A stretch of 64,000 nucleotides of DNA, from NCBI RefSeq assembly GCF_000336875.1, contig NZ_AOJK01000036.1, forward strand, positions 129,587 through 193,586. Reading direction: 5' to 3'. A program made the position numbers and the translations under genes. Origin of the DNA: Halorubrum californiense DSM 19288 (GTDB lineage Archaea > Halobacteriota > Halobacteria > Halobacteriales > Haloferacaceae). Below are positions 1 through 64,000 of the stretch, piece after piece. The stretch's first letter is position 1. Each line of letters begins with the position of its first letter. Below the pieces are notes generated by a model. The model had not been told where the DNA came from. It was given only the letters and a program-made list of their open reading frames with translations, and searched no databases.

Positions 1-71
1 ATCTTGAAGAGAGCAGGCAGGCGATCATCGACGGGGAGATCACGGTCCCCTGTAGCGCCGGCGGTTGCTGA
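1..71 (+). CDS. C-terminal end of a BMP-family substrate-binding lipoprotein (partial)
   Basis: Reading frame 3 is open from the window edge to a TGA at 69-71. It encodes 22 residues containing RQAIIDGEITVP, which matches the usual C-terminus of BMP/Med-type binding proteins (an 'AIxDGEIxVP'-like end). The ATPase and two permeases that follow are of the class that works with BMP lipoproteins, which bind purine nucleosides in characterised members, so this is most likely the extracellular receptor of the same importer. The rest of the gene lies outside the window, so signal peptide and ligand-binding residues cannot be judged. The assignment rests on a short tail plus context. Confidence 0.7.
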   Translation, partial: LEESRQAIIDGEITVPCSAGGC

Positions 72-103
72 CAGCGGGCGGTGCCCGCGAGTATTTTTCC
101 ACT

Positions 104-1678
104 ATGCCAGAACCCACAGACAACACGCCCGCCGTCGAACTCACCGACATTACGAAACGGTTCGGCGACGTCGTCGCGAACGACAGTGTCGACTTCTCCC
201 TCGCGAACGGGTCCGTCCACGCCGTGGTCGGCGAGAACGGCGCCGGGAAAACGACCCTGATGAAGGTGCTGTACGGTCTTTATGACCCCGACGAGGGGAC
301 GGTGAGCGTCGACGGTGAGCCGCGGACCTTCGAGTCGCCGCGCGACGCGATCGGCGCCGGCATCGGAATGATCCACCAGCACTTCCAATTAGTGGACACC
401 ATGACCATCCTCCAGAACATCGTCTTAGGTCACGAGCCGTCGAGAAACGGGCTCGTCGACGATCGCGAGGCCCGCGAGCGCGTCGGGGAGATCTGCGATG
501 CCTACGGATTCTCCGTCGACGAACACCTCGACACGGATGTCGAAGACCTCGGTCTCGGCGTCCAGCAGCACGTCGAGATCGTAAAGAGCCTCTACCGGGG
601 CGCCGAGACGCTCATCTTCGACGAGCCGACGGCGGTGTTGACCCCACAGGAGGTCGAGGGCCTGTTTGACGTCATGGACGCGCTCACCGCCGACGGGCGG
701 TCCCTCGTCTTCATCACGCACAAACTCGACGAAGCGATGGCAGCGGCCGACGAGATAACGGTTCTCAGGGACGGTAGCGCCGTCGGTACGGTCGACGCCG
801 ACGAAACGTCGCGGAACGAACTCGCCCGGATGATGGTCGGTCGAGAGGTGCTCTTCGACGTCGAACCGCGGTCGCAGTCCCCCGGTGAGGTCGCGCTCTC
901 CGTCGAGGGCGTCTGCGCGGACGACGAGCGGGGGATCCGCCAGGTCGACGGCGTGAACTTCGCCGTCAGGGAAGGAGAGATTCTCGGTATCGCCGGCGTC
1001 GAGGGCAACGGACAGCGGGAGTTGATCGAGACCATAACCGGCATGCGGGGCACGGAACGGGGCGCCGTGGCTTTGTTCGGGGACGACATCACGGGGCTGA
1101 GTCGGCGGGAGCGTATTGAGTCCGGAATCGCGTACGTTCCCGGCGACCGAACGCGGGAGGGGCTCGTTCAGGAGTACAGCCTCGTCAAGAACGCGCTGCT
1201 CGGCAACCAGACCGTCGAACCGTTCGCGGACGGCGCCTTTCTCGACTGGCAGGCGATCACCGACCACGCAGACGCCGTCGTCGAGGAGTACGACGTCCGG
1301 CCGGCCGACGCGGACGCGACGGCCGAGTCGCTGTCCGGCGGGAACCAACAGAAGTTCGTCGTTGGTCGCGAACTCGAACGAGACCCGTCGCTCCTCGTCG
1401 CGGCGCATCCGACGCGAGGCGTCGACATCGGGTCGATCGAGTTCATCCACGAGCGACTCCGCGAGATGCGCGACGACGGAGTCGCCGTGATACTGGTCTC
1501 CTCGAAGCTCGACGAGGTCAAACGGCTCTCCGACCGAACGGCAGTCATGTACGAGGGAGAGTTCGTCGACGTGGTCGATCCCGGCGACGTGACCGAGGAA
1601 GAACTCGGGCTGATGATGGCCGGGCGGTCGCTCGAGGAGCCTGACACCGTCGCGCTCGATGCGGGGGGAGACGCGTGA
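104..1678 (+). CDS. ABC transporter ATP-binding protein, duplicated, nucleoside/BMP type
   Basis: A 524-residue protein with two fused ABC domains, the layout of RbsA/MglA/NupO-type ATPases. The first domain has Walker A GENGAGKTT at about residues 43-51, a degenerate signature (LGLGVQQ) and Walker B with FDEPTAVL. The second has a degenerate Walker A (GVEGNGQ), an intact signature LSGGNQQ and AAHPTRGVD; this asymmetry is typical of BMP-linked ATPases. It should power nucleoside uptake through the two downstream permeases. The ATG at 104 is preferred over the in-frame ATG at 65 because the upstream residues are unlike the family and 65 lies inside the preceding gene. The stop overlaps the next start by 4 nt (GTGA), indicating translational coupling. 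Confidence 0.9.
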   Translation: MPEPTDNTPAVELTDITKRFGDVVANDSVDFSLANGSVHAVVGENGAGKTTLMKVLYGLYDPDEGTVSVDGEPRTFESPRDAIGAGIGMIHQHFQLVDTMTILQNIVLGHEPSRNGLVDDREARERVGEICDAYGFSVDEHLDTDVEDLGLGVQQHVEIVKSLYRGAETLIFDEPTAVLTPQEVEGLFDVMDALTADGRSLVFITHKLDEAMAAADEITVLRDGSAVGTVDADETSRNELARMMVGREVLFDVEPRSQSPGEVALSVEGVCADDERGIRQVDGVNFAVREGEILGIAGVEGNGQRELIETITGMRGTERGAVALFGDDITGLSRRERIESGIAYVPGDRTREGLVQEYSLVKNALLGNQTVEPFADGAFLDWQAITDHADAVVEEYDVRPADADATAESLSGGNQQKFVVGRELERDPSLLVAAHPTRGVDIGSIEFIHERLREMRDDGVAVILVSSKLDEVKRLSDRTAVMYEGEFVDVVDPGDVTEEELGLMMAGRSLEEPDTVALDAGGDA

Positions 1679-2808
1679 GCGACGCCGGTGCTTCGCACGT
1701 TCGGACCGCACTCGATCGGATAGTTGATCGTATGCTCCGAGCGACCGTGCTGGAGCGGATCGTCATCGCGATCGTCTCGACGACGCTCGCGCTCGTTATC
1801 GGCGCGGGCATCGTGGCTCTCTCCGGGTACGACGCCGTCGAGTTCGTCTACTCGCTCGTGTACGGGGCGGTCGGTGAGCTTTCGAACGTCGCCTTTACCC
1901 TCCGGCAGTCGACGATGCTCATCTTGGCAGGCGTGGCCGTCGCCGTCGCGTTCCGCGCCGGCGTGTTGAACATCGGCGTTCAGGGGCAGTTTGTGGTCGG
2001 TGGATTCGCTGCCACTCTCGCGATCCTGTTTTTGACGCCGCTGCTGCCCGAGAACATGTTCGTCGGTGTCGTTCTGATGACCGTCGCCGGCGGAGCCGCC
2101 GTCGTCGCCGGCGGGGCGTACGGCGCGCTTCCCGGGTTGATGAAGGCGTACGCGGGGGCGAACGAAGTCATCACGACGATCATGTTGAACTTCATCGCCT
2201 CCGGGGTCGTCTACTTCCTCTTGGACGCGTATCTGCGTCCACCGGGGGCGGCGGCGCCGAACACGGAGTCGTTCCCCGACTACGTCGACCTACCAGGATT
2301 CGCCTTCGGGAGCCCGTCGTTTTCGGTCATCGGGTTCGGGATCGCGCTGGTGACCGTCGCCGTCGTGTACGTGTACATGACGCAGACGGGCTCCGGCTAC
2401 GACCTTGTCACCAGCGGCTACCAAGAGCCCGCCGCGAAGTACTCCGGCGTCGATCCGAATCGAATGATCGTCCGGACGATGACGCTCTCCGGAATGATCG
2501 CTGGACTCGCCGGGGCGCTGTTCGCCGTGATGATCCTAGGGTACTACAGCGACCCGAACACGTTCCCGACGTTCGGCTTCGACGCCATCGCTGTGAGCCT
2601 CCTGGCCGCCAACAACCCGCTCGGGGTGATCCCGGCCGGGCTCCTCTTCGGCGGGCTCGACGCCGGCGGACAGTACATCGGCTTCACGCTCGACGTGCCC
2701 AGCGAACTGGTCGACGGCGTGATCGGGCTGATCGTCCTGTTCGTCGCGGCGCCGGAGCTGTTTCGCGCCGCCGGACGGTACACGGGTCTCGGAGGTGACA
2801 CCGGATGA
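1675..2808 (+). CDS. ABC transporter permease, BMP/nucleoside family (first subunit)
   Basis: A 377-residue membrane protein with about eight to ten hydrophobic segments. It carries the BPD_transp_2 family hallmark FRAGVLNIGVQGQF near residues 95-110 and a second conserved stretch, MTLSGMIAGLAGALFAVM, in the C-terminal half. It resembles NupP/YufP-type permeases that form the channel of nucleoside importers in the cytoplasmic membrane. It starts with a GTG that overlaps the ATPase stop and ends with a TGA overlapping the next ATG (ATGA), so the importer genes form one tightly coupled operon. The substrate is inferred from family, not visible in the sequence. Confidence 0.88.
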   Translation: MSDAGASHVRTALDRIVDRMLRATVLERIVIAIVSTTLALVIGAGIVALSGYDAVEFVYSLVYGAVGELSNVAFTLRQSTMLILAGVAVAVAFRAGVLNIGVQGQFVVGGFAATLAILFLTPLLPENMFVGVVLMTVAGGAAVVAGGAYGALPGLMKAYAGANEVITTIMLNFIASGVVYFLLDAYLRPPGAAAPNTESFPDYVDLPGFAFGSPSFSVIGFGIALVTVAVVYVYMTQTGSGYDLVTSGYQEPAAKYSGVDPNRMIVRTMTLSGMIAGLAGALFAVMILGYYSDPNTFPTFGFDAIAVSLLAANNPLGVIPAGLLFGGLDAGGQYIGFTLDVPSELVDGVIGLIVLFVAAPELFRAAGRYTGLGGDTG

Positions 2809-3860
2809 GCGCCGTCCGCGACGCGACAGGCGGCCGTTCCACGGTTATCGGCGGTTTCGCGCTGCTTGTGGCGGCGCTGCTCGCGTTCCTCATCGCCGAC
2901 ATTCCCGGCTCCGACCTCGTAACGATCGGCGCGATAGAACGGGCGCTTCAGGCTGCGACGCCGATCGCGTTGGCCGCCATCGGCGGGCTCTACGCCGAGA
3001 AGAGCGGCGTGTTCAACATCGGGCTGGAGGGGTTCATGATATTCGGCGCGCTGTTCGGAGCGGTCACGGCCTGGGCCGTGTCCGGCGGCGACGGCATCGG
3101 CCAAGCGGACCTGTGGCTCGGCGTGTTGGCCGCTGTTCTCGTTTGCGGCCTGCTGGCGGCGCTGTTCGCGGTTCTCCTGATCCGCTATGAGGCCGACCAG
3201 ATCGTTGCCGGGCTGGCGGTGTGGTTCATCGGGCTGGGCTTTGGTCCATTCATCTCCACGGTCGTCTGGGGCGGCGTTTCGAGCCCGTCCCTCCCGAACA
3301 TCGACAACGTGGTCGTGCCCGTCCTCTCCGAGGTCCCGATTGCGGGACGGCTGTTCTTCGACGCGTCGCCGCTTGTCCTGTTCACGATCCTCGTCGCGGT
3401 CGGCGCGTGGGTCGTGCTGTTCCGGACCCGATTCGGCTATTGGGTACAGGCGGCCGGAGAGAACCCGGAGGCGCTCGACACGGCCGGGGTCGACGTGAAC
3501 CGCGTCCGCTACGCCACTCTTATCTTCTCGGGAATCATGGCCGGCCTCGGGGGTGCGGTGCTGTCGATAGGTATCGGAAGCGGCTTCACCGGCACCGGGG
3601 TGACGATGGTCGACGGTCGCGGCTGGATCGCGATCGTCGCGTACCTGTTCGGCAACTACAACCCGCTCGGTACGTACGGAGCGTCCCTGCTGTTCGGTGC
3701 GATGGACATGCTCCAGATTCAGCTACAGACCATCGGCATCTCGCTTCCCGGAAGCATCACGGGGCTGTTCCCGTACGTCGCCGTCCTCGTCGTGCTCGTC
3801 GTTGTCGGGTACACGCGGGTTCCGGCAGCCGTCGGCGAACCGTACACGAAGGAAGACTGA
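2805..3860 (+). CDS. ABC transporter permease, BMP/nucleoside family (second subunit)
   Basis: A 351-residue multi-pass membrane protein, paralogous to the permease before it. The family motif appears as EKSGVFNIGLEGFM (about residues 65-80), followed by the conserved LIFSGIMAGLGGAVLSIG segment. It resembles NupQ/YufQ and should heterodimerise with the upstream permease. The start ATG overlaps the previous stop by 4 nt. It is the last gene of the transporter operon; a TrmB regulator follows 64 nt later in the same direction. Confidence 0.88.
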   Translation: MSAVRDATGGRSTVIGGFALLVAALLAFLIADIPGSDLVTIGAIERALQAATPIALAAIGGLYAEKSGVFNIGLEGFMIFGALFGAVTAWAVSGGDGIGQADLWLGVLAAVLVCGLLAALFAVLLIRYEADQIVAGLAVWFIGLGFGPFISTVVWGGVSSPSLPNIDNVVVPVLSEVPIAGRLFFDASPLVLFTILVAVGAWVVLFRTRFGYWVQAAGENPEALDTAGVDVNRVRYATLIFSGIMAGLGGAVLSIGIGSGFTGTGVTMVDGRGWIAIVAYLFGNYNPLGTYGASLLFGAMDMLQIQLQTIGISLPGSITGLFPYVAVLVVLVVVGYTRVPAAVGEPYTKED

Positions 3861-3924
3861 CGGTCGGTCCGAGTTCTCGGACCGTCCGGGCACTTCATTA
3901 CCTGCCCTGTCGAAAGGCGGCGTC

Positions 3925-5037
3925 ATGAGCGGATCCGATCCCGGACTCCGGGACCAACTGAAGTCGTTCGGGTTCTCCGACAAGGAGGTCGACACGTACA
4001 CCACTATCCTGACTCTCGGCGAGGCCAAAGCGAGCGCGATCGCCGAGGGGGCCGACGTGTCCAAGCGGTACGTCTACAACGTATTGGGGGAGTTTGAAGA
4101 CCGCGGGCTCGTCGAGATACACGACCACGAAACGCCGACGACCGTTCGGGCGCTGGATCCGTCGGCCGTCGTCGACCGACTCTCCGACACCCTCTCGACA
4201 CTCGAACAGAATCTCGACGCGCTCTACGACCCCGGCCCAGAAGTCGACCGGCGATACGAGGTTATCAAATCGACGGCAACGGTCAGAAAGCGTATCTCGC
4301 GGCTGCTCCGAGAGGCGGAAAACGAGGTCAGTCTCTCCGTCCACGCGTCGATCGTCTCCGACCTCGCCGCCGACCTCAGGTCCGCGGTCGACCGCGGCGT
4401 GCTCACTCTCGTACTGGTCAACGATAACGGGACTGACGCGGTCGAGAGAGACTGCTTCGACGGGCTGGGCAGCGTCGTCCGGATCTGGGACCACACCGGA
4501 CCGATGATACTCAGCGTCGACCGAACCCATGGCCTGTTCTCTCCGCCCGAGGTCGTCGTCGGGTCTCCCACCGACCAGCAGGCCATCGGCTTCACCGAGG
4601 ACCGACTTTCGCCGGCGCTGGTCGGCTCCTTTCTCGGAAACTACTGGCCCCTCGCGACGGAGGTCTACGTCGACGAGCCGAGCGAGCCTCCGGAGACGTA
4701 CGATAGGTTCAGACACGCGGTGTTGGACGCGACGCTCCACCGCCGCCGCGACCGCGAACTGATCGCGGAGGTGTCGGTGCGTCCGTCCCGGTCCTCCGAG
4801 TCATTCGAGACACGGTGCGGACGAGTAACCGCTGTGCGGCAAGGGCTCGTCGAACCGACGACGAACAACATCCCCATCGAGAACGCGTTGGTGCTGGACG
4901 ACGGAAACGAGGAGTTCACCGTCGGCGGCCCGGGGGCGATCATGGAGACCTACGAGGCCAGACGGGTCAGCCTCAAAATCTCCGAGACGACCGATCAGTC
5001 CGTCTCCGAACTGCTCGCCTCCTCCTCGAAGGTGTAG
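3925..5037 (+). CDS. TrmB-family transcriptional regulator
   Basis: A 370-residue protein with an N-terminal TrmB winged-helix domain (about 1-80: LKSFGFSDKEVDTYTTIL, then EGADVSKRYVYNVLGEFEDRG as the recognition region), a short coiled linker, and a C-terminal effector-binding domain in the length range of sugar-sensing TrmB regulators. TrmB proteins bind promoters of transport and sugar-metabolism operons and respond to small ligands. Position directly after the importer operon suggests it controls that operon, possibly sensing a nucleoside or ribose derivative (inference). The in-frame frame extends upstream into the permease gene; ATG 3925 is chosen because the TrmB homology starts about 10 residues later. 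Confidence 0.85.
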   Translation: MSGSDPGLRDQLKSFGFSDKEVDTYTTILTLGEAKASAIAEGADVSKRYVYNVLGEFEDRGLVEIHDHETPTTVRALDPSAVVDRLSDTLSTLEQNLDALYDPGPEVDRRYEVIKSTATVRKRISRLLREAENEVSLSVHASIVSDLAADLRSAVDRGVLTLVLVNDNGTDAVERDCFDGLGSVVRIWDHTGPMILSVDRTHGLFSPPEVVVGSPTDQQAIGFTEDRLSPALVGSFLGNYWPLATEVYVDEPSEPPETYDRFRHAVLDATLHRRRDRELIAEVSVRPSRSSESFETRCGRVTAVRQGLVEPTTNNIPIENALVLDDGNEEFTVGGPGAIMETYEARRVSLKISETTDQSVSELLASSSKV

Positions 5038-5218
5038 TCGAGAGTCCGTCTGTTTCGCGGCCTCGTCCCGCACCCGACCACTCGGCGCGCGTTTTCGGCC
5101 ATTCGACATCCGTGCGAGCCCCTGTGGCGCCCGCTGCCATCGAACCGTCGCTTCGAACGGTGTCACTCAACCTGCCCGGTTCAGCGCCCAAACGAGCCGC
5201 TCCGGTTCGGCGCACTCG

Positions 5219-5276
5219 CCCCAGATTTGTGTATCGCGATATGCCATTTATTAGTCTCATGCCATACAAATATCTG
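5219..5276. repeat. Cluster of short inverted and direct repeats next to the integrase gene
   Basis: This AT-richer stretch lies 43 nt beyond the 3' end of the recombinase gene. It contains CCCAGATTTG (5220-5229), a perfect 10-bp palindrome TATCGCGATA (5232-5241), two direct copies of ATGCCAT (5241-5247 and 5259-5265), and imperfect 13-bp inverted arms (5222-5234 against 5264-5276, 11 of 13 matching). CCCAGATTTG recurs at 6766-6775 on the other side of the cassette. The arrangement resembles a recombinase-binding or attachment region, but function is inference. The rest of the 5038-5318 gap shows nothing recognisable. Confidence 0.4.
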
Positions 5277-5318
5277 ACCGATCGAAATCAACGAAAATAT
5301 ACCGAGTCGGTGACTCGC

Positions 5319-6350
5319 TCAGATACCCAGTCGATAAACGTTCGCCTCGTAGACCTCTCGCACCTGATCCCCCCAGTTGTGCGTGTAGGTGTCGATCACG
5401 TCGTCAGCGACGTCGCCGCGCAGGTACTTCACCACGCCGCGGTCGCCGGTCCTGTCGCGGAGGTGCGTCGTGAAGAAGTGCCGGAAGTAGTGGGGCGTCA
5501 CGTTCTCGTCGGCGCCGCCGCCCGTCCGGTACCAGCCCTCCTCGCGGGCGTACCGCTCGACGGCGTGTCTGACCGCTTGCGGACGAAGCCGCTCACCCCA
5601 TCCCTCCGCCGTGCCGACGAACAGCGGCTCCGTGGGCGACGGCGAATCCGGACGCACTGCGAGCCACCCTTTGAGGGCCCGACGGAGCTCGTCGTCGACC
5701 GGGATCACGGTCCCGCGCTTTCGCTTGTTCGCGGCCGTCCGGACCTCGCCGTTCAACTCCTCGCCGACGGTCGCCTCGGCGGTGACGAATATCGAGTCCG
5801 GCCGCTCGGACAGCGCCGGACGCCCGCCGAGCGGATACGCCGCTTCGAGTTCCGGATCGGCAACCGACAGATCCCGGAGGTCGAGGTTACACAGCTCGCC
5901 GACCCGCATTCCGGTCTTCAACAGCGTCACCACGAGCGCCCGGTGGAGCGGATGGCGGATCCCGGCCACGAACGACCGCATCGCCGGAATCGAGACGTCC
6001 CGACGAGCGGGGTCTTTGTCGACTGTCTCGTCCATCTCTTCCATCACCAGCGTCATCGGATTGCCGTCGAAGGCGCCAACCTCCGTCATGTACCCGAAAA
6101 AGCGGTGGAGATAGGCCGCGTACGTCGCCACCGTGCTGTCGGCGACGTGGCCCCGCAGCGAGTGGACGAACGACATGCAGTCGCGGTGGGTCGCGGAACC
6201 CGGTTCCGTGCCGTCGAGGAACTCCTCGAACCGCCTGAGGACGCGCTCGTACGCCGCTCTGGTCCGGTCGGTCTTCCCGTGGTAGGTGAGGTCTTCCAGG
6301 AAATATCCGACCGGGTCGTCGGGATCGGGAGACGCGCGCGTGCTACTCAT
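5319..6350 (-). CDS. Tyrosine recombinase/integrase, XerC/D-like
   Basis: A 343-residue protein with an N-terminal SAM-like core-binding domain (about 10-110) and a C-terminal catalytic domain. Visible catalytic elements are Arg in KTGMRVGELCNL, a beta-hairpin Lys around NKRKRGTVIPV, the HxxR box HYFRHFFTTHL, and the nucleophile Tyr at about 322 in DTYTHNW. The usual His/Trp position ahead of the tyrosine reads LRGD rather than LGH. The protein looks active. Its start overlaps the end of the upstream small gene by 8 nt, so both form one operon. No other mobile-element genes are nearby, so this is either a lone cassette or a resident recombinase. Confidence 0.85.
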   Translation of the reverse strand: MSSTRASPDPDDPVGYFLEDLTYHGKTDRTRAAYERVLRRFEEFLDGTEPGSATHRDCMSFVHSLRGHVADSTVATYAAYLHRFFGYMTEVGAFDGNPMTLVMEEMDETVDKDPARRDVSIPAMRSFVAGIRHPLHRALVVTLLKTGMRVGELCNLDLRDLSVADPELEAAYPLGGRPALSERPDSIFVTAEATVGEELNGEVRTAANKRKRGTVIPVDDELRRALKGWLAVRPDSPSPTEPLFVGTAEGWGERLRPQAVRHAVERYAREEGWYRTGGGADENVTPHYFRHFFTTHLRDRTGDRGVVKYLRGDVADDVIDTYTHNWGDQVREVYEANVYRLGI

Positions 6351-6723
6351 CGGTCAGCACGTATCCTCCCTCCCGACCGCTGTAGCGAATTCGGTTTCGT
6401 TCCTGGAGGTCGTCGAGGGTCGCCTCCAGTTCGTCCTCGACATCGCTGACTACCGCCTCGACGAGTTCGTCCCACGAGCAGGGGCCCGATTCGAGAGTCG
6501 TCCGGACGCCACTTTCGAGGTCGTGACCCCCAGGGTCGGAGCCCTCGGAAGCGGGTTCCTCGAAAGCCCCCGAATCGGTCGGTACGAACCCCCGCCGCCC
6601 GGCCTGAACCATCGTCCTGACGAACTCGCTCAGCGACATGTCGAGTTCGTCGGCGTGATCGCGCCACAGTTCCTTCTGTTCCGTCGGTACGTACGTCTTC
6701 ACCGACTGTCGATCGCCTCCCAT
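6343..6723 (-). CDS. Small MetJ/Arc-like (ribbon-helix-helix-type) protein paired with the integrase
   Basis: A 126-residue protein. Residues 6-45 (SVKTYVPTEQKELW ... LDMSLSEFVRTMVQAGRRG) have the strand-helix-helix look of a ribbon-helix-helix DNA-binding domain. The C-terminal half (about 80-126), with WDELVEAVVSDVEDELEATL and a final GGYVL, looks like a small winged-helix or accessory domain. It resembles a haloarchaeal family I recall as DUF5805, unverified here. It is translationally coupled to the recombinase, so it may be a recombination directionality or accessory factor, or an autoregulator of the pair. A perfect inverted repeat lies 55-70 nt upstream of its start. Confidence 0.7.
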   Translation of the reverse strand: MGGDRQSVKTYVPTEQKELWRDHADELDMSLSEFVRTMVQAGRRGFVPTDSGAFEEPASEGSDPGGHDLESGVRTTLESGPCSWDELVEAVVSDVEDELEATLDDLQERNRIRYSGREGGYVLTDE

Positions 6724-7155
6724 CGTTCTCGGACGACGCTTCTTGCGGGCGGGACTTCAATCTATCCCAGATTTGCGGATAAGTAACCTTATCTCGGAGA
6801 GTAAACCCCTATTCACGCGGCCACTATTCATATATCAATAATTCTGATACCCTAAATCGCGCATCTTGGTCATACAGTACAGGATATACAGCACAGCGAA
6901 AAGCGTCCATCGAGAAACTCCCGGGAACCACCGATCCGAACGGCTCGGGCCAGTTCGGTCCGCAGGAGCGCACGGACCGAACGTCGATCCACGGCCGGTC
7001 GTCGCTACAGCGAGTGGCCGAAAGAGATCGTGGCGCTTTCGGCGCGGACAGTCGGTCGATCAGTGCGACTCGTCGTGAGTCGAGGTCGTGCGTCGGGACC
7101 GGAATCCGTCGGTGCTCGCACGTGTATATCTCATGTCGCTATAGAATACGCAGAG
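6724..7155. other. Intergenic region with AT-rich patch and a perfect inverted repeat
   Basis: This 432-nt gap separates the recombinase cassette from the HisG-like gene. Positions 6766-6900 are clearly AT-richer than the surroundings. They include CCCAGATTTG (6766-6775, also at 5220-5229), then after two bases the dyad GATAAG-TAAC-CTTATC (6778-6793). The stretch 6828-6860 is also AT-rich. From about 6900 to 7155 I see only GC-rich sequence without a convincing gene or RNA. The promoter of the small DNA-binding gene must lie in the first 60-100 nt. Confidence 0.6.
6778..6793. promoter_or_regulatory. Inverted repeat, possible operator of the integrase cassette
   Basis: Two perfect 6-bp arms, GATAAG and CTTATC, are separated by TAAC. 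The dyad lies 55 nt upstream of the start of the ribbon-helix-helix gene, within or near its expected promoter. Such regulators often bind short dyads in their own promoters, so autoregulation is plausible; equally it could be a recombinase arm site. No experimental signal is visible in sequence alone. Confidence 0.4.
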
Positions 7156-8061
7156 TCAGACACGGATCTCCGAGTCGGCCGCCTCGCGTTCGAGCGCCCG
7201 GAGGACGCGGGAGACGGAATCGTCCGTCTCGGCCGCGTTGCGCATCAGGACCGTCTCGCTGGGGAAGAGGTGTTCGCCCACGGAGAGGCCGTGTTCGCGC
7301 GCCGTGGAGCCGGTGACGGTGAGATACACGCCGAGGCCGACCCGGGTGATGGCGGCCTCTTCCTCCTCGTCCGGCTCGGGATAAACGAACTCGACGCCGT
7401 CGAGCGCGTCGGTGCCCAACACCGCGGTGACGAGGCGCTCGTACCGCGGCGAGATACACAGCGGCCCCTCGTAGTCGGCGAGGTACGCGCGGTCGAACGT
7501 CGTGTTCGGCGCCCGCCGGTCCTCGCGTCCCATCAGGGTGTGATACACGGTGTCGCCGAGCCCGGTCACGACGCGCACGTCGGTGTCGACGGGGTCGATG
7601 CGGTCGTTGATGTCCGAGATATTGCCGAGCCCGCTCTCCCTGATACCGACTACCTCCTCGAGGACGAGGTCCGCGGAATCGAAGCCGAGCGCGAACTCGT
7701 GGGTCCGAAGCGCGCGGAACGGCTCTTCGCGACCGACGAGCTTCACCGTCACGTCGCCCAGATCGACCGTCGCGGCGTCGAAGACGATCCGGCGCGGCTT
7801 CCCGTTCCGGTCGTCGCGCATCAGCGTGAACTCCGGCTCCGCCGGCGTCTCCGAGTCCGAGTACTCGACGAGCCGCTCGTAGGGGCCCGCGTCGGCGTCG
7901 ACGGACCCCTTCGTGACGGCCTTCTCGTATCGGAGCGTGTTGCTGACGCCGTCCGCGAGCCGGTCGAGGCGGTCGTCGGCCGAGACGGCCGCGATCCGCT
8001 CTAACACCGCTTCGAGCGGGCGTCCCTTGCGGGGGACGGCGACCGGAACCGGATCAGTCAT
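7156..8061 (-). CDS. HisG-like protein of unknown function
   Basis: A 301-residue protein with no recognised name. The N-terminus (VPVAVPRKGRPLEAVLERIA) resembles the opening beta-strand and helix of ATP phosphoribosyltransferase HisG (typically 'RIAVPKGRL...'). Near the C-terminus, TGSTAREHGLSVGEHLFPSE followed by VLMRN mirrors the HisG segment around 'TGxTLRxNGLxE...ARLIAN'. The middle (about 45-230) is divergent, and no clear phosphate-binding loop is seen. It could therefore be a class II periplasmic-binding-fold protein descended from HisG with another ligand. The start is taken at MTDPVPVA because the long upstream extension of the frame is Arg-rich shadow sequence. It is followed by no co-directional gene and sits 98 nt downstream of the coiled-coil gene. 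Confidence 0.55.
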   Translation of the reverse strand: MTDPVPVAVPRKGRPLEAVLERIAAVSADDRLDRLADGVSNTLRYEKAVTKGSVDADAGPYERLVEYSDSETPAEPEFTLMRDDRNGKPRRIVFDAATVDLGDVTVKLVGREEPFRALRTHEFALGFDSADLVLEEVVGIRESGLGNISDINDRIDPVDTDVRVVTGLGDTVYHTLMGREDRRAPNTTFDRAYLADYEGPLCISPRYERLVTAVLGTDALDGVEFVYPEPDEEEEAAITRVGLGVYLTVTGSTAREHGLSVGEHLFPSETVLMRNAAETDDSVSRVLRALEREAADSEIRV

Positions 8062-8159
8062 TGACCGATCTGCGGCCGCGCGCGTAAAACGGGTTGCGTT
8101 TCCGAACCGGATCGACGGGCGGCGGCACCGCCGGCCGTATTTCGTCGAAACCCGTCGAT

Positions 8160-9977
8160 TCAGGGACCGAAGGCCTCGTTGAGGCGAGTCCGGAACTCGT
8201 CGAGCTCGTCGAGGTGGTCGTTTATCTCCTCGATCTCGGCGGTGACGTCGTCGAGGTCGTCGCCGAGACGGCTCTCGATGTCGGTGAGCCGCGAATCGAC
8301 CTCCGCGAGGTCGTCCCACAGGTCGTCGAACTCCTCGTCGAAGCGGTCGAGCCCGGATTCCACGTCGTCGATGCGCTCCGCGGCGTCTGCGGCGCGGTCC
8401 TCGGCGCCCTCGGCCCGTTCCTCGGCGTTCTCCGCGCGCTCGGCCGCCCTGTCGACCTCCTCGTACAGCGTCTCGACGTCGTCGCCCAGGTCGTCGACCG
8501 TGTCTTCGACCGCGTCGGCCTGCCCTTCGACACGGCCGACGTCGGCGGCGAGGTCGTCGACGGTGCCCTCGACGGCGTCGACGGCGTCTTGAACCGATTC
8601 GACGCTCTCGTCGACCGATTCCACGTCCGCCTTGACAGCTTGGACGTCGTCCTCGACGTCGCGCACGTCGCCGTCGACCGTCTCCACGTCGTCCTCGACG
8701 GCGTCCACCCGTTCGTCGACCGCGTCGACCGCCTCGGAGGTGGATTCGACTGCGGAGTCGACGCGGTCGACGTCAGAGGCGATCGTGTCGCGCTCGTCGT
8801 CGGCGGCGTCGAGCCGGTCGTCGAGGGCGTCGACCTCGGACTCGACGTCGTCGACACGCTCGTCGATCCCGTCGAGAATCTCTCGCGCCGTCCCCTCGCC
8901 GTCGATGAACTCCGCGAGCGCGTCGGCGTACGCCTCGATGTCGGCCACGCTCGACTGTAAGCGGGCGATCCGCACGTCGACGCTGCGCGGCACGCCGCCC
9001 CCGAGGGCCTCCTCGATGGTCTCGATATCCTCCTCGTCGGCCGCGCCGGATCGGATCTCGGCCGCCAACGCCGCCGCGAGGCCGCCCTCGCCCGGCAGAT
9101 TCGCGGTCTCGGCGTGCTCGTCCGCTGCCGTCCCATCATCAACGTCGCGCTCTCGTTCCTCGTCGAGCGGGTCCTCAGCACCCGTCTCTCCGGTGCCAGG
9201 CGCTTCGTCGGGCTCCTCGTCTATCGGTTCGGGTTCCACTTCAGTCTCCGCCTCCGTCGCTGCGCCGACCGGGTCGCCCTCGTGAGCGGTCACCGCTGCG
9301 GTGCCCTCGCTGACGGCACGGGGTTCGGGAGCGTCGGACTCGTCGTCGAGTTCCGATTCGTCGTCGACATCCGGCTCCTCCCCGTCAGCGCCGGGCTCCT
9401 CGTCGTCAGCATCCGGTTCCACGCTGACTTCCGGCGCCTCGGCGGGCTCCGCGTCGGCTTCCTCGGTCTCGTGCGCCTCAGTAGGCTCTTCCGCGGGATC
9501 TTCCGGCAACAGTTCGTCGTCTTCCGCCATCCCGGGGAGGGTCGCGCGGTCGCCGGAGAGTACCTCACGGACCGCGTCCGTGTCGCCGGCGCCGAGGACG
9601 TCCTCTATCTCCTCGCCGGCCGGGACGTGTTCGATCACCGGCGTCCCGAGGAACCCGTCGAGGTCGGGGTCGTCGTCGCGGATCCCGAACACCGTCTCGA
9701 CGGTCTCGTCGGGGTCGATCACCCGTTCGAACTCCACCCGGTGGTCCTTGTACGCCGTCCAGTTCTCGCTCTCGTACTCCGGGTGGAACCCCACCCGGTC
9801 CATCGGGAACGACTCCGGGATCCGGTCGACGATACGCGCGCGCACGGGGTCCTCGCGGTGCGAGGAGAGGGTGTACATCACCGCGGGCACGGGGAACGCG
9901 TCGTCCGTGAAGGATTTCTCGACGCGGATGCCGTCCTCGTCGACGGTCGTGGCCGCCTCTGCCGTCCGTTCGCTCAT
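8160..9977 (-). CDS. Acidic coiled-coil protein with a conserved N-terminal domain
   Basis: A 605-residue soluble protein in three parts. Residues about 10-120 form a compact domain (FPVPAVMYTLSSHREDPV, PMDRVGFHPEYESENW) of unknown family. Residues about 140-310 are a low-complexity Glu/Asp/Ala/Pro linker. Residues about 350-600 are almost continuous heptad-like repeats (for example VDERVDAVEDDVETVDGD and AERAENAEERAEGAEDRA), predicting a long coiled coil. No membrane segment or signal peptide is seen. Structural, tethering or chromosome-associated roles are possible but not shown. The ATG at 9977 is the first codon of the conserved domain's frame. The similar-looking long frames on the other strand are composition shadows of the repeats. 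Confidence 0.7.
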   Translation of the reverse strand: MSERTAEAATTVDEDGIRVEKSFTDDAFPVPAVMYTLSSHREDPVRARIVDRIPESFPMDRVGFHPEYESENWTAYKDHRVEFERVIDPDETVETVFGIRDDDPDLDGFLGTPVIEHVPAGEEIEDVLGAGDTDAVREVLSGDRATLPGMAEDDELLPEDPAEEPTEAHETEEADAEPAEAPEVSVEPDADDEEPGADGEEPDVDDESELDDESDAPEPRAVSEGTAAVTAHEGDPVGAATEAETEVEPEPIDEEPDEAPGTGETGAEDPLDEERERDVDDGTAADEHAETANLPGEGGLAAALAAEIRSGAADEEDIETIEEALGGGVPRSVDVRIARLQSSVADIEAYADALAEFIDGEGTAREILDGIDERVDDVESEVDALDDRLDAADDERDTIASDVDRVDSAVESTSEAVDAVDERVDAVEDDVETVDGDVRDVEDDVQAVKADVESVDESVESVQDAVDAVEGTVDDLAADVGRVEGQADAVEDTVDDLGDDVETLYEEVDRAAERAENAEERAEGAEDRAADAAERIDDVESGLDRFDEEFDDLWDDLAEVDSRLTDIESRLGDDLDDVTAEIEEINDHLDELDEFRTRLNEAFGP

Positions 9978-10070
9978 ACTTCACGGTCCCGGAGCAGGGG
10001 CTTAAATTCCACGGGCCGGCTTTCGTGGGTGATAACCGAACCGCCGCGGAAACGCCCGCTCGACTCCGAT

Positions 10071-10904
10071 TTACAGGTCGATTCGGTCGCCGATCTCGAC
10101 TATCTCCAGTCGGCTCGGCGACTCGTAGCTCCGCACGTGGTCGTGGAGCGCGGTCGGGTCGGCGGTCAACCCCTTCCACATGTCCCAGTGGGTCGGCACC
10201 AGCCGGTCGAGGCCGAGGTCGTTCGCGGCCGCCGCGATTTCGTTCTCGTCGCTGTACCACTTCGTCTGTACGGGCTCGCCCGTCTCCTTGTCCGGAACTG
10301 TGCCCTCGGAGCCGAACGCGAGGATCCCGAGGTCGACGTCGAATCGCTCCGCGAGCCCCGCGAACGACGGCGAGGGCTTGCTGTCCCCAGCGTGGAACAC
10401 CGTCCCGGCCTCGTGTTCGATCACGTAGCCAACGGGATGCGTGGCGTCCGAGTCCTGTGTTTCGACGACGTGAACCGTGAACTCGCCGATCCGCAGCTCG
10501 TCGCCCTCCGTCACCTCGGTGAACTGGGCGTCGTCGACCGCGTACTCGTCGGTCCACGCCTCCTCCTCGCGCGCGACCGCGAGCGAGTCGTCGGGCGCGA
10601 TCAGGTCGGCGTCGGTGTTCTCCAAGATTGGCGCTTGCGACGGCCCGTGAACGTGATCCGTGTGTTCGTGGGTGGCCAACACGGCGTCCGCCGTGTCCAC
10701 GTCGGCCGGATCGAAGGGAACCGGGATCATCCTGATCGTCCGCGGCGGGTCGCCCGTACCGACGTACGGGTCGATCCAGAGGACGGTCCCCTCGCTCCCC
10801 TTGATCGCGAAGCCGTTACAGCCCAGGTACCACAGTGCCACCGTGTCGGGATCGGCGTCCGCGACCGCGCGCGGCAGCCAGTCGCCCCAGTCGGAGTCTG
10901 TCAT
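10071..10904 (-). CDS. MBL-fold metal-dependent hydrolase, UlaG-like
   Basis: A 277-residue metallo-beta-lactamase-fold protein. The hallmark HxHxDH motif is present in ATHEHTDHVHG, with further metal ligands suggested by VFHAGDSKPS and the distal PTHWDM. The order resembles UlaG-type lactonases and related hydrolases (N-terminal WYLGCNGFAIKG, WIDPYVG). The substrate is unknown. ATG 10904 is preferred over the upstream in-frame ATG at 10973 because homology starts about 20 residues after it and because an AT-rich element at roughly 10929-10938 would serve as a TATA box about 27-34 nt upstream of a leaderless start. Confidence 0.8.
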   Translation of the reverse strand: MTDSDWGDWLPRAVADADPDTVALWYLGCNGFAIKGSEGTVLWIDPYVGTGDPPRTIRMIPVPFDPADVDTADAVLATHEHTDHVHGPSQAPILENTDADLIAPDDSLAVAREEEAWTDEYAVDDAQFTEVTEGDELRIGEFTVHVVETQDSDATHPVGYVIEHEAGTVFHAGDSKPSPSFAGLAERFDVDLGILAFGSEGTVPDKETGEPVQTKWYSDENEIAAAANDLGLDRLVPTHWDMWKGLTADPTALHDHVRSYESPSRLEIVEIGDRIDL

Positions 10905-11123
10905 ATCCGGTGCTGCGTGAGCGCCGATGGTAATAATTCCGGAGTGAGCCCGAGTTCGCTCGGGTGGATCCAAATCTGTCGCATATGAGACAACAGAAAT
11001 GTGCCCGAGACGGAACGTGTAAATTCTATATCGCTATATTTAATTGGGCTATCGAGCGACGGGAGAACACCCAGTCTCGAACGGACCCAGAACGGCCGCG
11101 ACGGAGGTCGCTACCGTCGACGG

Positions 11124-11777
11124 TCACCCGCGAAAGAGGTTGACGACTTCGTCGACGACGTCCGACTCGACGGCGAGGATGTACTGCTCCGACGGTTCGA
11201 GCAGCGTGTCGGGACCGGCGAGCGACTCTCGGTCTGACGTGGAGATGAGGAGGCTCCCGGCCGGAAGGGCGATCTCGTCGAGGCGACGTCCCGCGACGGG
11301 GGCCGACTCGGCGACCGTCACCTCGATGATGTCGAGGTCGGCCGTGGGGAACACCAGCTTCCGGATCTCTTCGCCGGTGAGCATATCGGCCGCGTGGTCA
11401 CCGCCGAGCGACTGCGGGAGCAGCGTGGCGTCGACGACCTCGTCGTGCCCCCCACCGGTCCGGGACTCCGACCTGGCGAGGGTCCGGATGGTCGGCGCGA
11501 GGTGGTGTGCGGTCAGACAGATCTCCATGTTCGTCTCCGTCTCGTCCGTCAGCGCCGCGATCGCGTCGGCGCGCTGGACATCGGCCTGTCTGAGGATCGA
11601 CTGCTCGGTGGCGTCCCCGTGGATCACCGGCCCGAGGTACGCGTCGGCGAGCTCCTCGACGCGGTCCTCGTCGATCTCGATCAGCAACACCTCGTGCCCC
11701 TGTTCGGTGAGGTTCTCCGCGGTCTGGAGTCCGACGCGCCCGCCGCCGCCGATGACGAACCGTTTCGACTGGGCCAT
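11124..11777 (-). CDS. TrkA-type NAD-binding regulatory protein (RCK_N + RCK_C)
   Basis: A 217-residue protein. The N-terminal Rossmann domain (RCK_N) has GGGGRVG at about 10-16 and an acidic end of strand 2 (LLIEIDEDR). The C-terminal RCK_C domain begins near residue 135. Proteins of this kind sense NAD(H), ATP or cyclic dinucleotides and gate cation channels or other transporters. It is divergently arranged to an APC transporter, and a paralog of the same 217-residue length follows that transporter, so the natural partner may be the transporter rather than a K+ channel (inference). Confidence 0.82.
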   Translation of the reverse strand: MAQSKRFVIGGGGRVGLQTAENLTEQGHEVLLIEIDEDRVEELADAYLGPVIHGDATEQSILRQADVQRADAIAALTDETETNMEICLTAHHLAPTIRTLARSESRTGGGHDEVVDATLLPQSLGGDHAADMLTGEEIRKLVFPTADLDIIEVTVAESAPVAGRRLDEIALPAGSLLISTSDRESLAGPDTLLEPSEQYILAVESDVVDEVVNLFRG

Positions 11778-11913
11778 CGTGTCGCGACTCGGCGGCCGGC
11801 TCCTTTAATTCGACCTCGATTCCTGTGCGTCCGGAACTGGGCCGGTGGGCGCCTCACCGCGCGAGGTGTATCAGTTTCCCCCACGATTTCGAGAATCCCG
11901 AACTCACCCGAGG

Positions 11914-11986
11914 CATAAAGTGCAAAGAATACGGTAGCTCGGAGCGTACGATGGACGACACGGGACACGACGACCCCGACCGATGA
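11914..11986 (+). promoter_or_regulatory. Putative promoter and 11-codon leader ORF of the APC transporter
   Basis: CATAAA at 11914-11919 is a plausible TATA box; transcription would then start near 11943. The first ATG after that (11951) opens an 11-residue frame (MDDTGHDDPDR) whose TGA at 11984-11986 overlaps the transporter ATG at 11983 by 4 nt. This could be a translated leader peptide coupled to the transporter. The overlap itself follows automatically from the ATGA start, so only the in-frame ATG close to the predicted transcription start is informative. Confidence 0.4.
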
Positions 11987-13437
11987 GCGGGAGCCAGACC
12001 CGGTCCCCCGAGGCCGAACTCGGATTGCTCGACGCGACGATGATCGGCATGGGGGCGATGATCGGTGCTGGCATCTTCGTACTGACCGGACTCGCTGCGG
12101 AGATAGCCGGTCCGGCGGCGATCGTCGTCTTCGCGCTGAACGGAGTCGTCACCGCGTTCACCGGGCTCTCGTACGCCGAACTCGCCAGCTCGATCCCGAA
12201 GAGCGGCGGCGGGTACGCGTTCGTCCGGGAGATATTCGACGACCTCTCGTCGTTCATCATGGGGTGGATGCTCTGGTTCGCGTACATGATCGCCGGCGCC
12301 CTCTACGCGCTGGGGTTCGCGCCGAACTTCCTCGAACTGCTCCACGTCTACGGGGTCGTCGCCCCGCCGGACGAGATCGGGGCCGTCGCCCTTCCGGTGG
12401 TCGACGCGGCGGTCGCGCCCGCCTTCCTCTTGGCGTTCGTCGCCGTCTTCGCGTTGGTGGCGCTCAACGCCGTCTCCACGGCCGCCAGCGGAAAGGCCGA
12501 GACGGTGTTCACGGTCATCAAGGTGAGCATCCTCGTGGTGTTCGTCGGCTTCGGGGTGGCGTCGCCGATGTTCTCGGGCGCCGAGTTCCAGCCGCTGTTC
12601 CCCGCCGCCAGCGGCGCGGGCGCCGTCCTGCCGGCGATGGGGCTCACGTTCATCGCCTTCGAGGGGTACGACCTCATCACGACCGTCACCGAGGAGGTGA
12701 AGAACCCCCGAGAGAACATTCCGAAGGCGATCTTCGTGAGCCTCGCCGTGACCGTGGTCGTCTACTTGGCCGTGGTCACCGTCGCCGTCGGGACGCTCGG
12801 GGCCGACGGGCTCGCCGAGGCGGGAGAGGCCGGGATCGCCACGGCGGCGACGTCGTTCATGCCGACCGGGCTGCCGATCATCCAGAACGGGGGCGCGCTG
12901 GTCGTCTTCGGCGCGGTGTTCTCGACGCTGACGGCGCTGAACGCGGTCGTGATCGCCTCCTCGCGGGTCGCGTTCTCGATGGGACGCGAGGGGCAGCTGC
13001 TCCCCTCGTTCGGCCAGATTCACCACCGGTACGGGACGCCGTTCGTCGCGATCCTCGCGAGCGCCGTGGTCATGTTGGGCTCCGTCGCGCTACCGACCCA
13101 GAGCGCGGGCAACATGTCGAGCCTCTTCTTCCTGCTCTCGTTCGTCATCGTCAACGTCGCCGCGATCCGGCTGCGACGGGAGCGACCCGACATGCACCGG
13201 CCCTACGAGATGCCGTTCTATCCGGCTCCGCCGCTGATCGGCATCGCGCTCAACTTGGTCTTGACCGGGGTCCTCGTGGAGTACCTGCTGCGGACGGACC
13301 CGCTGGCGCTGGCGCTCAGCGCGGCGTGGATCCTGCTCGGCGGTGTCGCGTACCTCGCGCTCAACAGACTACGGGCGGACCCGGACGCGGACTCGCCGGC
13401 GACGGAGGCGACCCCCGCGCCGAACGCGGAGGACTGA
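11983..13437 (+). CDS. APC-superfamily amino acid transporter
   Basis: A 484-residue membrane protein with about twelve hydrophobic segments. The first helix carries the substrate-site signature of the APC fold, MIGMGAMIGAGIFVLTG (about 20-36), followed by YAELASSIPKSGGGYAFV. It resembles cationic or neutral amino acid permeases of haloarchaea. Its N-terminus is short and it lacks a C-terminal Usp or TrkA domain, which in other archaeal relatives can be fused; here two stand-alone TrkA-type proteins flank the gene. The start at 11983 follows a possible short leader ORF. The TrkA gene after it begins 4 nt downstream, so the two form an operon. Confidence 0.85.
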   Translation: MSGSQTRSPEAELGLLDATMIGMGAMIGAGIFVLTGLAAEIAGPAAIVVFALNGVVTAFTGLSYAELASSIPKSGGGYAFVREIFDDLSSFIMGWMLWFAYMIAGALYALGFAPNFLELLHVYGVVAPPDEIGAVALPVVDAAVAPAFLLAFVAVFALVALNAVSTAASGKAETVFTVIKVSILVVFVGFGVASPMFSGAEFQPLFPAASGAGAVLPAMGLTFIAFEGYDLITTVTEEVKNPRENIPKAIFVSLAVTVVVYLAVVTVAVGTLGADGLAEAGEAGIATAATSFMPTGLPIIQNGGALVVFGAVFSTLTALNAVVIASSRVAFSMGREGQLLPSFGQIHHRYGTPFVAILASAVVMLGSVALPTQSAGNMSSLFFLLSFVIVNVAAIRLRRERPDMHRPYEMPFYPAPPLIGIALNLVLTGVLVEYLLRTDPLALALSAAWILLGGVAYLALNRLRADPDADSPATEATPAPNAED

Positions 13438-13441
13438 ACTC

Positions 13442-14095
13442 ATGACAGGCTCACTCGACATTGTGATCGCGGGCGGCGGGCGCGTCGGCTTCCAAACGGC
13501 TGAGATCCTCGCGGACCGCGGCCACGAGGTGACGATCGTCGAACGCGACGAGCGCGTCGTCTCCGAGATCGCCGACGAGTACGTCGCGACGGTGATCCGC
13601 GGCGACGCGACGAACCCCGACATCATCGAGCAGGCGGGCATCGAGCGGGCGGACGCCGTCGCGGCGCTCACCGGAGAGACGGGGCTGAACCTCGCCGTCT
13701 GTCTGGCCGCCGCGGAGCTGTCCCCCGAGATCCGGACGGTCGCTCGCATCGACCGCGAAGCCGGCGAGGCGTACACGCGGTTCGTCGACGCGGTGTTGTT
13801 CCCGGAGCGAGCCGGCGCCCGCGTGGCGGCGAACGAGGTTGTCGGCGACGACGTCCAAACGCTGGCGGACGTGACCGGGAACCTCGACATCATGCTCGTC
13901 CGCGTCGCGGAGGGCGCGCCGGCCGCCGGCAAGTCGCTCTCGACGGTGCGGTTCCCGACCGGGGCGGTGGTCGTCTCAGCCGCAGACGCGCACCGGGTCG
14001 CCGGCTCCGACACGACGCTCACGCCGGGGAAGCGCTACGTCGTCGCCGTCGAGCCGGACGTCGCCGACGAGGTGCTGAACCTCCTTCAAGGGTGA
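13442..14095 (+). CDS. TrkA-type NAD-binding regulatory protein, second paralog
   Basis: A 217-residue RCK_N + RCK_C protein, clearly paralogous to the one at 11124-11777 (same length, same GGGGRVG... RGDATNPDIIEQAGIERADA... layout and a shared DVxDEVLNLLQG/VVNLFRG end). The Gly-rich loop is intact (AGGGRVGFQTAE). It lies 4 nt after the APC transporter and is probably co-expressed with it, acting as its ligand-sensing regulatory subunit (inference). The ATG at 13442 is chosen because residues upstream in the same frame are Arg/Thr-rich shadow sequence within the transporter gene. Confidence 0.82.
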   Translation: MTGSLDIVIAGGGRVGFQTAEILADRGHEVTIVERDERVVSEIADEYVATVIRGDATNPDIIEQAGIERADAVAALTGETGLNLAVCLAAAELSPEIRTVARIDREAGEAYTRFVDAVLFPERAGARVAANEVVGDDVQTLADVTGNLDIMLVRVAEGAPAAGKSLSTVRFPTGAVVVSAADAHRVAGSDTTLTPGKRYVVAVEPDVADEVLNLLQG

Positions 14096-14122
14096 AGAGA
14101 GCCCGGAGGCGGTCGCGGTCGC

Positions 14123-15469
14123 CTACCTCCGGCCGGGCGTCCACTCGGCGCCGTCGAGTTCGCGGTGGGTGAAGGGAACGGCGTCCTCGCCGCTGTAGCT
14201 GGCGACGAGGTGGCCGTCGCCCTCGAGGTAGTACTTGTACGTGGTGAGGCCCTCCAGTCCGACCGGGCCGCGGGCGTGGATCTTCCCGGTCGAGATGCCG
14301 ACCTCCGCGCCGAGCCCGTAGCGGTAGCCGTCCGCGAACCGCGTGGAGGCGTTGTGGAAGACGCTCGCGGCGTCGACGCCCGTCATGAACGCCTCCGCAG
14401 TCTCCGCGTCCTCGGTGAGGATCGACTCGGTGTGTTTCGAGCCGTGGTGGTTGACGTGTTCGACCGCGGCGTAGGTGTCGTCGACGACCCTGATCGACAG
14501 TTCGAGGTCGCCGTACTCGGTGTCCCAGTCGTCGTCGGTCGCGGGGTCGACGTCGACGACCTCCCGGGTCCGCTCGTCCCCGCGCAGTTCGACGCCCGCT
14601 TCCTCGTAGCGCGCGACGAGGCCGGGGAGGAAGTCGTCCGCGACGGACTCGTGGACGAGCAGCGTCTCGACGGCGTTGCACACCGCCGGGTACTGGACCT
14701 TCGCGTCGAAGGCGACCTCCTCGGCCATCTCCAAGTCGGCCGCCTCGTCGACGTAGACGTGGCAGATCCCCTCCGTGTGGCCCAGCACGGGGATCTGCGT
14801 GGTCTCCTGAATATAGGAGACGAACTCCGAGGAGCCGCGCGGCATCACGAGGTCGACGCGGTCGTCGAGTTCGAGGAGCCGGTCGACCTCTTCGTGGGCC
14901 TCGATGAGCGCCGCCCACCCGTCCGGCAGGTCCGCGGTCGCCTCGACGATCGCCTCGTGGAGGACCCGGTTCGACTCGCTGGCTTCGCTGCCGCCCTTGA
15001 GGACGACGGCGTTGCCGGACTTCAGCGCGAGCGCCGCGATCTGGACCAAGGCGTCGGGGCGCGACTCGAACACCGTCGCGACGACGCCGATCGGGACGGC
15101 GACCCGGTACAGCTCCAAGTCCTCGTCGAGCTCGCGCGCCGACAGCGTCTCGCCGAGCGGGTCGTCCTGCTCTGCGACGGACTCGACCATCGACGCTATC
15201 TCCTCGACCTTCGTCGCGTCGAGCTTCAGGCGGTCGACGAGGGCCTGCGTGTACTCGCCGTCCGCGAGCATCGCCTCGGCCTCCTCGACGTCGACGGCGT
15301 TCGCCGCCAAGATCTCGGCCTCCCGCTCGCGGATCTCGTCGGCGATCGACCGAAGCGCCTCGTTCCGCGTCGCCTCGTCGGCGTTCGCGAGCCGCAGGGC
15401 CGCTCGCTCGGCCCGGCGTGCCAGTTCGTCGGTGCTCCCTTCCACGTCCGTGGTGTGGCTCTCACTCAT
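14123..15469 (-). CDS. proA: Glutamate-5-semialdehyde dehydrogenase (gamma-glutamyl phosphate reductase)
   Basis: A 448-residue enzyme that reduces gamma-glutamyl phosphate with NADPH in proline synthesis. The ALDH-like fold is recognisable, with the catalytic Cys in [15 protein letters not shown] and conserved stretches VVLKGGSEA and GRGVGTVED-type region replaced by the haloarchaeal equivalent near [17 protein letters not shown]. It is the last gene of proC-proB-proA. Its ATG at 15469 overlaps the proB stop by 8 nt; GGTGA seven bases ahead can serve as Shine-Dalgarno. A GTG at 15478 is an alternative start three codons upstream. Confidence 0.93.
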
Positions 15470-16337
15470 GTTCGTCACCCGTCTTCGGCACGAATAGCGT
15501 GCCCGTCGGCTTACCCGCTGCGATCTGCGCTAACACGTCGCGTTCGGCCGATCCCGCGATGATCGCCGGGATTCCGTTACGGCTCACGTCGTGGGCGCCC
15601 TCAACCTTCGTCCGGATGCCGCCGAAGTCCGTCTCGGTGCCGTCGCCGACGATCTCGCGGAGCCGCTCGTAACCGTCGTCGACCGCCTCGATCAGCTCCG
15701 CGCCGTCGTCGCGCTTCGGGTTCCCGGTGTAGACGCCGTCGACGTCGGTGAGCGTCACGAGGAGGTCGGCGTCGAGCCCGATCGCGATCGACGCCGACAG
15801 CATGTCGTTGTCGCCGATCCGTAGCTCGTCGGTCGCCACCGCGTCGTTCTCGTTGACGACCGGAACGACCCCCCACGACAGCAGCGTCTCGACGGTGTTG
15901 GTGAAGTTGTCGAAGCGCTCGGGCGCGTCGAGGTCGGTCCCGGTCACGAGTATCTGCGCCACGTCCTGGTCGAACCGCTCGAAGCTCTGCGTGTAGTGAC
16001 GCATCAGCAGCCCCTGCCCCACCGTCGAGAGCGCTTGGCTCTCCGCGATGGAGTCGACGCCGTCGCGCGACTCCGGCCCCTCGTCGAGCCGGCCCGTCCC
16101 GGCGCCGACGGCCCCCGACGACACCAGCACGATCTCCGTGCCGCGCTCGCGGAGGTCCATCACGTCGGCGACGAGCTTGTCGAGCTTCACGCGGTCGAGC
16201 CGGGAGTCCTCGTCGGTCAGGGAGTTCGTTCCCGCCTTGACGATCACGCGGTCGGCCGCGGCCGCCTCCCGTCGGGCCGCCTCGACCCGCTCGCCGTCGG
16301 TCGCGCCGACCCGCTCGACGCCCGCGTCTTCAGGCAT
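15462..16337 (-). CDS. proB: Glutamate 5-kinase
   Basis: A 291-residue amino acid kinase that phosphorylates glutamate in the first step of proline synthesis. The N-terminal half shows [13 protein letters not shown] and [15 protein letters not shown], the substrate and ATP sites of the AAK fold; [17 protein letters not shown] is the conserved glutamate/ATP-binding region. The C-terminal PUA domain of the Escherichia coli enzyme is absent, as expected for short archaeal versions. Both ends overlap neighbouring genes by 8 nt (proC upstream, proA downstream), which implies tight translational coupling and stoichiometric synthesis, sensible because ProB and ProA channel an unstable intermediate. 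Confidence 0.93.
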
Positions 16338-17106
16338 CGTCGAACTCCGCGGCGAGTTCGCGGGACCGGCGCTCTGCGGCCGCGACGGCGTCCTCGACCG
16401 CCGCGTCGGCGTCGCTGTCCCACAGCACGTCCATCCCCTCTATCGTCGTCCCGTTGGGCGAGCAGACCGCGTCGATAAGTTCGTCGACGCTGCGGTCGTC
16501 GCGCAACACCGTCTCCGCGGCGCCCTTGAACGTCTGCGCGGCCAGCGTCTCCGCCTGCTCGGGGTCGAGCCCGCTGTCGATCCCGCCCTGCTTCATCGCG
16601 TCGATCAGGTAGAAGGTGAAGGCGGGTCCGCTGCCGTTGACCGCCGTCGAGACGTGCATCAGCGACTCGTCGACCTCGACGAACTCGCCGACCGCGTCGA
16701 GCATGGCGCGGACCTCGTCGGTGAGGCCCTCGTTCGTCGCCGCCGCGGCCATGTCCCCAGTCTCCGCCGCGAGGTTGGGCATGATCCGGACGACGGGCGC
16801 CTCCGTGCGCTCGGCGACGAACTCGCGGGGGAGCCCCGCGGCCAGCGTCACGATATGCTGGTCAGCGCGGAGTTCCAGGTCGTCGAGGACGGCCGGCGCC
16901 ACGTCGGGCTTCACCGCGAGGACGACGATGTCGGCGTCGCGCGCCGCCGACACGTCGTCGGTCGTCTCGTCGACGGCGTCTTCGATCGCGGCGAGCGCCT
17001 CGGGGTCGAGGTCGATCGCCGTGAGGTGGTACCCCTCCGCGCGGGCGAGGCCCCGCAGCAGGGCGCCCCCCATGTTCCCGCAGCCGATAACGCTCACTCG
17101 AGTCAT
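16330..17106 (-). CDS. proC: Pyrroline-5-carboxylate reductase
   Basis: A 258-residue NADPH-dependent enzyme completing proline synthesis. It has the Rossmann loop [15 protein letters not shown] at the N-terminus and the family's C-terminal dimer segment with [17 protein letters not shown] and [15 protein letters not shown], followed by VCSPNGTT (typically 'VxSPGGTT'). It is the first gene of the proline operon and its stop overlaps proB. The upstream gap is short (88 nt to a glycosyltransferase stop on the same strand) with AT-richer bases just ahead of the start (17107-17160), where the promoter probably lies. Confidence 0.93.
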
Positions 17107-17194
17107 TTGCCTCTACGGAGGCGGTCGGGGGGCATACCAACTGCGGTTTTCGCAATTTTCCGAGACCGGCGGCCAGTCGGCCGCTCGGCGCCGC

Positions 17195-18229
17195 CTACAG
17201 CAGCTCCGCGTACAGCGAGCGGTACCGGTCGGCGATCGCGTCGAGCGCGAACGCCTCGCTGCGTGCGGCGGCGGTCGCGCCGAGTTCCGCCCGGCGGTCG
17301 GCGTCGCGAAGCTCGTCTATCGCGTCGACGAACCCCTCGACGTTGTCGCCGGGGGCGTCGGTGACGCCCGCGCTCGCGGCGCCGTCTCCGCCGCCCTCGC
17401 TGTCCACCTTCAGGCACTCCTCGCCGGCTTCCAGCCACGAGAACGTCTCGATGTCGCGCACGACGAGGGGTTTCCCGGCCGCCATCGCCTCCAGCAGCGC
17501 GATCCCCTCGTTCTCCTCGTGGGTCGGGAAACAGAACACGTCGCCCGCGGCGTACGCGCCCCGGATGTCGTCGACGAACCCCGTGAACGTACAGTTCGAC
17601 GGCGCCTCGTCGATGAGTCGCTTCGTCTCGCGGCCCTTCAGCGACCGGTCGACGTGGCCGAACCACGCGAAGTCGACGTCTGGCATGCGGTGGGCCGTCT
17701 CGACGAACGTCTCCAGCCCCTTCCGCTTGATCACGTGGCCGACCATGAACACCGTCGGCGGGTCGAGGTCGTAGCGCTCGCGGTACTCCCCCTCCAGCGA
17801 CTCGAACCCGTCGAGCTTCTCGCGGTCGACGCCGTTCGAGACGACCGTCGTCGGCACGTCGGTGTATCCGCGGATCACGTCGCGGTTGTACTCCGAGGGG
17901 CAGACGAGCCGGTCGGCGAGCCCGTACGCGCGCCGGAGGTACGGCTTGAGGGGGCGCGCGAGCGCGTTCGTAAATCGGAAGCTGTCGCCGAAGTCCTCGG
18001 CGGTGACGTGCGTGTGCGCGACGACTGGGATGCCCGCCTTCCGAGCGCGGCGCGCGTACCAGACCGAGCGCGGCCCCATCAGATTGAGGTGGAGAACGTC
18101 GGCGTCCAGCGTCGGCTCCGTGGTGTACTCGATCCCCGCCAGATCGAACATCTTCCGCTGGTGGTCGACGGACGCCGCCATGCCACCGGTGACGTGCTCC
18201 TCGAACTCGAAGTAGTGGCTGACCTTCAT
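17195..18229 (-). CDS. GT4-like glycosyltransferase
   Basis: A 344-residue glycosyltransferase of the GT-B fold. The N-terminal domain binds the acceptor (HVTGGMAASVDHQRK; VVAHTHVTAEDFG), and the C-terminal domain carries the nucleotide-sugar signature with FMVGHVIKRKGLETFVE and the EX7E-like FPTHEENEGIALLEAMAAGKP. It should transfer an activated sugar at the cytoplasmic face of the membrane, for lipid-linked glycans or exopolysaccharide. A sulfatase-like gene lies 61 nt upstream on the same strand, and further envelope genes follow, supporting a cell-surface role. Donor and acceptor cannot be read from the sequence. Confidence 0.85.
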   Translation of the reverse strand: MKVSHYFEFEEHVTGGMAASVDHQRKMFDLAGIEYTTEPTLDADVLHLNLMGPRSVWYARRARKAGIPVVAHTHVTAEDFGDSFRFTNALARPLKPYLRRAYGLADRLVCPSEYNRDVIRGYTDVPTTVVSNGVDREKLDGFESLEGEYRERYDLDPPTVFMVGHVIKRKGLETFVETAHRMPDVDFAWFGHVDRSLKGRETKRLIDEAPSNCTFTGFVDDIRGAYAAGDVFCFPTHEENEGIALLEAMAAGKPLVVRDIETFSWLEAGEECLKVDSEGGGDGAASAGVTDAPGDNVEGFVDAIDELRDADRRAELGATAAARSEAFALDAIADRYRSLYAELL

Positions 18230-18290
18230 CGGTGGAGGACCGCTCGCGGCCGCCGCGCTGCGTCGGTGCCTTCGGCGCCGTTCCGGCCGA

Positions 18291-19160
18291 TCACTCGACT
18301 TCCAGCCACGGGACCTCCATCAGCGCGGGGATGTACGTCTCGATGTGGTGCTCCCAGACTCCCTCCTCGCCGAACGCCTCGCCGTGGTCCGCGGTGACGA
18401 CCACGTCGCCGTCGAGTTCCTCGACGAGTTCCGACACGCTCTCCAAGGCGATCCGGAGGTTCTCCTCGTACATGCTCAGGGCCGTGACGCGGGTGCCGTC
18501 TTTCACGAGGTCCTTCGGGTCGAGTTCGAGCCACAGGCCGGCCTTCTGCGCGAACTCGCTGTCGTCCAGCCGGCTCTCGATCTTCGGCCGGACGGTGTCG
18601 CTGAGCGAGGAGAGCAGCCCGCCGTCGTCGTCGCCGGCACCGTCGGCCGCCTCTTCCTCTCCCTGCTCTCTGATCCCCTTCTGTATCTGCTTGAGCTTCT
18701 GTCCCTTCCCGCGGGAGAGGTAGGGGGCGTGCGGCTGCATGTAGTGGAGGACGGTCCGGTCGGCGCGCTCGACGGCGTCCTGATTGCGGTGGAACGCGTC
18801 CGCGAGCCCTTCCGGCGGGACCGTCCCGAGGTCGTCGTCCCAGTCAGTCTTCCAGACGTCGTGGATGTCGCTGATGTGCTCCGAGGCCGTCCACTCGTAG
18901 TCGCAGCTGGCGCCCCACTTCAGCTCGTTCAGCGGGATCCCGAGGTCGTTGATGAACGGGTTCCCGGAGAAGTACGCGATGTCGTGGTCGCCGGTGAACG
19001 TGCGGTAGGCCCACTCCGGCGTCGACGAGCCGACGCTCTCGCGCTTTTCGAGCGTCCCGTCGAGGTACTCGTCGTACACGTCCGCGAACACGTCGTACCG
19101 GCACGCGTCGAGCACCAGACAGTAATCCCACTCCGACTCGAGGAACCGCTGGTCTTCCAT
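18291..19160 (-). CDS. Sulfatase/alkaline-phosphatase-superfamily protein
   Basis: A 289-residue member of the alkaline phosphatase superfamily. The N-terminal metal-site region is LVLDACRYDVF, and the C-terminal one is VVVTADHGEAFGEEGVWEHH (metal-binding Asp/His pairs). Between them is MQPHAPYL, typical of sulfatase-like and phosphoglycerol-transferase-like enzymes. No signal peptide or membrane anchor is evident, so it may act on cytoplasmic or lipid-linked glycan intermediates. A Glu/Gly/Asp-rich insert lies around residues 165-185. It shares direction with the downstream GT4 glycosyltransferase and is divergent from the LPG-synthase-type membrane gene. Confidence 0.75.
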   Translation of the reverse strand: MEDQRFLESEWDYCLVLDACRYDVFADVYDEYLDGTLEKRESVGSSTPEWAYRTFTGDHDIAYFSGNPFINDLGIPLNELKWGASCDYEWTASEHISDIHDVWKTDWDDDLGTVPPEGLADAFHRNQDAVERADRTVLHYMQPHAPYLSRGKGQKLKQIQKGIREQGEEEAADGAGDDDGGLLSSLSDTVRPKIESRLDDSEFAQKAGLWLELDPKDLVKDGTRVTALSMYEENLRIALESVSELVEELDGDVVVTADHGEAFGEEGVWEHHIETYIPALMEVPWLEVE

Positions 19161-19343
19161 TGGGTGGGTCGTCGGCCCGGCGGTACGTATGTATTCTCAT
19201 TCTTGCTACCGGGCGGCGCGCCCCGCGGCTCGACGCGAACCGCGGGCCCGCGAGGGGAGGAGAACCTCAGGGAGAGGCGAAAATCCGGCCCCGCGGCGGC
19301 CGCGAAGCAGACGTTTCAAGTTCGCTACCGACCCACCCCGTCT

Positions 19344-20357
19344 ATGGAAGGCCCACAACGGCGCGCGCTGATCCTCGGGGCGGGCGGCGCGGTCCTCCTC
19401 CTCGCGGTGCTGTTCGTCGTCGTCGGGGTCGACCGCGTCGTCGACGCGCTCGCCCGCGCCGATCCGACGCTCGTCGCGGCGGCCGCCGGGCTCGGCCTCT
19501 GCTGGCTCACGGCGTGGAGCCTCATGCTCCGCGCCGTGTTGGGCGCGCTCGACGTCGAGATGTCGGTCTGGACCGCGTTCCTCGTGTACAGCGGCGCCGC
19601 CTTCGCGAACAACGTCACCCCGTTCGGACAGGCGGGCGGCGAGCCGGTCGCCGCGGCGCTCATCTCGAAGGTGGGCGAGGCGCGGTACGAGACGGGGCTC
19701 GTGGGCATCGCGAGCGTCGACGTGCTCAACGTCGTCCCCTCGGTGTCGCTCGTGTTCCTCGGCGTGGGGTCGTACGCGGCCACCACCGCGGTCGGCGACC
19801 GCGTCGGGTTCGCCGTCGCGAGCGCGGTCGCGCTGATCGCCGCCATCGTCTCTGCGATCGCCTTCGTCTGGCGCTACCGCGTCGCCGTCGTCGACCGCGT
19901 CCCGGGCGCGATCGGCCCGTTCCTCGGCCGGTTCGACCGGTTCGACGCCGAGACGATCGAGGCCGGGCTCGCCGACCGGCTGGGGAACTTCTTCGCCGAC
20001 ATCGAGCGCGTCGGCACCGACCGCCCGCGGCTCCTCGGGATCGTCGCGCTCTCGCTCCTCGGCTGGCTCTTTCAGGCGGCCGCGCTCACGGTCGCGTTCG
20101 CCGCGATCGGTCACCCGATATCGCCGCTGATCCCCGTCTTCGTCGTCCCGCTGTCGTACGTGGCGGGCGCGACGCCGCTCCCCGGCGGACTCGGGGGTAT
20201 CGAGGCCGCGCTCGTCGGCCTGCTCGTCCCCACGACCGGCGTCGCCGCCTCTGCGATCACCGCCGCAGTCCTTGTCTTCCGCGGCGCGGTCTACTGGCTC
20301 CCGATGGTGATCGGCGGCGCGTCCGCCTCCGCGCTGGGCGTGGAGGCGTTCGAGTAG
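19344..20357 (+). CDS. Membrane protein of the lysylphosphatidylglycerol-synthase TM/AglD-C family (UPF0104-like)
   Basis: A 337-residue protein with about eight transmembrane helices and no soluble domain. Family motifs are NNVTPFGQAGGEPVAAALI (about 88-106) and ATPLPGGLGGIEAALVGLL in the second half; this PGGxGGxE motif is characteristic of the flippase-like family that includes MprF's TM part and the C-terminal membrane half of AglD. A role in lipid or lipid-linked glycan translocation fits its neighbours. The ATG at 19344 is chosen; the long in-frame extension upstream is antisense to the sulfatase gene. Confidence 0.8.
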   Translation: MEGPQRRALILGAGGAVLLLAVLFVVVGVDRVVDALARADPTLVAAAAGLGLCWLTAWSLMLRAVLGALDVEMSVWTAFLVYSGAAFANNVTPFGQAGGEPVAAALISKVGEARYETGLVGIASVDVLNVVPSVSLVFLGVGSYAATTAVGDRVGFAVASAVALIAAIVSAIAFVWRYRVAVVDRVPGAIGPFLGRFDRFDAETIEAGLADRLGNFFADIERVGTDRPRLLGIVALSLLGWLFQAAALTVAFAAIGHPISPLIPVFVVPLSYVAGATPLPGGLGGIEAALVGLLVPTTGVAASAITAAVLVFRGAVYWLPMVIGGASASALGVEAFE

Positions 20358-20403
20358 TGGTTTCTCCGGTTCGAGTAGGGCGTGGGGCTCACGGGCGTTC
20401 GGT

Positions 20404-20862
20404 TTACACCGAGCGACGACGCAGCAGCGCGCCCAGCGCGAACGCCGCGCTCCCGAGCGTGAGCGCGAGGGCGAGCGCGACGACCGGGCCGAGTTTGAGT
20501 CCAGCCAGCAGTTCCGCGCGGGGGTCCAGAGCGACCGCCGACGGACGCGGCACCGCGTGCCCGCCGTCGCCGAGCGTATCGCCGTGGGCGAGCGCCGCGA
20601 GCGGCGGGACGACGAAGATCCAGAGGCTCGCGAGGAACACCGATCCCCAGCCGGCGAGGAGGCCGCTCCGGTGACGGCCGGCGTACCCGGCCGCGACGAC
20701 CGCGACGCCGACGAGAGCCGCCCAGAGCGGGTACCGCCCGGCGGTCCGTATCGGCTCGACTGGGAGCGCGATCAGGGCCGACGCGGCGACGGAGGCGACG
20801 GCGACCGCGCCGAGCGCGCGGGTGGCGGTCCGGCCCGTGCCGACGAGGGCGTTCGAAGGCAC
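20404..20862 (-). CDS. Small multi-pass membrane protein, unknown
   Basis: An approximately 152-residue protein with about four hydrophobic segments (ALGAVAVASVAASALIAL, YPLWAALVGVAVVAAGYA, SGLLAGWGSVFLASLWIFVV, GPVVALALALTLGSAAFALG). I recognise no family. The GTG at 20862 gives a start (VPSNALVG) close to the first membrane segment; an upstream ATG at 20922 is possible but would add a basic, low-complexity stretch. It lies 76 nt downstream of the DUF2070 gene on the same strand and may be co-transcribed with it. Confidence 0.5.
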   Translation of the reverse strand: MPSNALVGTGRTATRALGAVAVASVAASALIALPVEPIRTAGRYPLWAALVGVAVVAAGYAGRHRSGLLAGWGSVFLASLWIFVVPPLAALAHGDTLGDGGHAVPRPSAVALDPRAELLAGLKLGPVVALALALTLGSAAFALGALLRRRSV

Positions 20863-20938
20863 GGTTCGCGCTTGCGGCGGGAGGCAAAAAGCGCTCTGGC
20901 GACGCCGAGAGATCGCAGTCACGCGCGGCGGCGGACCC

Positions 20939-22651
20939 TCAGAAGAACAGCCAGAGTATGAGCAGCGCGTACAGCGTCACGAGTGAGATGAGCGTCAGGC
21001 GGATGAGGATGTTGACGCTGAACACGAGCCCGTTGTAGTCGTTCTTCAAGAGCTTCACCGGCTCGGTGCGGCGGCTCTCGAACCCGACCGTTGCGGGCGC
21101 GACATCGTCGACGGCGCGGTCGACCGCGCGCTCGATGGCGTCGGTGTCGGACTCGCGCATGTTCGCAAGCTCGTGGATCGACGCGTGCGTGTCGGTCGAG
21201 AAGGGGATCACCGCGTCGAACTCGTCGCGGTACGCGTCCGCGGTCGCCCGCACGTCCGGGGTGAGCCCGTTCGTGTCGACGCCGATCCAGAGGACCTCCT
21301 GCCCGTCGACGGACTCGACCATCGCGAGCGCGTCCTGTCCGGTCCGCGACACCTCGAACCCGGCGGCGTAGTCGTCGACGAGGGGCGCGTCGGCGAGCCG
21401 GTCGCGGAAGTCGTCGAACGCGCGCTTCAGGCGGTCGGCCTCGGCGGAGCCGTACTGTATCTCGACGTCCGGCCCGTTCTGGATGTCGTGCCTGTGCTGG
21501 TCGATCAGCAGCACCTCGTCGTGGTCGACGTCGCGCATGAACACGCCGGTGTCGTAGTCGTCGATCCCCTCTCCGTGGAGGACGATCACTTCCTTGTCGC
21601 CGATCCGGCGGCCGTGGAATCTGACGTCCGCGTACCCCTCCCGCTCGCCGTAGGACTCCGTGACGAGCCGGGAGGCGCGGTCGGTCAGGTCCGGCGCCGC
21701 GACCGCGTCGAGGATCCGCTCCGCGTCCGCCGGGTTCGAGAGGTCCTCCTTGTGGGTACACGGGACGTGGAAGAAGAACCCAGTCGAGCCGTCCGCGGGG
21801 GTCTCGACTCCGCCGTCCGCGGTGCCCCCGCCGTCGCCGTTGAGCGCGTCGATCAGGTTCCCGCTCAGCTGGCCGCCGCCGAACCCGCCGAGCGGACCGG
21901 GGTGGACCCACGGCGCCGCGACCGTGAGGCGGTCCCCGTTGTCGACCGCGAACGTCTCCACGGACGGGCGGGCCTCGACGCCGAGGTCGAGCGACTCCCG
22001 GTCGTTCCGGAGCAGCCCGGAAGTGAGCGCGAACGCGGAGACGTCGGTGTTGCTCCTGATCAGGTAGTCGACGACGACGAGGACCAAGACGAGGAAGCCC
22101 GCCGCGATGAGCAGCGAGGCGAACGCGAACACGTGGCGGTACGTCGAGAAGCCGAAGTCGCTGCCGCCGAGCGCGTAGAAGGCCGCGATGAGCAGGGCCG
22201 GTTCGGCGAGCGACGCGAGGAGAATGCGGTCGGAGCGGTCGATCCCCGTCGAGACGACCAGCACGAGGATGTTGATCAGGTACAGCGTGATGAAGCTCAG
22301 CCAGATGATACTCCACGCGTTCCCGACGTTATCCGCCCCGGAGAGCACCAGTGCGTACACGAACAGGACGAACTGTGCGGTGAGCGCGAGGAAGTAGCTC
22401 CACGACCGGGGGTAGCCGTCGAGGACGCGTGGGAACAGCTCCGCGGCGACGACGAACGGGACGAAGAAGATGAGGACGGCGACGGGGACGATGCGAGACG
22501 GGTCCGGAGCCAACGGCGTGAAGAGCGTCAGCGCCGCGACCGTCGCGCTCCCGTATACGGCGCTGAGTAGGACGAGCGCGGCCGCCTGAATCCGGAGCCG
22601 AGGCACCGAGAACACGAATCGCTGGAATGCGTCGACGTTGTCCGCGCCCAT
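20939..22651 (-). CDS. DUF2070-family membrane protein
   Basis: A 570-residue archaeal membrane protein of the DUF2070 type. The N-terminal third (about 15-200) has roughly six membrane segments. A large soluble domain follows, with AAPWVHPGPLGGFGGGQLSG, and the protein ends with a further hydrophobic pair (GLVFSVNILIRLTLIS; LYALLILWLFF). HPGP-containing central domains are a family feature; biochemical function is unknown. A Gly/Asp-rich insert near residue 275 is probably a loop. The start codon directly abuts the stop of the upstream glycosyltransferase (no intervening base), so both are almost certainly one operon, tying DUF2070 to envelope glycan work here. Confidence 0.8.
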   Translation of the reverse strand: MGADNVDAFQRFVFSVPRLRIQAAALVLLSAVYGSATVAALTLFTPLAPDPSRIVPVAVLIFFVPFVVAAELFPRVLDGYPRSWSYFLALTAQFVLFVYALVLSGADNVGNAWSIIWLSFITLYLINILVLVVSTGIDRSDRILLASLAEPALLIAAFYALGGSDFGFSTYRHVFAFASLLIAAGFLVLVLVVVDYLIRSNTDVSAFALTSGLLRNDRESLDLGVEARPSVETFAVDNGDRLTVAAPWVHPGPLGGFGGGQLSGNLIDALNGDGGGTADGGVETPADGSTGFFFHVPCTHKEDLSNPADAERILDAVAAPDLTDRASRLVTESYGEREGYADVRFHGRRIGDKEVIVLHGEGIDDYDTGVFMRDVDHDEVLLIDQHRHDIQNGPDVEIQYGSAEADRLKRAFDDFRDRLADAPLVDDYAAGFEVSRTGQDALAMVESVDGQEVLWIGVDTNGLTPDVRATADAYRDEFDAVIPFSTDTHASIHELANMRESDTDAIERAVDRAVDDVAPATVGFESRRTEPVKLLKNDYNGLVFSVNILIRLTLISLVTLYALLILWLFF

Positions 22652-23716
22652 CTACGCGGTCACCCCGTATATCGACTCGAGCTCGTCTATCGTCTGTTCC
22701 ACCGAGAACCGCTTGACCGCGGAGCGGGTGTCCCTGTCGCCGTCGAGGCAGTCGCGGACCGCGCGCTCCATGTCGTCGAGGTCGCCGAACGCGAAGCGGG
22801 CGCCGTTCTCGGGACCGATCGTCTCGTCGAACGGCGCTACGCCCGCGGCGGCGACCGGGGTGCCGCAGGCGTTCGCCTCCAGCGTCGAGAGGCCGAGCGT
22901 GTCGCAGGTCGACGCCGTGACGAAGACGTCGAGCGCGGCGTAGAAGCCGGGGAGTTCCTCCCGCGGGAGGAAGTCGTGGAACCGGACGTTCTCGGGCGCA
23001 TCGGCCTCCAACTCCGCGCGGACGGGACCTTCGCCGACCAGTTCGAACCGGACCTCGGGGAGCCGCTCGGCGAGCCGCAGGATCTCGTCGACGTTCTTCT
23101 TGTGGGTCATCCGGCCGCTGTACCCGACCACCGACGCGTCGGGCGCGGTCGGGCCGCCGTCGGTCGCGAGCGCGGCCACCCGGGCGCCCTCGCGCGGGCG
23201 GAACCGGTCCATCTCGATCCCGACGGGAAGCTGGTACGGCTCCACGTCGCGACGGATCCGCGAGGTCGAGGCCGTGACGCAGTCGAACGCCTTCAGGAGG
23301 CGGTTCTCGTAGCCGACGTACGCCCGTCCGGCCAGCGACGCGAGGCGCTCCGACTTGAGCCCCTGAACGAAGTAGTCCTCGACGGGGGTGTGGTGGGTGT
23401 ACACCGATCTCGCGCCGTACCGCTTCGCGTACCGGAGCCCCATCAGGCCGGTCGATGCCGGGCCGTGACAGTGGACGATGTCGAGGTCTGGGAGCGTCGA
23501 CAGGCGGCGGTAGGTCGGGAGGCGGTACTGTCGGTAGAAGGGGTTCGGCAGCGACGGGACCGGTATCTCCCGCTCGTCCGGCTCGTGGCTGCTCTCCGGA
23601 TACACGACGTACACGTCGTGGCCCCGGGACTCGAGGCGGTCGCGCCACGCCTGAATGGTGTAGGTGACGCCGTCGATGCCGGGGAAGTAGCTGTCGGTGA
23701 AGAAGCCGATGTTCAT
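22652..23716 (-). CDS. GT4-like glycosyltransferase (lipid glycosylation type)
   Basis: A 354-residue GT-B glycosyltransferase. The N-terminus (MNIGFFTDSYFPGIDGVTYT) is typical of archaeal and bacterial glycolipid glycosyltransferases of the GT4 mannosyl/glucosyl type. The acceptor domain has HCHGPASTGLMGLRYAKR and YTHHTPVEDYF. The C-terminal domain has GYSGRMTHKKNVDEIL and the donor motif STCDTLGLSTLEANACGTPV. It probably modifies a membrane lipid or dolichol-type carrier. ATG 23716 is selected because the family starts exactly there. Its end abuts the DUF2070 start. Confidence 0.85.
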   Translation of the reverse strand: MNIGFFTDSYFPGIDGVTYTIQAWRDRLESRGHDVYVVYPESSHEPDEREIPVPSLPNPFYRQYRLPTYRRLSTLPDLDIVHCHGPASTGLMGLRYAKRYGARSVYTHHTPVEDYFVQGLKSERLASLAGRAYVGYENRLLKAFDCVTASTSRIRRDVEPYQLPVGIEMDRFRPREGARVAALATDGGPTAPDASVVGYSGRMTHKKNVDEILRLAERLPEVRFELVGEGPVRAELEADAPENVRFHDFLPREELPGFYAALDVFVTASTCDTLGLSTLEANACGTPVAAAGVAPFDETIGPENGARFAFGDLDDMERAVRDCLDGDRDTRSAVKRFSVEQTIDELESIYGVTA

Positions 23717-23973
23717 GGTCGCGTCTGTCGGTCGGGGGGGTGCCGGCGGCCGGAGCCGGCGCAGAGGGGGCTGTCGGCGGGGACTGCGCCGGCCGGAGCG
23801 GGGCTCGGGTCGTCGTCCGCGCCGACGGCTACTGCGAGTACCACGGTTGTTCGCCGAGTTCATCACCTGACCGCTTCAACATTTTCATTTCCGGAGACGG
23901 CGCTCCGGGGCCGGCAGCGGGCGGAGCGCGCCGACCCCGCGCGCTTAATCCGTCGGCCCCCGAATCGACGGGC

Positions 23974-25452
23974 ATGATCACGACCGACCGCATGGCGGCC
24001 GTCGACGCCAACGCGGCCGCGCTCGGCGTGCCCCGGAAACAGCTGATGGAGTCGTCCGGCAATGCGATCGCCCGCGAGGTGCGGGCCGTCGCAGAGCCCG
24101 GCGCGACCGTCCCGCTCGTCTGCGGCCGCGGGAACAACGGCGGCGACGCCCTCGTCGCGGCCAGGTTCCTCGACGAGTACGACGTCGCGGTCGCCCTCCT
24201 CGGCCGCCCGGAGACGATCCGGACGGACATCGCGCGAGAGAACTGGGAGGCCCTCGAAGCAGCCGAGATACCGGCCGAGACCGTCACGGACTCCCGCGAT
24301 TTCGACCTCACCCGTCCCGACGGCGACGATCCGGACGTGATCGTCGACGCGATGCTTGGCTCGGGCGTCTCGGGCGGCCTCCGCGAACCGGAGCGGACCG
24401 CCGCGGCGGCGATCAACGCGAGCGACGCGCCGGTGGTCGCGGTCGACGTTCCCTCCGGAATCGACGCCGACACGGGCGAGCCGACGGGGGGGTCGGAGTC
24501 GACCGCCGACGGCGGAGAGGCGGTCGCCGTGAACGCCGACCGCGTGGTGACGTTCCACGACGAGAAGCCCGGGCTGGCCTCGCTCGACGCCGAGGTCACG
24601 GTCGCCGACATCGGGATACCCGCCGCCGCGGAGCGGTTCACCGGGCCGGGCGACCTGCTCGGACTGGACCGCGACCCGGACTCGCACAAGGGCGACAACG
24701 GCGAGGTGCTGATCGTCGGCGGGGGGCCGTACACCGGCGCGCCGACGCTGTCGGCGCTCGCCGCGCTCCGCGCTGGCGCCGACCTCGTCCGGGTGGCCTG
24801 TCCCGAGTCCGTCGCGAGCGAGGTTCAGGGGTTCTCCCCGAACCTCATCGTCCGCGCGCTGCCGGGCGACCGCGTCGGGCCCGCCCACGTCGACCGGGTC
24901 GCGTCGCTCGCGGCCGGGGTCGACACCGTCGTCCTCGGGCCGGGCTTCGGGGGCGGCGACGGGACCGAGGCGTTCGTCCGCGGGTTCCTGACGGCCTACG
25001 CGGGCCGTGCGGTCGTCGACGCGGACGCGCTCCGAATCGTCCCCGACGTCGACACGGACGCCGACCTGATCTGTACGCCGCATCAGGGTGAACTCGTCGG
25101 CATGGGCGGCGAGACGGCGTCTGATCCCACCGAACGCACCCAACTGGTCCGCGAGTTCGCGGCCGAGGTGGGCCACACGCTGCTCGTGAAGGGCGCGGTC
25201 GACGTGATCGCCGACGGCGACGACGTCCGGCTGAACCGCACCGGGAACCCCGGGATGACCGTCGGCGGGACCGGCGACGTGCTGGCGGGGACGGTCGGCG
25301 CACTGGCGGCCGTGACCGAACCGTTCCGCGCGGCCGCAGTCGGCGCGTACGTCGTCGGGCGCGCGGGCGACGCGGCCGCCGAGGCGAACGGCAGCGGACT
25401 GGTGGCGACGGACTTACCCGACCGGCTGCCGGAGGCGATGCGTAATGAGTGA
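23974..25452 (+). CDS. nnr: Bifunctional NAD(P)H-hydrate repair enzyme (epimerase + dehydratase)
   Basis: A 492-residue fusion. The N-terminal YjeF-N domain (about 1-220) epimerises NAD(P)HX and shows CGRGNNGGDALVAARFL and VVAVDVPSGIDADTG. The C-terminal domain (about 230-492) is the ADP-dependent dehydratase, with SHKGDNGEVLIVGGG, DADALRI and NPGMTVGGTGDVLAGTVGAL. Together they repair hydrated nicotinamide cofactors in the cytoplasm. The ATG at 23974 is the first one that gives the normal N-terminus (MITTDRMAAVDANAAALG). The stop region overlaps moaC by 8 nt, so the two genes are translationally coupled, as in many haloarchaea. Confidence 0.93.
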   Translation: MITTDRMAAVDANAAALGVPRKQLMESSGNAIAREVRAVAEPGATVPLVCGRGNNGGDALVAARFLDEYDVAVALLGRPETIRTDIARENWEALEAAEIPAETVTDSRDFDLTRPDGDDPDVIVDAMLGSGVSGGLREPERTAAAAINASDAPVVAVDVPSGIDADTGEPTGGSESTADGGEAVAVNADRVVTFHDEKPGLASLDAEVTVADIGIPAAAERFTGPGDLLGLDRDPDSHKGDNGEVLIVGGGPYTGAPTLSALAALRAGADLVRVACPESVASEVQGFSPNLIVRALPGDRVGPAHVDRVASLAAGVDTVVLGPGFGGGDGTEAFVRGFLTAYAGRAVVDADALRIVPDVDTDADLICTPHQGELVGMGGETASDPTERTQLVREFAAEVGHTLLVKGAVDVIADGDDVRLNRTGNPGMTVGGTGDVLAGTVGALAAVTEPFRAAAVGAYVVGRAGDAAAEANGSGLVATDLPDRLPEAMRNE

Positions 25453-25981
25453 GGAGGAGGAAAACGGCGGGGGCGCCGGACCGAGCGCGGATTCCGCGGG
25501 GACGGACGCGCTGACCCACACCGACGACTCCGGCGACGTCCAGATGGTCGATGTCGGCGCGAAGCCCGACAGCAGCCGGCGAGCGGTCGCTCGCGGCGAG
25601 ATCCGGCTGACGCCGGAGACGGTCGCCGCGGTCGAGGCCGACGCGGTCGAGAAGGGCGACGTGCTCGCGACCGCCCGGATCGGTGCCGTTCAGGCCGTCA
25701 AACACACGTGGGAGACGATCCCGATGTGCCACCAGATCCCGATCACGAACGTGGACACCGAGTTCGCGGTCGGCGACGACCGGATCGAACTGACGGTCGC
25801 GGTCGAGACCACCGGGAAGACGGGCTGCGAGATGGAAGCGCTGGAGGGCGTCACGACCGGCCTCAACACCGTCTGGGACATGGTGAAGGCGGCCGAGAAG
25901 GACGCCGACGGCGGGTATCCGGACACGCGGATCGCGGACGTGGAAGTGGTCGAAAAGCGGAAGGAGCGCGTCGACGCTTAG
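25445..25981 (+). CDS. moaC: Cyclic pyranopterin monophosphate synthase
   Basis: A 178-residue MoaC, which converts the MoaA product into cyclic pyranopterin monophosphate for molybdenum cofactor. Signatures are VDVGAKPDSSRRAVARGEI, HTWETIPMCHQIPITNVD (substrate pocket) and GCEMEALEGVTTGLNTVWDM. The acidic, Gly-rich N-terminal 25 residues are a haloarchaeal extension. The start overlaps the nnr stop (ATGAGTGA). It converges with gcvT, whose stop lies 31 nt away. Confidence 0.93.
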   Translation: MSEEEENGGGAGPSADSAGTDALTHTDDSGDVQMVDVGAKPDSSRRAVARGEIRLTPETVAAVEADAVEKGDVLATARIGAVQAVKHTWETIPMCHQIPITNVDTEFAVGDDRIELTVAVETTGKTGCEMEALEGVTTGLNTVWDMVKAAEKDADGGYPDTRIADVEVVEKRKERVDA

Positions 25982-26012
25982 CCGCGCCCCGGAAGGTTGC
26001 CGCGGACCCCGC

Positions 26013-27194
<1,182 letters not shown>

Positions 27195-27337
27195 ACTCGC
27201 ACCTCTCCGGGACGAACCTAAGGCTTTGTGACATCGGCGGTCCGCTCGGCGAGGGCGTCGCGTCCGGGGCGGTCGTCGCCGGACCCCGGACCGTCCCGTC
27301 CGACAGCCTCAAGCGGTCGCCGGTCCCCGTATCGGGC

Positions 27338-28000
27338 GTGAGCAGCCGTCGCCCCGATCGGACCGGTCTCGTCGCACCCGCGGTCGCGGTCCTCCTGATC
27401 GCGCTGCTTCTCGGCGCGCTCGTCGGGACCTGGCCGCCGTTCGTCGCGGTCGAGAGCGGGAGCATGGCGCCCGGCGTCGAGCGCGGCGACCTCGTCGTCG
27501 TCACCGCGACCGACCGGGCGCCGTGGGGCGACCTCTCGACCCACGCCGATCCGGAGGCGCCGACGCGCCTCGGCGAAACGGGCGACGTGGTCGTCTACAC
27601 GGTTCCGGGCGCCGGGGGGAGACCGGTGTTCCACCGCCTCGCGTTCCCCGTCGAGGCCGGCGAGGACTGGACGGAGCGCGCCGACCCGTCCCTCCTCGCC
27701 GGCGACTGCGCGGAACTGACGACGTGTCCCGCGCCCTACGACGGGTACGTCACGCGCGGCGACGCGAACGGGCTGTACGACCAGAGCGCCGGCATCGCGC
27801 CGGTCGTCCCCGAGGAGTGGATCGCCGGCAAGGCATTGTTCGCAGTGCCGAACCTCGGCTGGATCCGCGTGGGGATCGACGCGGCGGCAGCCCGGTACGG
27901 CGGCGTCGCGACCGGTGTCGTCCTAGTCGGATCGGCCGGGCTGGCCGGCGGAGTCGGCGCGCTACTTTTGGGTGGGCTTCGGCGGAGAGGACGGCGGTAA
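27338..28000 (+). CDS. Archaeal S26-family signal peptidase I
   Basis: A 220-residue membrane-bound peptidase that removes signal peptides. An N-terminal helix (about 11-33) anchors it. The catalytic Ser is Ser42 in VESGSMAPGV, and His99 in GRPVFHRLAF occupies the place of the bacterial general-base Lys, as in archaeal and eukaryotic signal peptidases. A further conserved part is YVTRGDANGLYDQ. A second hydrophobic segment at the C-terminus (about 187-212) suggests two membrane passes. Translation starts at a GTG. The gene ends at a palindromic repeat region and converges with the NYN gene. Confidence 0.87.
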   Translation: MSSRRPDRTGLVAPAVAVLLIALLLGALVGTWPPFVAVESGSMAPGVERGDLVVVTATDRAPWGDLSTHADPEAPTRLGETGDVVVYTVPGAGGRPVFHRLAFPVEAGEDWTERADPSLLAGDCAELTTCPAPYDGYVTRGDANGLYDQSAGIAPVVPEEWIAGKALFAVPNLGWIRVGIDAAAARYGGVATGVVLVGSAGLAGGVGALLLGGLRRRGRR

Positions 28001-28075
28001 ATCGGCTCTGTGGCAGGGGAGATACGCTGTTTAAATACTCGGAACGGCAGCGGAGATACTGATAATCAGCAGTGC

Positions 28076-28400
28076 GGTCGGCGCGCGCCTCCGAGTGGCC
28101 GCAGGCCACGAGTAGTGAGAGACCGGAGGTCTCTCAGACAGCCGGCGGCGAAGCCGCCGGCGAGAGCGCGTGCGAGGGAGGCGCGGTCGCCGGAGCAACG
28201 CGGAGGCGACCGCAACGAGGCTGGGGAGGTGTGAGGTGCGGGGCTGTGCGGTGCGGGGTGGGACTCAAAGGGGCAGTCGCGAGGACAGCACAGGCGACGC
28301 AAGCACCGCAGGAACGAGCGTAGCGAGTGACAAGGAGCGCAGCGAGCGTGTGCTGTCCTCGCGACTGGGGCTTTGTCGGTGTCCTCCGCGGTGGCAATAA
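28076..28400 (+). repeat. GC-rich palindromic intergenic element, copy 1
   Basis: This stretch fills most of the convergent gap 28001-28488. It is a chain of strong hairpins: GTGGCC/GGCCAC (28094-28109), GAGAGACC/GGTCTCTC (28117-28135), GCCGGCGGC/GCCGCCGGC (28141-28161), CGGTCGCC/GGCGACCG (28184-28212), and a long inverted repeat of about 20 bp (28271-28292 with 28349-28370). Its core, running from GAGGCTGGGGAGG to GGGACTCAAA (28217-28269), is repeated in the opposite orientation at 29770-29823. Open frames across it look like composition artefacts. The flanks 28001-28075 and 28401-28488 show nothing else apart from an AT-rich run near 28452-28465. Confidence 0.75.
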
Positions 28401-28488
28401 CGTGGTACTAAGCGGCTGATGCGTTAGAAGCGCTCACCGTGGAACCGTCGCCCGTTTATAAAATTCGTCCGACGAAACCACTTACCCG

Positions 28489-29043
28489 CTATTTTGTTGA
28501 GGCCGATTCGGCGTCCGTCTCGTCGCCGTCACGTCCGGCAGCATCGTCCTCGTCACCGTCGAGCGTCACCGACCCGTTGGCGGCGTTCCGCAACGCGTCC
28601 GAGCGGCCGAACTCGCCGGGCGCGATGGCGAGCGTCCGGATCCCGTAGCCGTTCGCGGTCTCGACGACGGGCTTGAAGTCCGTATCACGGGAAGCGATCG
28701 CGAGGGTGTCCATCCGGCCCTCGGCCGCGAACCGCGCGGCGTCGACCGCGAGCTTCACATCCACGTCGCCGCTCGTGATCACGACCTCGAAGCCGCGCGC
28801 CTCGGCGGCCTGAATGAGCCCCGGCGTCGCGTGCTCGTCGAGGTAGAGCCGGGTGATCACCAGCGGGCCCTCGGCCTCGCCGGCCCGCCGCACGTCGTCG
28901 AGGTCGACGTCGAACTCCTCGCGCAACACGTTGGGGCCGTCGACGAACAGCGCCACGCCGCCGGCGTCTACGTCCGTCACGCCGTCCGCGTCCCTCACGG
29001 ATTCGGCGGTCGGCTCGCCCTCCGGCCCGTCGCCTCGGTCCAT
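28489..29043 (-). CDS. NYN-domain (PIN-like) nuclease-fold protein
   Basis: A 184-residue protein related to the archaeal NYN family TIGR00288. The fold's acidic active-site residues are visible: LFVDGPNVLREEF (first Asp), GDVDVKLAVDAARFA (second) and LAIASRDTDFKPVVETA (third, S/T-R-D-x-D-F), ending with TLAIAPGEFG. NYN proteins are predicted metal-dependent RNases acting in RNA processing or decay. Both termini are acidic and low complexity, likely disordered. The gene sits alone with a small divergent gene, and the pair is bounded by two inverted copies of the palindromic element. Confidence 0.82.
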   Translation of the reverse strand: MDRGDGPEGEPTAESVRDADGVTDVDAGGVALFVDGPNVLREEFDVDLDDVRRAGEAEGPLVITRLYLDEHATPGLIQAAEARGFEVVITSGDVDVKLAVDAARFAAEGRMDTLAIASRDTDFKPVVETANGYGIRTLAIAPGEFGRSDALRNAANGSVTLDGDEDDAAGRDGDETDAESASTK

Positions 29044-29152
29044 GGCCGCCCTTCGCCGCCGCCGGGAATAGGTATGTTGATCCGCCGCGGTCTCGGAGCG
29101 GTCGTCCCAGAACCCGTCTCGATACGTCGCGTGTACAGTAATCGACCGAATT

Positions 29153-29190
29153 CCTCACGATCGTTGAGGAGTTTAACACCTTATATCGAT
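29153..29190 (+). promoter_or_regulatory. Putative promoter region with short dyad
   Basis: A CCTCA/TGAGG dyad (29153-29169) is followed by the AT-rich GTTTAACACCTTATATCGAT, which contains TATA-like TTATAT at 29181-29186. This would place transcription start near 29210 and give a leader of about 55 nt for the small gene at 29264. The dyad is where an activator would bind ahead of a TATA/BRE element. This is inference from position only. Confidence 0.35.
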
Positions 29191-29263
29191 ATTACGACCT
29201 GACTCACGTCCGTAGTGGGTATACGGAGAATTGAAGTAGGGTGTCCAAGAATAACGAGATAAG

Positions 29264-29518
29264 ATGTCACAATCGAACGCGTACACCGTCATTTCCGCAC
29301 AGAACGATCATGATTGTACCACGGTACGTGCCCATCCGCGCAACGAGACGTACCACGTCGTCGAGTACGCCGACGAGGACGCCCGCGAGCGCGTGGCCGA
29401 CCTGCCGGTGGGCTCGGTCGTGAAGATGGAGCTGTCGCGCGCCGGCCGCCGCAGCAACGTCTGGTGCGCCGAGTCGGTCAAGACCGCGCAGACCGACGGC
29501 GGGACGAGCGACGCGTAA
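29264..29518 (+). CDS. Small conserved-looking protein, unknown function
   Basis: An 84-residue protein. It begins MSQSNAYTVISAQNDHDCTTVRAHP and has a compact core (TYHVVEYADEDARERVADLPVG, then VVKMELSRAGRRSNVWCAE) that suggests a small beta-rich domain, perhaps OB- or Sm-like, but I do not recognise a family with confidence. The tail is acidic and disordered. Evidence that it is real: clean haloarchaeal composition, an upstream AT-rich promoter-like stretch, and no competing frame. It is divergent from the NYN gene, so the two could be functionally linked. Confidence 0.65.
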   Translation: MSQSNAYTVISAQNDHDCTTVRAHPRNETYHVVEYADEDARERVADLPVGSVVKMELSRAGRRSNVWCAESVKTAQTDGGTSDA

Positions 29519-29569
29519 TCCGAGTGGACCGCGGTGAGGTGGAAATTCGGATTTGTTGAGATCCTCTAG

Positions 29570-29915
29570 CATAAGTGACCGACTGCGTTGCGGAGAACAC
29601 CGGCAAAACCCCTGCCGCGAGGACTCGCGCGGCTCGCTCCGGTCCTCACTCGGTCGCTCACTCCGTTCGCTCTCTCGTTGTGGTCCTTGCGCCGCCGCGC
29701 TTCGCCCTCGCGGCAGCGTGGCGCGACGCGCCACGAGCAACCGGCGGCGGAGCCGCCGGTGACTGCTCATTTGAGTCCCACTCCGCCCAGCACAGCACCG
29801 CAGCCTCACGCCTCCCCAGCCTCGCCGCTCGCTCCCTCCGGTCGCTCGCGGCGTCCCTCGCGCGTACCCCTCGCGCCCGATGGGCGCTCGGAGGCACGCG
29901 CCACGGCCTATGTTA
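29570..29915 (-). repeat. GC-rich palindromic intergenic element, copy 2 (inverted relative to copy 1)
   Basis: It fills most of the convergent gap 29519-29941. The core TTTGAGTCCCA at 29770-29780 through CCTCCCCAGCCTCG (to 29824) is, on the minus strand, a close match to the copy-1 core at 28217-28269. Flanking hairpins again use short GGA-type loops: ACCGGCGGC-GGA-GCCGCCGGT (29740-29760) and GTGGCGCG/CGCGCCAC (29718-29734). The outer parts are only loosely similar between copies, so both are probably diverged members of a dispersed haloarchaeal family. No open frame here is convincing. Confidence 0.72.
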
Positions 29916-29941
29916 AATCCGAAAACGACTGCTTGTTTCGT

Positions 29942-31732
29942 CTATAAGTCCCGCGTAAGTCGCGGGTTCGTCACTGCGCCGTCCGCGGCGGAGGCGAAGT
30001 CGCGGCCGTACTTCGCGAGGATGCCGCCCTCGTATGGCGGTTCGGGCGCGTCCCACGCCTCGCGTCGCTCCTCCAACTCCTCGTCCGAGAGGTCCACCTT
30101 CAGGTCGCGTTCGGGGATGTCGACGGTGATGTGGTCCCCGTCCTCGATGAGGCCGATCGGGCCGCCCGCGGCGGCCTCGGGCGCGACGTGGCCGATCATC
30201 GGGCCGCGGGTGCCGCCCGAGAAGCGGCCGTCGGTGAGCAGCGCCACGTCGTCCTCGTGGCCTGCGCCGACGACGGCGGCGGTGACGCCGAGCATCTCGC
30301 GCATTCCGGGCCCGCCGCGGGGCCCCTCGTTGCGGATGACGATCACGTCGCCGGACTCGATACCGCCCGACTGGACGTACTCCATCGCCGCCTCCTCGTT
30401 CTCGAACACGCGGGCGGGCCCCTCGTGGTAGAACTCGTCGTCGCCGGTCACCTTCAGCACCGAGCCGTCCGGCGCGAGGTTGCCGTCGAGGATCTTGATC
30501 GCGCCCTCCTCCTCCTTCGGGTCGTCGACGGTGTAGAGGAAGTCGGCCTCGATCGCCTCGTCGTCAGGCAGGTCGCCCTGCTCTTCCAGCGCCGCGATCT
30601 CCTCGGCGAGCGTCCGACCCGTCACGGTCATCGCGTCGCCGTGGAGCAGGTCGGCCTCCAGCAGGCGCCGGAGCACGACCGGCACGCCGCCGATCTCGTG
30701 GAGGTCGTTCATCACGCTGGTCCCGCCGGGCTGGAGGTCCGCTATCTTCGGGGTGCGCCGCGATATCTCGTCGAAGTCCTCGATCGAGAGGTCGACGTCG
30801 GCCTCCCCCGCGAGCGCGAGCAGGTGGAGGACGGCGTTCGTCGACCCGCCCATCGCGGTCTGGGCCGCGATCGCGTTCTCGAACGACTCGCGCGTGAGGA
30901 TGTCCGAGGGGCGGCGGTCGTTCTCGATACAGTCCATCGCCAGCTCGCCGGCGCGCTCGGCGACCGCGTAGCGCTCCTCGTCCTCGGCGGGCGGGGAGGC
31001 GGAGCCGAGCGGCGCCAGCCCGAGCGCCTCCGAGAGCGACGCCATCGTGTTCGCGGTGAACATCCCGCCGCAGGAGCCCGCGCCGGGGCAGGCGTTGCGC
31101 TCCAAGTCGTCGAGCTCGTCGGCGTCCATGTCGCCCTGCGCGTACGTGCCGACGCCCTCGAACACCTGGACGATGGTCACGTCCCGGCCGTCGTGTTGGC
31201 CGGGCATGATCGAGCCGCCGTAGAGGAAGACGCTGGGGAGGTCGGTCCGGATAGCGGCCATCATCATCCCGGGGAGGTTCTTGTCGCAGCCCGCGACCGT
31301 CACCAGCGCGTCCATGCGCTCGCCGAAGGAGACGAGTTCGACGGAGTCGGCGATGACCTCCCGCGAGATGAGGCTCGCCTTCATCCCCTCGGTCCCCATC
31401 GAGATGGCGTCCGAGATGGTGATCGTCCCGAACTCGATAGGCATGCCGCCCGCGGCGTCGATGCCGTCGAGCGCGGCGTCCGCCACGTCGTCGAGGTGGA
31501 CGTTACACGGCGTGATGTCGGCCGCTGGGTTCGGCACGCCGATGATGGGCGAGGAGAGGTCCTCGTCGTCGAACCCCATCGCGCGAAACATCGCGCGATG
31601 CGGCGCTTTGTCCGGCCCCTCGGTCACCTCGCGGCTCCGCAGTTCTCCTTCTTTTCCGCCGGCGAATCGGTCCGTGTCCTCCCGGCGACGCCGCCGCTCG
31701 TCGTCGTCGGATTTCGGCTGCTGTTCGCTCAT
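29942..31732 (-). CDS. ilvD: Dihydroxy-acid dehydratase
   Basis: A 596-residue iron-sulfur enzyme of branched-chain amino acid synthesis that dehydrates 2,3-dihydroxy acids. Conserved cluster cysteines are in [24 protein letters not shown] and [17 protein letters not shown]. The C-terminal half carries [14 protein letters not shown] and [13 protein letters not shown], typical of IlvD/Edd. A charged N-terminal extension of about 35 residues precedes the conserved start ([17 protein letters not shown]). No other ilv gene lies near, so it stands as a single transcription unit converging with the palindromic element. Confidence 0.95.
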
Positions 31733-31832
31733 ACCCGACCCTGTCGCTCGGGGGTCTTAAACGACCGCGTCGGGGCGAGGGTTGCTCGGTGAGACGAACT
31801 GGTTCGGGGCGGGGTTGCCGACCGATCGTCTC

Positions 31833-32225
31833 TCACACTCGCGCCTTCAGTTCGACCCGGTAGCCGAAGGGGTCGCGGACGTACACCGCGCACGCCTCGC
31901 CGGTCGCACCGAGCGGCGAGTCGAGCGTCTTCTCGACCGCGACCCCGGCGTCCGCGAGTTCAGACTCGATCTCCTCGACCGACTCCTCGACGACGACCGC
32001 GACGTGGTCGTAGTTCGTCTTCGTCGGCGCCTCGAACTCGCCGGTCGGCCACAGGTGGATCACCGCGGTCGCGGAGAGCCGCACGTCGAAGAACGGCTTC
32101 TCGCCGGCCGCGTACAGCGCGTCCTCGATGCCGAACCCGAGCGCCTCGCCGTAGAACTCGCGGGCGTCGTCGGCGCCGCCCTCGGGGATCCGGAGATTGA
32201 CGTGGTCGATGTGGCGTGCCTTCAC
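31833..32225 (-). CDS. VOC-family (glyoxalase/bleomycin-resistance-like) protein
   Basis: A 130-residue protein with the paired beta-alpha-beta-beta-beta modules of the vicinal-oxygen-chelate fold. Likely metal ligands are His in RHIDHVNLRIP, His in NYDHVAVVVEE and Glu in DPFGYRVELKA. It could be a glyoxalase-type lyase or a small-molecule-binding protein; the substrate is unknown. GTG 32225 is used because the conserved VOC start lies four residues later; the upstream ATG options lie in Arg/Pro-rich shadow sequence. Confidence 0.78.
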   Translation of the reverse strand: MKARHIDHVNLRIPEGGADDAREFYGEALGFGIEDALYAAGEKPFFDVRLSATAVIHLWPTGEFEAPTKTNYDHVAVVVEESVEEIESELADAGVAVEKTLDSPLGATGEACAVYVRDPFGYRVELKARV

Positions 32226-32349
32226 GGGGGTCAGTTCGGGATCCGGGCGCAAAAGTCGTTGGGCGGAACGACGTTCGCCGCCGAACCGCGACGGCGTGTC
32301 GACCGGCAACGGCGGAGCGCGCTCCCGCGCCACGCGAACGGTCGCGAGG

Positions 32350-32357
32350 TATTTATG
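32350..32357 (+). promoter_or_regulatory. TATA-like box for a leaderless start
   Basis: TATTTATG at 32350-32357 lies 23-30 nt before the ATG at 32380, the spacing expected for a leaderless haloarchaeal transcript. No Shine-Dalgarno precedes that ATG. Confidence 0.5.
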
Positions 32358-32379
32358 GACAAACGTGTGGTTATTACAC

Positions 32380-32751
32380 ATGACTACTCTCGAACCCCTC
32401 GGAACCGCGCCGCTGATGGGCGGCATGGCCGGTTCGGGGATGGCGGGCGGGATGGGCGGCTGGATGGTCCTCTTCCCGCTCATCGCGCTGCTCACCGTCG
32501 CGGCGCTGCTCGTCGTGGGCGTCGTCGGAATCAGGTCGCTCGCGAACGAGACCGACGACGGATCGACGCAGAGTGAGCCCGACGAGGACCCGGTCGAACG
32601 CCTTCAACGACGGTACGCGGAGGGGGAGCTCAGTGAGGCGGAGTTCGAACGGGCGCTGGAGCGGGAACTGGAGTCCGAGGAGACGGACGGGATCGAGACG
32701 GAGCCTCCACCGGAGACGGACAGGACCGGAACGGCGGAGCGGGAGCGGTAA
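32380..32751 (+). CDS. SHOCT-domain membrane protein
   Basis: A 123-residue protein. A Met/Gly-rich N-terminus (about 12-28) leads into one transmembrane helix (MVLFPLIALLTVAALLVVGVVG, about 29-50), then an acidic linker and a C-terminal SHOCT domain (PVERLQRRYAEGELSEAEFERALE, about 71-94). SHOCT domains are short oligomerisation modules at the ends of membrane and other proteins; function here is unknown. ATG 32380 fits a leaderless transcript and the membrane topology; upstream frame is not protein-like. Confidence 0.8.
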   Translation: MTTLEPLGTAPLMGGMAGSGMAGGMGGWMVLFPLIALLTVAALLVVGVVGIRSLANETDDGSTQSEPDEDPVERLQRRYAEGELSEAEFERALERELESEETDGIETEPPPETDRTGTAERER

Positions 32752-32784
32752 GCGAGTGTCGAGTGAGGGGAACGGCGACCTCGG

Positions 32785-33462
32785 TCAGGCGAACGCTTCG
32801 AGGATCCCGGCACCGTCCGTGCTGCGACCGAGGTCCGGCAGCGTGGCGCGCTCCGGGTGCGGCATCAGCACGGCGACCGTCTCGCGCTCGCCGAGGACGC
32901 CGGCGACGTTGTCGGTCGACCCGTTCGGGTTCGCGGTGTCGGTGACGTTGCCGTCGGCGTCGCAGTAGCGGAAGAGGACGCGGTCGTCGGCGACGAGGTC
33001 GGCGTGCGCGTCCTCGCTTATCTCGAAGCGACCCTCGCCGTGGGCGATGGGGACCTCGATCACGTCGCCCTCGTCGTAGGCGGCGGTCCAGGGCGTGTCC
33101 GCGCGCTCGACGCGCAGGTGGACCGGCTCGCACTGGAAGCGCGCGGAGGCGTTCGTGGTGAACGCACCGGGCGTCAGCCCGGACTCGGAGCCTATCTGCG
33201 CGCCGTTACAGATCCCGATCACGGGGACGCCCGCCTCGGCCGCCGCGCGGACCTCCGCCATGACCGGGTCGCGCGCGGCCATCGCGCCGGCGCGGAGGTA
33301 GTCGCCGTAGGAGAACCCGCCGGGGAGGACGATCCCGTCGGGGTCGTCTGGGAGGCCGTCCTCGTGCCAGACGCGCTCGGCGTCGACGTCGAGGTGGTCG
33401 AGGGCGCGGACAGCGTCGCGGTCGCAGTTCGAGCCGCCGAATTGGACGACGGCGACCGTCAC
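32785..33462 (-). CDS. purQ: Phosphoribosylformylglycinamidine synthase subunit PurQ (glutaminase)
   Basis: A 225-residue class I glutamine amidotransferase that feeds ammonia to PurL in purine synthesis. The nucleophile Cys is in VPVIGICNGAQIG, and the His/Glu pair in MPHPERA. Other family segments are VQFGGSNCDRDAVRAL and LPGGFSYGDYLRAGA. GTG 33462 is chosen: it gives the standard PurQ start (MTVAVVQFGG) and overlaps the stop of a 31-residue micro-ORF by 4 nt. A GTG at 33471 is an alternative three codons upstream. The gene belongs to a purS-(micro-ORF)-purQ operon; purL is not in the window. Confidence 0.92.
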   Translation of the reverse strand: MTVAVVQFGGSNCDRDAVRALDHLDVDAERVWHEDGLPDDPDGIVLPGGFSYGDYLRAGAMAARDPVMAEVRAAAEAGVPVIGICNGAQIGSESGLTPGAFTTNASARFQCEPVHLRVERADTPWTAAYDEGDVIEVPIAHGEGRFEISEDAHADLVADDRVLFRYCDADGNVTDTANPNGSTDNVAGVLGERETVAVLMPHPERATLPDLGRSTDGAGILEAFA

Positions 33463-33554
33463 GGCGCCCACCCCGCGTGGGCGGCCGCGACCGCTGTGTC
33501 AGGGCGCGTCGCGCCGGTGACGATCGGCGTCGTCTCGACGACGGCGACCGTCAT
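33459..33554 (-). CDS. 31-residue micro-ORF bridging purS and purQ
   Basis: Between purS and purQ lies an open frame of 31 codons plus TGA. Its ATG overlaps the purS stop by 4 nt (ATGA) and its TGA overlaps the purQ GTG by 4 nt (GTGA). Its first six codons (MTVAVV) are the same as the first six of purQ and nearly identical in DNA (17 of 18 bases), so it looks like a relic of a duplication or insertion at an ancestral direct purS/purQ overlap. It may be translated simply to keep ribosomes coupled. No domain is expected at this length. Confidence 0.5.
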   Translation of the reverse strand: MTVAVVETTPIVTGATRPDTAVAAAHAGWAP

Positions 33555-33802
33555 CGCTCCGCGACCGCCACGTCGTAGTCGTGGATCGTGGGGTTCGCGA
33601 GCAGCCGCTCGGCCATCTCGTCGGCGCGCGCGGCGGCCTCGTCGGCGTCGGCGGCGTCGAGGTCCACCTCGAACCGGTCCGCCGACCGGAGGTCGGACAG
33701 CTCGAACCCGAGCCGTTCGAGGGCCTGCTGGGTCGTCTCGGCCTCCGGGTCGAGGACGCCCCGCTTCAGCCGGACCGTCACCGTCGCCGTGTACGCGGTC
33801 AT
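33551..33802 (-). CDS. purS: Phosphoribosylformylglycinamidine synthase subunit PurS
   Basis: An 83-residue small subunit that bridges PurQ and PurL in the FGAR amidotransferase complex. It matches PurS in length and sequence: TATVTVRLKRGVLDPEAETTQ followed by ALERLGFELSDLRSADRFEVDLD and a C-terminal IHDYDVAV. The ATG at 33802 has an AT-rich TATA-like stretch (about 33825-33832 on this strand), fitting a leaderless start. The gene is divergent from purU, and the two promoters share the AT-rich gap 33803-33860. Confidence 0.9.
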   Translation of the reverse strand: MTAYTATVTVRLKRGVLDPEAETTQQALERLGFELSDLRSADRFEVDLDAADADEAAARADEMAERLLANPTIHDYDVAVAER

Positions 33803-33847
33803 ACCCGTTGGTGCGGAGTCGTGTGTAAAAACCGTTTTGGAACGCCG

Positions 33848-33982
33848 TTTATAGGCACGTTCGTGGATACCGATCGGTCGTTCGTGCGGGAGGCAGGGAC
33901 CGCACGGAACGAAAGGGGCAAACCCCTCCGGCTGTTGGAAGGGGTGTATGCAGCCGCTCGAACCTGCGGAGGTGATCGTCGC
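33848..33982 (+). promoter_or_regulatory. purU promoter and structured leader with strong Shine-Dalgarno
   Basis: TTTATA at 33848-33853 is the likely TATA box, giving a start near 33876 and a leader of roughly 105 nt, long for a haloarchaeon. The leader has a 5-bp hairpin AGGGG-CAAA-CCCCT (33914-33927). The same CCCCTCC (33923-33929) can instead pair with GGAAGGGG (33937-33944; A39 bulged), so two structures are mutually exclusive. GGAGGTGATC at 33968-33977 matches the full anti-Shine-Dalgarno complement and lies 5 nt before the purU ATG. The layout suggests translational or transcriptional control (inference). Confidence 0.5.
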
Positions 33983-33986
33983 ATGA
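33948..33986 (+). CDS. 12-residue leader peptide ORF ahead of purU
   Basis: ATG 33948 opens a 12-codon frame (MQPLEPAEVIVA) that ends in a TGA overlapping the purU ATG by 4 nt. The Shine-Dalgarno of purU lies inside it. It starts four bases after the 3' arm of the larger predicted hairpin. It may be translated and couple or attenuate purU expression; that is inference, since any ATGA start creates such an overlapping stop. Confidence 0.4.
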   Translation: MQPLEPAEVIVA

Positions 33987-34963
33987 CCCGCGAACTGACC
34001 GAGATCACGGTCGTCGGAGGAGACAAGACCGGACTCATCGCGCGGGTCACCTCCCTGCTGTTCGAGCGGGGAATCAACATCGAGGACCTCGATCAGGCGG
34101 TCCGCGAGGGCGTCTTCCGGATGACGACCCGCGTCGACGCGTCGGAGATGGAGACCTCCCGCGGCGAGCTACGCCGCGCGCTCGCCGAACTCGGCCGCGA
34201 ACTCGACGTCGACATCCAAGTCCGGTTCCCGAGCGACCGCGACGCGCGACGCGTCGCCCTGCTCGTCACGAAGGAGACGCACGCCCCGGAGGCCCTGCTG
34301 GAGGCCGAGGCCAACGACGAACTGGCCGACGACGGCGCCGAGGCGGAGATCCCCGTCGTCATCGGCAACCGCGGCGACCTCCGGTCGCTGGCGGAGCGTT
34401 ACGACAAGCCGTTCTACGACGTGGGCGACGGCAACGGCAACACCGACGAGGAGCGCCTGCTCGACCTGCTGGCCGAGTACGACGTGGACCTCATCGCGCT
34501 GGCCCGGTACATGCGCATCCTCTCGCCGGAGGTCGTCTTCCGGTACGAGGGCCGGATCATCAACGTCCACCCCTCGCTGCTGCCGGCGTTCCCGGGCGCG
34601 GAGGCGTACCGGCAGGCGAAGGACGCGGGCGTCCGCATCGCGGGCGTCACCGCCCACTACGTCACGACCGACCTCGATCAGGGGCCGGTCATCGCCCAGC
34701 GGGCCTTCGACGTGCCGCCGGGCGCCGACGTCGACGAGATCAAGCGCCGCGGGCAGCCCCTCGAAGCCGAGGTGCTGCTCGACGCCGTGCGCCTCCACCT
34801 CGCGGACGCCATCGCGGTCCACCGCGGCACCGTCCACGTGCGCGAGGACGCCGACGTCGACGCGCAGTTCGGGCTGAGCGACGCCGCCGTCGACGCGAAC
34901 CCCGACGAGCCCGTCGACGGCGAGCCGCTCGGCCGGTCCCCCGTGTCGCCGTCGGACGACTGA
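33983..34963 (+). CDS. purU: Formyltetrahydrofolate deformylase
   Basis: A 326-residue protein with an N-terminal ACT domain (about 1-80: TEITVVGGDKTGLIARVTSLL) and a C-terminal formyltransferase-type hydrolase domain with RIINVHPSLLPAFPGAEAY and THYVTTDLDQGPVIAQ-like HYVTTDLDQGPVIAQ. It hydrolyses 10-formyl-tetrahydrofolate to formate and tetrahydrofolate, balancing one-carbon units for purine synthesis; the ACT domain is regulatory in bacterial enzymes. The C-terminal 35 residues are an acidic disordered tail. Position opposite purS/purQ fits purine metabolism. Start at 33983 is supported by the strong Shine-Dalgarno. Confidence 0.88.
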   Translation: MTRELTEITVVGGDKTGLIARVTSLLFERGINIEDLDQAVREGVFRMTTRVDASEMETSRGELRRALAELGRELDVDIQVRFPSDRDARRVALLVTKETHAPEALLEAEANDELADDGAEAEIPVVIGNRGDLRSLAERYDKPFYDVGDGNGNTDEERLLDLLAEYDVDLIALARYMRILSPEVVFRYEGRIINVHPSLLPAFPGAEAYRQAKDAGVRIAGVTAHYVTTDLDQGPVIAQRAFDVPPGADVDEIKRRGQPLEAEVLLDAVRLHLADAIAVHRGTVHVREDADVDAQFGLSDAAVDANPDEPVDGEPLGRSPVSPSDD

Positions 34964-35025
34964 GCGGCCGCGATCGGACCGGCCGAGCCGGACGACTCTG
35001 ACGACTCGGGTTTCCCCTCGGTTCC

Positions 35026-35032
35026 TTTTATG
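35026..35032 (+). promoter_or_regulatory. TATA-like box for a leaderless start
   Basis: TTTTATG at 35026-35032 lies 25-31 nt before the ATG at 35057, as expected for a leaderless transcript of the small membrane protein. Confidence 0.5.
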
Positions 35033-35056
35033 CGGACGTGAGCGAAACGATTGACG

Positions 35057-35242
35057 ATGACCGGGCGTCGCCCGCGGACGGAATTCCTCGCAGACACCGC
35101 CGCGGTCGTCCGCAGCGACGAGCGGCTGATCCCGCTTTTCCTGCTGCTGTCGCTCGCGGCGCTGGCCGTCTTCCTCCACTACACGACCCTGATCTTGGAC
35201 GGGCTTCCCCAGCCGCTCCCGACCGAGCCGATCGGGCCGTGA
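35057..35242 (+). CDS. Small single-pass membrane protein
   Basis: A 61-residue protein with a basic N-terminus, one hydrophobic helix (IPLFLLLSLAALAVFLHYT, about 26-44) and a Pro-rich end. I recognise no family. The TATA box at 35026 and the clean membrane topology support it as real. It converges with the lhr helicase gene, whose stop is only 10 nt beyond. ATG 35057 is preferred to a TTG two codons upstream. Confidence 0.65.
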   Translation: MTGRRPRTEFLADTAAVVRSDERLIPLFLLLSLAALAVFLHYTTLILDGLPQPLPTEPIGP

Positions 35243-35251
35243 TCCGCCGTC

Positions 35252-38200
35252 TCAGTCCGGTCGGCGGTCCGCGGGTGGTTCTGCCTCGTGGTCCCCGGTC
35301 TCGCGGTCACCGGTCTCGCCGCCTTCGGCGGTCCGCGTCGCCTCGCCGCCCTCGGCGGTCCGCGTCGCCTCGCCGCCCTCGACGGTCCGCGCCCCCTCGC
35401 CGATCTCCTCCATCACGCGGGCGTGGAACTCGCGGAGGACGGCCGACTCGTCGTCGGCGATGACGGTGTCGGAGTCGACGAGCGTCGCCAGCCCGAACGC
35501 GAGCGGGCTCGGCGAGTCGACGACGCGGTGTTCGACCGTCAGGTCGCCGCCGGCGATCCGGCCGACAACGTCGCGGATTCCGTCGACGTCCAACCGGTCC
35601 TCCAACAGCTCGCGGTACGTCTCCTCCAACACGGCGAACTCCTCCAACTCGGCAGCGAACGACAGCAGCATCTCGGCGGACACCTGCTGTTCGGCGGCCG
35701 ACTTCTCGTACCCCTTGTAGCGTTTCAAGATCAACAGCGCGCGCCCGGCGTTGATCCGGAAGTATCGCTGGAGCAGGTCGGTCCCCTGGACCGCCTCGCG
35801 GAGGTCCTCGCGGACGGTCTCGGGGTCGAGGTCGGCCAGAATCCCCGCCACGCCGACCTTGCGGTTCAGCGGCAGCGCGAGCGAGAACCCGCGGTCCGCG
35901 ACCGCGACGGCGACGTTGGCGTCGGTCCGGTTCGCCACCGCGGCCGCGACGAGCCGCGAGAGGCCGTCGTTGAACCGCCGCCCGTAGGTCGAGTGGACGT
36001 AGAAGCGGCGCTTGTACTCGTTGCGGTCGAGTTCCTCCTCGACGACGAGGCGGTCGGGCGTCGAGACCGAGTCCGGGCCCGCGTACCGGACCTGCTCGTC
36101 GTACATACGGGCGAGCGCGCGGACCGCGTTCTCGTCGAGGGGGAAATCCCGGAGCCACGCGCGGACCGCAGCCGGGCCGGCGCTCGGGCGGTCGCCGGCC
36201 AGCCGGTCGAGGAGTTCGGCCTGAAACGCCAACACCTCGCGGGCGAGGTCCGCGGAGAGGGGGAGGCGCTCGGCGAACCACGAGGGAACCGTCGGACGCT
36301 CGCTCGTGCGGTCGACGTACACCTTCGAGCCGCGCCGGTAGCGGAACCCGAACCGCTCGCCGCCCAGGGCGAACACGTCGCCCGACTCAAGCGTGTCGAG
36401 GTACGACTCGTCGAGAGTGCCGACCCACTCGTCGTCGCGCGTGAACACGTCGCACGTGAACGAGTCGGGGATCGTCCCCACGTTCGTCATGTAGATGACC
36501 CGCGCGAGCCGCCCGCGCTTCCCGACGAGCGTCTCACCGACTGGGTACTCGGGGTAGTGGTGTTCGCCGTCGGGCGGGTCGTTCTCGTCGCGCCACACCT
36601 TCGGGTAGACGTTCTTGTCTTTCAGCCCGTCGTAGTCGCCGGTAAGATACCGGAATAGCCGCTCGTACGCCTCGTCGTCGAAATTGCGGTAGGGGTGCGC
36701 CCGGCGCAACACCTCCCGGACCTCGCTGTCGGGCCGGATCCGGTTGATGGCCATTCCGTACACGTGCTGGGCGGCCACGTCGTAGGCGCCCTCCGGCGGG
36801 AACACGCGGTCGACGAACCCGTCCTCGGCGCGAGCGAGCAGCGTCGCGCACTCGACCAGTTCGTCGCGGTCTAGGGCGAACACCCGCCCTTCGACCGTCT
36901 CGCCCGGGCTGTGCCCCGCGCGGCCGACGCGCTGGAGCAGCGCGGCGACGGACTTCGGCGAGCCGACCTGAACGACCAGATCGAGGTGGGGCATGTCGAT
37001 GCCGAGTTCGAGGCTCGTCGAGGTGGTGACCACGTCGAGGTCGCCCGATTTCAACCCCTCCTCGACGCGGGTGCGCTGCGCCTCGCCGAGGCTCCCGTGG
37101 TGACAGCCGGAGTCCGACTCGTCGTATTCGAACCGCTGGCGGAGCTCTTGGAGCGCCCGCTCGGCGCCCGACCGAGAGTTCGTGAAGACGAGCGTGTTCT
37201 CGTGGGCCTCGATCAACTCGTGAAGCGACTCGTAGAAGCGGTCGGTCACCGCCGACCGCGGCGTGTGGATCAGGTCGGCGGCGGGCGTCCGGAGTTCGAG
37301 GTCGAACTCGCGGGCGAACCGGGCGTCGACCACCTCGCAGGGACGCGTCTCGAATCCCTCGGCGTCGCCGACCTCGCCCGTGTCCCGCTCGCACCCGACG
37401 AGGAACGAGGCGATCCCGTCGAGCGGTTCGACGGTCGCCGAGCAGCCGATCCGGGTGATATCGCCGGGCGCGTGCGGCTCCGGACCGTCGCCCGCGTCGT
37501 CCTCTCCAGCACCCTCGTTGCGCGTCAGTTCCGTCAGCCGCTCCAGCGACACCGAGAGGTGCGTGCCGCGTTTGTTCGCCGCCAGCGAGTGGATCTCGTC
37601 GACGATCACGTACTCGACGGTGCGGAGCTTCTCCTTGAACTTCGGCGAGTTGAGCAGGATGGCCAGCGTCTCCGGCGTGGTGTTGAGGACGTGGGGCGTC
37701 TCCGAGAGCATCGCCTGCCGGTCCGCCTTCGAGGTGTCGCCGTGGCGGATCGCCTGCCTGACGCCGGGGTCGTCGGCGCCGTCCGAGGCGGCCTCGGCAT
37801 CTCCTCCCGCGTCGCGGGGCGCGCTCTCCGCCTCCGCGGCGGCGACCGCCTCGCCGATCCCCGCCAGCGGGGTCTCGAGGTTGCGCTCGATGTCGTTCGC
37901 GAGCGACTTCAGCGGCGAGACGTAGAGGCAGTAGACGGAGTTCTCCAGCTCGCCAGCGCGGTCGCGCGCGAAGAGGTCGTCGAGGACCGCGAGGAAGGAG
38001 GCGAGCGTCTTCCCGCTGCCCGTCGGCGCGGCGACGAGGCAGTTCTCCCCGTCATCGACGTGGGGGATCGCCTCGCGCTGCGGCGGCGTGAAGAGCCCGC
38101 CGTTCTCGCCCACGTACTCGCCGAACCGCTCGACCCACCAGCGCCGGACCGGCCGGGAGAGCCGGGCGAGGACGTCGGCGTCGGCGATCCGGACCGTCTC

Positions 38201-38308
38201 CGGGTCGAAGTCGGGGTCCGCGACCGCGCCGCGTTCGACCGCGTCGCCGAGGAGCGTCCGCGCGGCCGCCTCGGCGTCGCGGTCCGTGGTCTCGCTCACG
38301 GACTCCAC
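35252..38308 (-). CDS. lhr: Lhr-type superfamily 2 ATP-dependent helicase
   Basis: A 1018-residue Lhr-core helicase. Motif I is AAPTGSGKT at about 93-101, motif II is IVDEIHSLAANKRG, motif III is GCSATVEP, and the second RecA domain has FTNSRSGAERAL, STSLELGIDM and QRVGRAGHSPG. The remaining half corresponds to the Lhr winged-helix and beta-sheet domains. Lhr enzymes translocate 3' to 5' on single-stranded DNA and act in repair. The C-terminal about 45 residues are a low-complexity tail with a 9-residue tandem repeat. It is a stand-alone gene converging with a small membrane protein and divergent from the cytidylate-kinase-like gene. Confidence 0.9.
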   Translation of the reverse strand: MESVSETTDRDAEAAARTLLGDAVERGAVADPDFDPETVRIADADVLARLSRPVRRWWVERFGEYVGENGGLFTPPQREAIPHVDDGENCLVAAPTGSGKTLASFLAVLDDLFARDRAGELENSVYCLYVSPLKSLANDIERNLETPLAGIGEAVAAAEAESAPRDAGGDAEAASDGADDPGVRQAIRHGDTSKADRQAMLSETPHVLNTTPETLAILLNSPKFKEKLRTVEYVIVDEIHSLAANKRGTHLSVSLERLTELTRNEGAGEDDAGDGPEPHAPGDITRIGCSATVEPLDGIASFLVGCERDTGEVGDAEGFETRPCEVVDARFAREFDLELRTPAADLIHTPRSAVTDRFYESLHELIEAHENTLVFTNSRSGAERALQELRQRFEYDESDSGCHHGSLGEAQRTRVEEGLKSGDLDVVTTSTSLELGIDMPHLDLVVQVGSPKSVAALLQRVGRAGHSPGETVEGRVFALDRDELVECATLLARAEDGFVDRVFPPEGAYDVAAQHVYGMAINRIRPDSEVREVLRRAHPYRNFDDEAYERLFRYLTGDYDGLKDKNVYPKVWRDENDPPDGEHHYPEYPVGETLVGKRGRLARVIYMTNVGTIPDSFTCDVFTRDDEWVGTLDESYLDTLESGDVFALGGERFGFRYRRGSKVYVDRTSERPTVPSWFAERLPLSADLAREVLAFQAELLDRLAGDRPSAGPAAVRAWLRDFPLDENAVRALARMYDEQVRYAGPDSVSTPDRLVVEEELDRNEYKRRFYVHSTYGRRFNDGLSRLVAAAVANRTDANVAVAVADRGFSLALPLNRKVGVAGILADLDPETVREDLREAVQGTDLLQRYFRINAGRALLILKRYKGYEKSAAEQQVSAEMLLSFAAELEEFAVLEETYRELLEDRLDVDGIRDVVGRIAGGDLTVEHRVVDSPSPLAFGLATLVDSDTVIADDESAVLREFHARVMEEIGEGARTVEGGEATRTAEGGEATRTAEGGETGDRETGDHEAEPPADRRPD
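35321..35401. repeat. 27-bp tandem repeat, three units, in the lhr 3' end
   Basis: Three units of 27 bp (35321-35347, 35348-35374, 35375-35401) encode the 9-residue repeats GEATRTAEG, GEATRTAEG and GEGARTVEG at the helicase C-terminus. The first two differ by a single base, which points to recent duplication; length variation between strains is expected. Confidence 0.85.
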
Positions 38309-38412
38309 GAAGGCTCCGGGAGGGAAATCGGTTGCGTCGATCCGCGTCGCCGTCCCTGCGTCCCGGCTGAGGCGCCGTTCGTCGGCCGGCGGAAACGGGT
38401 GGAACCGACTCG

Positions 38413-38418
38413 TTTATT
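38413..38418 (+). promoter_or_regulatory. TATA-like box for a leaderless start
   Basis: TTTATT at 38413-38418 is 27-32 nt upstream of the ATG at 38445, matching a leaderless promoter for the cytidylate-kinase-like gene. Confidence 0.5.
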
Positions 38419-38444
38419 TGACGCGCTTTCGTGGCGCAACACAC

Positions 38445-39059
38445 ATGAGCGGCACCTCGCCGGAGCCCGACCGACGGATCGACCGGAACCTGTTCGTCAC
38501 CGTCTCCGGCCCGCCGGGCTGCGGGGCTACGACGCTCGTCGAGGGGATCGCCGAGGCGCTCGACTGCGGCTACGTCTCGGGCGGCGAACTGTTCCGCGAG
38601 ATCGCCGCCGAGCGGGACATGAGCCTCTCGCAGCTGATCGCCGAGACCGGCGAGTCCGAGGAGATCGACCGCGCGCTCGACCGCCGGCTGCGCCGCATCG
38701 CGGAGAAGTGGGGCGCCGCGAACAAGGCGTTCGTGCTGGAGTCGCGGCTCGCGGGCTGGATCGCCGGCAACCGCGCCGACATCCGGATCTGGCTCCACGC
38801 GCCCGACGAGGTCCGCGCGGACCGCACGGCCGAGCGGGAGGAGATGACCTCCGAGATGCAGGTCCGCGAGGTCATCGAGGAGCAGCGCTACAAGTCCTAC
38901 TACGGCATCGACCTGTCGGACCGCTCCATCTACGACCTCGTCGTCAACACGGGTCGGTGGGACGCCGAGGCGACGCTGGACCTCGCGCTCACCGGGATCG
39001 AAGGGTACGACGTCGAGGCCGACGAGGGCGCGTTCGACACGCCGGACTTCGAGATCTGA
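38445..39059 (+). CDS. Cytidylate-kinase-like P-loop protein lacking the Walker A lysine
   Basis: A 204-residue protein similar along its length to archaeal (d)CMP kinase: GGELFREIAAER, RALDRRLRRIAEKW, FVLESRLAGWIAG, and the lid-like MQVREVIEEQRYKSYYGIDLSDRSIYDLVVNT. In the P-loop, SGPPGCGATTL at about 21-31, the invariant Lys is Ala28. Classical NMP kinases need that lysine for phosphate binding, so it may be a nucleotide sensor, a regulatory paralog, or use another residue. From memory, this Ala version is conserved in haloarchaea, so the loss is probably old and functional (unverified). It is transcribed alone from a TATA box. Confidence 0.75.
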   Translation: MSGTSPEPDRRIDRNLFVTVSGPPGCGATTLVEGIAEALDCGYVSGGELFREIAAERDMSLSQLIAETGESEEIDRALDRRLRRIAEKWGAANKAFVLESRLAGWIAGNRADIRIWLHAPDEVRADRTAEREEMTSEMQVREVIEEQRYKSYYGIDLSDRSIYDLVVNTGRWDAEATLDLALTGIEGYDVEADEGAFDTPDFEI

Positions 39060-39092
39060 GCGGCCGCGGGGACGGAGCGACGACGGCCCCGG

Positions 39093-39566
39093 TCACAGCC
39101 CTTCGACGCGCCGGAGCGCGCTCCGGACGTCGCCCGGCGTCGCGTAGGGTCCTCCGCTCACTCGGTGGTCCGGCAGCAGGACGGGGATCGGATTATCGTT
39201 GAGCGCGGCGGTCACAGTTTCCAAGTCGTCCGGGTCGTCGGGGTCGAACCCGCCGAGCCGCGCGAGCCGGCTCACGGAGACCTCCTCGCCGTACGGGACG
39301 CTCCGGAGCGCCTCCAGCACCTCCCGCTGGTCGGTCGGCACGGTGAGGCCGAGCGCCACCTCGGCGAACTCGTCGCGCTCGCCGCTCAGGTACGCGTCGA
39401 TCCGGTCCAACAGGTCGTGGTCGGCGTCGGCGTCTCCCGGCGGCTCGGCGGGGAACGACACCGAGATGACGCGACCGCCGGCGAAGCCCACCTGAACGGT
39501 CCGGCCGATCTCGTCGAACCCCCGGGCGAAGACGCCGGACGTACCCGCCGTATCCATATCCTTCAT
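39093..39566 (-). CDS. MGMT-like alkyltransferase-like protein with Asp in place of the acceptor Cys
   Basis: A 157-residue protein with the two-part layout of O6-alkylguanine-DNA alkyltransferases: an N-terminal domain (about 10-70) and a C-terminal HTH DNA-binding domain (LEALRSVPYGEEVSVSRLARLGG, then VTAALNDNPIPVLLPDHRV). The active site, normally PCHRV, reads PDHRV with Asp133. It therefore cannot perform the classical Cys transfer. Bacterial alkyltransferase-like proteins carry Trp or Ala there and flag damage for excision repair, so an analogous role is plausible. ATG 39566 is used; an ATG three codons later (39557) is possible. ACTTAAG near 39588 may be the TATA element. Confidence 0.75.
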   Translation of the reverse strand: MKDMDTAGTSGVFARGFDEIGRTVQVGFAGGRVISVSFPAEPPGDADADHDLLDRIDAYLSGERDEFAEVALGLTVPTDQREVLEALRSVPYGEEVSVSRLARLGGFDPDDPDDLETVTAALNDNPIPVLLPDHRVSGGPYATPGDVRSALRRVEGL

Positions 39567-39667
39567 TGGACGGGTGAATCACTTAAGTCATCGCCCGAGG
39601 AGGAGTTCGCACCGCGGGCGCCCGGGAGGAACTGACCGTCGGCTCGAACGCGGGTACCCCCGCAAGT

Positions 39668-39696
39668 CTTATGAACAGATACGTACATTAGTGTAT
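39668..39696 (+). promoter_or_regulatory. trp operon promoter with possible operator dyad
   Basis: CTTATGA at 39668-39674 is a TATA-like box 27-33 nt before the trpC ATG, giving a leaderless message. Between box and start lies a short dyad, ATAC (39679-39682) and GTAT (39693-39696), overlapping the predicted transcription start. A regulator could bind there; the arms are short, so this is a weak candidate. Confidence 0.4.
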
Positions 39697-39700
39697 AGTA

Positions 39701-40540
39701 ATGGACGATCCAGACGAGTTGGCGCCGGCGGTCCGGTCGATCCTGTCCGCCGCTCGGGAACGCACGGGCGCGAGGGCGGACGCGGGCGGACCCGTCTCGG
39801 TCTCGCCCCGCGACCTCTCGGCCGCGCTCGAACGGGCCGAAGCCGACGGGCGCGTCCCGCTGATCGCCGAGGTGAAGCCGACGAGCCCGACGACCGAGGG
39901 CAGCCGCGAGGACGACCCGGTCGCGCTCGCTGAGGGGATGGTCGCCGGCGGGGCGGCCGCCCTGAGCGTGCTCACCGAGCCGGAACACTTCGGCGGCAGC
40001 GTCGACACGCTCGAACGCGTGCGCGACGCCGTCGACGTGCCGGTCCTCCGGAAGGACTTCGTCGTCGACGAGGCGCAACTGGACGCCGTCGAGAGCGACG
40101 TCGTGCTCCTGATCGCGCGGTTCGTCGGCGACGACCTCCCGGACCTGCTCGCGGCCGCCCGCGACCGCGGCTTTCAGGTCCTCGTAGAGGTCCACGACCG
40201 CGACGAACTTGCGCGCGCGCTCGACGCCGGCGCGACGACGATCGGCGTGAACAACCGGGACCTCGCGGAGCTCGTCGTCGACCTCGGAACCTTCGAGTCC
40301 GTGGCGCCCCACGTTCCGGACGACGTGACGCTGATCGCCGAGAGCGGCATCGCATCGCCCGCCGATGTCCGGCGGATGCGGGCGGCAGGCGCCGACGCCC
40401 TGCTCGTCGGGAGCGCGATCATGGACGGCGACGTCGAGGCGAACACGCGCGAACTGGTGCGGGCGGAGGCCGAAGCGGGCGACCGAACGGATTCGAGCGA
40501 CGAACGCGACACCCGAGACACCACGGAGACACCCACATGA
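39701..40540 (+). CDS. trpC: Indole-3-glycerol-phosphate synthase
   Basis: A 279-residue TIM-barrel enzyme of tryptophan synthesis. Catalytic and phosphate-site segments are present: [13 protein letters not shown] (Lys and Pro-Thr in place of the common SPS), [38 protein letters not shown] and [13 protein letters not shown]. The C-terminal 30 residues are an acidic, Thr/Asp-rich extension. First gene of trpC-trpB-trpA; its stop overlaps the trpB ATG by 4 nt. The remaining trp genes (trpD, trpE, trpF, trpG) are not in the window, so the pathway is split. Confidence 0.93.
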
Positions 40541-41835
40541 GCGAGACCGACACGCGGACGACGAAGGAGATGAGTCGACGCCCCGGCCGCGAGCGCGGCC
40601 GCGACGACGGGAAGTTCGGACAGTACGGCGGCCAGTACGTCCCGGAAGCCTTGATGCCGGCGATCGAGGAGCTGGCGGACGCCTACGAGCGCTACGTGCT
40701 GAACAACGAGGACGGGTTCATGGACGAGTTCCGGGAGCGCCTCGCCGACTTCGGCGGGCGGCCGACGCCGCTCCAGCGCGCCGACCGGCTCTCGGAGCGC
40801 TACGATACCGAGGTGTTCCTCAAGCGCGAGGACCTCCTCCACGGCGGCGCGCACAAGCTGAACAACGCGCTCGGGCAGGTCCTCCTCGCGAAGTACATGG
40901 GCAAAGAGCGCATCATCGCTGAGACCGGTGCGGGCCAGCACGGCACCGCGACGGCGATGGCGGCGGCGCACCTCGACATGCCCTGTACGATCTACATGGG
41001 CGAGCGCGACATCAACCGCCAGCGCCCCAACGTGTTCCGGATGAAGCTCAACGGCTCGGAGGTGAAGCCGGTCACGACCGGCCGCGGCACGCTCAAGGAG
41101 GCCATCTCCGAGACGATGCGCGACTGGGCCGAGACCGTCGAGGACACGCATTACGTCATCGGATCGATCGTCGGCCCGCACCCGTTCCCGGTGATGGTGC
41201 GCGACTTCCAGGCGGTCATCTCCGAGGAGGCGCGCGAGCAGGCGATCGAGAAGACGGGCGGGCTCCCGACCGACGTGGTCGCCTGCGCGGGCGGCGGGTC
41301 GAACACGATGGGGACGTTCGCCGACTTCGTCGACGACGAGTCCGTCGCGCTCCACGCGGTCGAGGCCGGCGGCTCGACGCTCCAAGTCGACGAGGAAGAA
41401 GGCGTCGCGCCCAACTCCGCCTCGCTGTACACCGGCGACGAGGGCGTCCTCCACGGCGCGCGGACGAAGCTCCTCCAGGACTCGGACGGGCAGATCATGG
41501 AGAGCCACTCGATTTCCTCCGGGCTCGACTACGCCGGCGTCGGCCCGGAGCTCGCGTACCTCGTCGACGAGGGGCGCGTGGAGCCGGTCGCCGTCGACGA
41601 CGACGCCGCCCTGGAGGGGTTCCACCGGCTCTCGAACACCGAGGGGATCATCCCCGCGCTGGAGACGGCCCACGCCTTCGGCTTCCTCGAAGAACACCAC
41701 GAGGAACTGGGCGATCGGGTAGTCGTGAACGTCTCCGGACGCGGCGACAAGGACCTCGACGCCGCCATCGAGGAGACCGACCAGCGCGACGTGGCGAACG
41801 CGCCCGACATGTCGATGTTCACGGAGGGGATCTGA
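40537..41835 (+). CDS. trpB: Tryptophan synthase beta subunit
   Basis: A 432-residue PLP enzyme that condenses indole with serine. The PLP lysine is in [15 protein letters not shown], and phosphate binding is by [10 protein letters not shown]. The N-terminal [18 protein letters not shown] is typical of TrpB1-type enzymes that pair with TrpA, and [17 protein letters not shown] is the substrate carboxylate loop. A basic, Arg-rich extension of about 25 residues precedes the conserved start. It overlaps trpC (ATGA), and its TGA is followed immediately by the trpA ATG. Confidence 0.95.
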
Positions 41836-42690
41836 ATGGCGGAGCCGGCCAACTCGGCTGCGATCGGCGAAGCGTTCGCCGACGGCCCCGCCTACGTCCC
41901 GTACCTCGTCGTCGGCGACCCGGACTACGAGTCGTCGAAGGCGTACGTCGAGGCGCTCGACCGGGGCGGCGCGGACGTGATCGAACTCGGGCTCCCGTTC
42001 TCCGAGCCGATCGCGGAGGGGTCGACGATACAGGAGGCGCTCGTCCGCTCGCTCGACGCGGGGATGACGCCCGACCGATTCTTCGCGTTCGCGGAGGAGT
42101 TGGACGTCGACGCCGCGTTGGTCTGTATGACGTATTATAATCTGATCTATCAATACGGCGAGGGCGAGGGCCCGCGTCCCTTCGTCGAGCGCGCCGCCGC
42201 AGCCGGCATTGAAGGGCTCGTCGTTCCCGACCTCCCGGCCGAGGAGGCCGACCCGCTGCGCGAGGCGTGCGACGAGTTCGGGCTCGACCTCGTCTTCATC
42301 GTCGCGCCGACGACGCGCGCGGACCGCCTCGACCGGCTCATGGAGCGCGTGTCGGGGTACGTGTACGTCCAGGCGCGGCTCGGGACGACCGGGGCGCGCG
42401 ACGACGTCTCCGACCAGACCACCGACAGCCTCGACCGGCTCCGCGAGTACGACGTGCCGAAGGCGGTCGGCTTCGGCATCTCGACCGGCGACCACGCCGA
42501 GCGCATCGTCGCAGGCGGTGCGGACGGGATCATCGTCGGCTCGGCGCTCGTCGACGTGGTCGCCGACGGGGTCGAGAACGACTTGTCGACCGGGGAAGTC
42601 GCGGACCGCTTGGAGGCGCTCTCCCGCGAACTGAAGGCTGGCGCGGAGCGCGGCTACCGCTCTCGGACCGAGCCGGTCGAGTCCGCCTGA
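41836..42690 (+). CDS. trpA: Tryptophan synthase alpha subunit
   Basis: A 284-residue TIM-barrel that cleaves indole-3-glycerol phosphate and passes indole to TrpB. The catalytic Glu is in [20 protein letters not shown]; the second catalytic acid, Asp in the bacterial PFSDPxADG motif, is Glu here, as I recall for other haloarchaea. The phosphate site is [11 protein letters not shown] and [10 protein letters not shown]. The start codon directly follows the trpB stop. A 30-base island at 42127-42156 uses TAT, AAT and CAA codons that contrast sharply with the GC-rich codon choice elsewhere in the gene. Confidence 0.94.
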
Positions 42691-42770
42691 GCCGAAACGG
42701 ACCAATACGTCCCCGAACGAAACCGACTTACCTTCGATTGCCACACTCTCACACAACGACCCACCCCACA

Positions 42771-43562
42771 ATGACAGCAGGACTCTCGGCACGACTCGAC
42801 CGCATCTCCACGAACGACCGATACCTCATCGTCCCGATGGACCACGGGATCACGATGGGCGCCGTCGAGGGGCTCGTCGACATCGAGTCGACTATCGACG
42901 GCGTCACGAGCGGCGGCGCGGACGCGGTGCTCACCCAACGCGGGATAGCCCCCCGAGTCCACGAGAACAAGAACGACGCGGGCTACATCGTCCACCTCAA
43001 CGGGTCGACGACGATCGGCCCCGACGAGAGCGACAAGCGCGTCACCGGCACCGCCGAGGACGCGGTCCGCGCGGGGGCCGACGCCGTCTCCTTCCACATC
43101 AACGTCGGCTCGAAACACGAACCGGACCAGATCGAGGAGCTGGCGGATCTGACCGCCGACGCCGAGCGGTTGGGGCTCCCCGTCCTTGCGATGGCGTACG
43201 CGCGCGGCGAGGGCGTCGACGAGTCCGACCCCGAGGCGCTCGGCCACGCCGTCCGGCTCGCCGAGGAACTCGGCGCCGACGTGGTGAAGACGGGCTACTC
43301 CGGCGACGGCGACTCCTTCGAGCGGGTGACCGAGTCGACCCGCCTGCCGGTCGTCATCGCCGGCGGCTCGAAGGGCACCGACCCCGAGACGGTCGAGATG
43401 GTGCGCGGCGCGATGGACGGCGACGCGGCCGGCGTGTCGATGGGGCGGTCGATCTTCCAGCACGACGACCCCGAGGGGATCGCGCGAGCGGTCTCAGCGG
43501 TAGTCCACGACGACGCGGGCGTGGACGAGGCGCTGCGGGCGGGCGGGCTCATCGAGGCGTAA
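42771..43562 (+). CDS. 2-amino-3,7-dideoxy-D-threo-hept-6-ulosonate synthase (class I aldolase family)
   Basis: A 263-residue Schiff-base aldolase of the archaeal DhnA/AroA' family. Signatures are LIVPMDHGITMGAVEGL, the likely Schiff-base Lys in GADVVKTGYSG, and VVIAGGSKG in the phosphate site. In methanogens and halophiles such enzymes condense a 6-deoxy-5-ketofructose phosphate with aspartate semialdehyde in the first step of the alternative route to dehydroquinate. The partner enzyme is encoded nearby at 45206-46378, and trpCBA lies directly upstream, which supports this call over fructose-bisphosphate aldolase. The leader (42691-42770) is CA-rich and lacks a Shine-Dalgarno. Confidence 0.88.
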   Translation: MTAGLSARLDRISTNDRYLIVPMDHGITMGAVEGLVDIESTIDGVTSGGADAVLTQRGIAPRVHENKNDAGYIVHLNGSTTIGPDESDKRVTGTAEDAVRAGADAVSFHINVGSKHEPDQIEELADLTADAERLGLPVLAMAYARGEGVDESDPEALGHAVRLAEELGADVVKTGYSGDGDSFERVTESTRLPVVIAGGSKGTDPETVEMVRGAMDGDAAGVSMGRSIFQHDDPEGIARAVSAVVHDDAGVDEALRAGGLIEA

Positions 43563-43582
43563 CGGGGTATTCGCGTTCCGGG

Positions 43583-45082
43583 TCAGCAGGCGACGCGGAC
43601 CTTCTCCTCCGCCTCGGGCTCCCCGACCGGACCGTCGGCGTCGACCGCCTGCTCGACGTGGAAGACGCTCACCGCGGTCACGTCGCGGTCCGTCCGCTCA
43701 CAGAGGTACGACGCCACCGGCCGATACCGGGATTCGCCGGCGTGCTTCATTCTGAACCCGAACTGGTTCCAGAGGGTCGTCGGATACGTCTCCGCGGCGT
43801 CCGGCGGCCGGTCGTACGTGACCGCCCCGCCGTCGCGCAAGTCGATCGAGTCGCCCGATTCCAGCGTGGCGGAGACGACGTACCAGCTCGACGCGTCCGG
43901 GGGATTGGGCGCGAAGAAGGACCAGCTCACCTCCGACAGCTCGCCGGTCGACTCCGAGGCGGGGAGGTCGACGAGCCCGACCCCCGCCGCCTGCCACCAC
44001 ACGAGCGCGAGGAAGAAGCCCACGAGCAGCGCGGCGGTCCCCACCCTGATCCCGCGGCGGGCCCGAGACCGGGTCGGAGACGCGGCTCCGGGGTCGGTTC
44101 CGCCGTCGCTCCGGTGCGTGCGATCGGGGCCCGTGAGCGGCGCGGACTCGCGGAGTTCCGACGTGACGGCCTCGACGCGGTCCCACGCCTCGGGCGGGAG
44201 GAACAGCAGGAGGATCGCGGCCATGACGAACGGGAACACGCCGAGCCGCATCGTCGCGGCCATGCCGAGGTGCGCGGCGACGAACGCGAGGGTGGCAGCG
44301 GTCCTGAGCCGTCCGGTCGCGACGACCAGCACGGGTGACACCGAGAGGAGCGCGATCCACGACCAGTTTATCGCCGTGAGGACCGCAGCCTGCTCCGAGA
44401 AGAGCGGGCCGAGCCCGACGGTGAACTCGCCCAACTGGAAGATACGGGGGACGGCGACGCCCGACACCCACGCGTCGCTCCGGTACTTCGAGACCGCGTT
44501 CGCCGCGTATATCGACACGAGCGTCAGCAGCGTGACCGCCGTCCCGACCGAGCAGATCCGCGAGTCGAGACGACTCTGCGGGTCCGTACCGAGCGACCAG
44601 CGGGCGTCGAGCGGGAGGAAGAGGCTCAGGAGCAGGAACACGACGAGGATCGTGTTCCCGCCGTTGATCACGTACGGGTTCCGAGCGTACAGCGAGGCGA
44701 GCAGGATCAGACTGAGGCCCGTCGCCGCTCGCGTTCGATACCCGACCAGCAGGCAGCCGGCGGCGAGGACCGCGACCGCGAGCAGGCCCGTCTGTACCCA
44801 CGCGGCCCCGGAGATCGCGTACAGCGAGGCCTCCGACAACAGCGGGAAGGTCTCCGCCAGCGTCGAGCGGGGAAGGACGCCGCCGTCCACGTAGAACGCG
44901 CCGACCGCCGGCAGCCGATATATCAGCAGGTCGGCGAGGACGAACAGCGCTACCGCGATCCGGAACGCGCCGAGCGCCCGCGGGTCGATACCGAAGTGCG
45001 GCGCGGCGCGCTCGCGGACGGACTCGCGAGCAGCGGCGTATCGGGACCCCGCGTTCTGGAGGGGCTGGCTCGGTGGCGTCAT
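43583..45082 (-). CDS. HTTM-domain membrane protein (vitamin K-dependent carboxylase-like)
   Basis: A 499-residue membrane protein. The N-terminal about 330 residues contain at least seven hydrophobic segments with FGIDPRALGAFRIAVALFVLADLL, YARNPYVINGGNTILVVFLLLSLFLPLD and a following periplasmic-type region, the pattern of the HTTM family related to gamma-glutamyl carboxylase. A further helix near 360-380 leads to a soluble C-terminal domain (WSFFAPNPPDASSWYVV, TLWNQFGFRMKHAG). Substrate unknown. The gene runs against its neighbours and separates the two enzymes of the dehydroquinate pathway. ATG 45082 is used; the frame upstream is antisense to aroB' and not protein-like. Confidence 0.8.
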   Translation of the reverse strand: MTPPSQPLQNAGSRYAAARESVRERAAPHFGIDPRALGAFRIAVALFVLADLLIYRLPAVGAFYVDGGVLPRSTLAETFPLLSEASLYAISGAAWVQTGLLAVAVLAAGCLLVGYRTRAATGLSLILLASLYARNPYVINGGNTILVVFLLLSLFLPLDARWSLGTDPQSRLDSRICSVGTAVTLLTLVSIYAANAVSKYRSDAWVSGVAVPRIFQLGEFTVGLGPLFSEQAAVLTAINWSWIALLSVSPVLVVATGRLRTAATLAFVAAHLGMAATMRLGVFPFVMAAILLLFLPPEAWDRVEAVTSELRESAPLTGPDRTHRSDGGTDPGAASPTRSRARRGIRVGTAALLVGFFLALVWWQAAGVGLVDLPASESTGELSEVSWSFFAPNPPDASSWYVVSATLESGDSIDLRDGGAVTYDRPPDAAETYPTTLWNQFGFRMKHAGESRYRPVASYLCERTDRDVTAVSVFHVEQAVDADGPVGEPEAEEKVRVAC

Positions 45083-45205
45083 TCGGCAGTGTGACTCGAA
45101 TGATCCAATCTCTGTGGTAAGTGCTTTGTCGTCTTCGGGCCCCCGTCGGTCGCAGCACACGACCCTTTCGCAGTTTTCAAGCCGGCGCGACGCGAGGTTT
45201 CGACA

Positions 45206-46378
45206 ATGACACGCACGGTCTGGGTCAAGGCCGACGGCGACGTCGGCGACTGGGAGGCGCGCAAGCGACGGGTCACGACGGCCATCGAGGCCGGGGCGGA
45301 CTGGGTGCTCGTCGACGAGGGCGACGTCGGCCGCGTCCGCGAACTGGGCGACGTGAACGTGGCGGCGTTCCGCTCCGACGCCGACGTGATCGACGACGCC
45401 GAGAGCGACGTCGAGGCCGACGCCTACTTCGTCGGCAAGGGCGGCGAGGGCGACGGGACGGTGTCGATGCCGGACGACTTCTCCGGGTCGGCTGACCTGA
45501 CGACGCTGCGCCGCCGCGACGACCGCGCGCAGGGCGCGTACGTCCGCGTCCTCGGCACCGAGTACGAGGAGTTCGCCGAGGCCGCGGCCGACGAGGCCGA
45601 TTTCACCGTGGTCATCGGCGAGGACTGGTCGATCATCCCCTTGGAGAACCTCATCGCACGGGTCGGCGACGAGACCCACCTCGTCGCGGGCGCGACGACC
45701 GCCGCGGAGGCCCGGACCGCGTTCGAGACGCTGGAGATCGGCGCCGACGGCGTCCTCCTCGACGCGGATTCGCCCGACGAGATCCGCGGCGCTGTCGAGG
45801 CCCGCGACGCCGCGGACCGCGAGACGCTGGACCTCCAGCACGCCGAGGTGACCGAGGTCGAACAGACCGGGATGGCGGACCGCGTCTGTATCGACACGGG
45901 GTCGCTGATGGACGACAGCGAGGGGATGCTCGTCGGGTCGATGTCGCGGGGACTGTTCTTCGTCCACGCCGAGACCGCGGAGTCGCCGTACGTCGCCTCG
46001 CGCCCGTTCCGCGTGAACGCCGGCGCGGTCCACGCGTACGTCCGCAACGCCGAGGGCGGCACCAACTACCTCGCGGAGCTGTCGAGCGGCGACGAGGTCC
46101 AAGTCGTCGACACCGACGGCCACACCCGCGAGGCGGTGGTGGGGCGGGGGAAGATCGAGAAGCGCCCGATGTTCCGGATCCAGGCGGAGGTCGAGACGGA
46201 GGACGGCACCGACCGGATCGAGACGCTCATCCAGAACGCCGAGACCGTGAAGATCGCGACGAGCGAGGGGCGGAAGGCCGTCACGGACGTCGAACCCGGC
46301 GACGAGGCGCTCGTCTACTACGAGGACGTCGCGCGCCACTTCGGTGAGGCCGTCGAGGAGAGCATCATCGAGAAGTAG
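45206..46378 (+). CDS. 3-dehydroquinate synthase II (AroB')
   Basis: A 390-residue archaeal enzyme that oxidatively deaminates and cyclises the product of the aldolase at 42771 to 3-dehydroquinate. Typical segments are VWVKADGDVGDWEARKRRVT, VIGEDWSIIPLENLIA, RVCIDTGSLMDDSEGMLVGS and RPFRVNAGAVHAYV. No homology to bacterial AroB is seen, as expected. With trpCBA and the aldolase it forms an aromatic amino acid neighbourhood; the HTTM gene interrupts the pair, so this gene needs its own promoter, presumably in 45083-45205. Confidence 0.93.
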   Translation: MTRTVWVKADGDVGDWEARKRRVTTAIEAGADWVLVDEGDVGRVRELGDVNVAAFRSDADVIDDAESDVEADAYFVGKGGEGDGTVSMPDDFSGSADLTTLRRRDDRAQGAYVRVLGTEYEEFAEAAADEADFTVVIGEDWSIIPLENLIARVGDETHLVAGATTAAEARTAFETLEIGADGVLLDADSPDEIRGAVEARDAADRETLDLQHAEVTEVEQTGMADRVCIDTGSLMDDSEGMLVGSMSRGLFFVHAETAESPYVASRPFRVNAGAVHAYVRNAEGGTNYLAELSSGDEVQVVDTDGHTREAVVGRGKIEKRPMFRIQAEVETEDGTDRIETLIQNAETVKIATSEGRKAVTDVEPGDEALVYYEDVARHFGEAVEESIIEK

Positions 46379-46476
46379 GCGTCGCCGTCGCGCGGCGACC
46401 CACGATCACGGACTGAGAACCGGCCGGGATCGTGTCGACCAGAACGCATTTCCGAAACACTCCTGATCCCATCTCC

Positions 46477-47094
46477 ATGGCAGTTGTTAACGAGACAGGT
46501 CGTCGTGTCGCCGAACAGGGGTTCGTCGATCGGATTCAACACCTCGCGGGCGCCGCGAACCCGGCGTTCGCGGCCGGGAGCTTCCTCGTGCCGTTGGCCT
46601 TCCTCGCCGCGAGCCTCGCGCTCGCGAGCACCGAACTGCTCTTCTACACGCACGTCGCCGCCGGCGCGGTCTGGTTCGGCTTCGCGATCATCTTCCCGGC
46701 GATCATCGGCCCGACGCTCGGCGGGCTCGACGAGGAGGCGTCGGCCGCGGTGAACCGGACGCTGATCCCGAAGGCCGTCTTCTTCCTCGTCGGCTTCTCG
46801 CTGACGACGGTGCTGTCCGGGACCGTCCTGCTGACGCCCGACCTCGGACTCGGCTACGGCTTTGGCGGCACGTGGTCCGGCCTCGCGCTCGGGCTCGGAT
46901 GGGGGCTGTTCGCGTTCGGACTGGCGGTCCCGCACCGGCTCCAGCTCAGCGCGTACTACGAGACGCTGTCGCCGGACCCGGACGCCTCGCGGCTCGAATC
47001 GATCGAGAAGAAGAACCTGATCGTCGGGCTGTTCGAGGGGGCCGTGATGCTCGCGATCATCGTCCTGATGACCGGCTTCCGGCTCGGCCTGTGA
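46477..47094 (+). CDS. Multi-pass membrane protein, unknown
   Basis: A 205-residue protein with about five hydrophobic segments (FLVPLAFLAASLALAST; FYTHVAAGAVWFGFAIIFPAI; AVFFLVGFSLTTVLSGTVLL; TWSGLALGLGWGLFAFGLAV; LFEGAVMLAIIVLMTGF). The conserved His in the second helix and the overall layout recall CopD/DUF2269-like proteins, but I would not assign a function. ATG 46477 is preferred; an in-frame ATG at 46432 adds a non-hydrophobic stretch. Not obviously linked to its neighbours. Confidence 0.65.
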   Translation: MAVVNETGRRVAEQGFVDRIQHLAGAANPAFAAGSFLVPLAFLAASLALASTELLFYTHVAAGAVWFGFAIIFPAIIGPTLGGLDEEASAAVNRTLIPKAVFFLVGFSLTTVLSGTVLLTPDLGLGYGFGGTWSGLALGLGWGLFAFGLAVPHRLQLSAYYETLSPDPDASRLESIEKKNLIVGLFEGAVMLAIIVLMTGFRLGL

Positions 47095-47220
47095 CCCACT
47101 CGTCCGGCCGGAGCACTCTCCGGATACGAGGACTGTAACTCGTCGGGGACAGGGCGTCGGTGCGACCGTGTGGGTCGAGCCCGATGTAATATTCATTATC
47201 CCTGGACTCGTTCCACGACC

Positions 47221-48327
47221 ATGGGACGCGCTCGTCGGGCGGTCGTTATCGAGACGCTCCACGATGTCGCGACGACGATTCAGACCGAGGAGACCGTCAC
47301 GGGCGTCTGTGAGCGGACCGTCGCGGCGGCGGCCGACCTCCTCGATTTCAACCTGTGTACCATCGTGATACGGGACGGCGAGTGGCTCGTCCCGCGCGCC
47401 ACGTCCGCGGACGCGCCGTCGGACGGGAGCCAGCGGATGCGCGTCGACGAGGGGCTGGCCGGGAAGACGTATCAGACGGGGGAGTCGTACACCGTCGCCG
47501 AGGTCACGCCGGACGACGAGACGGTGCCGGCCGACGCGTCGTACAGGTCCGGAATCAGCGTGCCGATCGGCGACCACGGAGTGTTCCAAGCGGTCGAGAC
47601 GACGGCGGGCGCCTTCGACGAGGACGACATCGAGCTAGCCGAGCTACTCGTCAGCCACGCCGCGACCGCGCTGGATCGGCTCGACCGGGAACGAGAGCTT
47701 CAGCGGCAGAACGAGCGGCTCGACCAGTTCGCGTCCGTGGTGAGCCACGACCTCCGGAACCCGCTGAACGTCGCCAGGGGTCGGCTGGAACTCGCCGCCG
47801 AGGACTGTTCGAGTCCGCACCTCGACCCGGTCGAGGAGGCCCACGAGCGGATGGAGCGACTCATCGACGACCTGCTGCTGTTCGCGAAGATGGGGTCGGA
47901 GACGCTCTCCGTCGCGTCGGTCGACCTCGCGACGCTCGCCGCGGACTGCTGGGACCCGTTCTCGACGGCGACGGCCACGCTCGACGTCGAGTGCGACCAC
48001 GCCGTTCGCGCCGACCGCGCCCGGCTCCGCCAGCTCCTCGAGAACCTGTTCACAAACGCCCTCGACCACGGTGGCGACGATGTCTCCGTGACCGTGGGCG
48101 AGTTGCCGCAGGGCTTCTACGTGGCCGACGACGGTCCGGGAATCCCGCCCGGGGACCGCGACGACGTGTTCACCGCCGGCTACACCTCCGGCGACGACGG
48201 CACCGGATTCGGCCTGTCGATCGTCTCGCAGATCGCCGACGCTCACGGGTGGGACGTGGCGATGACCGAGAGCGCGTCCGGCGGATCTCGGTTCGAGATC
48301 CGGGGCGTCGACGTCGTCGAACAGTGA
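47221..48327 (+). CDS. Cytoplasmic GAF-domain sensor histidine kinase
   Basis: A 368-residue kinase without membrane segments. An N-terminal GAF domain (about 5-155, LHDVATTIQTEETVTGV ... YRSGISVPIGDHGVF ... VSHAATALDRL) senses an unknown ligand. A coiled linker leads to a HisKA domain with phospho-acceptor His176 in VVSHDLRNPLNV, then the ATPase domain with N box LRQLLENLFTNALDHG, G1 box VADDGPGIPPG and G2 box GTGFGLSIV. No response regulator is adjacent, a common state in haloarchaea where partners are unlinked. ATG 47221 sits about 25-30 nt after an AT-rich TATA-like stretch (47187-47200), consistent with a leaderless message. Confidence 0.85.
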   Translation: MGRARRAVVIETLHDVATTIQTEETVTGVCERTVAAAADLLDFNLCTIVIRDGEWLVPRATSADAPSDGSQRMRVDEGLAGKTYQTGESYTVAEVTPDDETVPADASYRSGISVPIGDHGVFQAVETTAGAFDEDDIELAELLVSHAATALDRLDRERELQRQNERLDQFASVVSHDLRNPLNVARGRLELAAEDCSSPHLDPVEEAHERMERLIDDLLLFAKMGSETLSVASVDLATLAADCWDPFSTATATLDVECDHAVRADRARLRQLLENLFTNALDHGGDDVSVTVGELPQGFYVADDGPGIPPGDRDDVFTAGYTSGDDGTGFGLSIVSQIADAHGWDVAMTESASGGSRFEIRGVDVVEQ

Positions 48328-48352
48328 GAACGCGGGTCGCGCTCGCGCCGAA

Positions 48353-49879
48353 TCAGATCCCGTACAGCTCGCCGTACTTCTCGTCGACGTAGTCGAGGAA
48401 GGCGTCGGCCGAGAAGTCGTCGCCGGTCGCGCGCTTCACCAGTTCGTTCGTCTCGTAGCGGGAGCCGTGCTGATGGACGTTCTCGCCGAGCCAATCGTGG
48501 AGGTCGTCGAACTCGCCCTCGGCGATCTCGTCGTCGAGGTCGTCGATCGCTTCCTCGGCGGCCTCGAACAGTTGGGCGGCCATCACGGAGCCGAGCGAGT
48601 AGGTGGGGAAGTAGCCGAAGTTGCCGTGGCTCCAGTGGATGTCCTGAAGGCAGCCCTCGCTGTCGGTTTCGGGCCGGATGCCGAGGTACTCCTCGTACTT
48701 GTCGTTCCACACCTCGGGCACGTCCTCGACGTCGAGGTCGCCGCGGATCAGGTCGCGTTCGATCTCGAACCGGATGACGATGTGGAGGTGGTAGGTGAGC
48801 TCATCGGCCTCGACGCGGATGAAGTTGTCCTCGTACACCTGGTTGAACGCCTCGTAGGCGTCCCGGACCGTCGCCTCCTCGGTCTGCGGGAAGTGCTCCT
48901 GGAAGACGGGGAGGAACTCCTCCCAGAACGCCTCGCTGCGGCCGACGTGATTCTCCCAGAGGCGCGACTGCGACTCGTGGACCGAGAGGTCACGCGACGT
49001 GCCGAGCGGCGTGCCGAAGTGCTCCTGCGGGAGCCCGAGGTTGTACTGCGCGTGGCCGAACTCGTGGACCGTCGAGCCGACGGCGCCGAGCGGGTCGGTC
49101 TCGTCGAACCGAGTGGTCACCCGGCAGTCGAACTGGTTCCCGGAGGTGAACGGGTGCGAGGAGACGTCGAGGCGGCCGCGGTCGAAGTCGTAGCCGACGA
49201 GTTCGAGCGCCTCGCGCGAGAGCGCCTCCTGGTCGTCCTCGGGGAAGGTCCCCTCGAACGTGTCGACGGCGAGGTCGACGTCCGACTCGCGGATCTCGTC
49301 GATCATCGGGACGAGCGCCTCGCGGAGCTCGGTGAGGATCGACTCCGCGCGCTCCATCGAGAGGCACGGCTCGAACTCCTCGAAGAGGACCTCATAGGGG
49401 TCCCGGTCGGGGTCGATGTGCTCCGCGTACTCCCGTTTCAGCTCGACGTGTTTCGCCAGATAAGGGGCGAACGTCTCGAAGTCGTCCTCGGCCTTCGCCT
49501 CCTCCCACGCCTGGAGCGCCTCGGAGCCGGTCTCCGAGATCTCCTCGACGAGCTCGACCGGGACGGCGTCGGCGCGCTCGTACTCGCGGCGGACCTCCCG
49601 GACGACCGCCGCCTGCTCGTCCGTGAGGTCGGCGTCGTCGAGCTCGTCGAGCAGCTCGCCCGTCTCGTCGGCAGTGACCATGTCGTGGTGGACCGAGGAG
49701 AGCGCGGAGAGCTGCTTCGACCGGGCGGGCGTGCCGCCCTCGGGCATCATCACCTGCTGGTCCCACCCGAGGACCCCGGAGGCGCTGCCGACCGCGTTCC
49801 ACCGCTGGACGCGGTCGAGGAGGGCCTCGTAGGCGTCCGGTGCGCTCGCTGACTCGTCTGGCGCGGCTTCCGTTGCCAT
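48353..49879 (-). CDS. M32-family metallocarboxypeptidase
   Basis: A 508-residue carboxypeptidase Taq-like enzyme. The zinc motif HExxH is HEFGH in VHEFGHAQYNLGL, with downstream SVHESQSRLWENHVGRSEAFW providing the third ligand, and the C-terminal region RFEIERDLIRGDLDVEDVP and DIHWSHGNFGYFPTYSLGS is characteristic. It removes C-terminal residues from peptides in the cytoplasm as part of peptide recycling. It converges with the histidine kinase gene and is divergent from the threonine aldolase gene. Confidence 0.93.
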   Translation of the reverse strand: MATEAAPDESASAPDAYEALLDRVQRWNAVGSASGVLGWDQQVMMPEGGTPARSKQLSALSSVHHDMVTADETGELLDELDDADLTDEQAAVVREVRREYERADAVPVELVEEISETGSEALQAWEEAKAEDDFETFAPYLAKHVELKREYAEHIDPDRDPYEVLFEEFEPCLSMERAESILTELREALVPMIDEIRESDVDLAVDTFEGTFPEDDQEALSREALELVGYDFDRGRLDVSSHPFTSGNQFDCRVTTRFDETDPLGAVGSTVHEFGHAQYNLGLPQEHFGTPLGTSRDLSVHESQSRLWENHVGRSEAFWEEFLPVFQEHFPQTEEATVRDAYEAFNQVYEDNFIRVEADELTYHLHIVIRFEIERDLIRGDLDVEDVPEVWNDKYEEYLGIRPETDSEGCLQDIHWSHGNFGYFPTYSLGSVMAAQLFEAAEEAIDDLDDEIAEGEFDDLHDWLGENVHQHGSRYETNELVKRATGDDFSADAFLDYVDEKYGELYGI

Positions 49880-50024
49880 ACGTTACGGATCGACCGCGGC
49901 CGTTAAGAAGGGACCGGAGTCGGAAGCGAGGGTCCGAAACGCGGACCGCGGATCCGGGCTCGTCGCGTCCGCTGTTCGCCGAGCGCGGGATATATGTCCG
50001 CCGCCGCGGAAGGGCCTACACCTG

Positions 50025-51071
50025 ATGTCCGACGACGACTTCATCGACCTGCGGTCCGACACCGTCACGACGCCCTCCGAGGAGATGCGCGACGCGGCCG
50101 CGACCGCGGAGGTCGGCGACGACGTGTACCGCGACGACCCGACGGTCAACGAACTGGAGCGCCGAGCGGCCGAGGCGGTCGGCACCGAGGCCGCGCTGTA
50201 CGTCCCCTCGGGGACGATGGCGAACCAGATCGCTGTCCACGCGCACACTGAACCGGGCCAAGAGCTCCTCTTGGAGCGCGAGTCGCACATCTACCGGTGG
50301 GAGCTCGCGGGCGCGGCCAAGCTCTCCGGCGTCCAGACGCGGACGATAGACGCCGGCGAGCGGTGCGTCCCGACGCCGGAAGAAGTCCGCGAGGGGCTCG
50401 TCGACGAAGACCTCCACCGCCCCGGGACCGGGCTCCTCTCCTTGGAGAACACGCACAACTACCGCGGCGGCGTCGCGGTTCCGGTCGACCGGATCGCGGC
50501 CGCGGCCGAGGTCGCGCGCGACGCCGACGTGCCGGTCCACCTCGACGGCGCGCGCGTGTTCAACGCCGCCGTCGCGCTCGGCGTCGACGCGAGCGATATC
50601 GTCGCCCCCGTCGACAGCGTGACGTTCTGCCTCTCGAAGGGGCTCGGCGCGCCGGTCGGCTCGATCCTCGCCGGCGACGAGGACTTCATCCAGGACGCCC
50701 GACGGGTCCGGAAGCTGTTCGGCGGCGGGATGCGGCAGGCGGGGATGATCGCCGCGCCCGCGCTCCGCGCGCTGGAGAACGTCGACCGCCTCTCGGAAGA
50801 CCACGCAAACGCGGAGCGGCTCGCGGCCGGCCTCGACGCGCTCGACGGGGTCGACGCGCCCGAACCCGACACCAACATCGTCGTCGCGAACACCGAGGCG
50901 GCCGGCATCGAGGCCGAGTCGCTCTACGCGGCCTGTAAGGACGCCGGCGTCGGCTGCGTCGAGTTCGACGACTACGCGACGCGGTTCACCACGCATCTCG
51001 ACGTCGACGAGGCCGACGTCGACGAGGCGGTCGACCGGATCGCGGCCGTCGTCGACGACCTGCGGGACTGA
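50025..51071 (+). CDS. Low-specificity threonine aldolase
   Basis: A 348-residue PLP enzyme that cleaves threonine or allo-threonine to glycine and acetaldehyde. Family motifs are DLRSDTVTTPSEEM near the N-terminus, YVPSGTMANQIAV, VHLDGARVFNAA and the PLP lysine in FCLSKGLGAPVGS, followed by RRVRKLFGGGMRQAG. A Glu/Asp-rich but otherwise normal sequence. The gene stands alone, starting about 145 nt from the divergent carboxypeptidase gene. Confidence 0.92.
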   Translation: MSDDDFIDLRSDTVTTPSEEMRDAAATAEVGDDVYRDDPTVNELERRAAEAVGTEAALYVPSGTMANQIAVHAHTEPGQELLLERESHIYRWELAGAAKLSGVQTRTIDAGERCVPTPEEVREGLVDEDLHRPGTGLLSLENTHNYRGGVAVPVDRIAAAAEVARDADVPVHLDGARVFNAAVALGVDASDIVAPVDSVTFCLSKGLGAPVGSILAGDEDFIQDARRVRKLFGGGMRQAGMIAAPALRALENVDRLSEDHANAERLAAGLDALDGVDAPEPDTNIVVANTEAAGIEAESLYAACKDAGVGCVEFDDYATRFTTHLDVDEADVDEAVDRIAAVVDDLRD

Positions 51072-51152
51072 GCGCGCCGCGAGCAGCGCCGCGCCGATCG
51101 GGGGCGGCGCGACACGAAAACGTTCAATTCGACGGGCGACCTACGGTGTGAC

Positions 51153-51221
51153 ATGGACGCACAGGCAGCCGGCACGGACGCGCGGACCGGTCGAACCGTG
51201 GTGAACGCCGCCCACCCCTGA
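51153..51221 (+). other. Short ORF that may be the displaced N-terminus of the DUF2209 gene
   Basis: ATG 51153 opens a 22-codon frame ending in TGA at 51219-51221. Removing one base from the CCCC run at 51215-51218 would join it in frame to EVVGVDISGRHEE, the conserved start region of the following DUF2209 gene. Either the run carries a one-base insertion (mutation or sequencing error), or this is an independent leader ORF whose stop overlaps TGAGG, a weak Shine-Dalgarno for the GTG at 51232. Confidence 0.45.
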
Positions 51222-51231
51222 GGTCGTCGGC

Positions 51232-51588
51232 GTGGACATCAGCGGGCGCCACGAGGAGGACGGCGAGTACCTGATGGTCGCGGCCGCGGTCCACGCGCGG
51301 GTCGACTCCGCGCGGATCCGGTCGGTGGAGGGGATTGGGTTCGCCGCCGCGCACGAGGGGCCGACGCTGGAGGCGACCGTCGCGCTCGCCGCGGAGGCGG
51401 TCGGGGACCTCCCGGCCCCGCCGGACGGTCCGATCGTCGCGGAGGGCGGCGAGTTCTACGAGGAGCCGGCGAGCCGCGTCGGACTCAGCTTCCAGCCCGA
51501 CTTTAAATACGTCGAGAGCATAGGCGAGCGCGAAACAGTGCAGGCAGCACACCACGCCGCGTACGCCGCCCGGGACCTCCTCCGATGA
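51232..51588 (+). CDS. DUF2209-family protein (possibly N-terminally frameshifted)
   Basis: A 118-residue protein as readable from GTG 51232, matching the archaeal DUF2209 family (DISGRHEEDGEYLMVAAAVHA ... RIRSVEGIGFAAAHEG ... EGGEFYEEPASRVGLSFQPDFKYVES). The family is an uncharacterised archaeal one with an RNase-H-like feel (VGVDISG opening strand). The conserved VVGV residues lie upstream of the only in-frame start, so the annotated protein may lack its first strand unless translation begins in the preceding short frame. The stop overlaps hflX by 4 nt, implying a DUF2209-HflX operon and perhaps a ribosome- or RNA-related role. Confidence 0.75.
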   Translation: MDISGRHEEDGEYLMVAAAVHARVDSARIRSVEGIGFAAAHEGPTLEATVALAAEAVGDLPAPPDGPIVAEGGEFYEEPASRVGLSFQPDFKYVESIGERETVQAAHHAAYAARDLLR

Positions 51589-52940
51589 ACGGGGGAACCG
51601 GGCGGGCGGACGCCGACGCCGAGCCGCCGACGGAGGGACGCCGCGCGGTCGTCGCGAAGCGCGTCGACTCCGGGGAGGCCGACCTCTCCGAGATCGGTCA
51701 GCTCGCGGCCGCCGCGGGCTACGAGGTGGTCGGCGAGCTCACCCAGACGCGCACCGAGGACGCCGCGTTCATGTTCGGCGAGGGGAAGGCCGCGGAGCTG
51801 CGCGACCTCGTCCGACGCGCCGACGCCGAGGCGGTGATCATCGACAACGACGTGGGCCCGTACCAGACGTTCAACATCGGGGGCGAACTCCCCGAGGGCG
51901 TCGAGGTGGTCGACCGGTTCACGCTCATCCTCGAGATATTCGGCCAGCGCGCCAACACGCGGAAGGCGCAGCTCCAGGTCGAACTCGCGGAGCTGCGCTA
52001 CGAGCTCCCCCGGGCAGAGGCGAAGGCGAGCCTCGCGAAGCGCGACGAGCGCCCCGGGTTCATGGGGCTCGGCGAGTACGACGAGAGCGTCGAGCGCGAC
52101 ATCAAACGGCAGATCTCGGAGATCCGCGACGAGCTGGCGTCGATCGCGGAGAAGGAGGAGGCGCGCCGCGAGCAGCGCCGCGACTCCGGCTTCGACCTGG
52201 TCGCGCTCGCGGGCTACACCAACGCCGGGAAGTCGACGCTGATGCGCCGGCTCGCGGACGAACTGGCGATCGACGAGAACGCCGAGCGCCACCGCGACCT
52301 CGACACCACCGCCGAGTCGCAGGACATGCTGTTCACGACGCTCGGGACCACCACGCGCCGCGCGGAGATGGAGAAGCGCGACGTCCTCCTCACCGACACG
52401 GTCGGGTTCATCGCGGACCTCCCCCACTGGCTCGTGGAGTCGTTCGAGTCGACGCTCGACTCCGTCTACCGCGCCGACCTCGTGCTGCTCGTCGTCGACG
52501 CCAGCGAACCCGTCGAGGAGATGCGCGAGAAGCTCGTGACGAGCCACGACACGCTCTACGAGCGCAACGAGGCGCCGGTCGTCACCGTGTTCAACAAGAT
52601 CGACCGGCTCGAACCGGGGGCGCTCGCGGACAAGCGCGCCGCGCTCTCCGGCGTCGCGCCCGATCCGATCGCCGTCTCGGCGAAGACGGGCGCGGGCGTC
52701 GCGGAGCTTCGCGACCGCGTCGAGGGCGAACTCCCCGACTGGGAGCGCGAGCGGCTCGTCCTCCCCGTCTCGGACGACGCGATGAGCCTCGTCTCGTGGG
52801 TCCACGACCACGGACACGTCGCCGAGGAGACGTACGCGGGCGACCAGGTGACGGTCGACTTCGAGGCCAAGCCGTCGATCGTGGCCCGCGCCCGCGCGAA
52901 AGCGGCCGACGTCTCGACGCCGCCGGAAGAGTCGGTCTGA
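51585..52940 (+). CDS. hflX: HflX-family GTPase
   Basis: A 451-residue GTPase that in bacteria splits stalled ribosomes. An N-terminal HflX domain (about 15-190) includes FGEGKAAELRDLVRRADAEAVI, IDNDVGPYQTFNIG and FGQRANTRKAQLQVELAEL. A helical hairpin precedes the G domain: G1 GYTNAGKSTL, G3 DTVGFIADLPHWLVESFEST, G4 FNKID. The C-terminal domain (about 360-451) follows. ATG 51585 overlaps the DUF2209 stop. Confidence 0.93.
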   Translation: MNGGTGRADADAEPPTEGRRAVVAKRVDSGEADLSEIGQLAAAAGYEVVGELTQTRTEDAAFMFGEGKAAELRDLVRRADAEAVIIDNDVGPYQTFNIGGELPEGVEVVDRFTLILEIFGQRANTRKAQLQVELAELRYELPRAEAKASLAKRDERPGFMGLGEYDESVERDIKRQISEIRDELASIAEKEEARREQRRDSGFDLVALAGYTNAGKSTLMRRLADELAIDENAERHRDLDTTAESQDMLFTTLGTTTRRAEMEKRDVLLTDTVGFIADLPHWLVESFESTLDSVYRADLVLLVVDASEPVEEMREKLVTSHDTLYERNEAPVVTVFNKIDRLEPGALADKRAALSGVAPDPIAVSAKTGAGVAELRDRVEGELPDWERERLVLPVSDDAMSLVSWVHDHGHVAEETYAGDQVTVDFEAKPSIVARARAKAADVSTPPEESV

Positions 52941-53039
52941 CGCCCGGGACTGGACGGAGAGCGGCGACCGTGGGCGGGGGACGCTCGGTCCGCGGGTACC
53001 CGGACAAAGTATACCTTTCTGCGCCGGCCATTGGAGGCC

Positions 53040-54995
53040 ATGGACGACCCCGGGACCGACGGTCGGCTCGTCGAGGGGGACGAGGACGCCGTCCCGCCGT
53101 CGGCCGACTTCCGGACGCGAGCCGCCGCGGGCGACCCCGCGGTGTACGAGCGGTTCGACCGCGAGGGCCCGGAAGCGTGGCGGGCGGCCGCGGACCTCCT
53201 GACGTGGGACCGCGAGTACGAGACCGTCCTCGACGACTCTCAGCCACCCTTCTACGAGTGGTTCCCGGACGGCCGGCTCAACGCGTCGGTGAACTGCGTC
53301 GACCGCCACCTCGACGACCGCCGGAACCAGCTCGCGATCCGCTGGTTCGGGAAGCTGGGCGAGCGCCGGTCGTACACGTACCTCGACCTCCACCGCGAGG
53401 TGAACGCGGTCGCGGCCGGGCTCCGCGACCTCGGCGTCGAGGAGGACGACGTGGTCACGCTGTACCTGCCGATGATCCCGGAGCTACCGATCGCGATGCT
53501 GGCGTGCGCCCGGATCGGCGCGCCCCACAACGTCGTGTTCGCGGGGCTGTCGGCCGAAGCGCTCGCGACGCGGATCGACGCGGCTGACTCCGAGTTCCTG
53601 ATCACCTGCGACGGCTACTACCGGCGCGAGGACGCCTTCAACCAGAAGTCGAAGGCGGACAACGCGCGGATCCGCGCCGAGAGCGAGCCGTCGGCCGCGG
53701 TCGTCGTCGACCGCCTCGGCGACGAGCTGGCCGTCTCGCTCGGCGACGACGAACACGAGTACGACGCGCTCGTCGACGCGCACGACGGCGAGACGGTCGA
53801 GCCGGTCGCCCGCGACGCGACCGACCTGCTGTTCGTGATGTACACCTCGGGGACGACCGGGCGGCCGAAGGGGGTCGAACACGCCACGGGCGGCTACCTC
53901 TCGCACGTCGCGTGGACGACGCGGAAGGTCTTGGACGTGCGCCCCGACGACACCTACTGGTGCGCCGCCGACATCGGCTGGATCACCGGTCACTCCTACG
54001 GCGTGTACGGCCCGCTCGCGACCGGGACGACCACCGTGCTGTACGAGGGGTCGCCCGACTACCCCGACCGCGACCGCGTCTGGGACCTGATCGAGCGCAA
54101 CGCGGTGAGCGTCTTCTACACCTCGCCGACGGCGATCCGGTCGTTCATGAAGTGGGGCGCGGAGTACCCCGAGTCGCACGACCTCTCGTCGATCCGCCTG
54201 CTCGGGACGGTCGGCGAGTCGATCACCCCGAAGGCGTGGCGCTGGTACCGCGAGCACGTCGGCGGCGGCGACGCCCCCGTCGTCGACACGTGGTGGCAGA
54301 CGGAGACCGGGGCCATCGCGCTCGCCACGCTCCCCGGGATCACGCCGATGAAGCCGGGGAAGGTCGGCCCGCCGCTGCCGGGGATCGACGCCCGCGTGGT
54401 CGACGAGGACGGCGAGCCCGTCGCCCCGGGCGAGTCGGGGTACCTCACGCTCGCGTCGCCGTGGCCCGGGATGCTGCGCGGCCTCCGCGAGGGCGACGAG
54501 CGCTACCTCCGGGAGTACTGGCTGGAAGGGGAGGACGGCTGGCGCTACCGGACCGGTGACGGCGCGACGGTCGACGAGGACGGCTACGTCACGATCCTCG
54601 GGCGCGTCGACGACGTGATCAACGTCCGCGCCCAGCGGTTCAACACCGGGGAGCTGGAGGCGGCCATCGTCGACGCCGACGGCGTGACCGAGGCCGCGGT
54701 CGTCGGCGACGGCGACGGGCACATCGTGGCGTACGTGACGACCAAGAGCGGCGTCGAACCCGGCGAGGCGCTCCGCGACGCCATCGCGGACCGGCTGGCG
54801 AGCGCCGTCGGCGACGTGGCCCGCCCGGACCGGATCGTGTTCACTCCCGAACTCCCGAAGACGCGCTCCGGGAAGATCATGCGACGGCTGCTGGAGGACA
54901 TCGCCCGCGGCGAGGAGTTCGGCGACGTGAGCGCGCTGCGTAACCCAGAGGTCGTCGGCGAAATCGAGTCGACGGTCAAGGGAACGCGGAACTGA
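53040..54995 (+). CDS. Acetyl-CoA synthetase paralog (AMP-forming) with altered A8 hinge motif
   Basis: A 651-residue acyl-CoA synthetase closely related to the Acs encoded at 57141. It has the A3 motif YTSGTTGRPKGVEHATGGY, the acetate-pocket Trp in DTWWQTETG, and the catalytic/acetylatable Lys in LPKTRSGKIMRRLL. The A8 region, VSGHRLGTMEIE in the neighbour, is VRAQRFNTGELE here: the conserved Gly of the CoA tunnel is replaced and only the Arg is kept. It may use another acyl group or have altered thioesterification. A TTG three codons upstream is an alternative start. Confidence 0.85.
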   Translation: MDDPGTDGRLVEGDEDAVPPSADFRTRAAAGDPAVYERFDREGPEAWRAAADLLTWDREYETVLDDSQPPFYEWFPDGRLNASVNCVDRHLDDRRNQLAIRWFGKLGERRSYTYLDLHREVNAVAAGLRDLGVEEDDVVTLYLPMIPELPIAMLACARIGAPHNVVFAGLSAEALATRIDAADSEFLITCDGYYRREDAFNQKSKADNARIRAESEPSAAVVVDRLGDELAVSLGDDEHEYDALVDAHDGETVEPVARDATDLLFVMYTSGTTGRPKGVEHATGGYLSHVAWTTRKVLDVRPDDTYWCAADIGWITGHSYGVYGPLATGTTTVLYEGSPDYPDRDRVWDLIERNAVSVFYTSPTAIRSFMKWGAEYPESHDLSSIRLLGTVGESITPKAWRWYREHVGGGDAPVVDTWWQTETGAIALATLPGITPMKPGKVGPPLPGIDARVVDEDGEPVAPGESGYLTLASPWPGMLRGLREGDERYLREYWLEGEDGWRYRTGDGATVDEDGYVTILGRVDDVINVRAQRFNTGELEAAIVDADGVTEAAVVGDGDGHIVAYVTTKSGVEPGEALRDAIADRLASAVGDVARPDRIVFTPELPKTRSGKIMRRLLEDIARGEEFGDVSALRNPEVVGEIESTVKGTRN

Positions 54996-55166
54996 CCGCG
55001 GCGTCCGTCGCGGCCCGCGCCCGGGCCGCGGCGCTCGCGGATCGGTATTATTTCGCAGCCGAGCTGAGAACCGAAACCGATTGCTCGGTGACTGGAACCG
55101 TGTAGCGGGTCGTCTGGACGGAGCGGCCACTCCGGCCGTTACGGTCGCGGTTACCGGAACAGTTTT

Positions 55167-55194
55167 GTTTCGGCTGCTTGTTGAGTTCCGAAAC
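55167..55194. promoter_or_regulatory. GTTTCGG/CCGAAAC dyad just upstream of the regulator gene
   Basis: GTTTCGG (55167-55173) and CCGAAAC (55188-55194) form a perfect 7-bp inverted repeat with a 14-bp spacer, ending 2 nt before the ATG at 55197. A third copy, CCGAAAC, occurs at 55071-55077. The position would allow autoregulation by the encoded regulator. The arms are short, so this remains a candidate. Confidence 0.4.
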
Positions 55195-55196
55195 GA

Positions 55197-56981
55197 ATGG
55201 TCGACGGCCTCGACGCGGACGCCTACGACGCGCTCGTCACCGCCGCGGAGACGTATCGCGCGGCGCTCGTCGTCAGGCTGGCGGGCGAGGCCGGTCTCCG
55301 CACCGAGGAGATAACCCGCGTCGCTCCGCGGCACCTACGCGAGGCGGAGTCCGTCGCGGGCGCGCGCCTCCTCGCGGTTCCCGCGGATGAAGACGAGAGC
55401 GGAGGGGGTAGCTCCCCCCGGTCTGGCGGCGAATCCGTCGACCGCGAGACAGTCGTTCCGGCGTCGCTGGCGGCCGACCTCGACCGGTACGCGACGAGCG
55501 AGGGGCTCGACGACGACGAGCCGTACGTCGACATCTCGCCCCGGCGCGTCCAGATGATCGTGCGCGAGACCGCGGCGCGGGCGGCCGGTCTCACCGACGG
55601 CGTGCTCGACGAGCGGGTCACCCCCAGCTCCCTCCGGAAGACGTTCGCGCGGCGGCAGCTCGTCGACCGCGACGTCGACCCGCGAGCGGTCCGCGACGCC
55701 GGCGGCTGGGAGTCGCTGGGCACGCTCGACCCGTACCTCGACCCGCTCGACGGCGAGGCGCTCGCGGCCGCTATCGCCGGCGACGAGCGGGCCGGCGACG
55801 CGTCCGCGGAGCGGGCCGGGACGGCCGTCTTACCGGGGTTCGAGGCGCTCGCGGACCCCGGGTCCGCGGCCCCTGCGGCGGCCGTCTCCGCCGGACTGGT
55901 CGAGGCAGACCGCTGGGCCGAGGCGTGGGTCGTCCGCCGGGCGGTCGGCGGCGAGCGGGCCGACGTGGCCACGGCGGCGGGCGTCGACCCGGAGACGCTC
56001 GCGGACCGCGGCGTGACCGCCGGTGGGCCGTGGCTGGACGCCATCGCGGACGGCGCGCCCGCGGCGACCGACGGTCGTCAGGGGACCGGGGGCCGACCCG
56101 GCCTCGCGGTCCCCGCGGCCTACGAGGGCGTGGTCCACGGTGCGCTCTGCGTCGTCGCGGCCGACGACGACCCGGTCGGCGACCCCGAACGCCGAGCGCT
56201 CGCCGCTCTCGGGGGGTGTCTCGGCCGCGCGATCACCGCGGACCGGTGGCGGGAGCTGCTCCACTCCGACGCGGTCACCGAGGTCGAGTTCCACACGACC
56301 GACGACCGCGCATTCCTCGCCCGCGCGAGCGACCGGCTGGACTGTCGGATCGAACTGGCGTCGACCGTCGACGTCGACGACGACATCTCCCGGGCGTACC
56401 TCTCCGTCGACGGGGTCCGCCCGCAAGACTTTGCGGCGGTCGTCGAGTCGTCGACGGGCGTCTCCGACTTCCGAGTGATAGAGACCGGCGAGGACGGCTG
56501 TTCGGCGTCGGTCCGCCTCGCGGACGGGTCGCTCGTCAGGGCGCTCATCGACCACGGCGCGACCGTGCGCGACGCGTCGGCAGCCGATGGCCGGGTCCGC
56601 GTCGTCGCGGACTTCCCCGAGGGGACGAACGTCCGCCCCGTCGCGGACGGACTCCGCGACCGGTTCGCGGACGTCAGGCTCGCGAGCAAGGAGTCGGTCG
56701 CGCGCTCGCCGCGCACGGAGTCGTCGCTGCGGGACGGGGTCGCCGACCGGTTCACCGACCGCCAGTGGGCCGCGCTGTCGGCGGCGTACCACGGCGGCTA
56801 CTTCGACTGGCCGCGCGGGAGCACGGCCGAAGAGGTGGCCGACGCGATGGGCGTCTCGTCGCCGACGTTCCACAACCACCTCCGGAAGGCCCAGCGCGCG
56901 CTTCTCGACGGCGTCTTCGAGGACGACGCGGACAGACCGATTCGGGAGGGCGACGAGCGGGCGACCCCGCCCGGCGGGTGA
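55197..56981 (+). CDS. Regulator with degenerate tyrosine-recombinase domain, GAF-like region and Bat-type HTH
   Basis: A 594-residue protein. Residues about 1-185 resemble a tyrosine-recombinase catalytic domain (LRTEEITRVAPRHL; VTPSSLRKTFARRQL; GGWESLGTLDPYL), but the HxxR box reads SSLR and so lacks the His; it probably binds DNA or serves as a scaffold. Residues about 215-360 are GAF-like. About 375-510 match the bacterioopsin-activator-type domain (VTEVEFHTTDD ... LDCRIELASTVDVDDD). The C-terminus is an HTH-10 (FTDRQWAALSAAYHGGYFDWPR, MGVSSPTFHNHLRKAQRALL). Between two acyl-CoA synthetase genes it likely controls acetate genes (inference). Confidence 0.82.
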   Translation: MVDGLDADAYDALVTAAETYRAALVVRLAGEAGLRTEEITRVAPRHLREAESVAGARLLAVPADEDESGGGSSPRSGGESVDRETVVPASLAADLDRYATSEGLDDDEPYVDISPRRVQMIVRETAARAAGLTDGVLDERVTPSSLRKTFARRQLVDRDVDPRAVRDAGGWESLGTLDPYLDPLDGEALAAAIAGDERAGDASAERAGTAVLPGFEALADPGSAAPAAAVSAGLVEADRWAEAWVVRRAVGGERADVATAAGVDPETLADRGVTAGGPWLDAIADGAPAATDGRQGTGGRPGLAVPAAYEGVVHGALCVVAADDDPVGDPERRALAALGGCLGRAITADRWRELLHSDAVTEVEFHTTDDRAFLARASDRLDCRIELASTVDVDDDISRAYLSVDGVRPQDFAAVVESSTGVSDFRVIETGEDGCSASVRLADGSLVRALIDHGATVRDASAADGRVRVVADFPEGTNVRPVADGLRDRFADVRLASKESVARSPRTESSLRDGVADRFTDRQWAALSAAYHGGYFDWPRGSTAEEVADAMGVSSPTFHNHLRKAQRALLDGVFEDDADRPIREGDERATPPGG

Positions 56982-57046
56982 CATCCACTCGGGCGTGACC
57001 TCGTCCGGTGGCTGACCGACCGCCCGCTTGCGACCCCGCCCGGCGG
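56961..57046. repeat. 17-bp direct repeat at the regulator 3' end
   Basis: GCGACCCCGCCCGGCGG occurs at 56961-56977 (inside the last codons of the regulator) and again at 57030-57046. CCGCCCGGCGGG can also form a short hairpin, so this may contribute to termination or be a small duplication. The function is not evident. Confidence 0.55.
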
Positions 57047-57103
57047 TGCGACCTCCCTCCCGCTCGGCCGATATATATCACGATTTTTCGTATTTAGCGT
57101 CAG

Positions 57104-57123
57104 CGTTTATATGCCGATATCGG
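57104..57123 (+). promoter_or_regulatory. acs promoter with palindrome between TATA box and start codon
   Basis: TTTATA at 57106-57111 is 30-35 nt before the ATG at 57141. Directly after it lies the perfect 10-bp palindrome CCGATATCGG (57114-57123), where a bound protein would block initiation. A related GCCGATATATATC occurs at 57067-57079. This makes the site a candidate operator for acetate-responsive control. Confidence 0.45.
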
Positions 57124-57140
57124 TTGGATACGACCGTACC

Positions 57141-59135
57141 ATGACAGAGGGAGACGGCCAACTGGAAGCGAGACTCGCGGAACAGGAGGTATTCGAGCCG
57201 TCGGAGGAGTTCGTCGAGCAGGCGAACGTCTCCGACCCGGAGATATACGAGGAGTTCGAAGAGAACTGGCCCGAGTGCTGGGAGACGGCCGCCGACCTGC
57301 TGGAGTGGGAAACCGACTACGACCAAGTGCTCGACGACGGGAACCCGCCCTTCTACGAGTGGTTCACGGGCGGCGAGCTGAACGCGTCGGCGAACTGCCT
57401 CGACCGACACCTCGACGAGCGCGGCGACGAGGCCGCCATCGAGTGGGTCGGCGAGCCGGTCGACGAGGACGATCGCACGTACACGTACGAGGAACTCCAC
57501 CGCGAGGTGAACGAGTTCGCGGCCGCCCTTCGGGAGCAGGGCGTCGAGGAGGACGACGTGGTCACGATGTACATGCCGATGATCCCGGAGCTGCCGATCG
57601 CGATGCTGGCCTGTGCGCGCATCGGCGCGCCCCACAGCGTCGTGTTCGCCGGGTTCTCGGCCGACGCGCTCGCGACGCGGATGAACTCCGCGGACTCCGA
57701 GTACCTCGTCACCTGCGACGGCTACTACCGCCGCGGCGACCCGCTCGACCACCTCGACAAGGCGAACGAAGGGCTCGCGGGCGTCGACCACGACACGACC
57801 ACGGTGGTCGTCGACCGGCTCGGGCCGAACGGCGACGACTTCGGCCACGACCTCGGCGACGACCAGATCGACTACGACGACCTCGTCGCGGAACACGAGG
57901 GCGCCGAGGTCGAGCCGGTCACCCGCGACGCCGAGGACATGCTGTTCCTGATGTACACCTCGGGGACGACCGGACAGCCGAAGGGCGTGAAACACACGAC
58001 CGGCGGCTACATGTCGTGGGTGTCGTGGACCTCGCAGTCGGTCCTCGACATCAAGCCGGATGACACGTACTTCTGTTCGGCCGACATCGGCTGGATCACG
58101 GGGCACTCGTACATCGTCTACGGGCCGCTCTCGCTCGGAACGACGACGATGATGTACGAGGGGACGCCGGATCACCCGGAGCGCGACCGGCTCTGGGAGA
58201 TCGTCGAGGAACACGAGGCGACCCAGCTGTACACCGCCCCGACGGCGATTCGGGCGTTCATGAAGTGGGGCAAGGAGTTCCCCGACCGTCACGACCTCTC
58301 CTCGCTGCGGCTGCTCGGCACGGTCGGCGAGCCGATCAACCCCCGCGCGTGGAAGTGGTACTACAAGCACATCGGCGACGAGGAGTGCCCCGTCGTCGAC
58401 ACGTGGTGGCAGACCGAGACCGGCGGGATGATGGTGACGACGCTGCCCGGCGTCAAGGACATGAAGCCCGGCGCCGCGGGACCGCCGCTGCCGGGGCTCG
58501 ACGTTCAGATCCTCGACACGCTCGGCGACGAGGTAGAGCCCGGAAAGGCCGGCTACCTCACGGTACAGAAGCCGTGGCCCGGCATGCTCCGGACGCTGTA
58601 CAACAACGACGAGCGCTACATCCAGGAGTACTGGGCGGAGTACTCCGACACCGACAGCGACGACCCCGACGACTGGGTGTACTTCCCGGAGGACGGCGCG
58701 AAGATCGACGACGACGGCTACATCACCGTCCTCGGTCGCGTGGACGACGTGCTCAACGTCTCCGGCCACCGGCTGGGGACGATGGAGATCGAGTCGGCGA
58801 TCGTCGGCGTCGAGGGCGTCGCCGAGGCCGCGGTGGTCGGCGGGAACCACGACATCAAGGGCGAGGCGGTGTACGCCTACGTGACGACCGAAGACGGTTA
58901 CGAGGGTACCGACGACCTCCGCGACGCGATCGTCGCGGGCGTCGAGGACGCCATCGGCCCGATCGCCCGGCCGGAGCAGGTCGTGTTCACCCCTGACCTG
59001 CCGAAGACGCGGTCGGGGAAGATCATGCGTCGCCTGCTTGAGAACATCGCCGACGGCGAGGAACTCGGGAACACGAGCACGCTGCGGAACCCCGAGATCG
59101 TCGAGGAGATCCAGCGGAAGGCCGACGCCGAGTAG
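57141..59135 (+). CDS. acs: Acetyl-CoA synthetase (acetate--CoA ligase, AMP-forming)
   Basis: A 664-residue canonical Acs that activates acetate with ATP and CoA. The N-terminal DPEIYEEFEENWPECW and FYEWFTGGELNASANCLDRHL are typical. Motifs: A3 YTSGTTGQPKGVKHTTGGY, acetate pocket Trp in VVDTWWQTETGG, A8 NVSGHRLGTMEIESAIV, and the C-terminal catalytic Lys in LPKTRSGKIMRRLLENI. ATG 57141 fits the TATA box at 57106; an in-frame ATG at 57111 would sit inside the promoter. Downstream, a T-run near 59150-59156 may act as terminator before the symporter genes. Confidence 0.94.
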   Translation: MTEGDGQLEARLAEQEVFEPSEEFVEQANVSDPEIYEEFEENWPECWETAADLLEWETDYDQVLDDGNPPFYEWFTGGELNASANCLDRHLDERGDEAAIEWVGEPVDEDDRTYTYEELHREVNEFAAALREQGVEEDDVVTMYMPMIPELPIAMLACARIGAPHSVVFAGFSADALATRMNSADSEYLVTCDGYYRRGDPLDHLDKANEGLAGVDHDTTTVVVDRLGPNGDDFGHDLGDDQIDYDDLVAEHEGAEVEPVTRDAEDMLFLMYTSGTTGQPKGVKHTTGGYMSWVSWTSQSVLDIKPDDTYFCSADIGWITGHSYIVYGPLSLGTTTMMYEGTPDHPERDRLWEIVEEHEATQLYTAPTAIRAFMKWGKEFPDRHDLSSLRLLGTVGEPINPRAWKWYYKHIGDEECPVVDTWWQTETGGMMVTTLPGVKDMKPGAAGPPLPGLDVQILDTLGDEVEPGKAGYLTVQKPWPGMLRTLYNNDERYIQEYWAEYSDTDSDDPDDWVYFPEDGAKIDDDGYITVLGRVDDVLNVSGHRLGTMEIESAIVGVEGVAEAAVVGGNHDIKGEAVYAYVTTEDGYEGTDDLRDAIVAGVEDAIGPIARPEQVVFTPDLPKTRSGKIMRRLLENIADGEELGNTSTLRNPEIVEEIQRKADAE

Positions 59136-59242
59136 CGCTCGGCGAACCGTTTTTCCCTGTTCCACCCACGACCACGCCGGACCACACGACGACAATCATC
59201 ACGAAAGAATCACACAAACGAACTCACAACACACGCCAAAAC

Positions 59243-59722
59243 ATGACAGATAATACCTCACGCGAACGAGACGACGGCGTCACTGATGGTGGCCGCGCAG
59301 TTGACGACGCGGCCGCCGAGGGTGACCGCGCAACTGACGACGCGGCCACCGACGGCGGCGTCGCCTCCGCCGGGGCCGCACAGACGCACCACAACACCGA
59401 CTACCTCGGAGCGGAAGTGAACATCCTGAACCCGAGCACGCCGTACATGCGCGATCACCTGCGCATCGTGTGGTCGGGCTTCGCTATCTGGGTCCTCGCG
59501 GTGTGGGGGCCGGTGACGCTGACGCGGCTCGCCCCGGAGGGGATGACGAGCCAGATGCCGATCCTCCAGTTCCCGCTCCACTACTTCCTCGTCGCGTTCG
59601 GGGCACCGACCAGCGCGCTCATCTTGGCGTTCTGGTACTCGCGCAAGCGGGACGCGCTCGACGAGAAGTACGGCATCGAACACGGTGACGTCGCGGCGAC
59701 CGACGGAGGGACCGACGAATGA
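59243..59722 (+). CDS. DUF4212-type small subunit of a sodium:solute symporter
   Basis: A 159-residue membrane protein. Residues about 50-145 contain the DUF4212 core with two transmembrane helices (IVWSGFAIWVLAVWGPVTL; FPLHYFLVAFGAPTSALILAFWY), ending in SRKRDALDEKYGI. This small subunit normally accompanies the large symporter encoded next. The N-terminal about 45 residues are an acidic extension with two 11-residue repeats (GGRAVDDAAAE, GDRATDDAATD); the same sequence ends the large subunit. The gene overlaps the large-subunit ATG by 4 nt. The leader (59158-59242) is CA-rich and has no Shine-Dalgarno. Confidence 0.88.
   Translation: MTDNTSRERDDGVTDGGRAVDDAAAEGDRATDDAATDGGVASAGAAQTHHNTDYLGAEVNILNPSTPYMRDHLRIVWSGFAIWVLAVWGPVTLTRLAPEGMTSQMPILQFPLHYFLVAFGAPTSALILAFWYSRKRDALDEKYGIEHGDVAATDGGTDE
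59285..59349 (+). repeat. 65-bp direct repeat, copy A (N-terminus of the small symporter subunit)
   Basis: This stretch matches 61402-61466 at 62 of 65 positions, in the same orientation and the same reading frame. It is itself a 33-bp tandem duplication encoding 11-residue units. It sits in the part of the protein before the first membrane helix. Confidence 0.85.
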
Positions 59723-61482
59723 CGGCGAGCTCGCTCCTCCTACAGAGCGACCTCCTGCCGGAGGCGCTCAACATCTCGTTCAAGATCGGGCCGGCGCTGC
59801 TCGTGATCGGGATGCTCGGGCTGTTCCTCACCATCGGGTTCGTCTTCCGCGTGGCCGACACCGACGACATGTGGGTCGCCGGCCGTTCCATCGGGAACGT
59901 CGAGAACGGGATGGCGATCGGTGCGAACTGGATGTCGGCGGCATCGTACCTCGGCATGGCCGCGTCGATCGCGCTGGCCGGCTTCTACGGCCTCGTGTTC
60001 GTCGTCGGCTGGACGACGGGCTACTTCATCCTGCTCATCTTCCTCGCCGCGCAGCTGCGCCGGTTCGGGAAGTACACGGCGCCGGACTTCGTCGGCGACC
60101 GATTCAACTCCGACACCGCGCGCGCAATCGCGGCGGTGACGACGTTCCTCATCGGCTTCGTCTACGCCATCGGGCAGGCGAAGGGGATGGCGCTGGTCGG
60201 CCTGTACATCTTCGGTAACTACGGCGGTCTCATCCCCGGTCTGGACGGGTATCAGGTGATGGTCGTCGCCATGATGGTCGTCACCGTCGGCTACCTGACG
60301 CTGTCCGGGATGCTGGGCGCCACGAAGAACCAGGCGGTCCAGTACGTCATCCTCATCCTCGCGTTCGTCGTCGGGCTGTTCGTCGTCGGCTGGACGAACG
60401 GCTACTCGACGGTGCTGCCGCAGTTGGAGTACGGCGCGCTGATCAGTCAGCTCGGTAGCGAGTTCTCCCAGCCGTTCGCCTCGTCGGGCTACTACCTCTG
60501 GGTCGCGACGACGTTCTCGCTGATCGTCGGCACCTGCGGGCTCCCGCACGTACTCGTCCGGTTCTACACGGTCGAGAGCGAGCGGACGGCCCGCTGGTCG
60601 ACTGTCTGGGGACTGTTCTTCATCTGCATCCTCTACTGGAGCGCGCCCGCGTTCGCGGCGTTCGGGACCGACCTCTACTCGCAGAACGTCGGCGCGACGT
60701 ACGGCGACCCCGGCATGACGGGCGCGGCCAGCGAGGTCATCGTCGTGCTTGCGGCGCAGCTGTCCGGGCTCCCGTCTTGGTTCGTCGGCATCGTCGCGGC
60801 GGGCGGTATCGCCGCGGCCATCGCGACGGTCGCGGGGCTGTTCATCGCCGGCTCCTCGGCGATCAGCCACGACATCTACACGAACATCATCAACGAGGAC
60901 GCGACGCAGCGCCAGCAGATCCTCGTCGGCCGCCTCTCGATCGTCGCGCTCGGCGCGCTGACCACGCTGGCTGCGCTCAACCCCGCGTCGTCGATCGCGG
61001 CGCTCGTCGGGTACGCGTTCTCGCTCGCCGGCTCCGTCCTGTTCCCGATGTTCTTCCTCGGCATGTGGTGGGAGAACGCCAACCGCCAGGGCGCGCTCGC
61101 CGGCATGACCACCGGGCTCACGCTCTGGTCGATCCCGATGATCAACCAGATCGTCCCGACGTACATCGGCTCGCTCGAAGCGCCGCTGTCGACCGGACTC
61201 GCGCAGGCGATGCCCGCCATCGGCTCGGCGCTCATCACGCTCCCCGTCGTGTTCGTCGTCACCATCGTCGTCTCGATGGCGACCGACGAGCCGTCGCTGG
61301 AGACGAAGCGGATCGTCCGGCAGTGTCACAGCCCTGAGCCGATGGGCCAGCAGGAGACCGCCGAGGACGTCGTCGCCGACGGTGGCGAAGACGTGGCGAC
61401 CGATGGTGGCCGCGCAACTGACGACGCGGCCGCCGAGGGCGACCGCGCAACTGACGACGCGGCCACGGAGACGGAGGAGTAA
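59719..61482 (+). CDS. Sodium:solute symporter, acetate/VC_2705-type large subunit
   Basis: A 587-residue transporter with about thirteen transmembrane helices. SSF-family segments are MWVAGRSIGNVENGMAIGAN (about 53-72), AAQLRRFGKYTAPDFVGDRF and GTCGLPHVLVRFYTV. It resembles ActP-like monocarboxylate symporters that need a DUF4212 partner, encoded just upstream with a 4-nt overlap. Context with two acyl-CoA synthetases suggests acetate or a short monocarboxylate as substrate. The cytoplasmic C-terminal tail (about 545-587) is acidic and contains GGRATDDAAAE and GDRATDDAATE, repeating the N-terminal extension of the small subunit. Confidence 0.9.
   Translation: MTASSLLLQSDLLPEALNISFKIGPALLVIGMLGLFLTIGFVFRVADTDDMWVAGRSIGNVENGMAIGANWMSAASYLGMAASIALAGFYGLVFVVGWTTGYFILLIFLAAQLRRFGKYTAPDFVGDRFNSDTARAIAAVTTFLIGFVYAIGQAKGMALVGLYIFGNYGGLIPGLDGYQVMVVAMMVVTVGYLTLSGMLGATKNQAVQYVILILAFVVGLFVVGWTNGYSTVLPQLEYGALISQLGSEFSQPFASSGYYLWVATTFSLIVGTCGLPHVLVRFYTVESERTARWSTVWGLFFICILYWSAPAFAAFGTDLYSQNVGATYGDPGMTGAASEVIVVLAAQLSGLPSWFVGIVAAGGIAAAIATVAGLFIAGSSAISHDIYTNIINEDATQRQQILVGRLSIVALGALTTLAALNPASSIAALVGYAFSLAGSVLFPMFFLGMWWENANRQGALAGMTTGLTLWSIPMINQIVPTYIGSLEAPLSTGLAQAMPAIGSALITLPVVFVVTIVVSMATDEPSLETKRIVRQCHSPEPMGQQETAEDVVADGGEDVATDGGRATDDAAAEGDRATDDAATETEE
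61402..61466 (+). repeat. 65-bp direct repeat, copy B (C-terminus of the large symporter subunit)
   Basis: A near-identical copy of 59285-59349 (three mismatches), also in frame. Because the two copies flank most of both symporter genes, recombination between them would delete about 2.1 kb and fuse the ends. Confidence 0.85.
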
Positions 61483-61485
61483 TCC

Positions 61486-61947
61486 ATGTACGAACGCATC
61501 CTCGTCCCCACGGACGGCAGCGACGTCGCGGAGGCCGCCGTCGACCACGCGCTCGACCTCGCGGAGAAGTACGACGCCGAGGTCCACGCGCTGTACGTGG
61601 TCGACATCGACTCCGTGAACTTCAGCCTGGGCACCGAACAGGTCGACCGGCTCAAGCAGGGCCGGTTCGACGAGATGGGCGAACTGAAAGAGCAGGCCGA
61701 CGAGGCGACCGGCGTGGTCGCCGACCGCGGCGCCGAACGCGGCGTCGACGTCGTCGAACACGTCTCGGGCGGTCGGCCGCACAAGGTGATCGCCGACTAC
61801 GCCGAGGACAACGACGTGAGCCTCATCGTCATGGGGAGCCACGGCCGCGCGGGCGTCCGCCGCGCGCTGCTCGGGAGCGTCACGGAGCGCACCCTGCGCT
61901 CGACGCACGTCCCCGTCCTCGTCGTCGACTACCTCGACGAGGACTGA
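61486..61947 (+). CDS. Universal stress protein, UspA family
   Basis: A 153-residue single-domain Usp. It starts MYERILVPTDGSDVAEAAVDHAL and has the ATP-binding motif MGSHGRAGVRRALLGSVTERTLR (Gly-rich loop G-x2-G-x9-GS). The gene begins 3 nt after the symporter stop and so belongs to the same operon; pairing of Usp proteins with transporters is common in haloarchaea and suggests allosteric or stress-linked control of uptake. Precise role unknown. Confidence 0.9.
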   Translation: MYERILVPTDGSDVAEAAVDHALDLAEKYDAEVHALYVVDIDSVNFSLGTEQVDRLKQGRFDEMGELKEQADEATGVVADRGAERGVDVVEHVSGGRPHKVIADYAEDNDVSLIVMGSHGRAGVRRALLGSVTERTLRSTHVPVLVVDYLDED

Positions 61948-62052
61948 CCCCCGAGGGTCGGCTCACTCGCCGACGGACGCATCGCCTCGCCGCGCGGCCG
62001 ACGCCGCCCGGCTTCGCAACACCGACGTACCCCTCTCGTACACAGTCATATC

Positions 62053-62328
62053 ATGCCCGACTCGGACGCCGCGAAGACGCCGGACGACCAGCAGACCGAC
62101 CCGAGCGTCGCCGACCGCGCCCGGCACGTGCTCAGCGAGAACGGCACCGGAATGTTACAGGACCTGCTGTTCGCGCTCGTGTGGGTGGGGCTCGCGTCGG
62201 CGCTGTACGACTTCGCCTTCCCGACGGCCCCCCAGTGGGTGCTGTACATGTTCATGCTCGCGGGAATCCCGGCGTACTTCGGCTTCTTCATCTCGCTGGA
62301 GATGGCGAAGGAGCGCAGCGCGCGCTGA
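62053..62328 (+). CDS. Small membrane protein with two helices
   Basis: A 91-residue protein. A hydrophilic N-terminus of about 35 residues precedes two hydrophobic segments (LLFALVWVGLASALYDFAF; WVLYMFMLAGIPAYFGFFISL). No family recognised. The start at 62053 follows a modest AT-richer stretch near 62040-62052. It converges with the epimerase-like gene. Confidence 0.65.
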   Translation: MPDSDAAKTPDDQQTDPSVADRARHVLSENGTGMLQDLLFALVWVGLASALYDFAFPTAPQWVLYMFMLAGIPAYFGFFISLEMAKERSAR

Positions 62329-62355
62329 CGCGGCGGCCGCTTCTCTCCTCGCCGT

Positions 62356-63012
62356 TCACCCGGCGAGTTCGCGGATGTCGCCGACGTCGAGCAGCCGCTC
62401 GCCCGGGTCGAGCGCGGCGCGGTACGTCGCCCGCGCGACGGTATCGACGGAGAGCGGTCGGGACTCGCCGAGCCGCGAGGCGAGCGGCGGCGCGCTCGCG
62501 ACGAACCGGAGGATACGGTCGACGACGCCGGGGACGTGCGGCTGCCCCTCGCCATAGACGGGGCCGGGACGGAGGGTGACCACGTCGAGGTCGAGGTCGG
62601 CGATGGACGCCTCGGCGCGCCGCTTGGCCGTCAGGAAGGCGTTACGAATCCGCGGCGGCTTCGCCGCCGCGGAGAGGAAGACGAACGCGTCGACGCCCGC
62701 GCGTTCCGCCTCCAGCGCCGTGAGAAGGGCGGCGTCGCCGTTGACGCGCTCGAAGGTGACTCCCTCCGTCGGCGCTTCGGTGAGCGTCCCGACCGAGTGG
62801 ACCACGGCGTCGACGCCGTCGAGGCGGTCGCGCCACGCGTTCGGGCGGAAGAGGTCGGCGCTCGTCCACGAGACGGCGTCCGCCCACGCCTCGTCGATGT
62901 CGGGCCGGCCGCTCCGCGAGACGCTGCGGACCTCGTGGTCGTCGCGGACCGCGAACCGGCAGACGTCGCGTCCGATGAAGCCGCTGCCGCCGACGACGAG
63001 GAGGGTAGCCAT
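62356..63012 (-). CDS. NAD(P)-binding epimerase-like protein (NDUFA9-type)
   Basis: A 218-residue atypical short-chain dehydrogenase. The Rossmann loop is LLVVGGSGFIGRDVCRFAV at the N-terminus, the dinucleotide strand ends with SVSRSGRP, and VVHSVGTLTEAP replaces the usual active-site region. The classical YxxxK is not apparent (FLTAKRRAE holds a Lys), which fits non-catalytic NDUFA9-like proteins. ATG 63012 gives the standard start; the longer upstream frame is Arg/Pro-rich and rejected. Adjacent to the copper ATPase gene on the same strand (65 nt apart). Confidence 0.8.
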   Translation of the reverse strand: MATLLVVGGSGFIGRDVCRFAVRDDHEVRSVSRSGRPDIDEAWADAVSWTSADLFRPNAWRDRLDGVDAVVHSVGTLTEAPTEGVTFERVNGDAALLTALEAERAGVDAFVFLSAAAKPPRIRNAFLTAKRRAEASIADLDLDVVTLRPGPVYGEGQPHVPGVVDRILRFVASAPPLASRLGESRPLSVDTVARATYRAALDPGERLLDVGDIRELAG

Positions 63013-63077
63013 ACGGTCGCGTACGCGCCGCCCCGTCTTGGGGTTTCGGGACGGGCGCGGCGGGGGCCGGCGGGTCG

Positions 63078-64000
63078 TTAGCGCCGGAGGAACCCGAAGA
63101 GCGCGTAGTCCTCGTCGGGGTCGTACCGGCGGAACAGGAGGCTGTTCGTCAGCACCGACACCGAGGAGAACGCCATCGCCCCGGCCGCGAGGACGGGCTG
63201 GAGCAGCCCGAGCGACGCGAGCGGGATCATCGCCGTGTTGTAGCCGAGCGCCCACACGAGGTTCTGTTTGATCTTCCGGAGCGTCGCGTCGGAGACGCGG
63301 ATCGCCTTCACGACGTCGAGCGGGTCGTCGCGCATCAGCGTCACGTCCGCGGCCTCGATGGCCACGTCGGTCCCGCTCCCGATGGCGGTGCCGACGTACG
63401 CGACCGCGAGCGCCGGCGCGTCGTTGACGCCGTCACCGACCATCATCGCCCTCCGGCCGTCGGACTGGATCGCCTCGACCGCGTCGGACTTGTCCTCGGG
63501 GAGGACGCCGGCGCGGACGTTCTCGGGGTCGATCCCGACCTCCTCGGCGACCGCGCGCGCGGTGCGCTCGTTGTCGCCGGTGATCATCATCACGTCGATA
63601 GCGCGGTCGCGGAGCTGACTCACCGCGTCCGTCGCGCTCGGTTTCACCGTGTCCGCGTCGGCGACGACGCCGAGGAGCTCCCCCTCGTCCGCGCCGGCGG
63701 GCACGCGGGCGACGAGCATCGCCGTCTTCCCCTCGCTCTCCAGGCGTTCCATCGTCTCCGCGGCGGTCGAGGGATCGATCCCGTTGTCACGCAGCAGCTT
63801 CCGGTTGCCGACCAGTATTCGGCTTCCTTCCACGGTCGCTTTCACCCCGTGTCCGGGAACGTTCTCGAAGTCCTCGGGATCGCCGAGGGCGAGGCCGCGC
63901 GCCTCCGCACCGTCGACGATGGCGCGGGCGAGGGGGTGTTCGCTGCCCCGCTCCGCGCTCGCCGCGAGCCGGAGGACCTCGTCTTCGTCGGCCCGCGCGT
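63078..64000 (-). CDS. Copper-translocating P1B-type ATPase, C-terminal part (partial)
   Basis: The frame is open to the window edge, so the N-terminal half of the gene lies beyond 64000. Visible are the nucleotide-domain HP motif SEHPLARAIV, PGHGVKATVEG, the phosphorylation-domain ends MMITGDNERTA and MVGDGVNDAPALA, and the last two membrane helices with WALGYNTAMIPLA and AFSSVSVLTNSLLFRR. The YN and MxxSS-like residues (here FSS) point to Cu+ export as in CopA, one of the reasons for preferring copper over zinc. The DKTG phosphorylation site is not in the window. Confidence 0.9.
   Translation of the reverse strand, partial: ARADEDEVLRLAASAERGSEHPLARAIVDGAEARGLALGDPEDFENVPGHGVKATVEGSRILVGNRKLLRDNGIDPSTAAETMERLESEGKTAMLVARVPAGADEGELLGVVADADTVKPSATDAVSQLRDRAIDVMMITGDNERTARAVAEEVGIDPENVRAGVLPEDKSDAVEAIQSDGRRAMMVGDGVNDAPALAVAYVGTAIGSGTDVAIEAADVTLMRDDPLDVVKAIRVSDATLRKIKQNLVWALGYNTAMIPLASLGLLQPVLAAGAMAFSSVSVLTNSLLFRRYDPDEDYALFGFLRR

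Follow-up and report, generated by a model that had tools for sequence, protein, structure and literature searches.

A tyrosine-recombinase fold with lost catalytic residues in a Bat-type protein of the haloarchaeal acetate gene cluster

The Bat protein of Halobacterium salinarum carries a GAF domain and a C-terminal HTH and activates a nearby operon via an upstream element (PMC3184054). Domesticated recombinases serving as transcription regulators have already been described in eukaryotes, and the Crypton-derived tyrosine-recombinase (YR) proteins comprise KCTD1, WOC/ZMYM and QRICH1 as well as Gcr1 and Cbf2 (PMC3212892). In prokaryotes, an inactivated tyrosine recombinase that recognises DNA is represented by TnsF, the target selector of Tn6022 (PMC10293859). 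Cre recognises 13-bp half-sites placed around an 8-bp core; position 10 of the half-site holds a C-G pair with which its Arg259 makes contact (PMC6486577). The acs7-HVO_A0155-ssf-uspA28 transcript of Haloferax volcanii appears when acetate is supplied but is absent with glucose or casamino acids, and acetate is taken up by the symporter (ActP) (PMC7746861). An archaeal or bacterial host gene regulator derived from a dead recombinase was not found in the literature searched, in which few subscription journals were covered, nor was a relevant report on Bat-type proteins in acetate regulation or joined to an integrase. Here we describe a haloarchaeal protein that joins a recombinase fold to the domains of a Bat-type regulator within an acetate gene cluster.

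Domain structure and loss of catalytic residues

The 64,000-nucleotide stretch of Halorubrum californiense DSM 19288 DNA that was analysed (the window) contains on its forward strand an open reading frame of 594 residues (55197..56981), for which the ORF listing and Pfam gave the order pseudo-YR, GAF, BAT and HTH_10. By sequence comparison Halorubrum is the closest group, with identities of 91-92% for the best named relatives. The tyrosine-recombinase catalytic-type domain covers residues 10-190 (55224..55766) and is followed by a linker and GAF-fold sensor-like domain (residues 201-356, 55797..56264), the BAT domain (residues 358-512, 56268..56732) and the HTH_10 DNA-binding domain (residues 519-570, 56751..56906), all on the forward strand. 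Pfam detected Phage_integrase at residues 113-183 with an E-value of 9.3e-8, above the cutoff, BAT with 1.7e-40 and HTH_10 with 6.3e-20. The GAF_2 match at residues 240-346 was weak (E 0.008); this part is clear by its fold, the full-length model matching the solved GAF domains 3ci6, 2vjw and 2vks with a probability of 1.00. The fusion to GAF-like and HTH-10 domains proposed in an initial annotation of the locus is thus borne out. A PAS domain is absent from the window copy according to Pfam. The RefSeq name for relatives of the fusion is "bacterio-opsin activator domain-containing protein".

The same annotation had called the N-terminal domain recombinase-like and its HxxR box devoid of the His, and both statements hold. 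A PDB sequence search with this domain matched the archaeal Xer recombinase 4a8e (E 1.9e-6). A structure model of residues 1-207, built from 36 orthologs, reached a mean pLDDT of 91.5 and resembled XerA, XerH, Cre and integron integrase with Foldseek probabilities of 1.00 each and E-values down to 1e-6; the TM-scores against these recombinases were moderate, about 0.6 by query. A separate N-terminal core-binding domain was found neither by Pfam nor in the model, the protein starting directly at the catalytic domain. In the window copy the catalytic signature reads R-S-R-W-Y, with R35, S144 in place of the HxxR His, R147, W171 and Y180, and the Lys of the hairpin is missing. The losses of Lys and, often, of Tyr had escaped the initial annotation, as had the non-coding DNA, where the strongest evidence lies.

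For the catalytic columns, the fused family was compared with its nearest relatives in haloarchaea, standalone proteins of about 200 residues that match PHROG 216 integrase and likewise have no core-binding domain, though they keep the catalytic residues. In 29 of these relatives, R-I, the hairpin Lys, His, R-II and W were present without exception and Tyr in 28. Among the fused proteins R-II is invariant, but the His survives in only 3 of 105 rows (L048, L056 and L057), a Lys in the hairpin segment was found in 4 of 89 distinct proteins and in none of the other 85, and Tyr is present in about four fifths and lost in about a fifth, many of the latter being orthologs with intact synteny. R83, R116, R117, M120, L146 and R147 do not vary in the fused domain. 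Three of them belong to the class-conserved stretch R116-R117-x-Q119-M120 that precedes the HxxR box; R116, R117 and M120 are fixed and Q119 nearly so in fused proteins, whereas these positions vary in the standalone proteins. All 55 fused domains fall on one side of a tree branch with a support of 100/99, as expected of a single recruitment. The dN/dS ratios in Halorubrum amounted to 0.20-0.25 for the recombinase domain, 0.14 for BAT and 0.02 for HTH_10. Purifying selection on a domain that has lost its catalytic residues argues that it is kept for a role other than recombination, and the recruitment of a recombinase fold into a Bat-type regulator, as first proposed, agrees with the fold, the catalytic loss relative to the standalone proteins and the single fused clade. 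Judged from its residues, the N-terminal domain is very probably no longer a recombinase. Residual DNA cleavage may persist, as R-I, R-II and W, and in most cases Y, are still present.

Small haloarchaeal tyrosine recombinases of about 200 residues, with all catalytic positions intact and devoid of a core-binding domain, occur in variable copy number (L007 at G000:C25:147154-147684, and L123-L151). Another standalone member of this group, in the genome of the window, is broken (L015 on G000:C35): its N-terminal half matches, and the catalytic C-terminal part is lost.

Gene order and the acs2 promoter element

The fusion gene lies between two acetyl-CoA synthetase genes, all genes of the cluster being on the forward strand. 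Upstream is acs1, encoding an AMP-forming enzyme (53031..54995, with an internal ATG at 53040 as possible protein start), and downstream follow acs2 (57141..59135), a DUF4212 protein that is the small partner of the symporter (59243..59722), the ActP-like sodium:solute symporter (SSF; 59719..61482) and a universal stress protein (UspA; 61486..61947). The start of acs2 was set from the conserved MTEGDGQLEA; the mechanical ORF start at 57111 overlaps the TATA box, and conservation favours 57141. The position between two Acs genes and upstream of an acetate-type symporter, as initially annotated, was confirmed and recurs class-wide: about 93 of the 145 Halobacteria genomes sampled carried the fusion, as a rule once per genome, and the order acs, fusion, acs, DUF4212, SSF symporter, UspA was found in most of about 40 loci from 11 families. 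The same gene order is annotated on a Haloferax plasmid. A fusion and gene order that recur together in most Halobacteria families are not a chance arrangement. In Haloferax volcanii acs7 is HVO_A0156 and acs8 is HVO_A0158, so that HVO_A0157 is, by position, the likely ortholog; it is not mentioned in the literature searched. Genomes without the fusion still have acs, hence the fusion is not needed for acs as such.

In Natrialbaceae the orthologs (L112, L113-L120) are longer, about 740-860 residues, and the one at L112:7641-9866 has the order YR-PAS-GAF-BAT-HTH_10, with PAS_9 at an E-value of 1.7e-12. With a PAS domain between its recombinase and GAF parts, it resembles a whole Bat protein preceded by a recombinase. 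An apparent lack of the fusion in this family was discarded: the initial matches began at about residue 230, and the fusion is there with the inserted PAS domain. One chromosome of Haladaptatus pallidirubidus carries the fusion twice, at loci about 550 kb from each other that gave identical match statistics (L249, L250).

Directly upstream of the acs2 TATA box, and touching it, is the element TTTTTCGTATTTAG-N8-TTTA (57084..57109, forward strand). Across families its class consensus is about TTtTGnATAATTAG-N8-YTTA, again in contact with TATA. In its strict form, YTAG-N7-9-YTTA, it was present at 41 of 49 fusion loci and at none of 30 acs orthologs from genomes without the fusion; the misses were mostly slight variants. 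Because the YTAG pattern had been derived from the fusion loci themselves, the weight lies on the 0 of 30 and on the low background. In a larger set, the element occurred within 520 bp after the fusion gene at 116 of 128 loci, compared to 3% of random stretches. Genomes with and without the fusion share families and some genera, and therefore one split does not explain the association, although these counts ignore kinship. In one locus where acs2 is missing (L065), the element stands before the symporter instead. Two loci without the fusion (L163 and L167, in G003 and G012) show a near-version, TTAG-N10-CTTA, possibly after a recent gene loss. Elsewhere in the genome of the window, three further elements of this type were counted, not more than for the reversed control, and none of them precedes an obvious acetate gene.

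Since its presence tracks the fusion, the element appears tied to the fusion gene. The simplest reader of a site next to TATA would be an HTH_10-type activator, and the chances that the HTH_10 domain of the fusion reads it are in our estimation evenly balanced. We presume a likeness to the bop element, which was not used as evidence. Class-wide synteny and a promoter element that tracks the gene both support the initial proposal of a dedicated acetate regulator, and we are confident that the fusion acts as such on this cluster.

Paired dyads before the fusion gene and their candidate reader

When the regions before the fusion gene were aligned within Halorubrum, the conservation was concentrated in a pair of dyads of the form TTTCG-N16-CGAAA. 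The proximal candidate operator (55168..55193) lies where the core promoter is expected and stops 3 bp short of the ATG, and the centre of the distal one (55051..55076) is 117 bp away. The exact N16 dyad occurs four times in the whole 3.68 Mb genome, two of these at the fusion, against one occurrence of the reversed control pattern. The dyad was then tested over 993 kb in families not used for its discovery, with gaps from 8 to 25; exact matches numbered 19 at gap 15 and 38 at gap 16, and 0 to 4 at each other gap. With at most one mismatch, at least one dyad was present at 143 and two dyads at 115 of the 147 loci with enough upstream DNA, which include many close relatives and a few loci retrieved more than once and therefore do not give independent counts. 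The spacing of the two dyads clusters near 96, 107, 117 and 128 bp. When each genus and mode contributed a single value (61 in all) and periods between 7 and 16 bp were scanned, this spacing was fitted best by a period of 10.5 bp with R = 0.59, which 0 of 5000 jittered sets reached. As 10.5 bp is the helical repeat of DNA, the two dyads keep the same face. The TTTCG dyad is absent from the promoters of acs1, acs2 and the symporter, and no dyad with gap 15 or 16 was found next to the standalone recombinase genes. An apparent absence of dyads from Natrialbaceae turned out to be an artefact of misplaced starts and of the N15 gap, and repeat-like pairs upstream in the symporter and fusion sets proved to be acs 3'-end coding sequence.

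The geometry of the dyads points to the recombinase domain as their reader. The Cre arrangement places 18 bp between the contacted base pairs, the same distance as separates the C-G pairs of TTTCG-N16-CGAAA, and a separation of two helical turns between half-sites fits recombinase sites. The helix holding R116, R117, Q119 and M120 is presumably the equivalent of the Cre Arg259 helix, as we read it from the XerA alignment. Covariation between this recognition helix and the operator was suggestive in one genus and not clean. In that genus (g34, with L058, L105 and L271) the half-sites are degenerate, with GGAAA or AGAAA for CGAAA; L058 and L105 carry Q119R, but the half-sites are altered as well in their relative L271, which has Q119, and an ortholog with Q119A (L050) has normal half-sites. 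On balance, we favour the YR domain as reader of the dyads.

Alternatively, the TTTCG dyads, and perhaps also the acs2 element, could be read by HTH_10, and the YR domain would then serve only as a scaffold for dimers or tetramers or as a non-specific DNA clamp. HTH_10 is the most conserved part of the protein and the expected DNA-binding end of Bat-type proteins, and conservation of R116, R117, Q119 and M120 is no proof of base contact. However, the genome of the window has many other HTH_10 genes and the exact dyad precedes none of them; it is thus not a general HTH_10 site, and its rarity in a genome so rich in such proteins is at odds with this reading, as are the recombinase-like distance of the half-sites and an acs2 element that is completely different from the dyad. 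We consider a reading by HTH_10 unlikely.

Less likely again is a reading in which the dyads belong to the ordinary promoter or serve an unrelated repressor as its operator, with the fusion acting only via HTH_10. CGAAA resembles the haloarchaeal BRE, and the location of a site before a gene is no proof of binding by the product of that gene. Against this stand the fixed 15/16-bp gap, the presence of two copies, their helical phasing across genera and their near-absence from the rest of the genome; in Halorubrum, moreover, the right half-site adjoins the ATG and is therefore too far downstream for a BRE.

An active recombinase that inverts or excises the segment of about 117 bp between the dyads as a switch would fit the nearby pair of dyads with their recombinase-type geometry and the R-I, R-II, W and Y kept in the window copy, but it is very improbable given the loss of His and Lys in nearly all orthologs, the loss of Tyr in many syntenic ones and the central 15-16 bp, which are unlike between the two dyads where strand exchange would require likeness. 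Equally improbable is a decaying relic in an ordinary Bat paralog that stands by chance among acs genes: the catalytic residues do drift and N-terminal identity between families is only about 40%, yet purifying selection, the six invariant residues, the confident fold and the class-wide synteny all contradict it.

With the YR domain as the favoured reader of the dyads, the initial suggestion that the protein contacts DNA at both ends finds two distinct candidate sites, the dyads and the acs2 element; the binding itself and the pairing of each domain with its site are what we infer. Two YR domains would bind each TTTCG-N15/16-CGAAA dyad as Cre-type recombinases do on inverted half-sites, and two bound dimers could interact across about 95-130 bp in a cooperative or looped complex. 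The proximal dyad lies directly before the start codon, over or beside the TATA-like region, which from the sequence would be a place for a repressor. Because it overlies the core promoter, the fusion protein would repress its own gene, and such autorepression seems to us fairly probable. At the other end, HTH_10 would bind the YTAG element beside TATA and activate acs2-DUF4212-actP-uspA, as Bat acts on bop, and the GAF/BAT part might sense a signal related to acetate by which the two activities are switched or coupled. In outline, a domesticated recombinase that represses its own gene while its HTH_10 domain activates the acetate-uptake operon is the picture that we find the most plausible. 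A more specific version, in which a synapse has become a repression loop, is offered tentatively and is rather doubtful: four dead recombinase domains would bring together, but not cut, two loxP-like operators separated by about 9-12 helical turns and so switch their own promoter, the other end of the protein activating the acetate-uptake operon.

Relation to known recombinases and regulators

The domain combination is already visible in a Pfam scan; what is new are the candidate operators with their phasing, the way in which the fused domain contrasts with active standalone enzymes, and the link to the acs2 element. If the looped assembly is true, a recombinase-type assembly has gained a use as a regulatory loop. 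In Haloferax, a tractable model, we propose that the fusion supplies the regulator still missing for the acetate-induced acs-actP operon. Moreover, active ancestor-like enzymes, the dead fused form and candidate DNA targets coexist, which makes the path from an enzyme of mobile elements to a regulator testable site by site.

With Bat the fusion shares the GAF domain and the C-terminal HTH, the activation of an operon being suggested here only indirectly, by a promoter element that tracks the gene. Bat, however, is without a recombinase domain and acts on bop and light genes, whereas the window copy is without PAS and has the acetate cluster as its context and dyads as candidate operators. The Crypton-derived proteins offer the parallel of a dead YR domain kept for non-recombination roles, often beside another DNA-binding domain in transcription regulators. 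They are eukaryotic and come from another YR lineage, and no specific function could be given to the domain in PMC3212892, in contrast to the conserved candidate operators found here; a DUF3504-type YR gave no Pfam match in the fusion protein at E-values up to 1. TnsF differs by its role in transposition, its zinc fingers and its tandem core-binding domains and is not a host gene regulator; neither zinc fingers nor tandem core-binding domains were found in the fusion by Pfam or in the model, and its context is the acetate cluster. Cre and loxP have in common with the fusion the fold and the 18-bp spacing of contacted C-G pairs, but the fusion has lost the catalytic residues, is without the core-binding domain and shows no sign of strand exchange. 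Finally, the nearest relatives are the standalone haloarchaeal integrases of PHROG 216, of the same length as the fused domain and equally without a core-binding domain, which differ from it by their intact catalytic residues, the absence of a fusion, a variable copy number and the lack of adjoining gap-15/16 TTTCG dyads.
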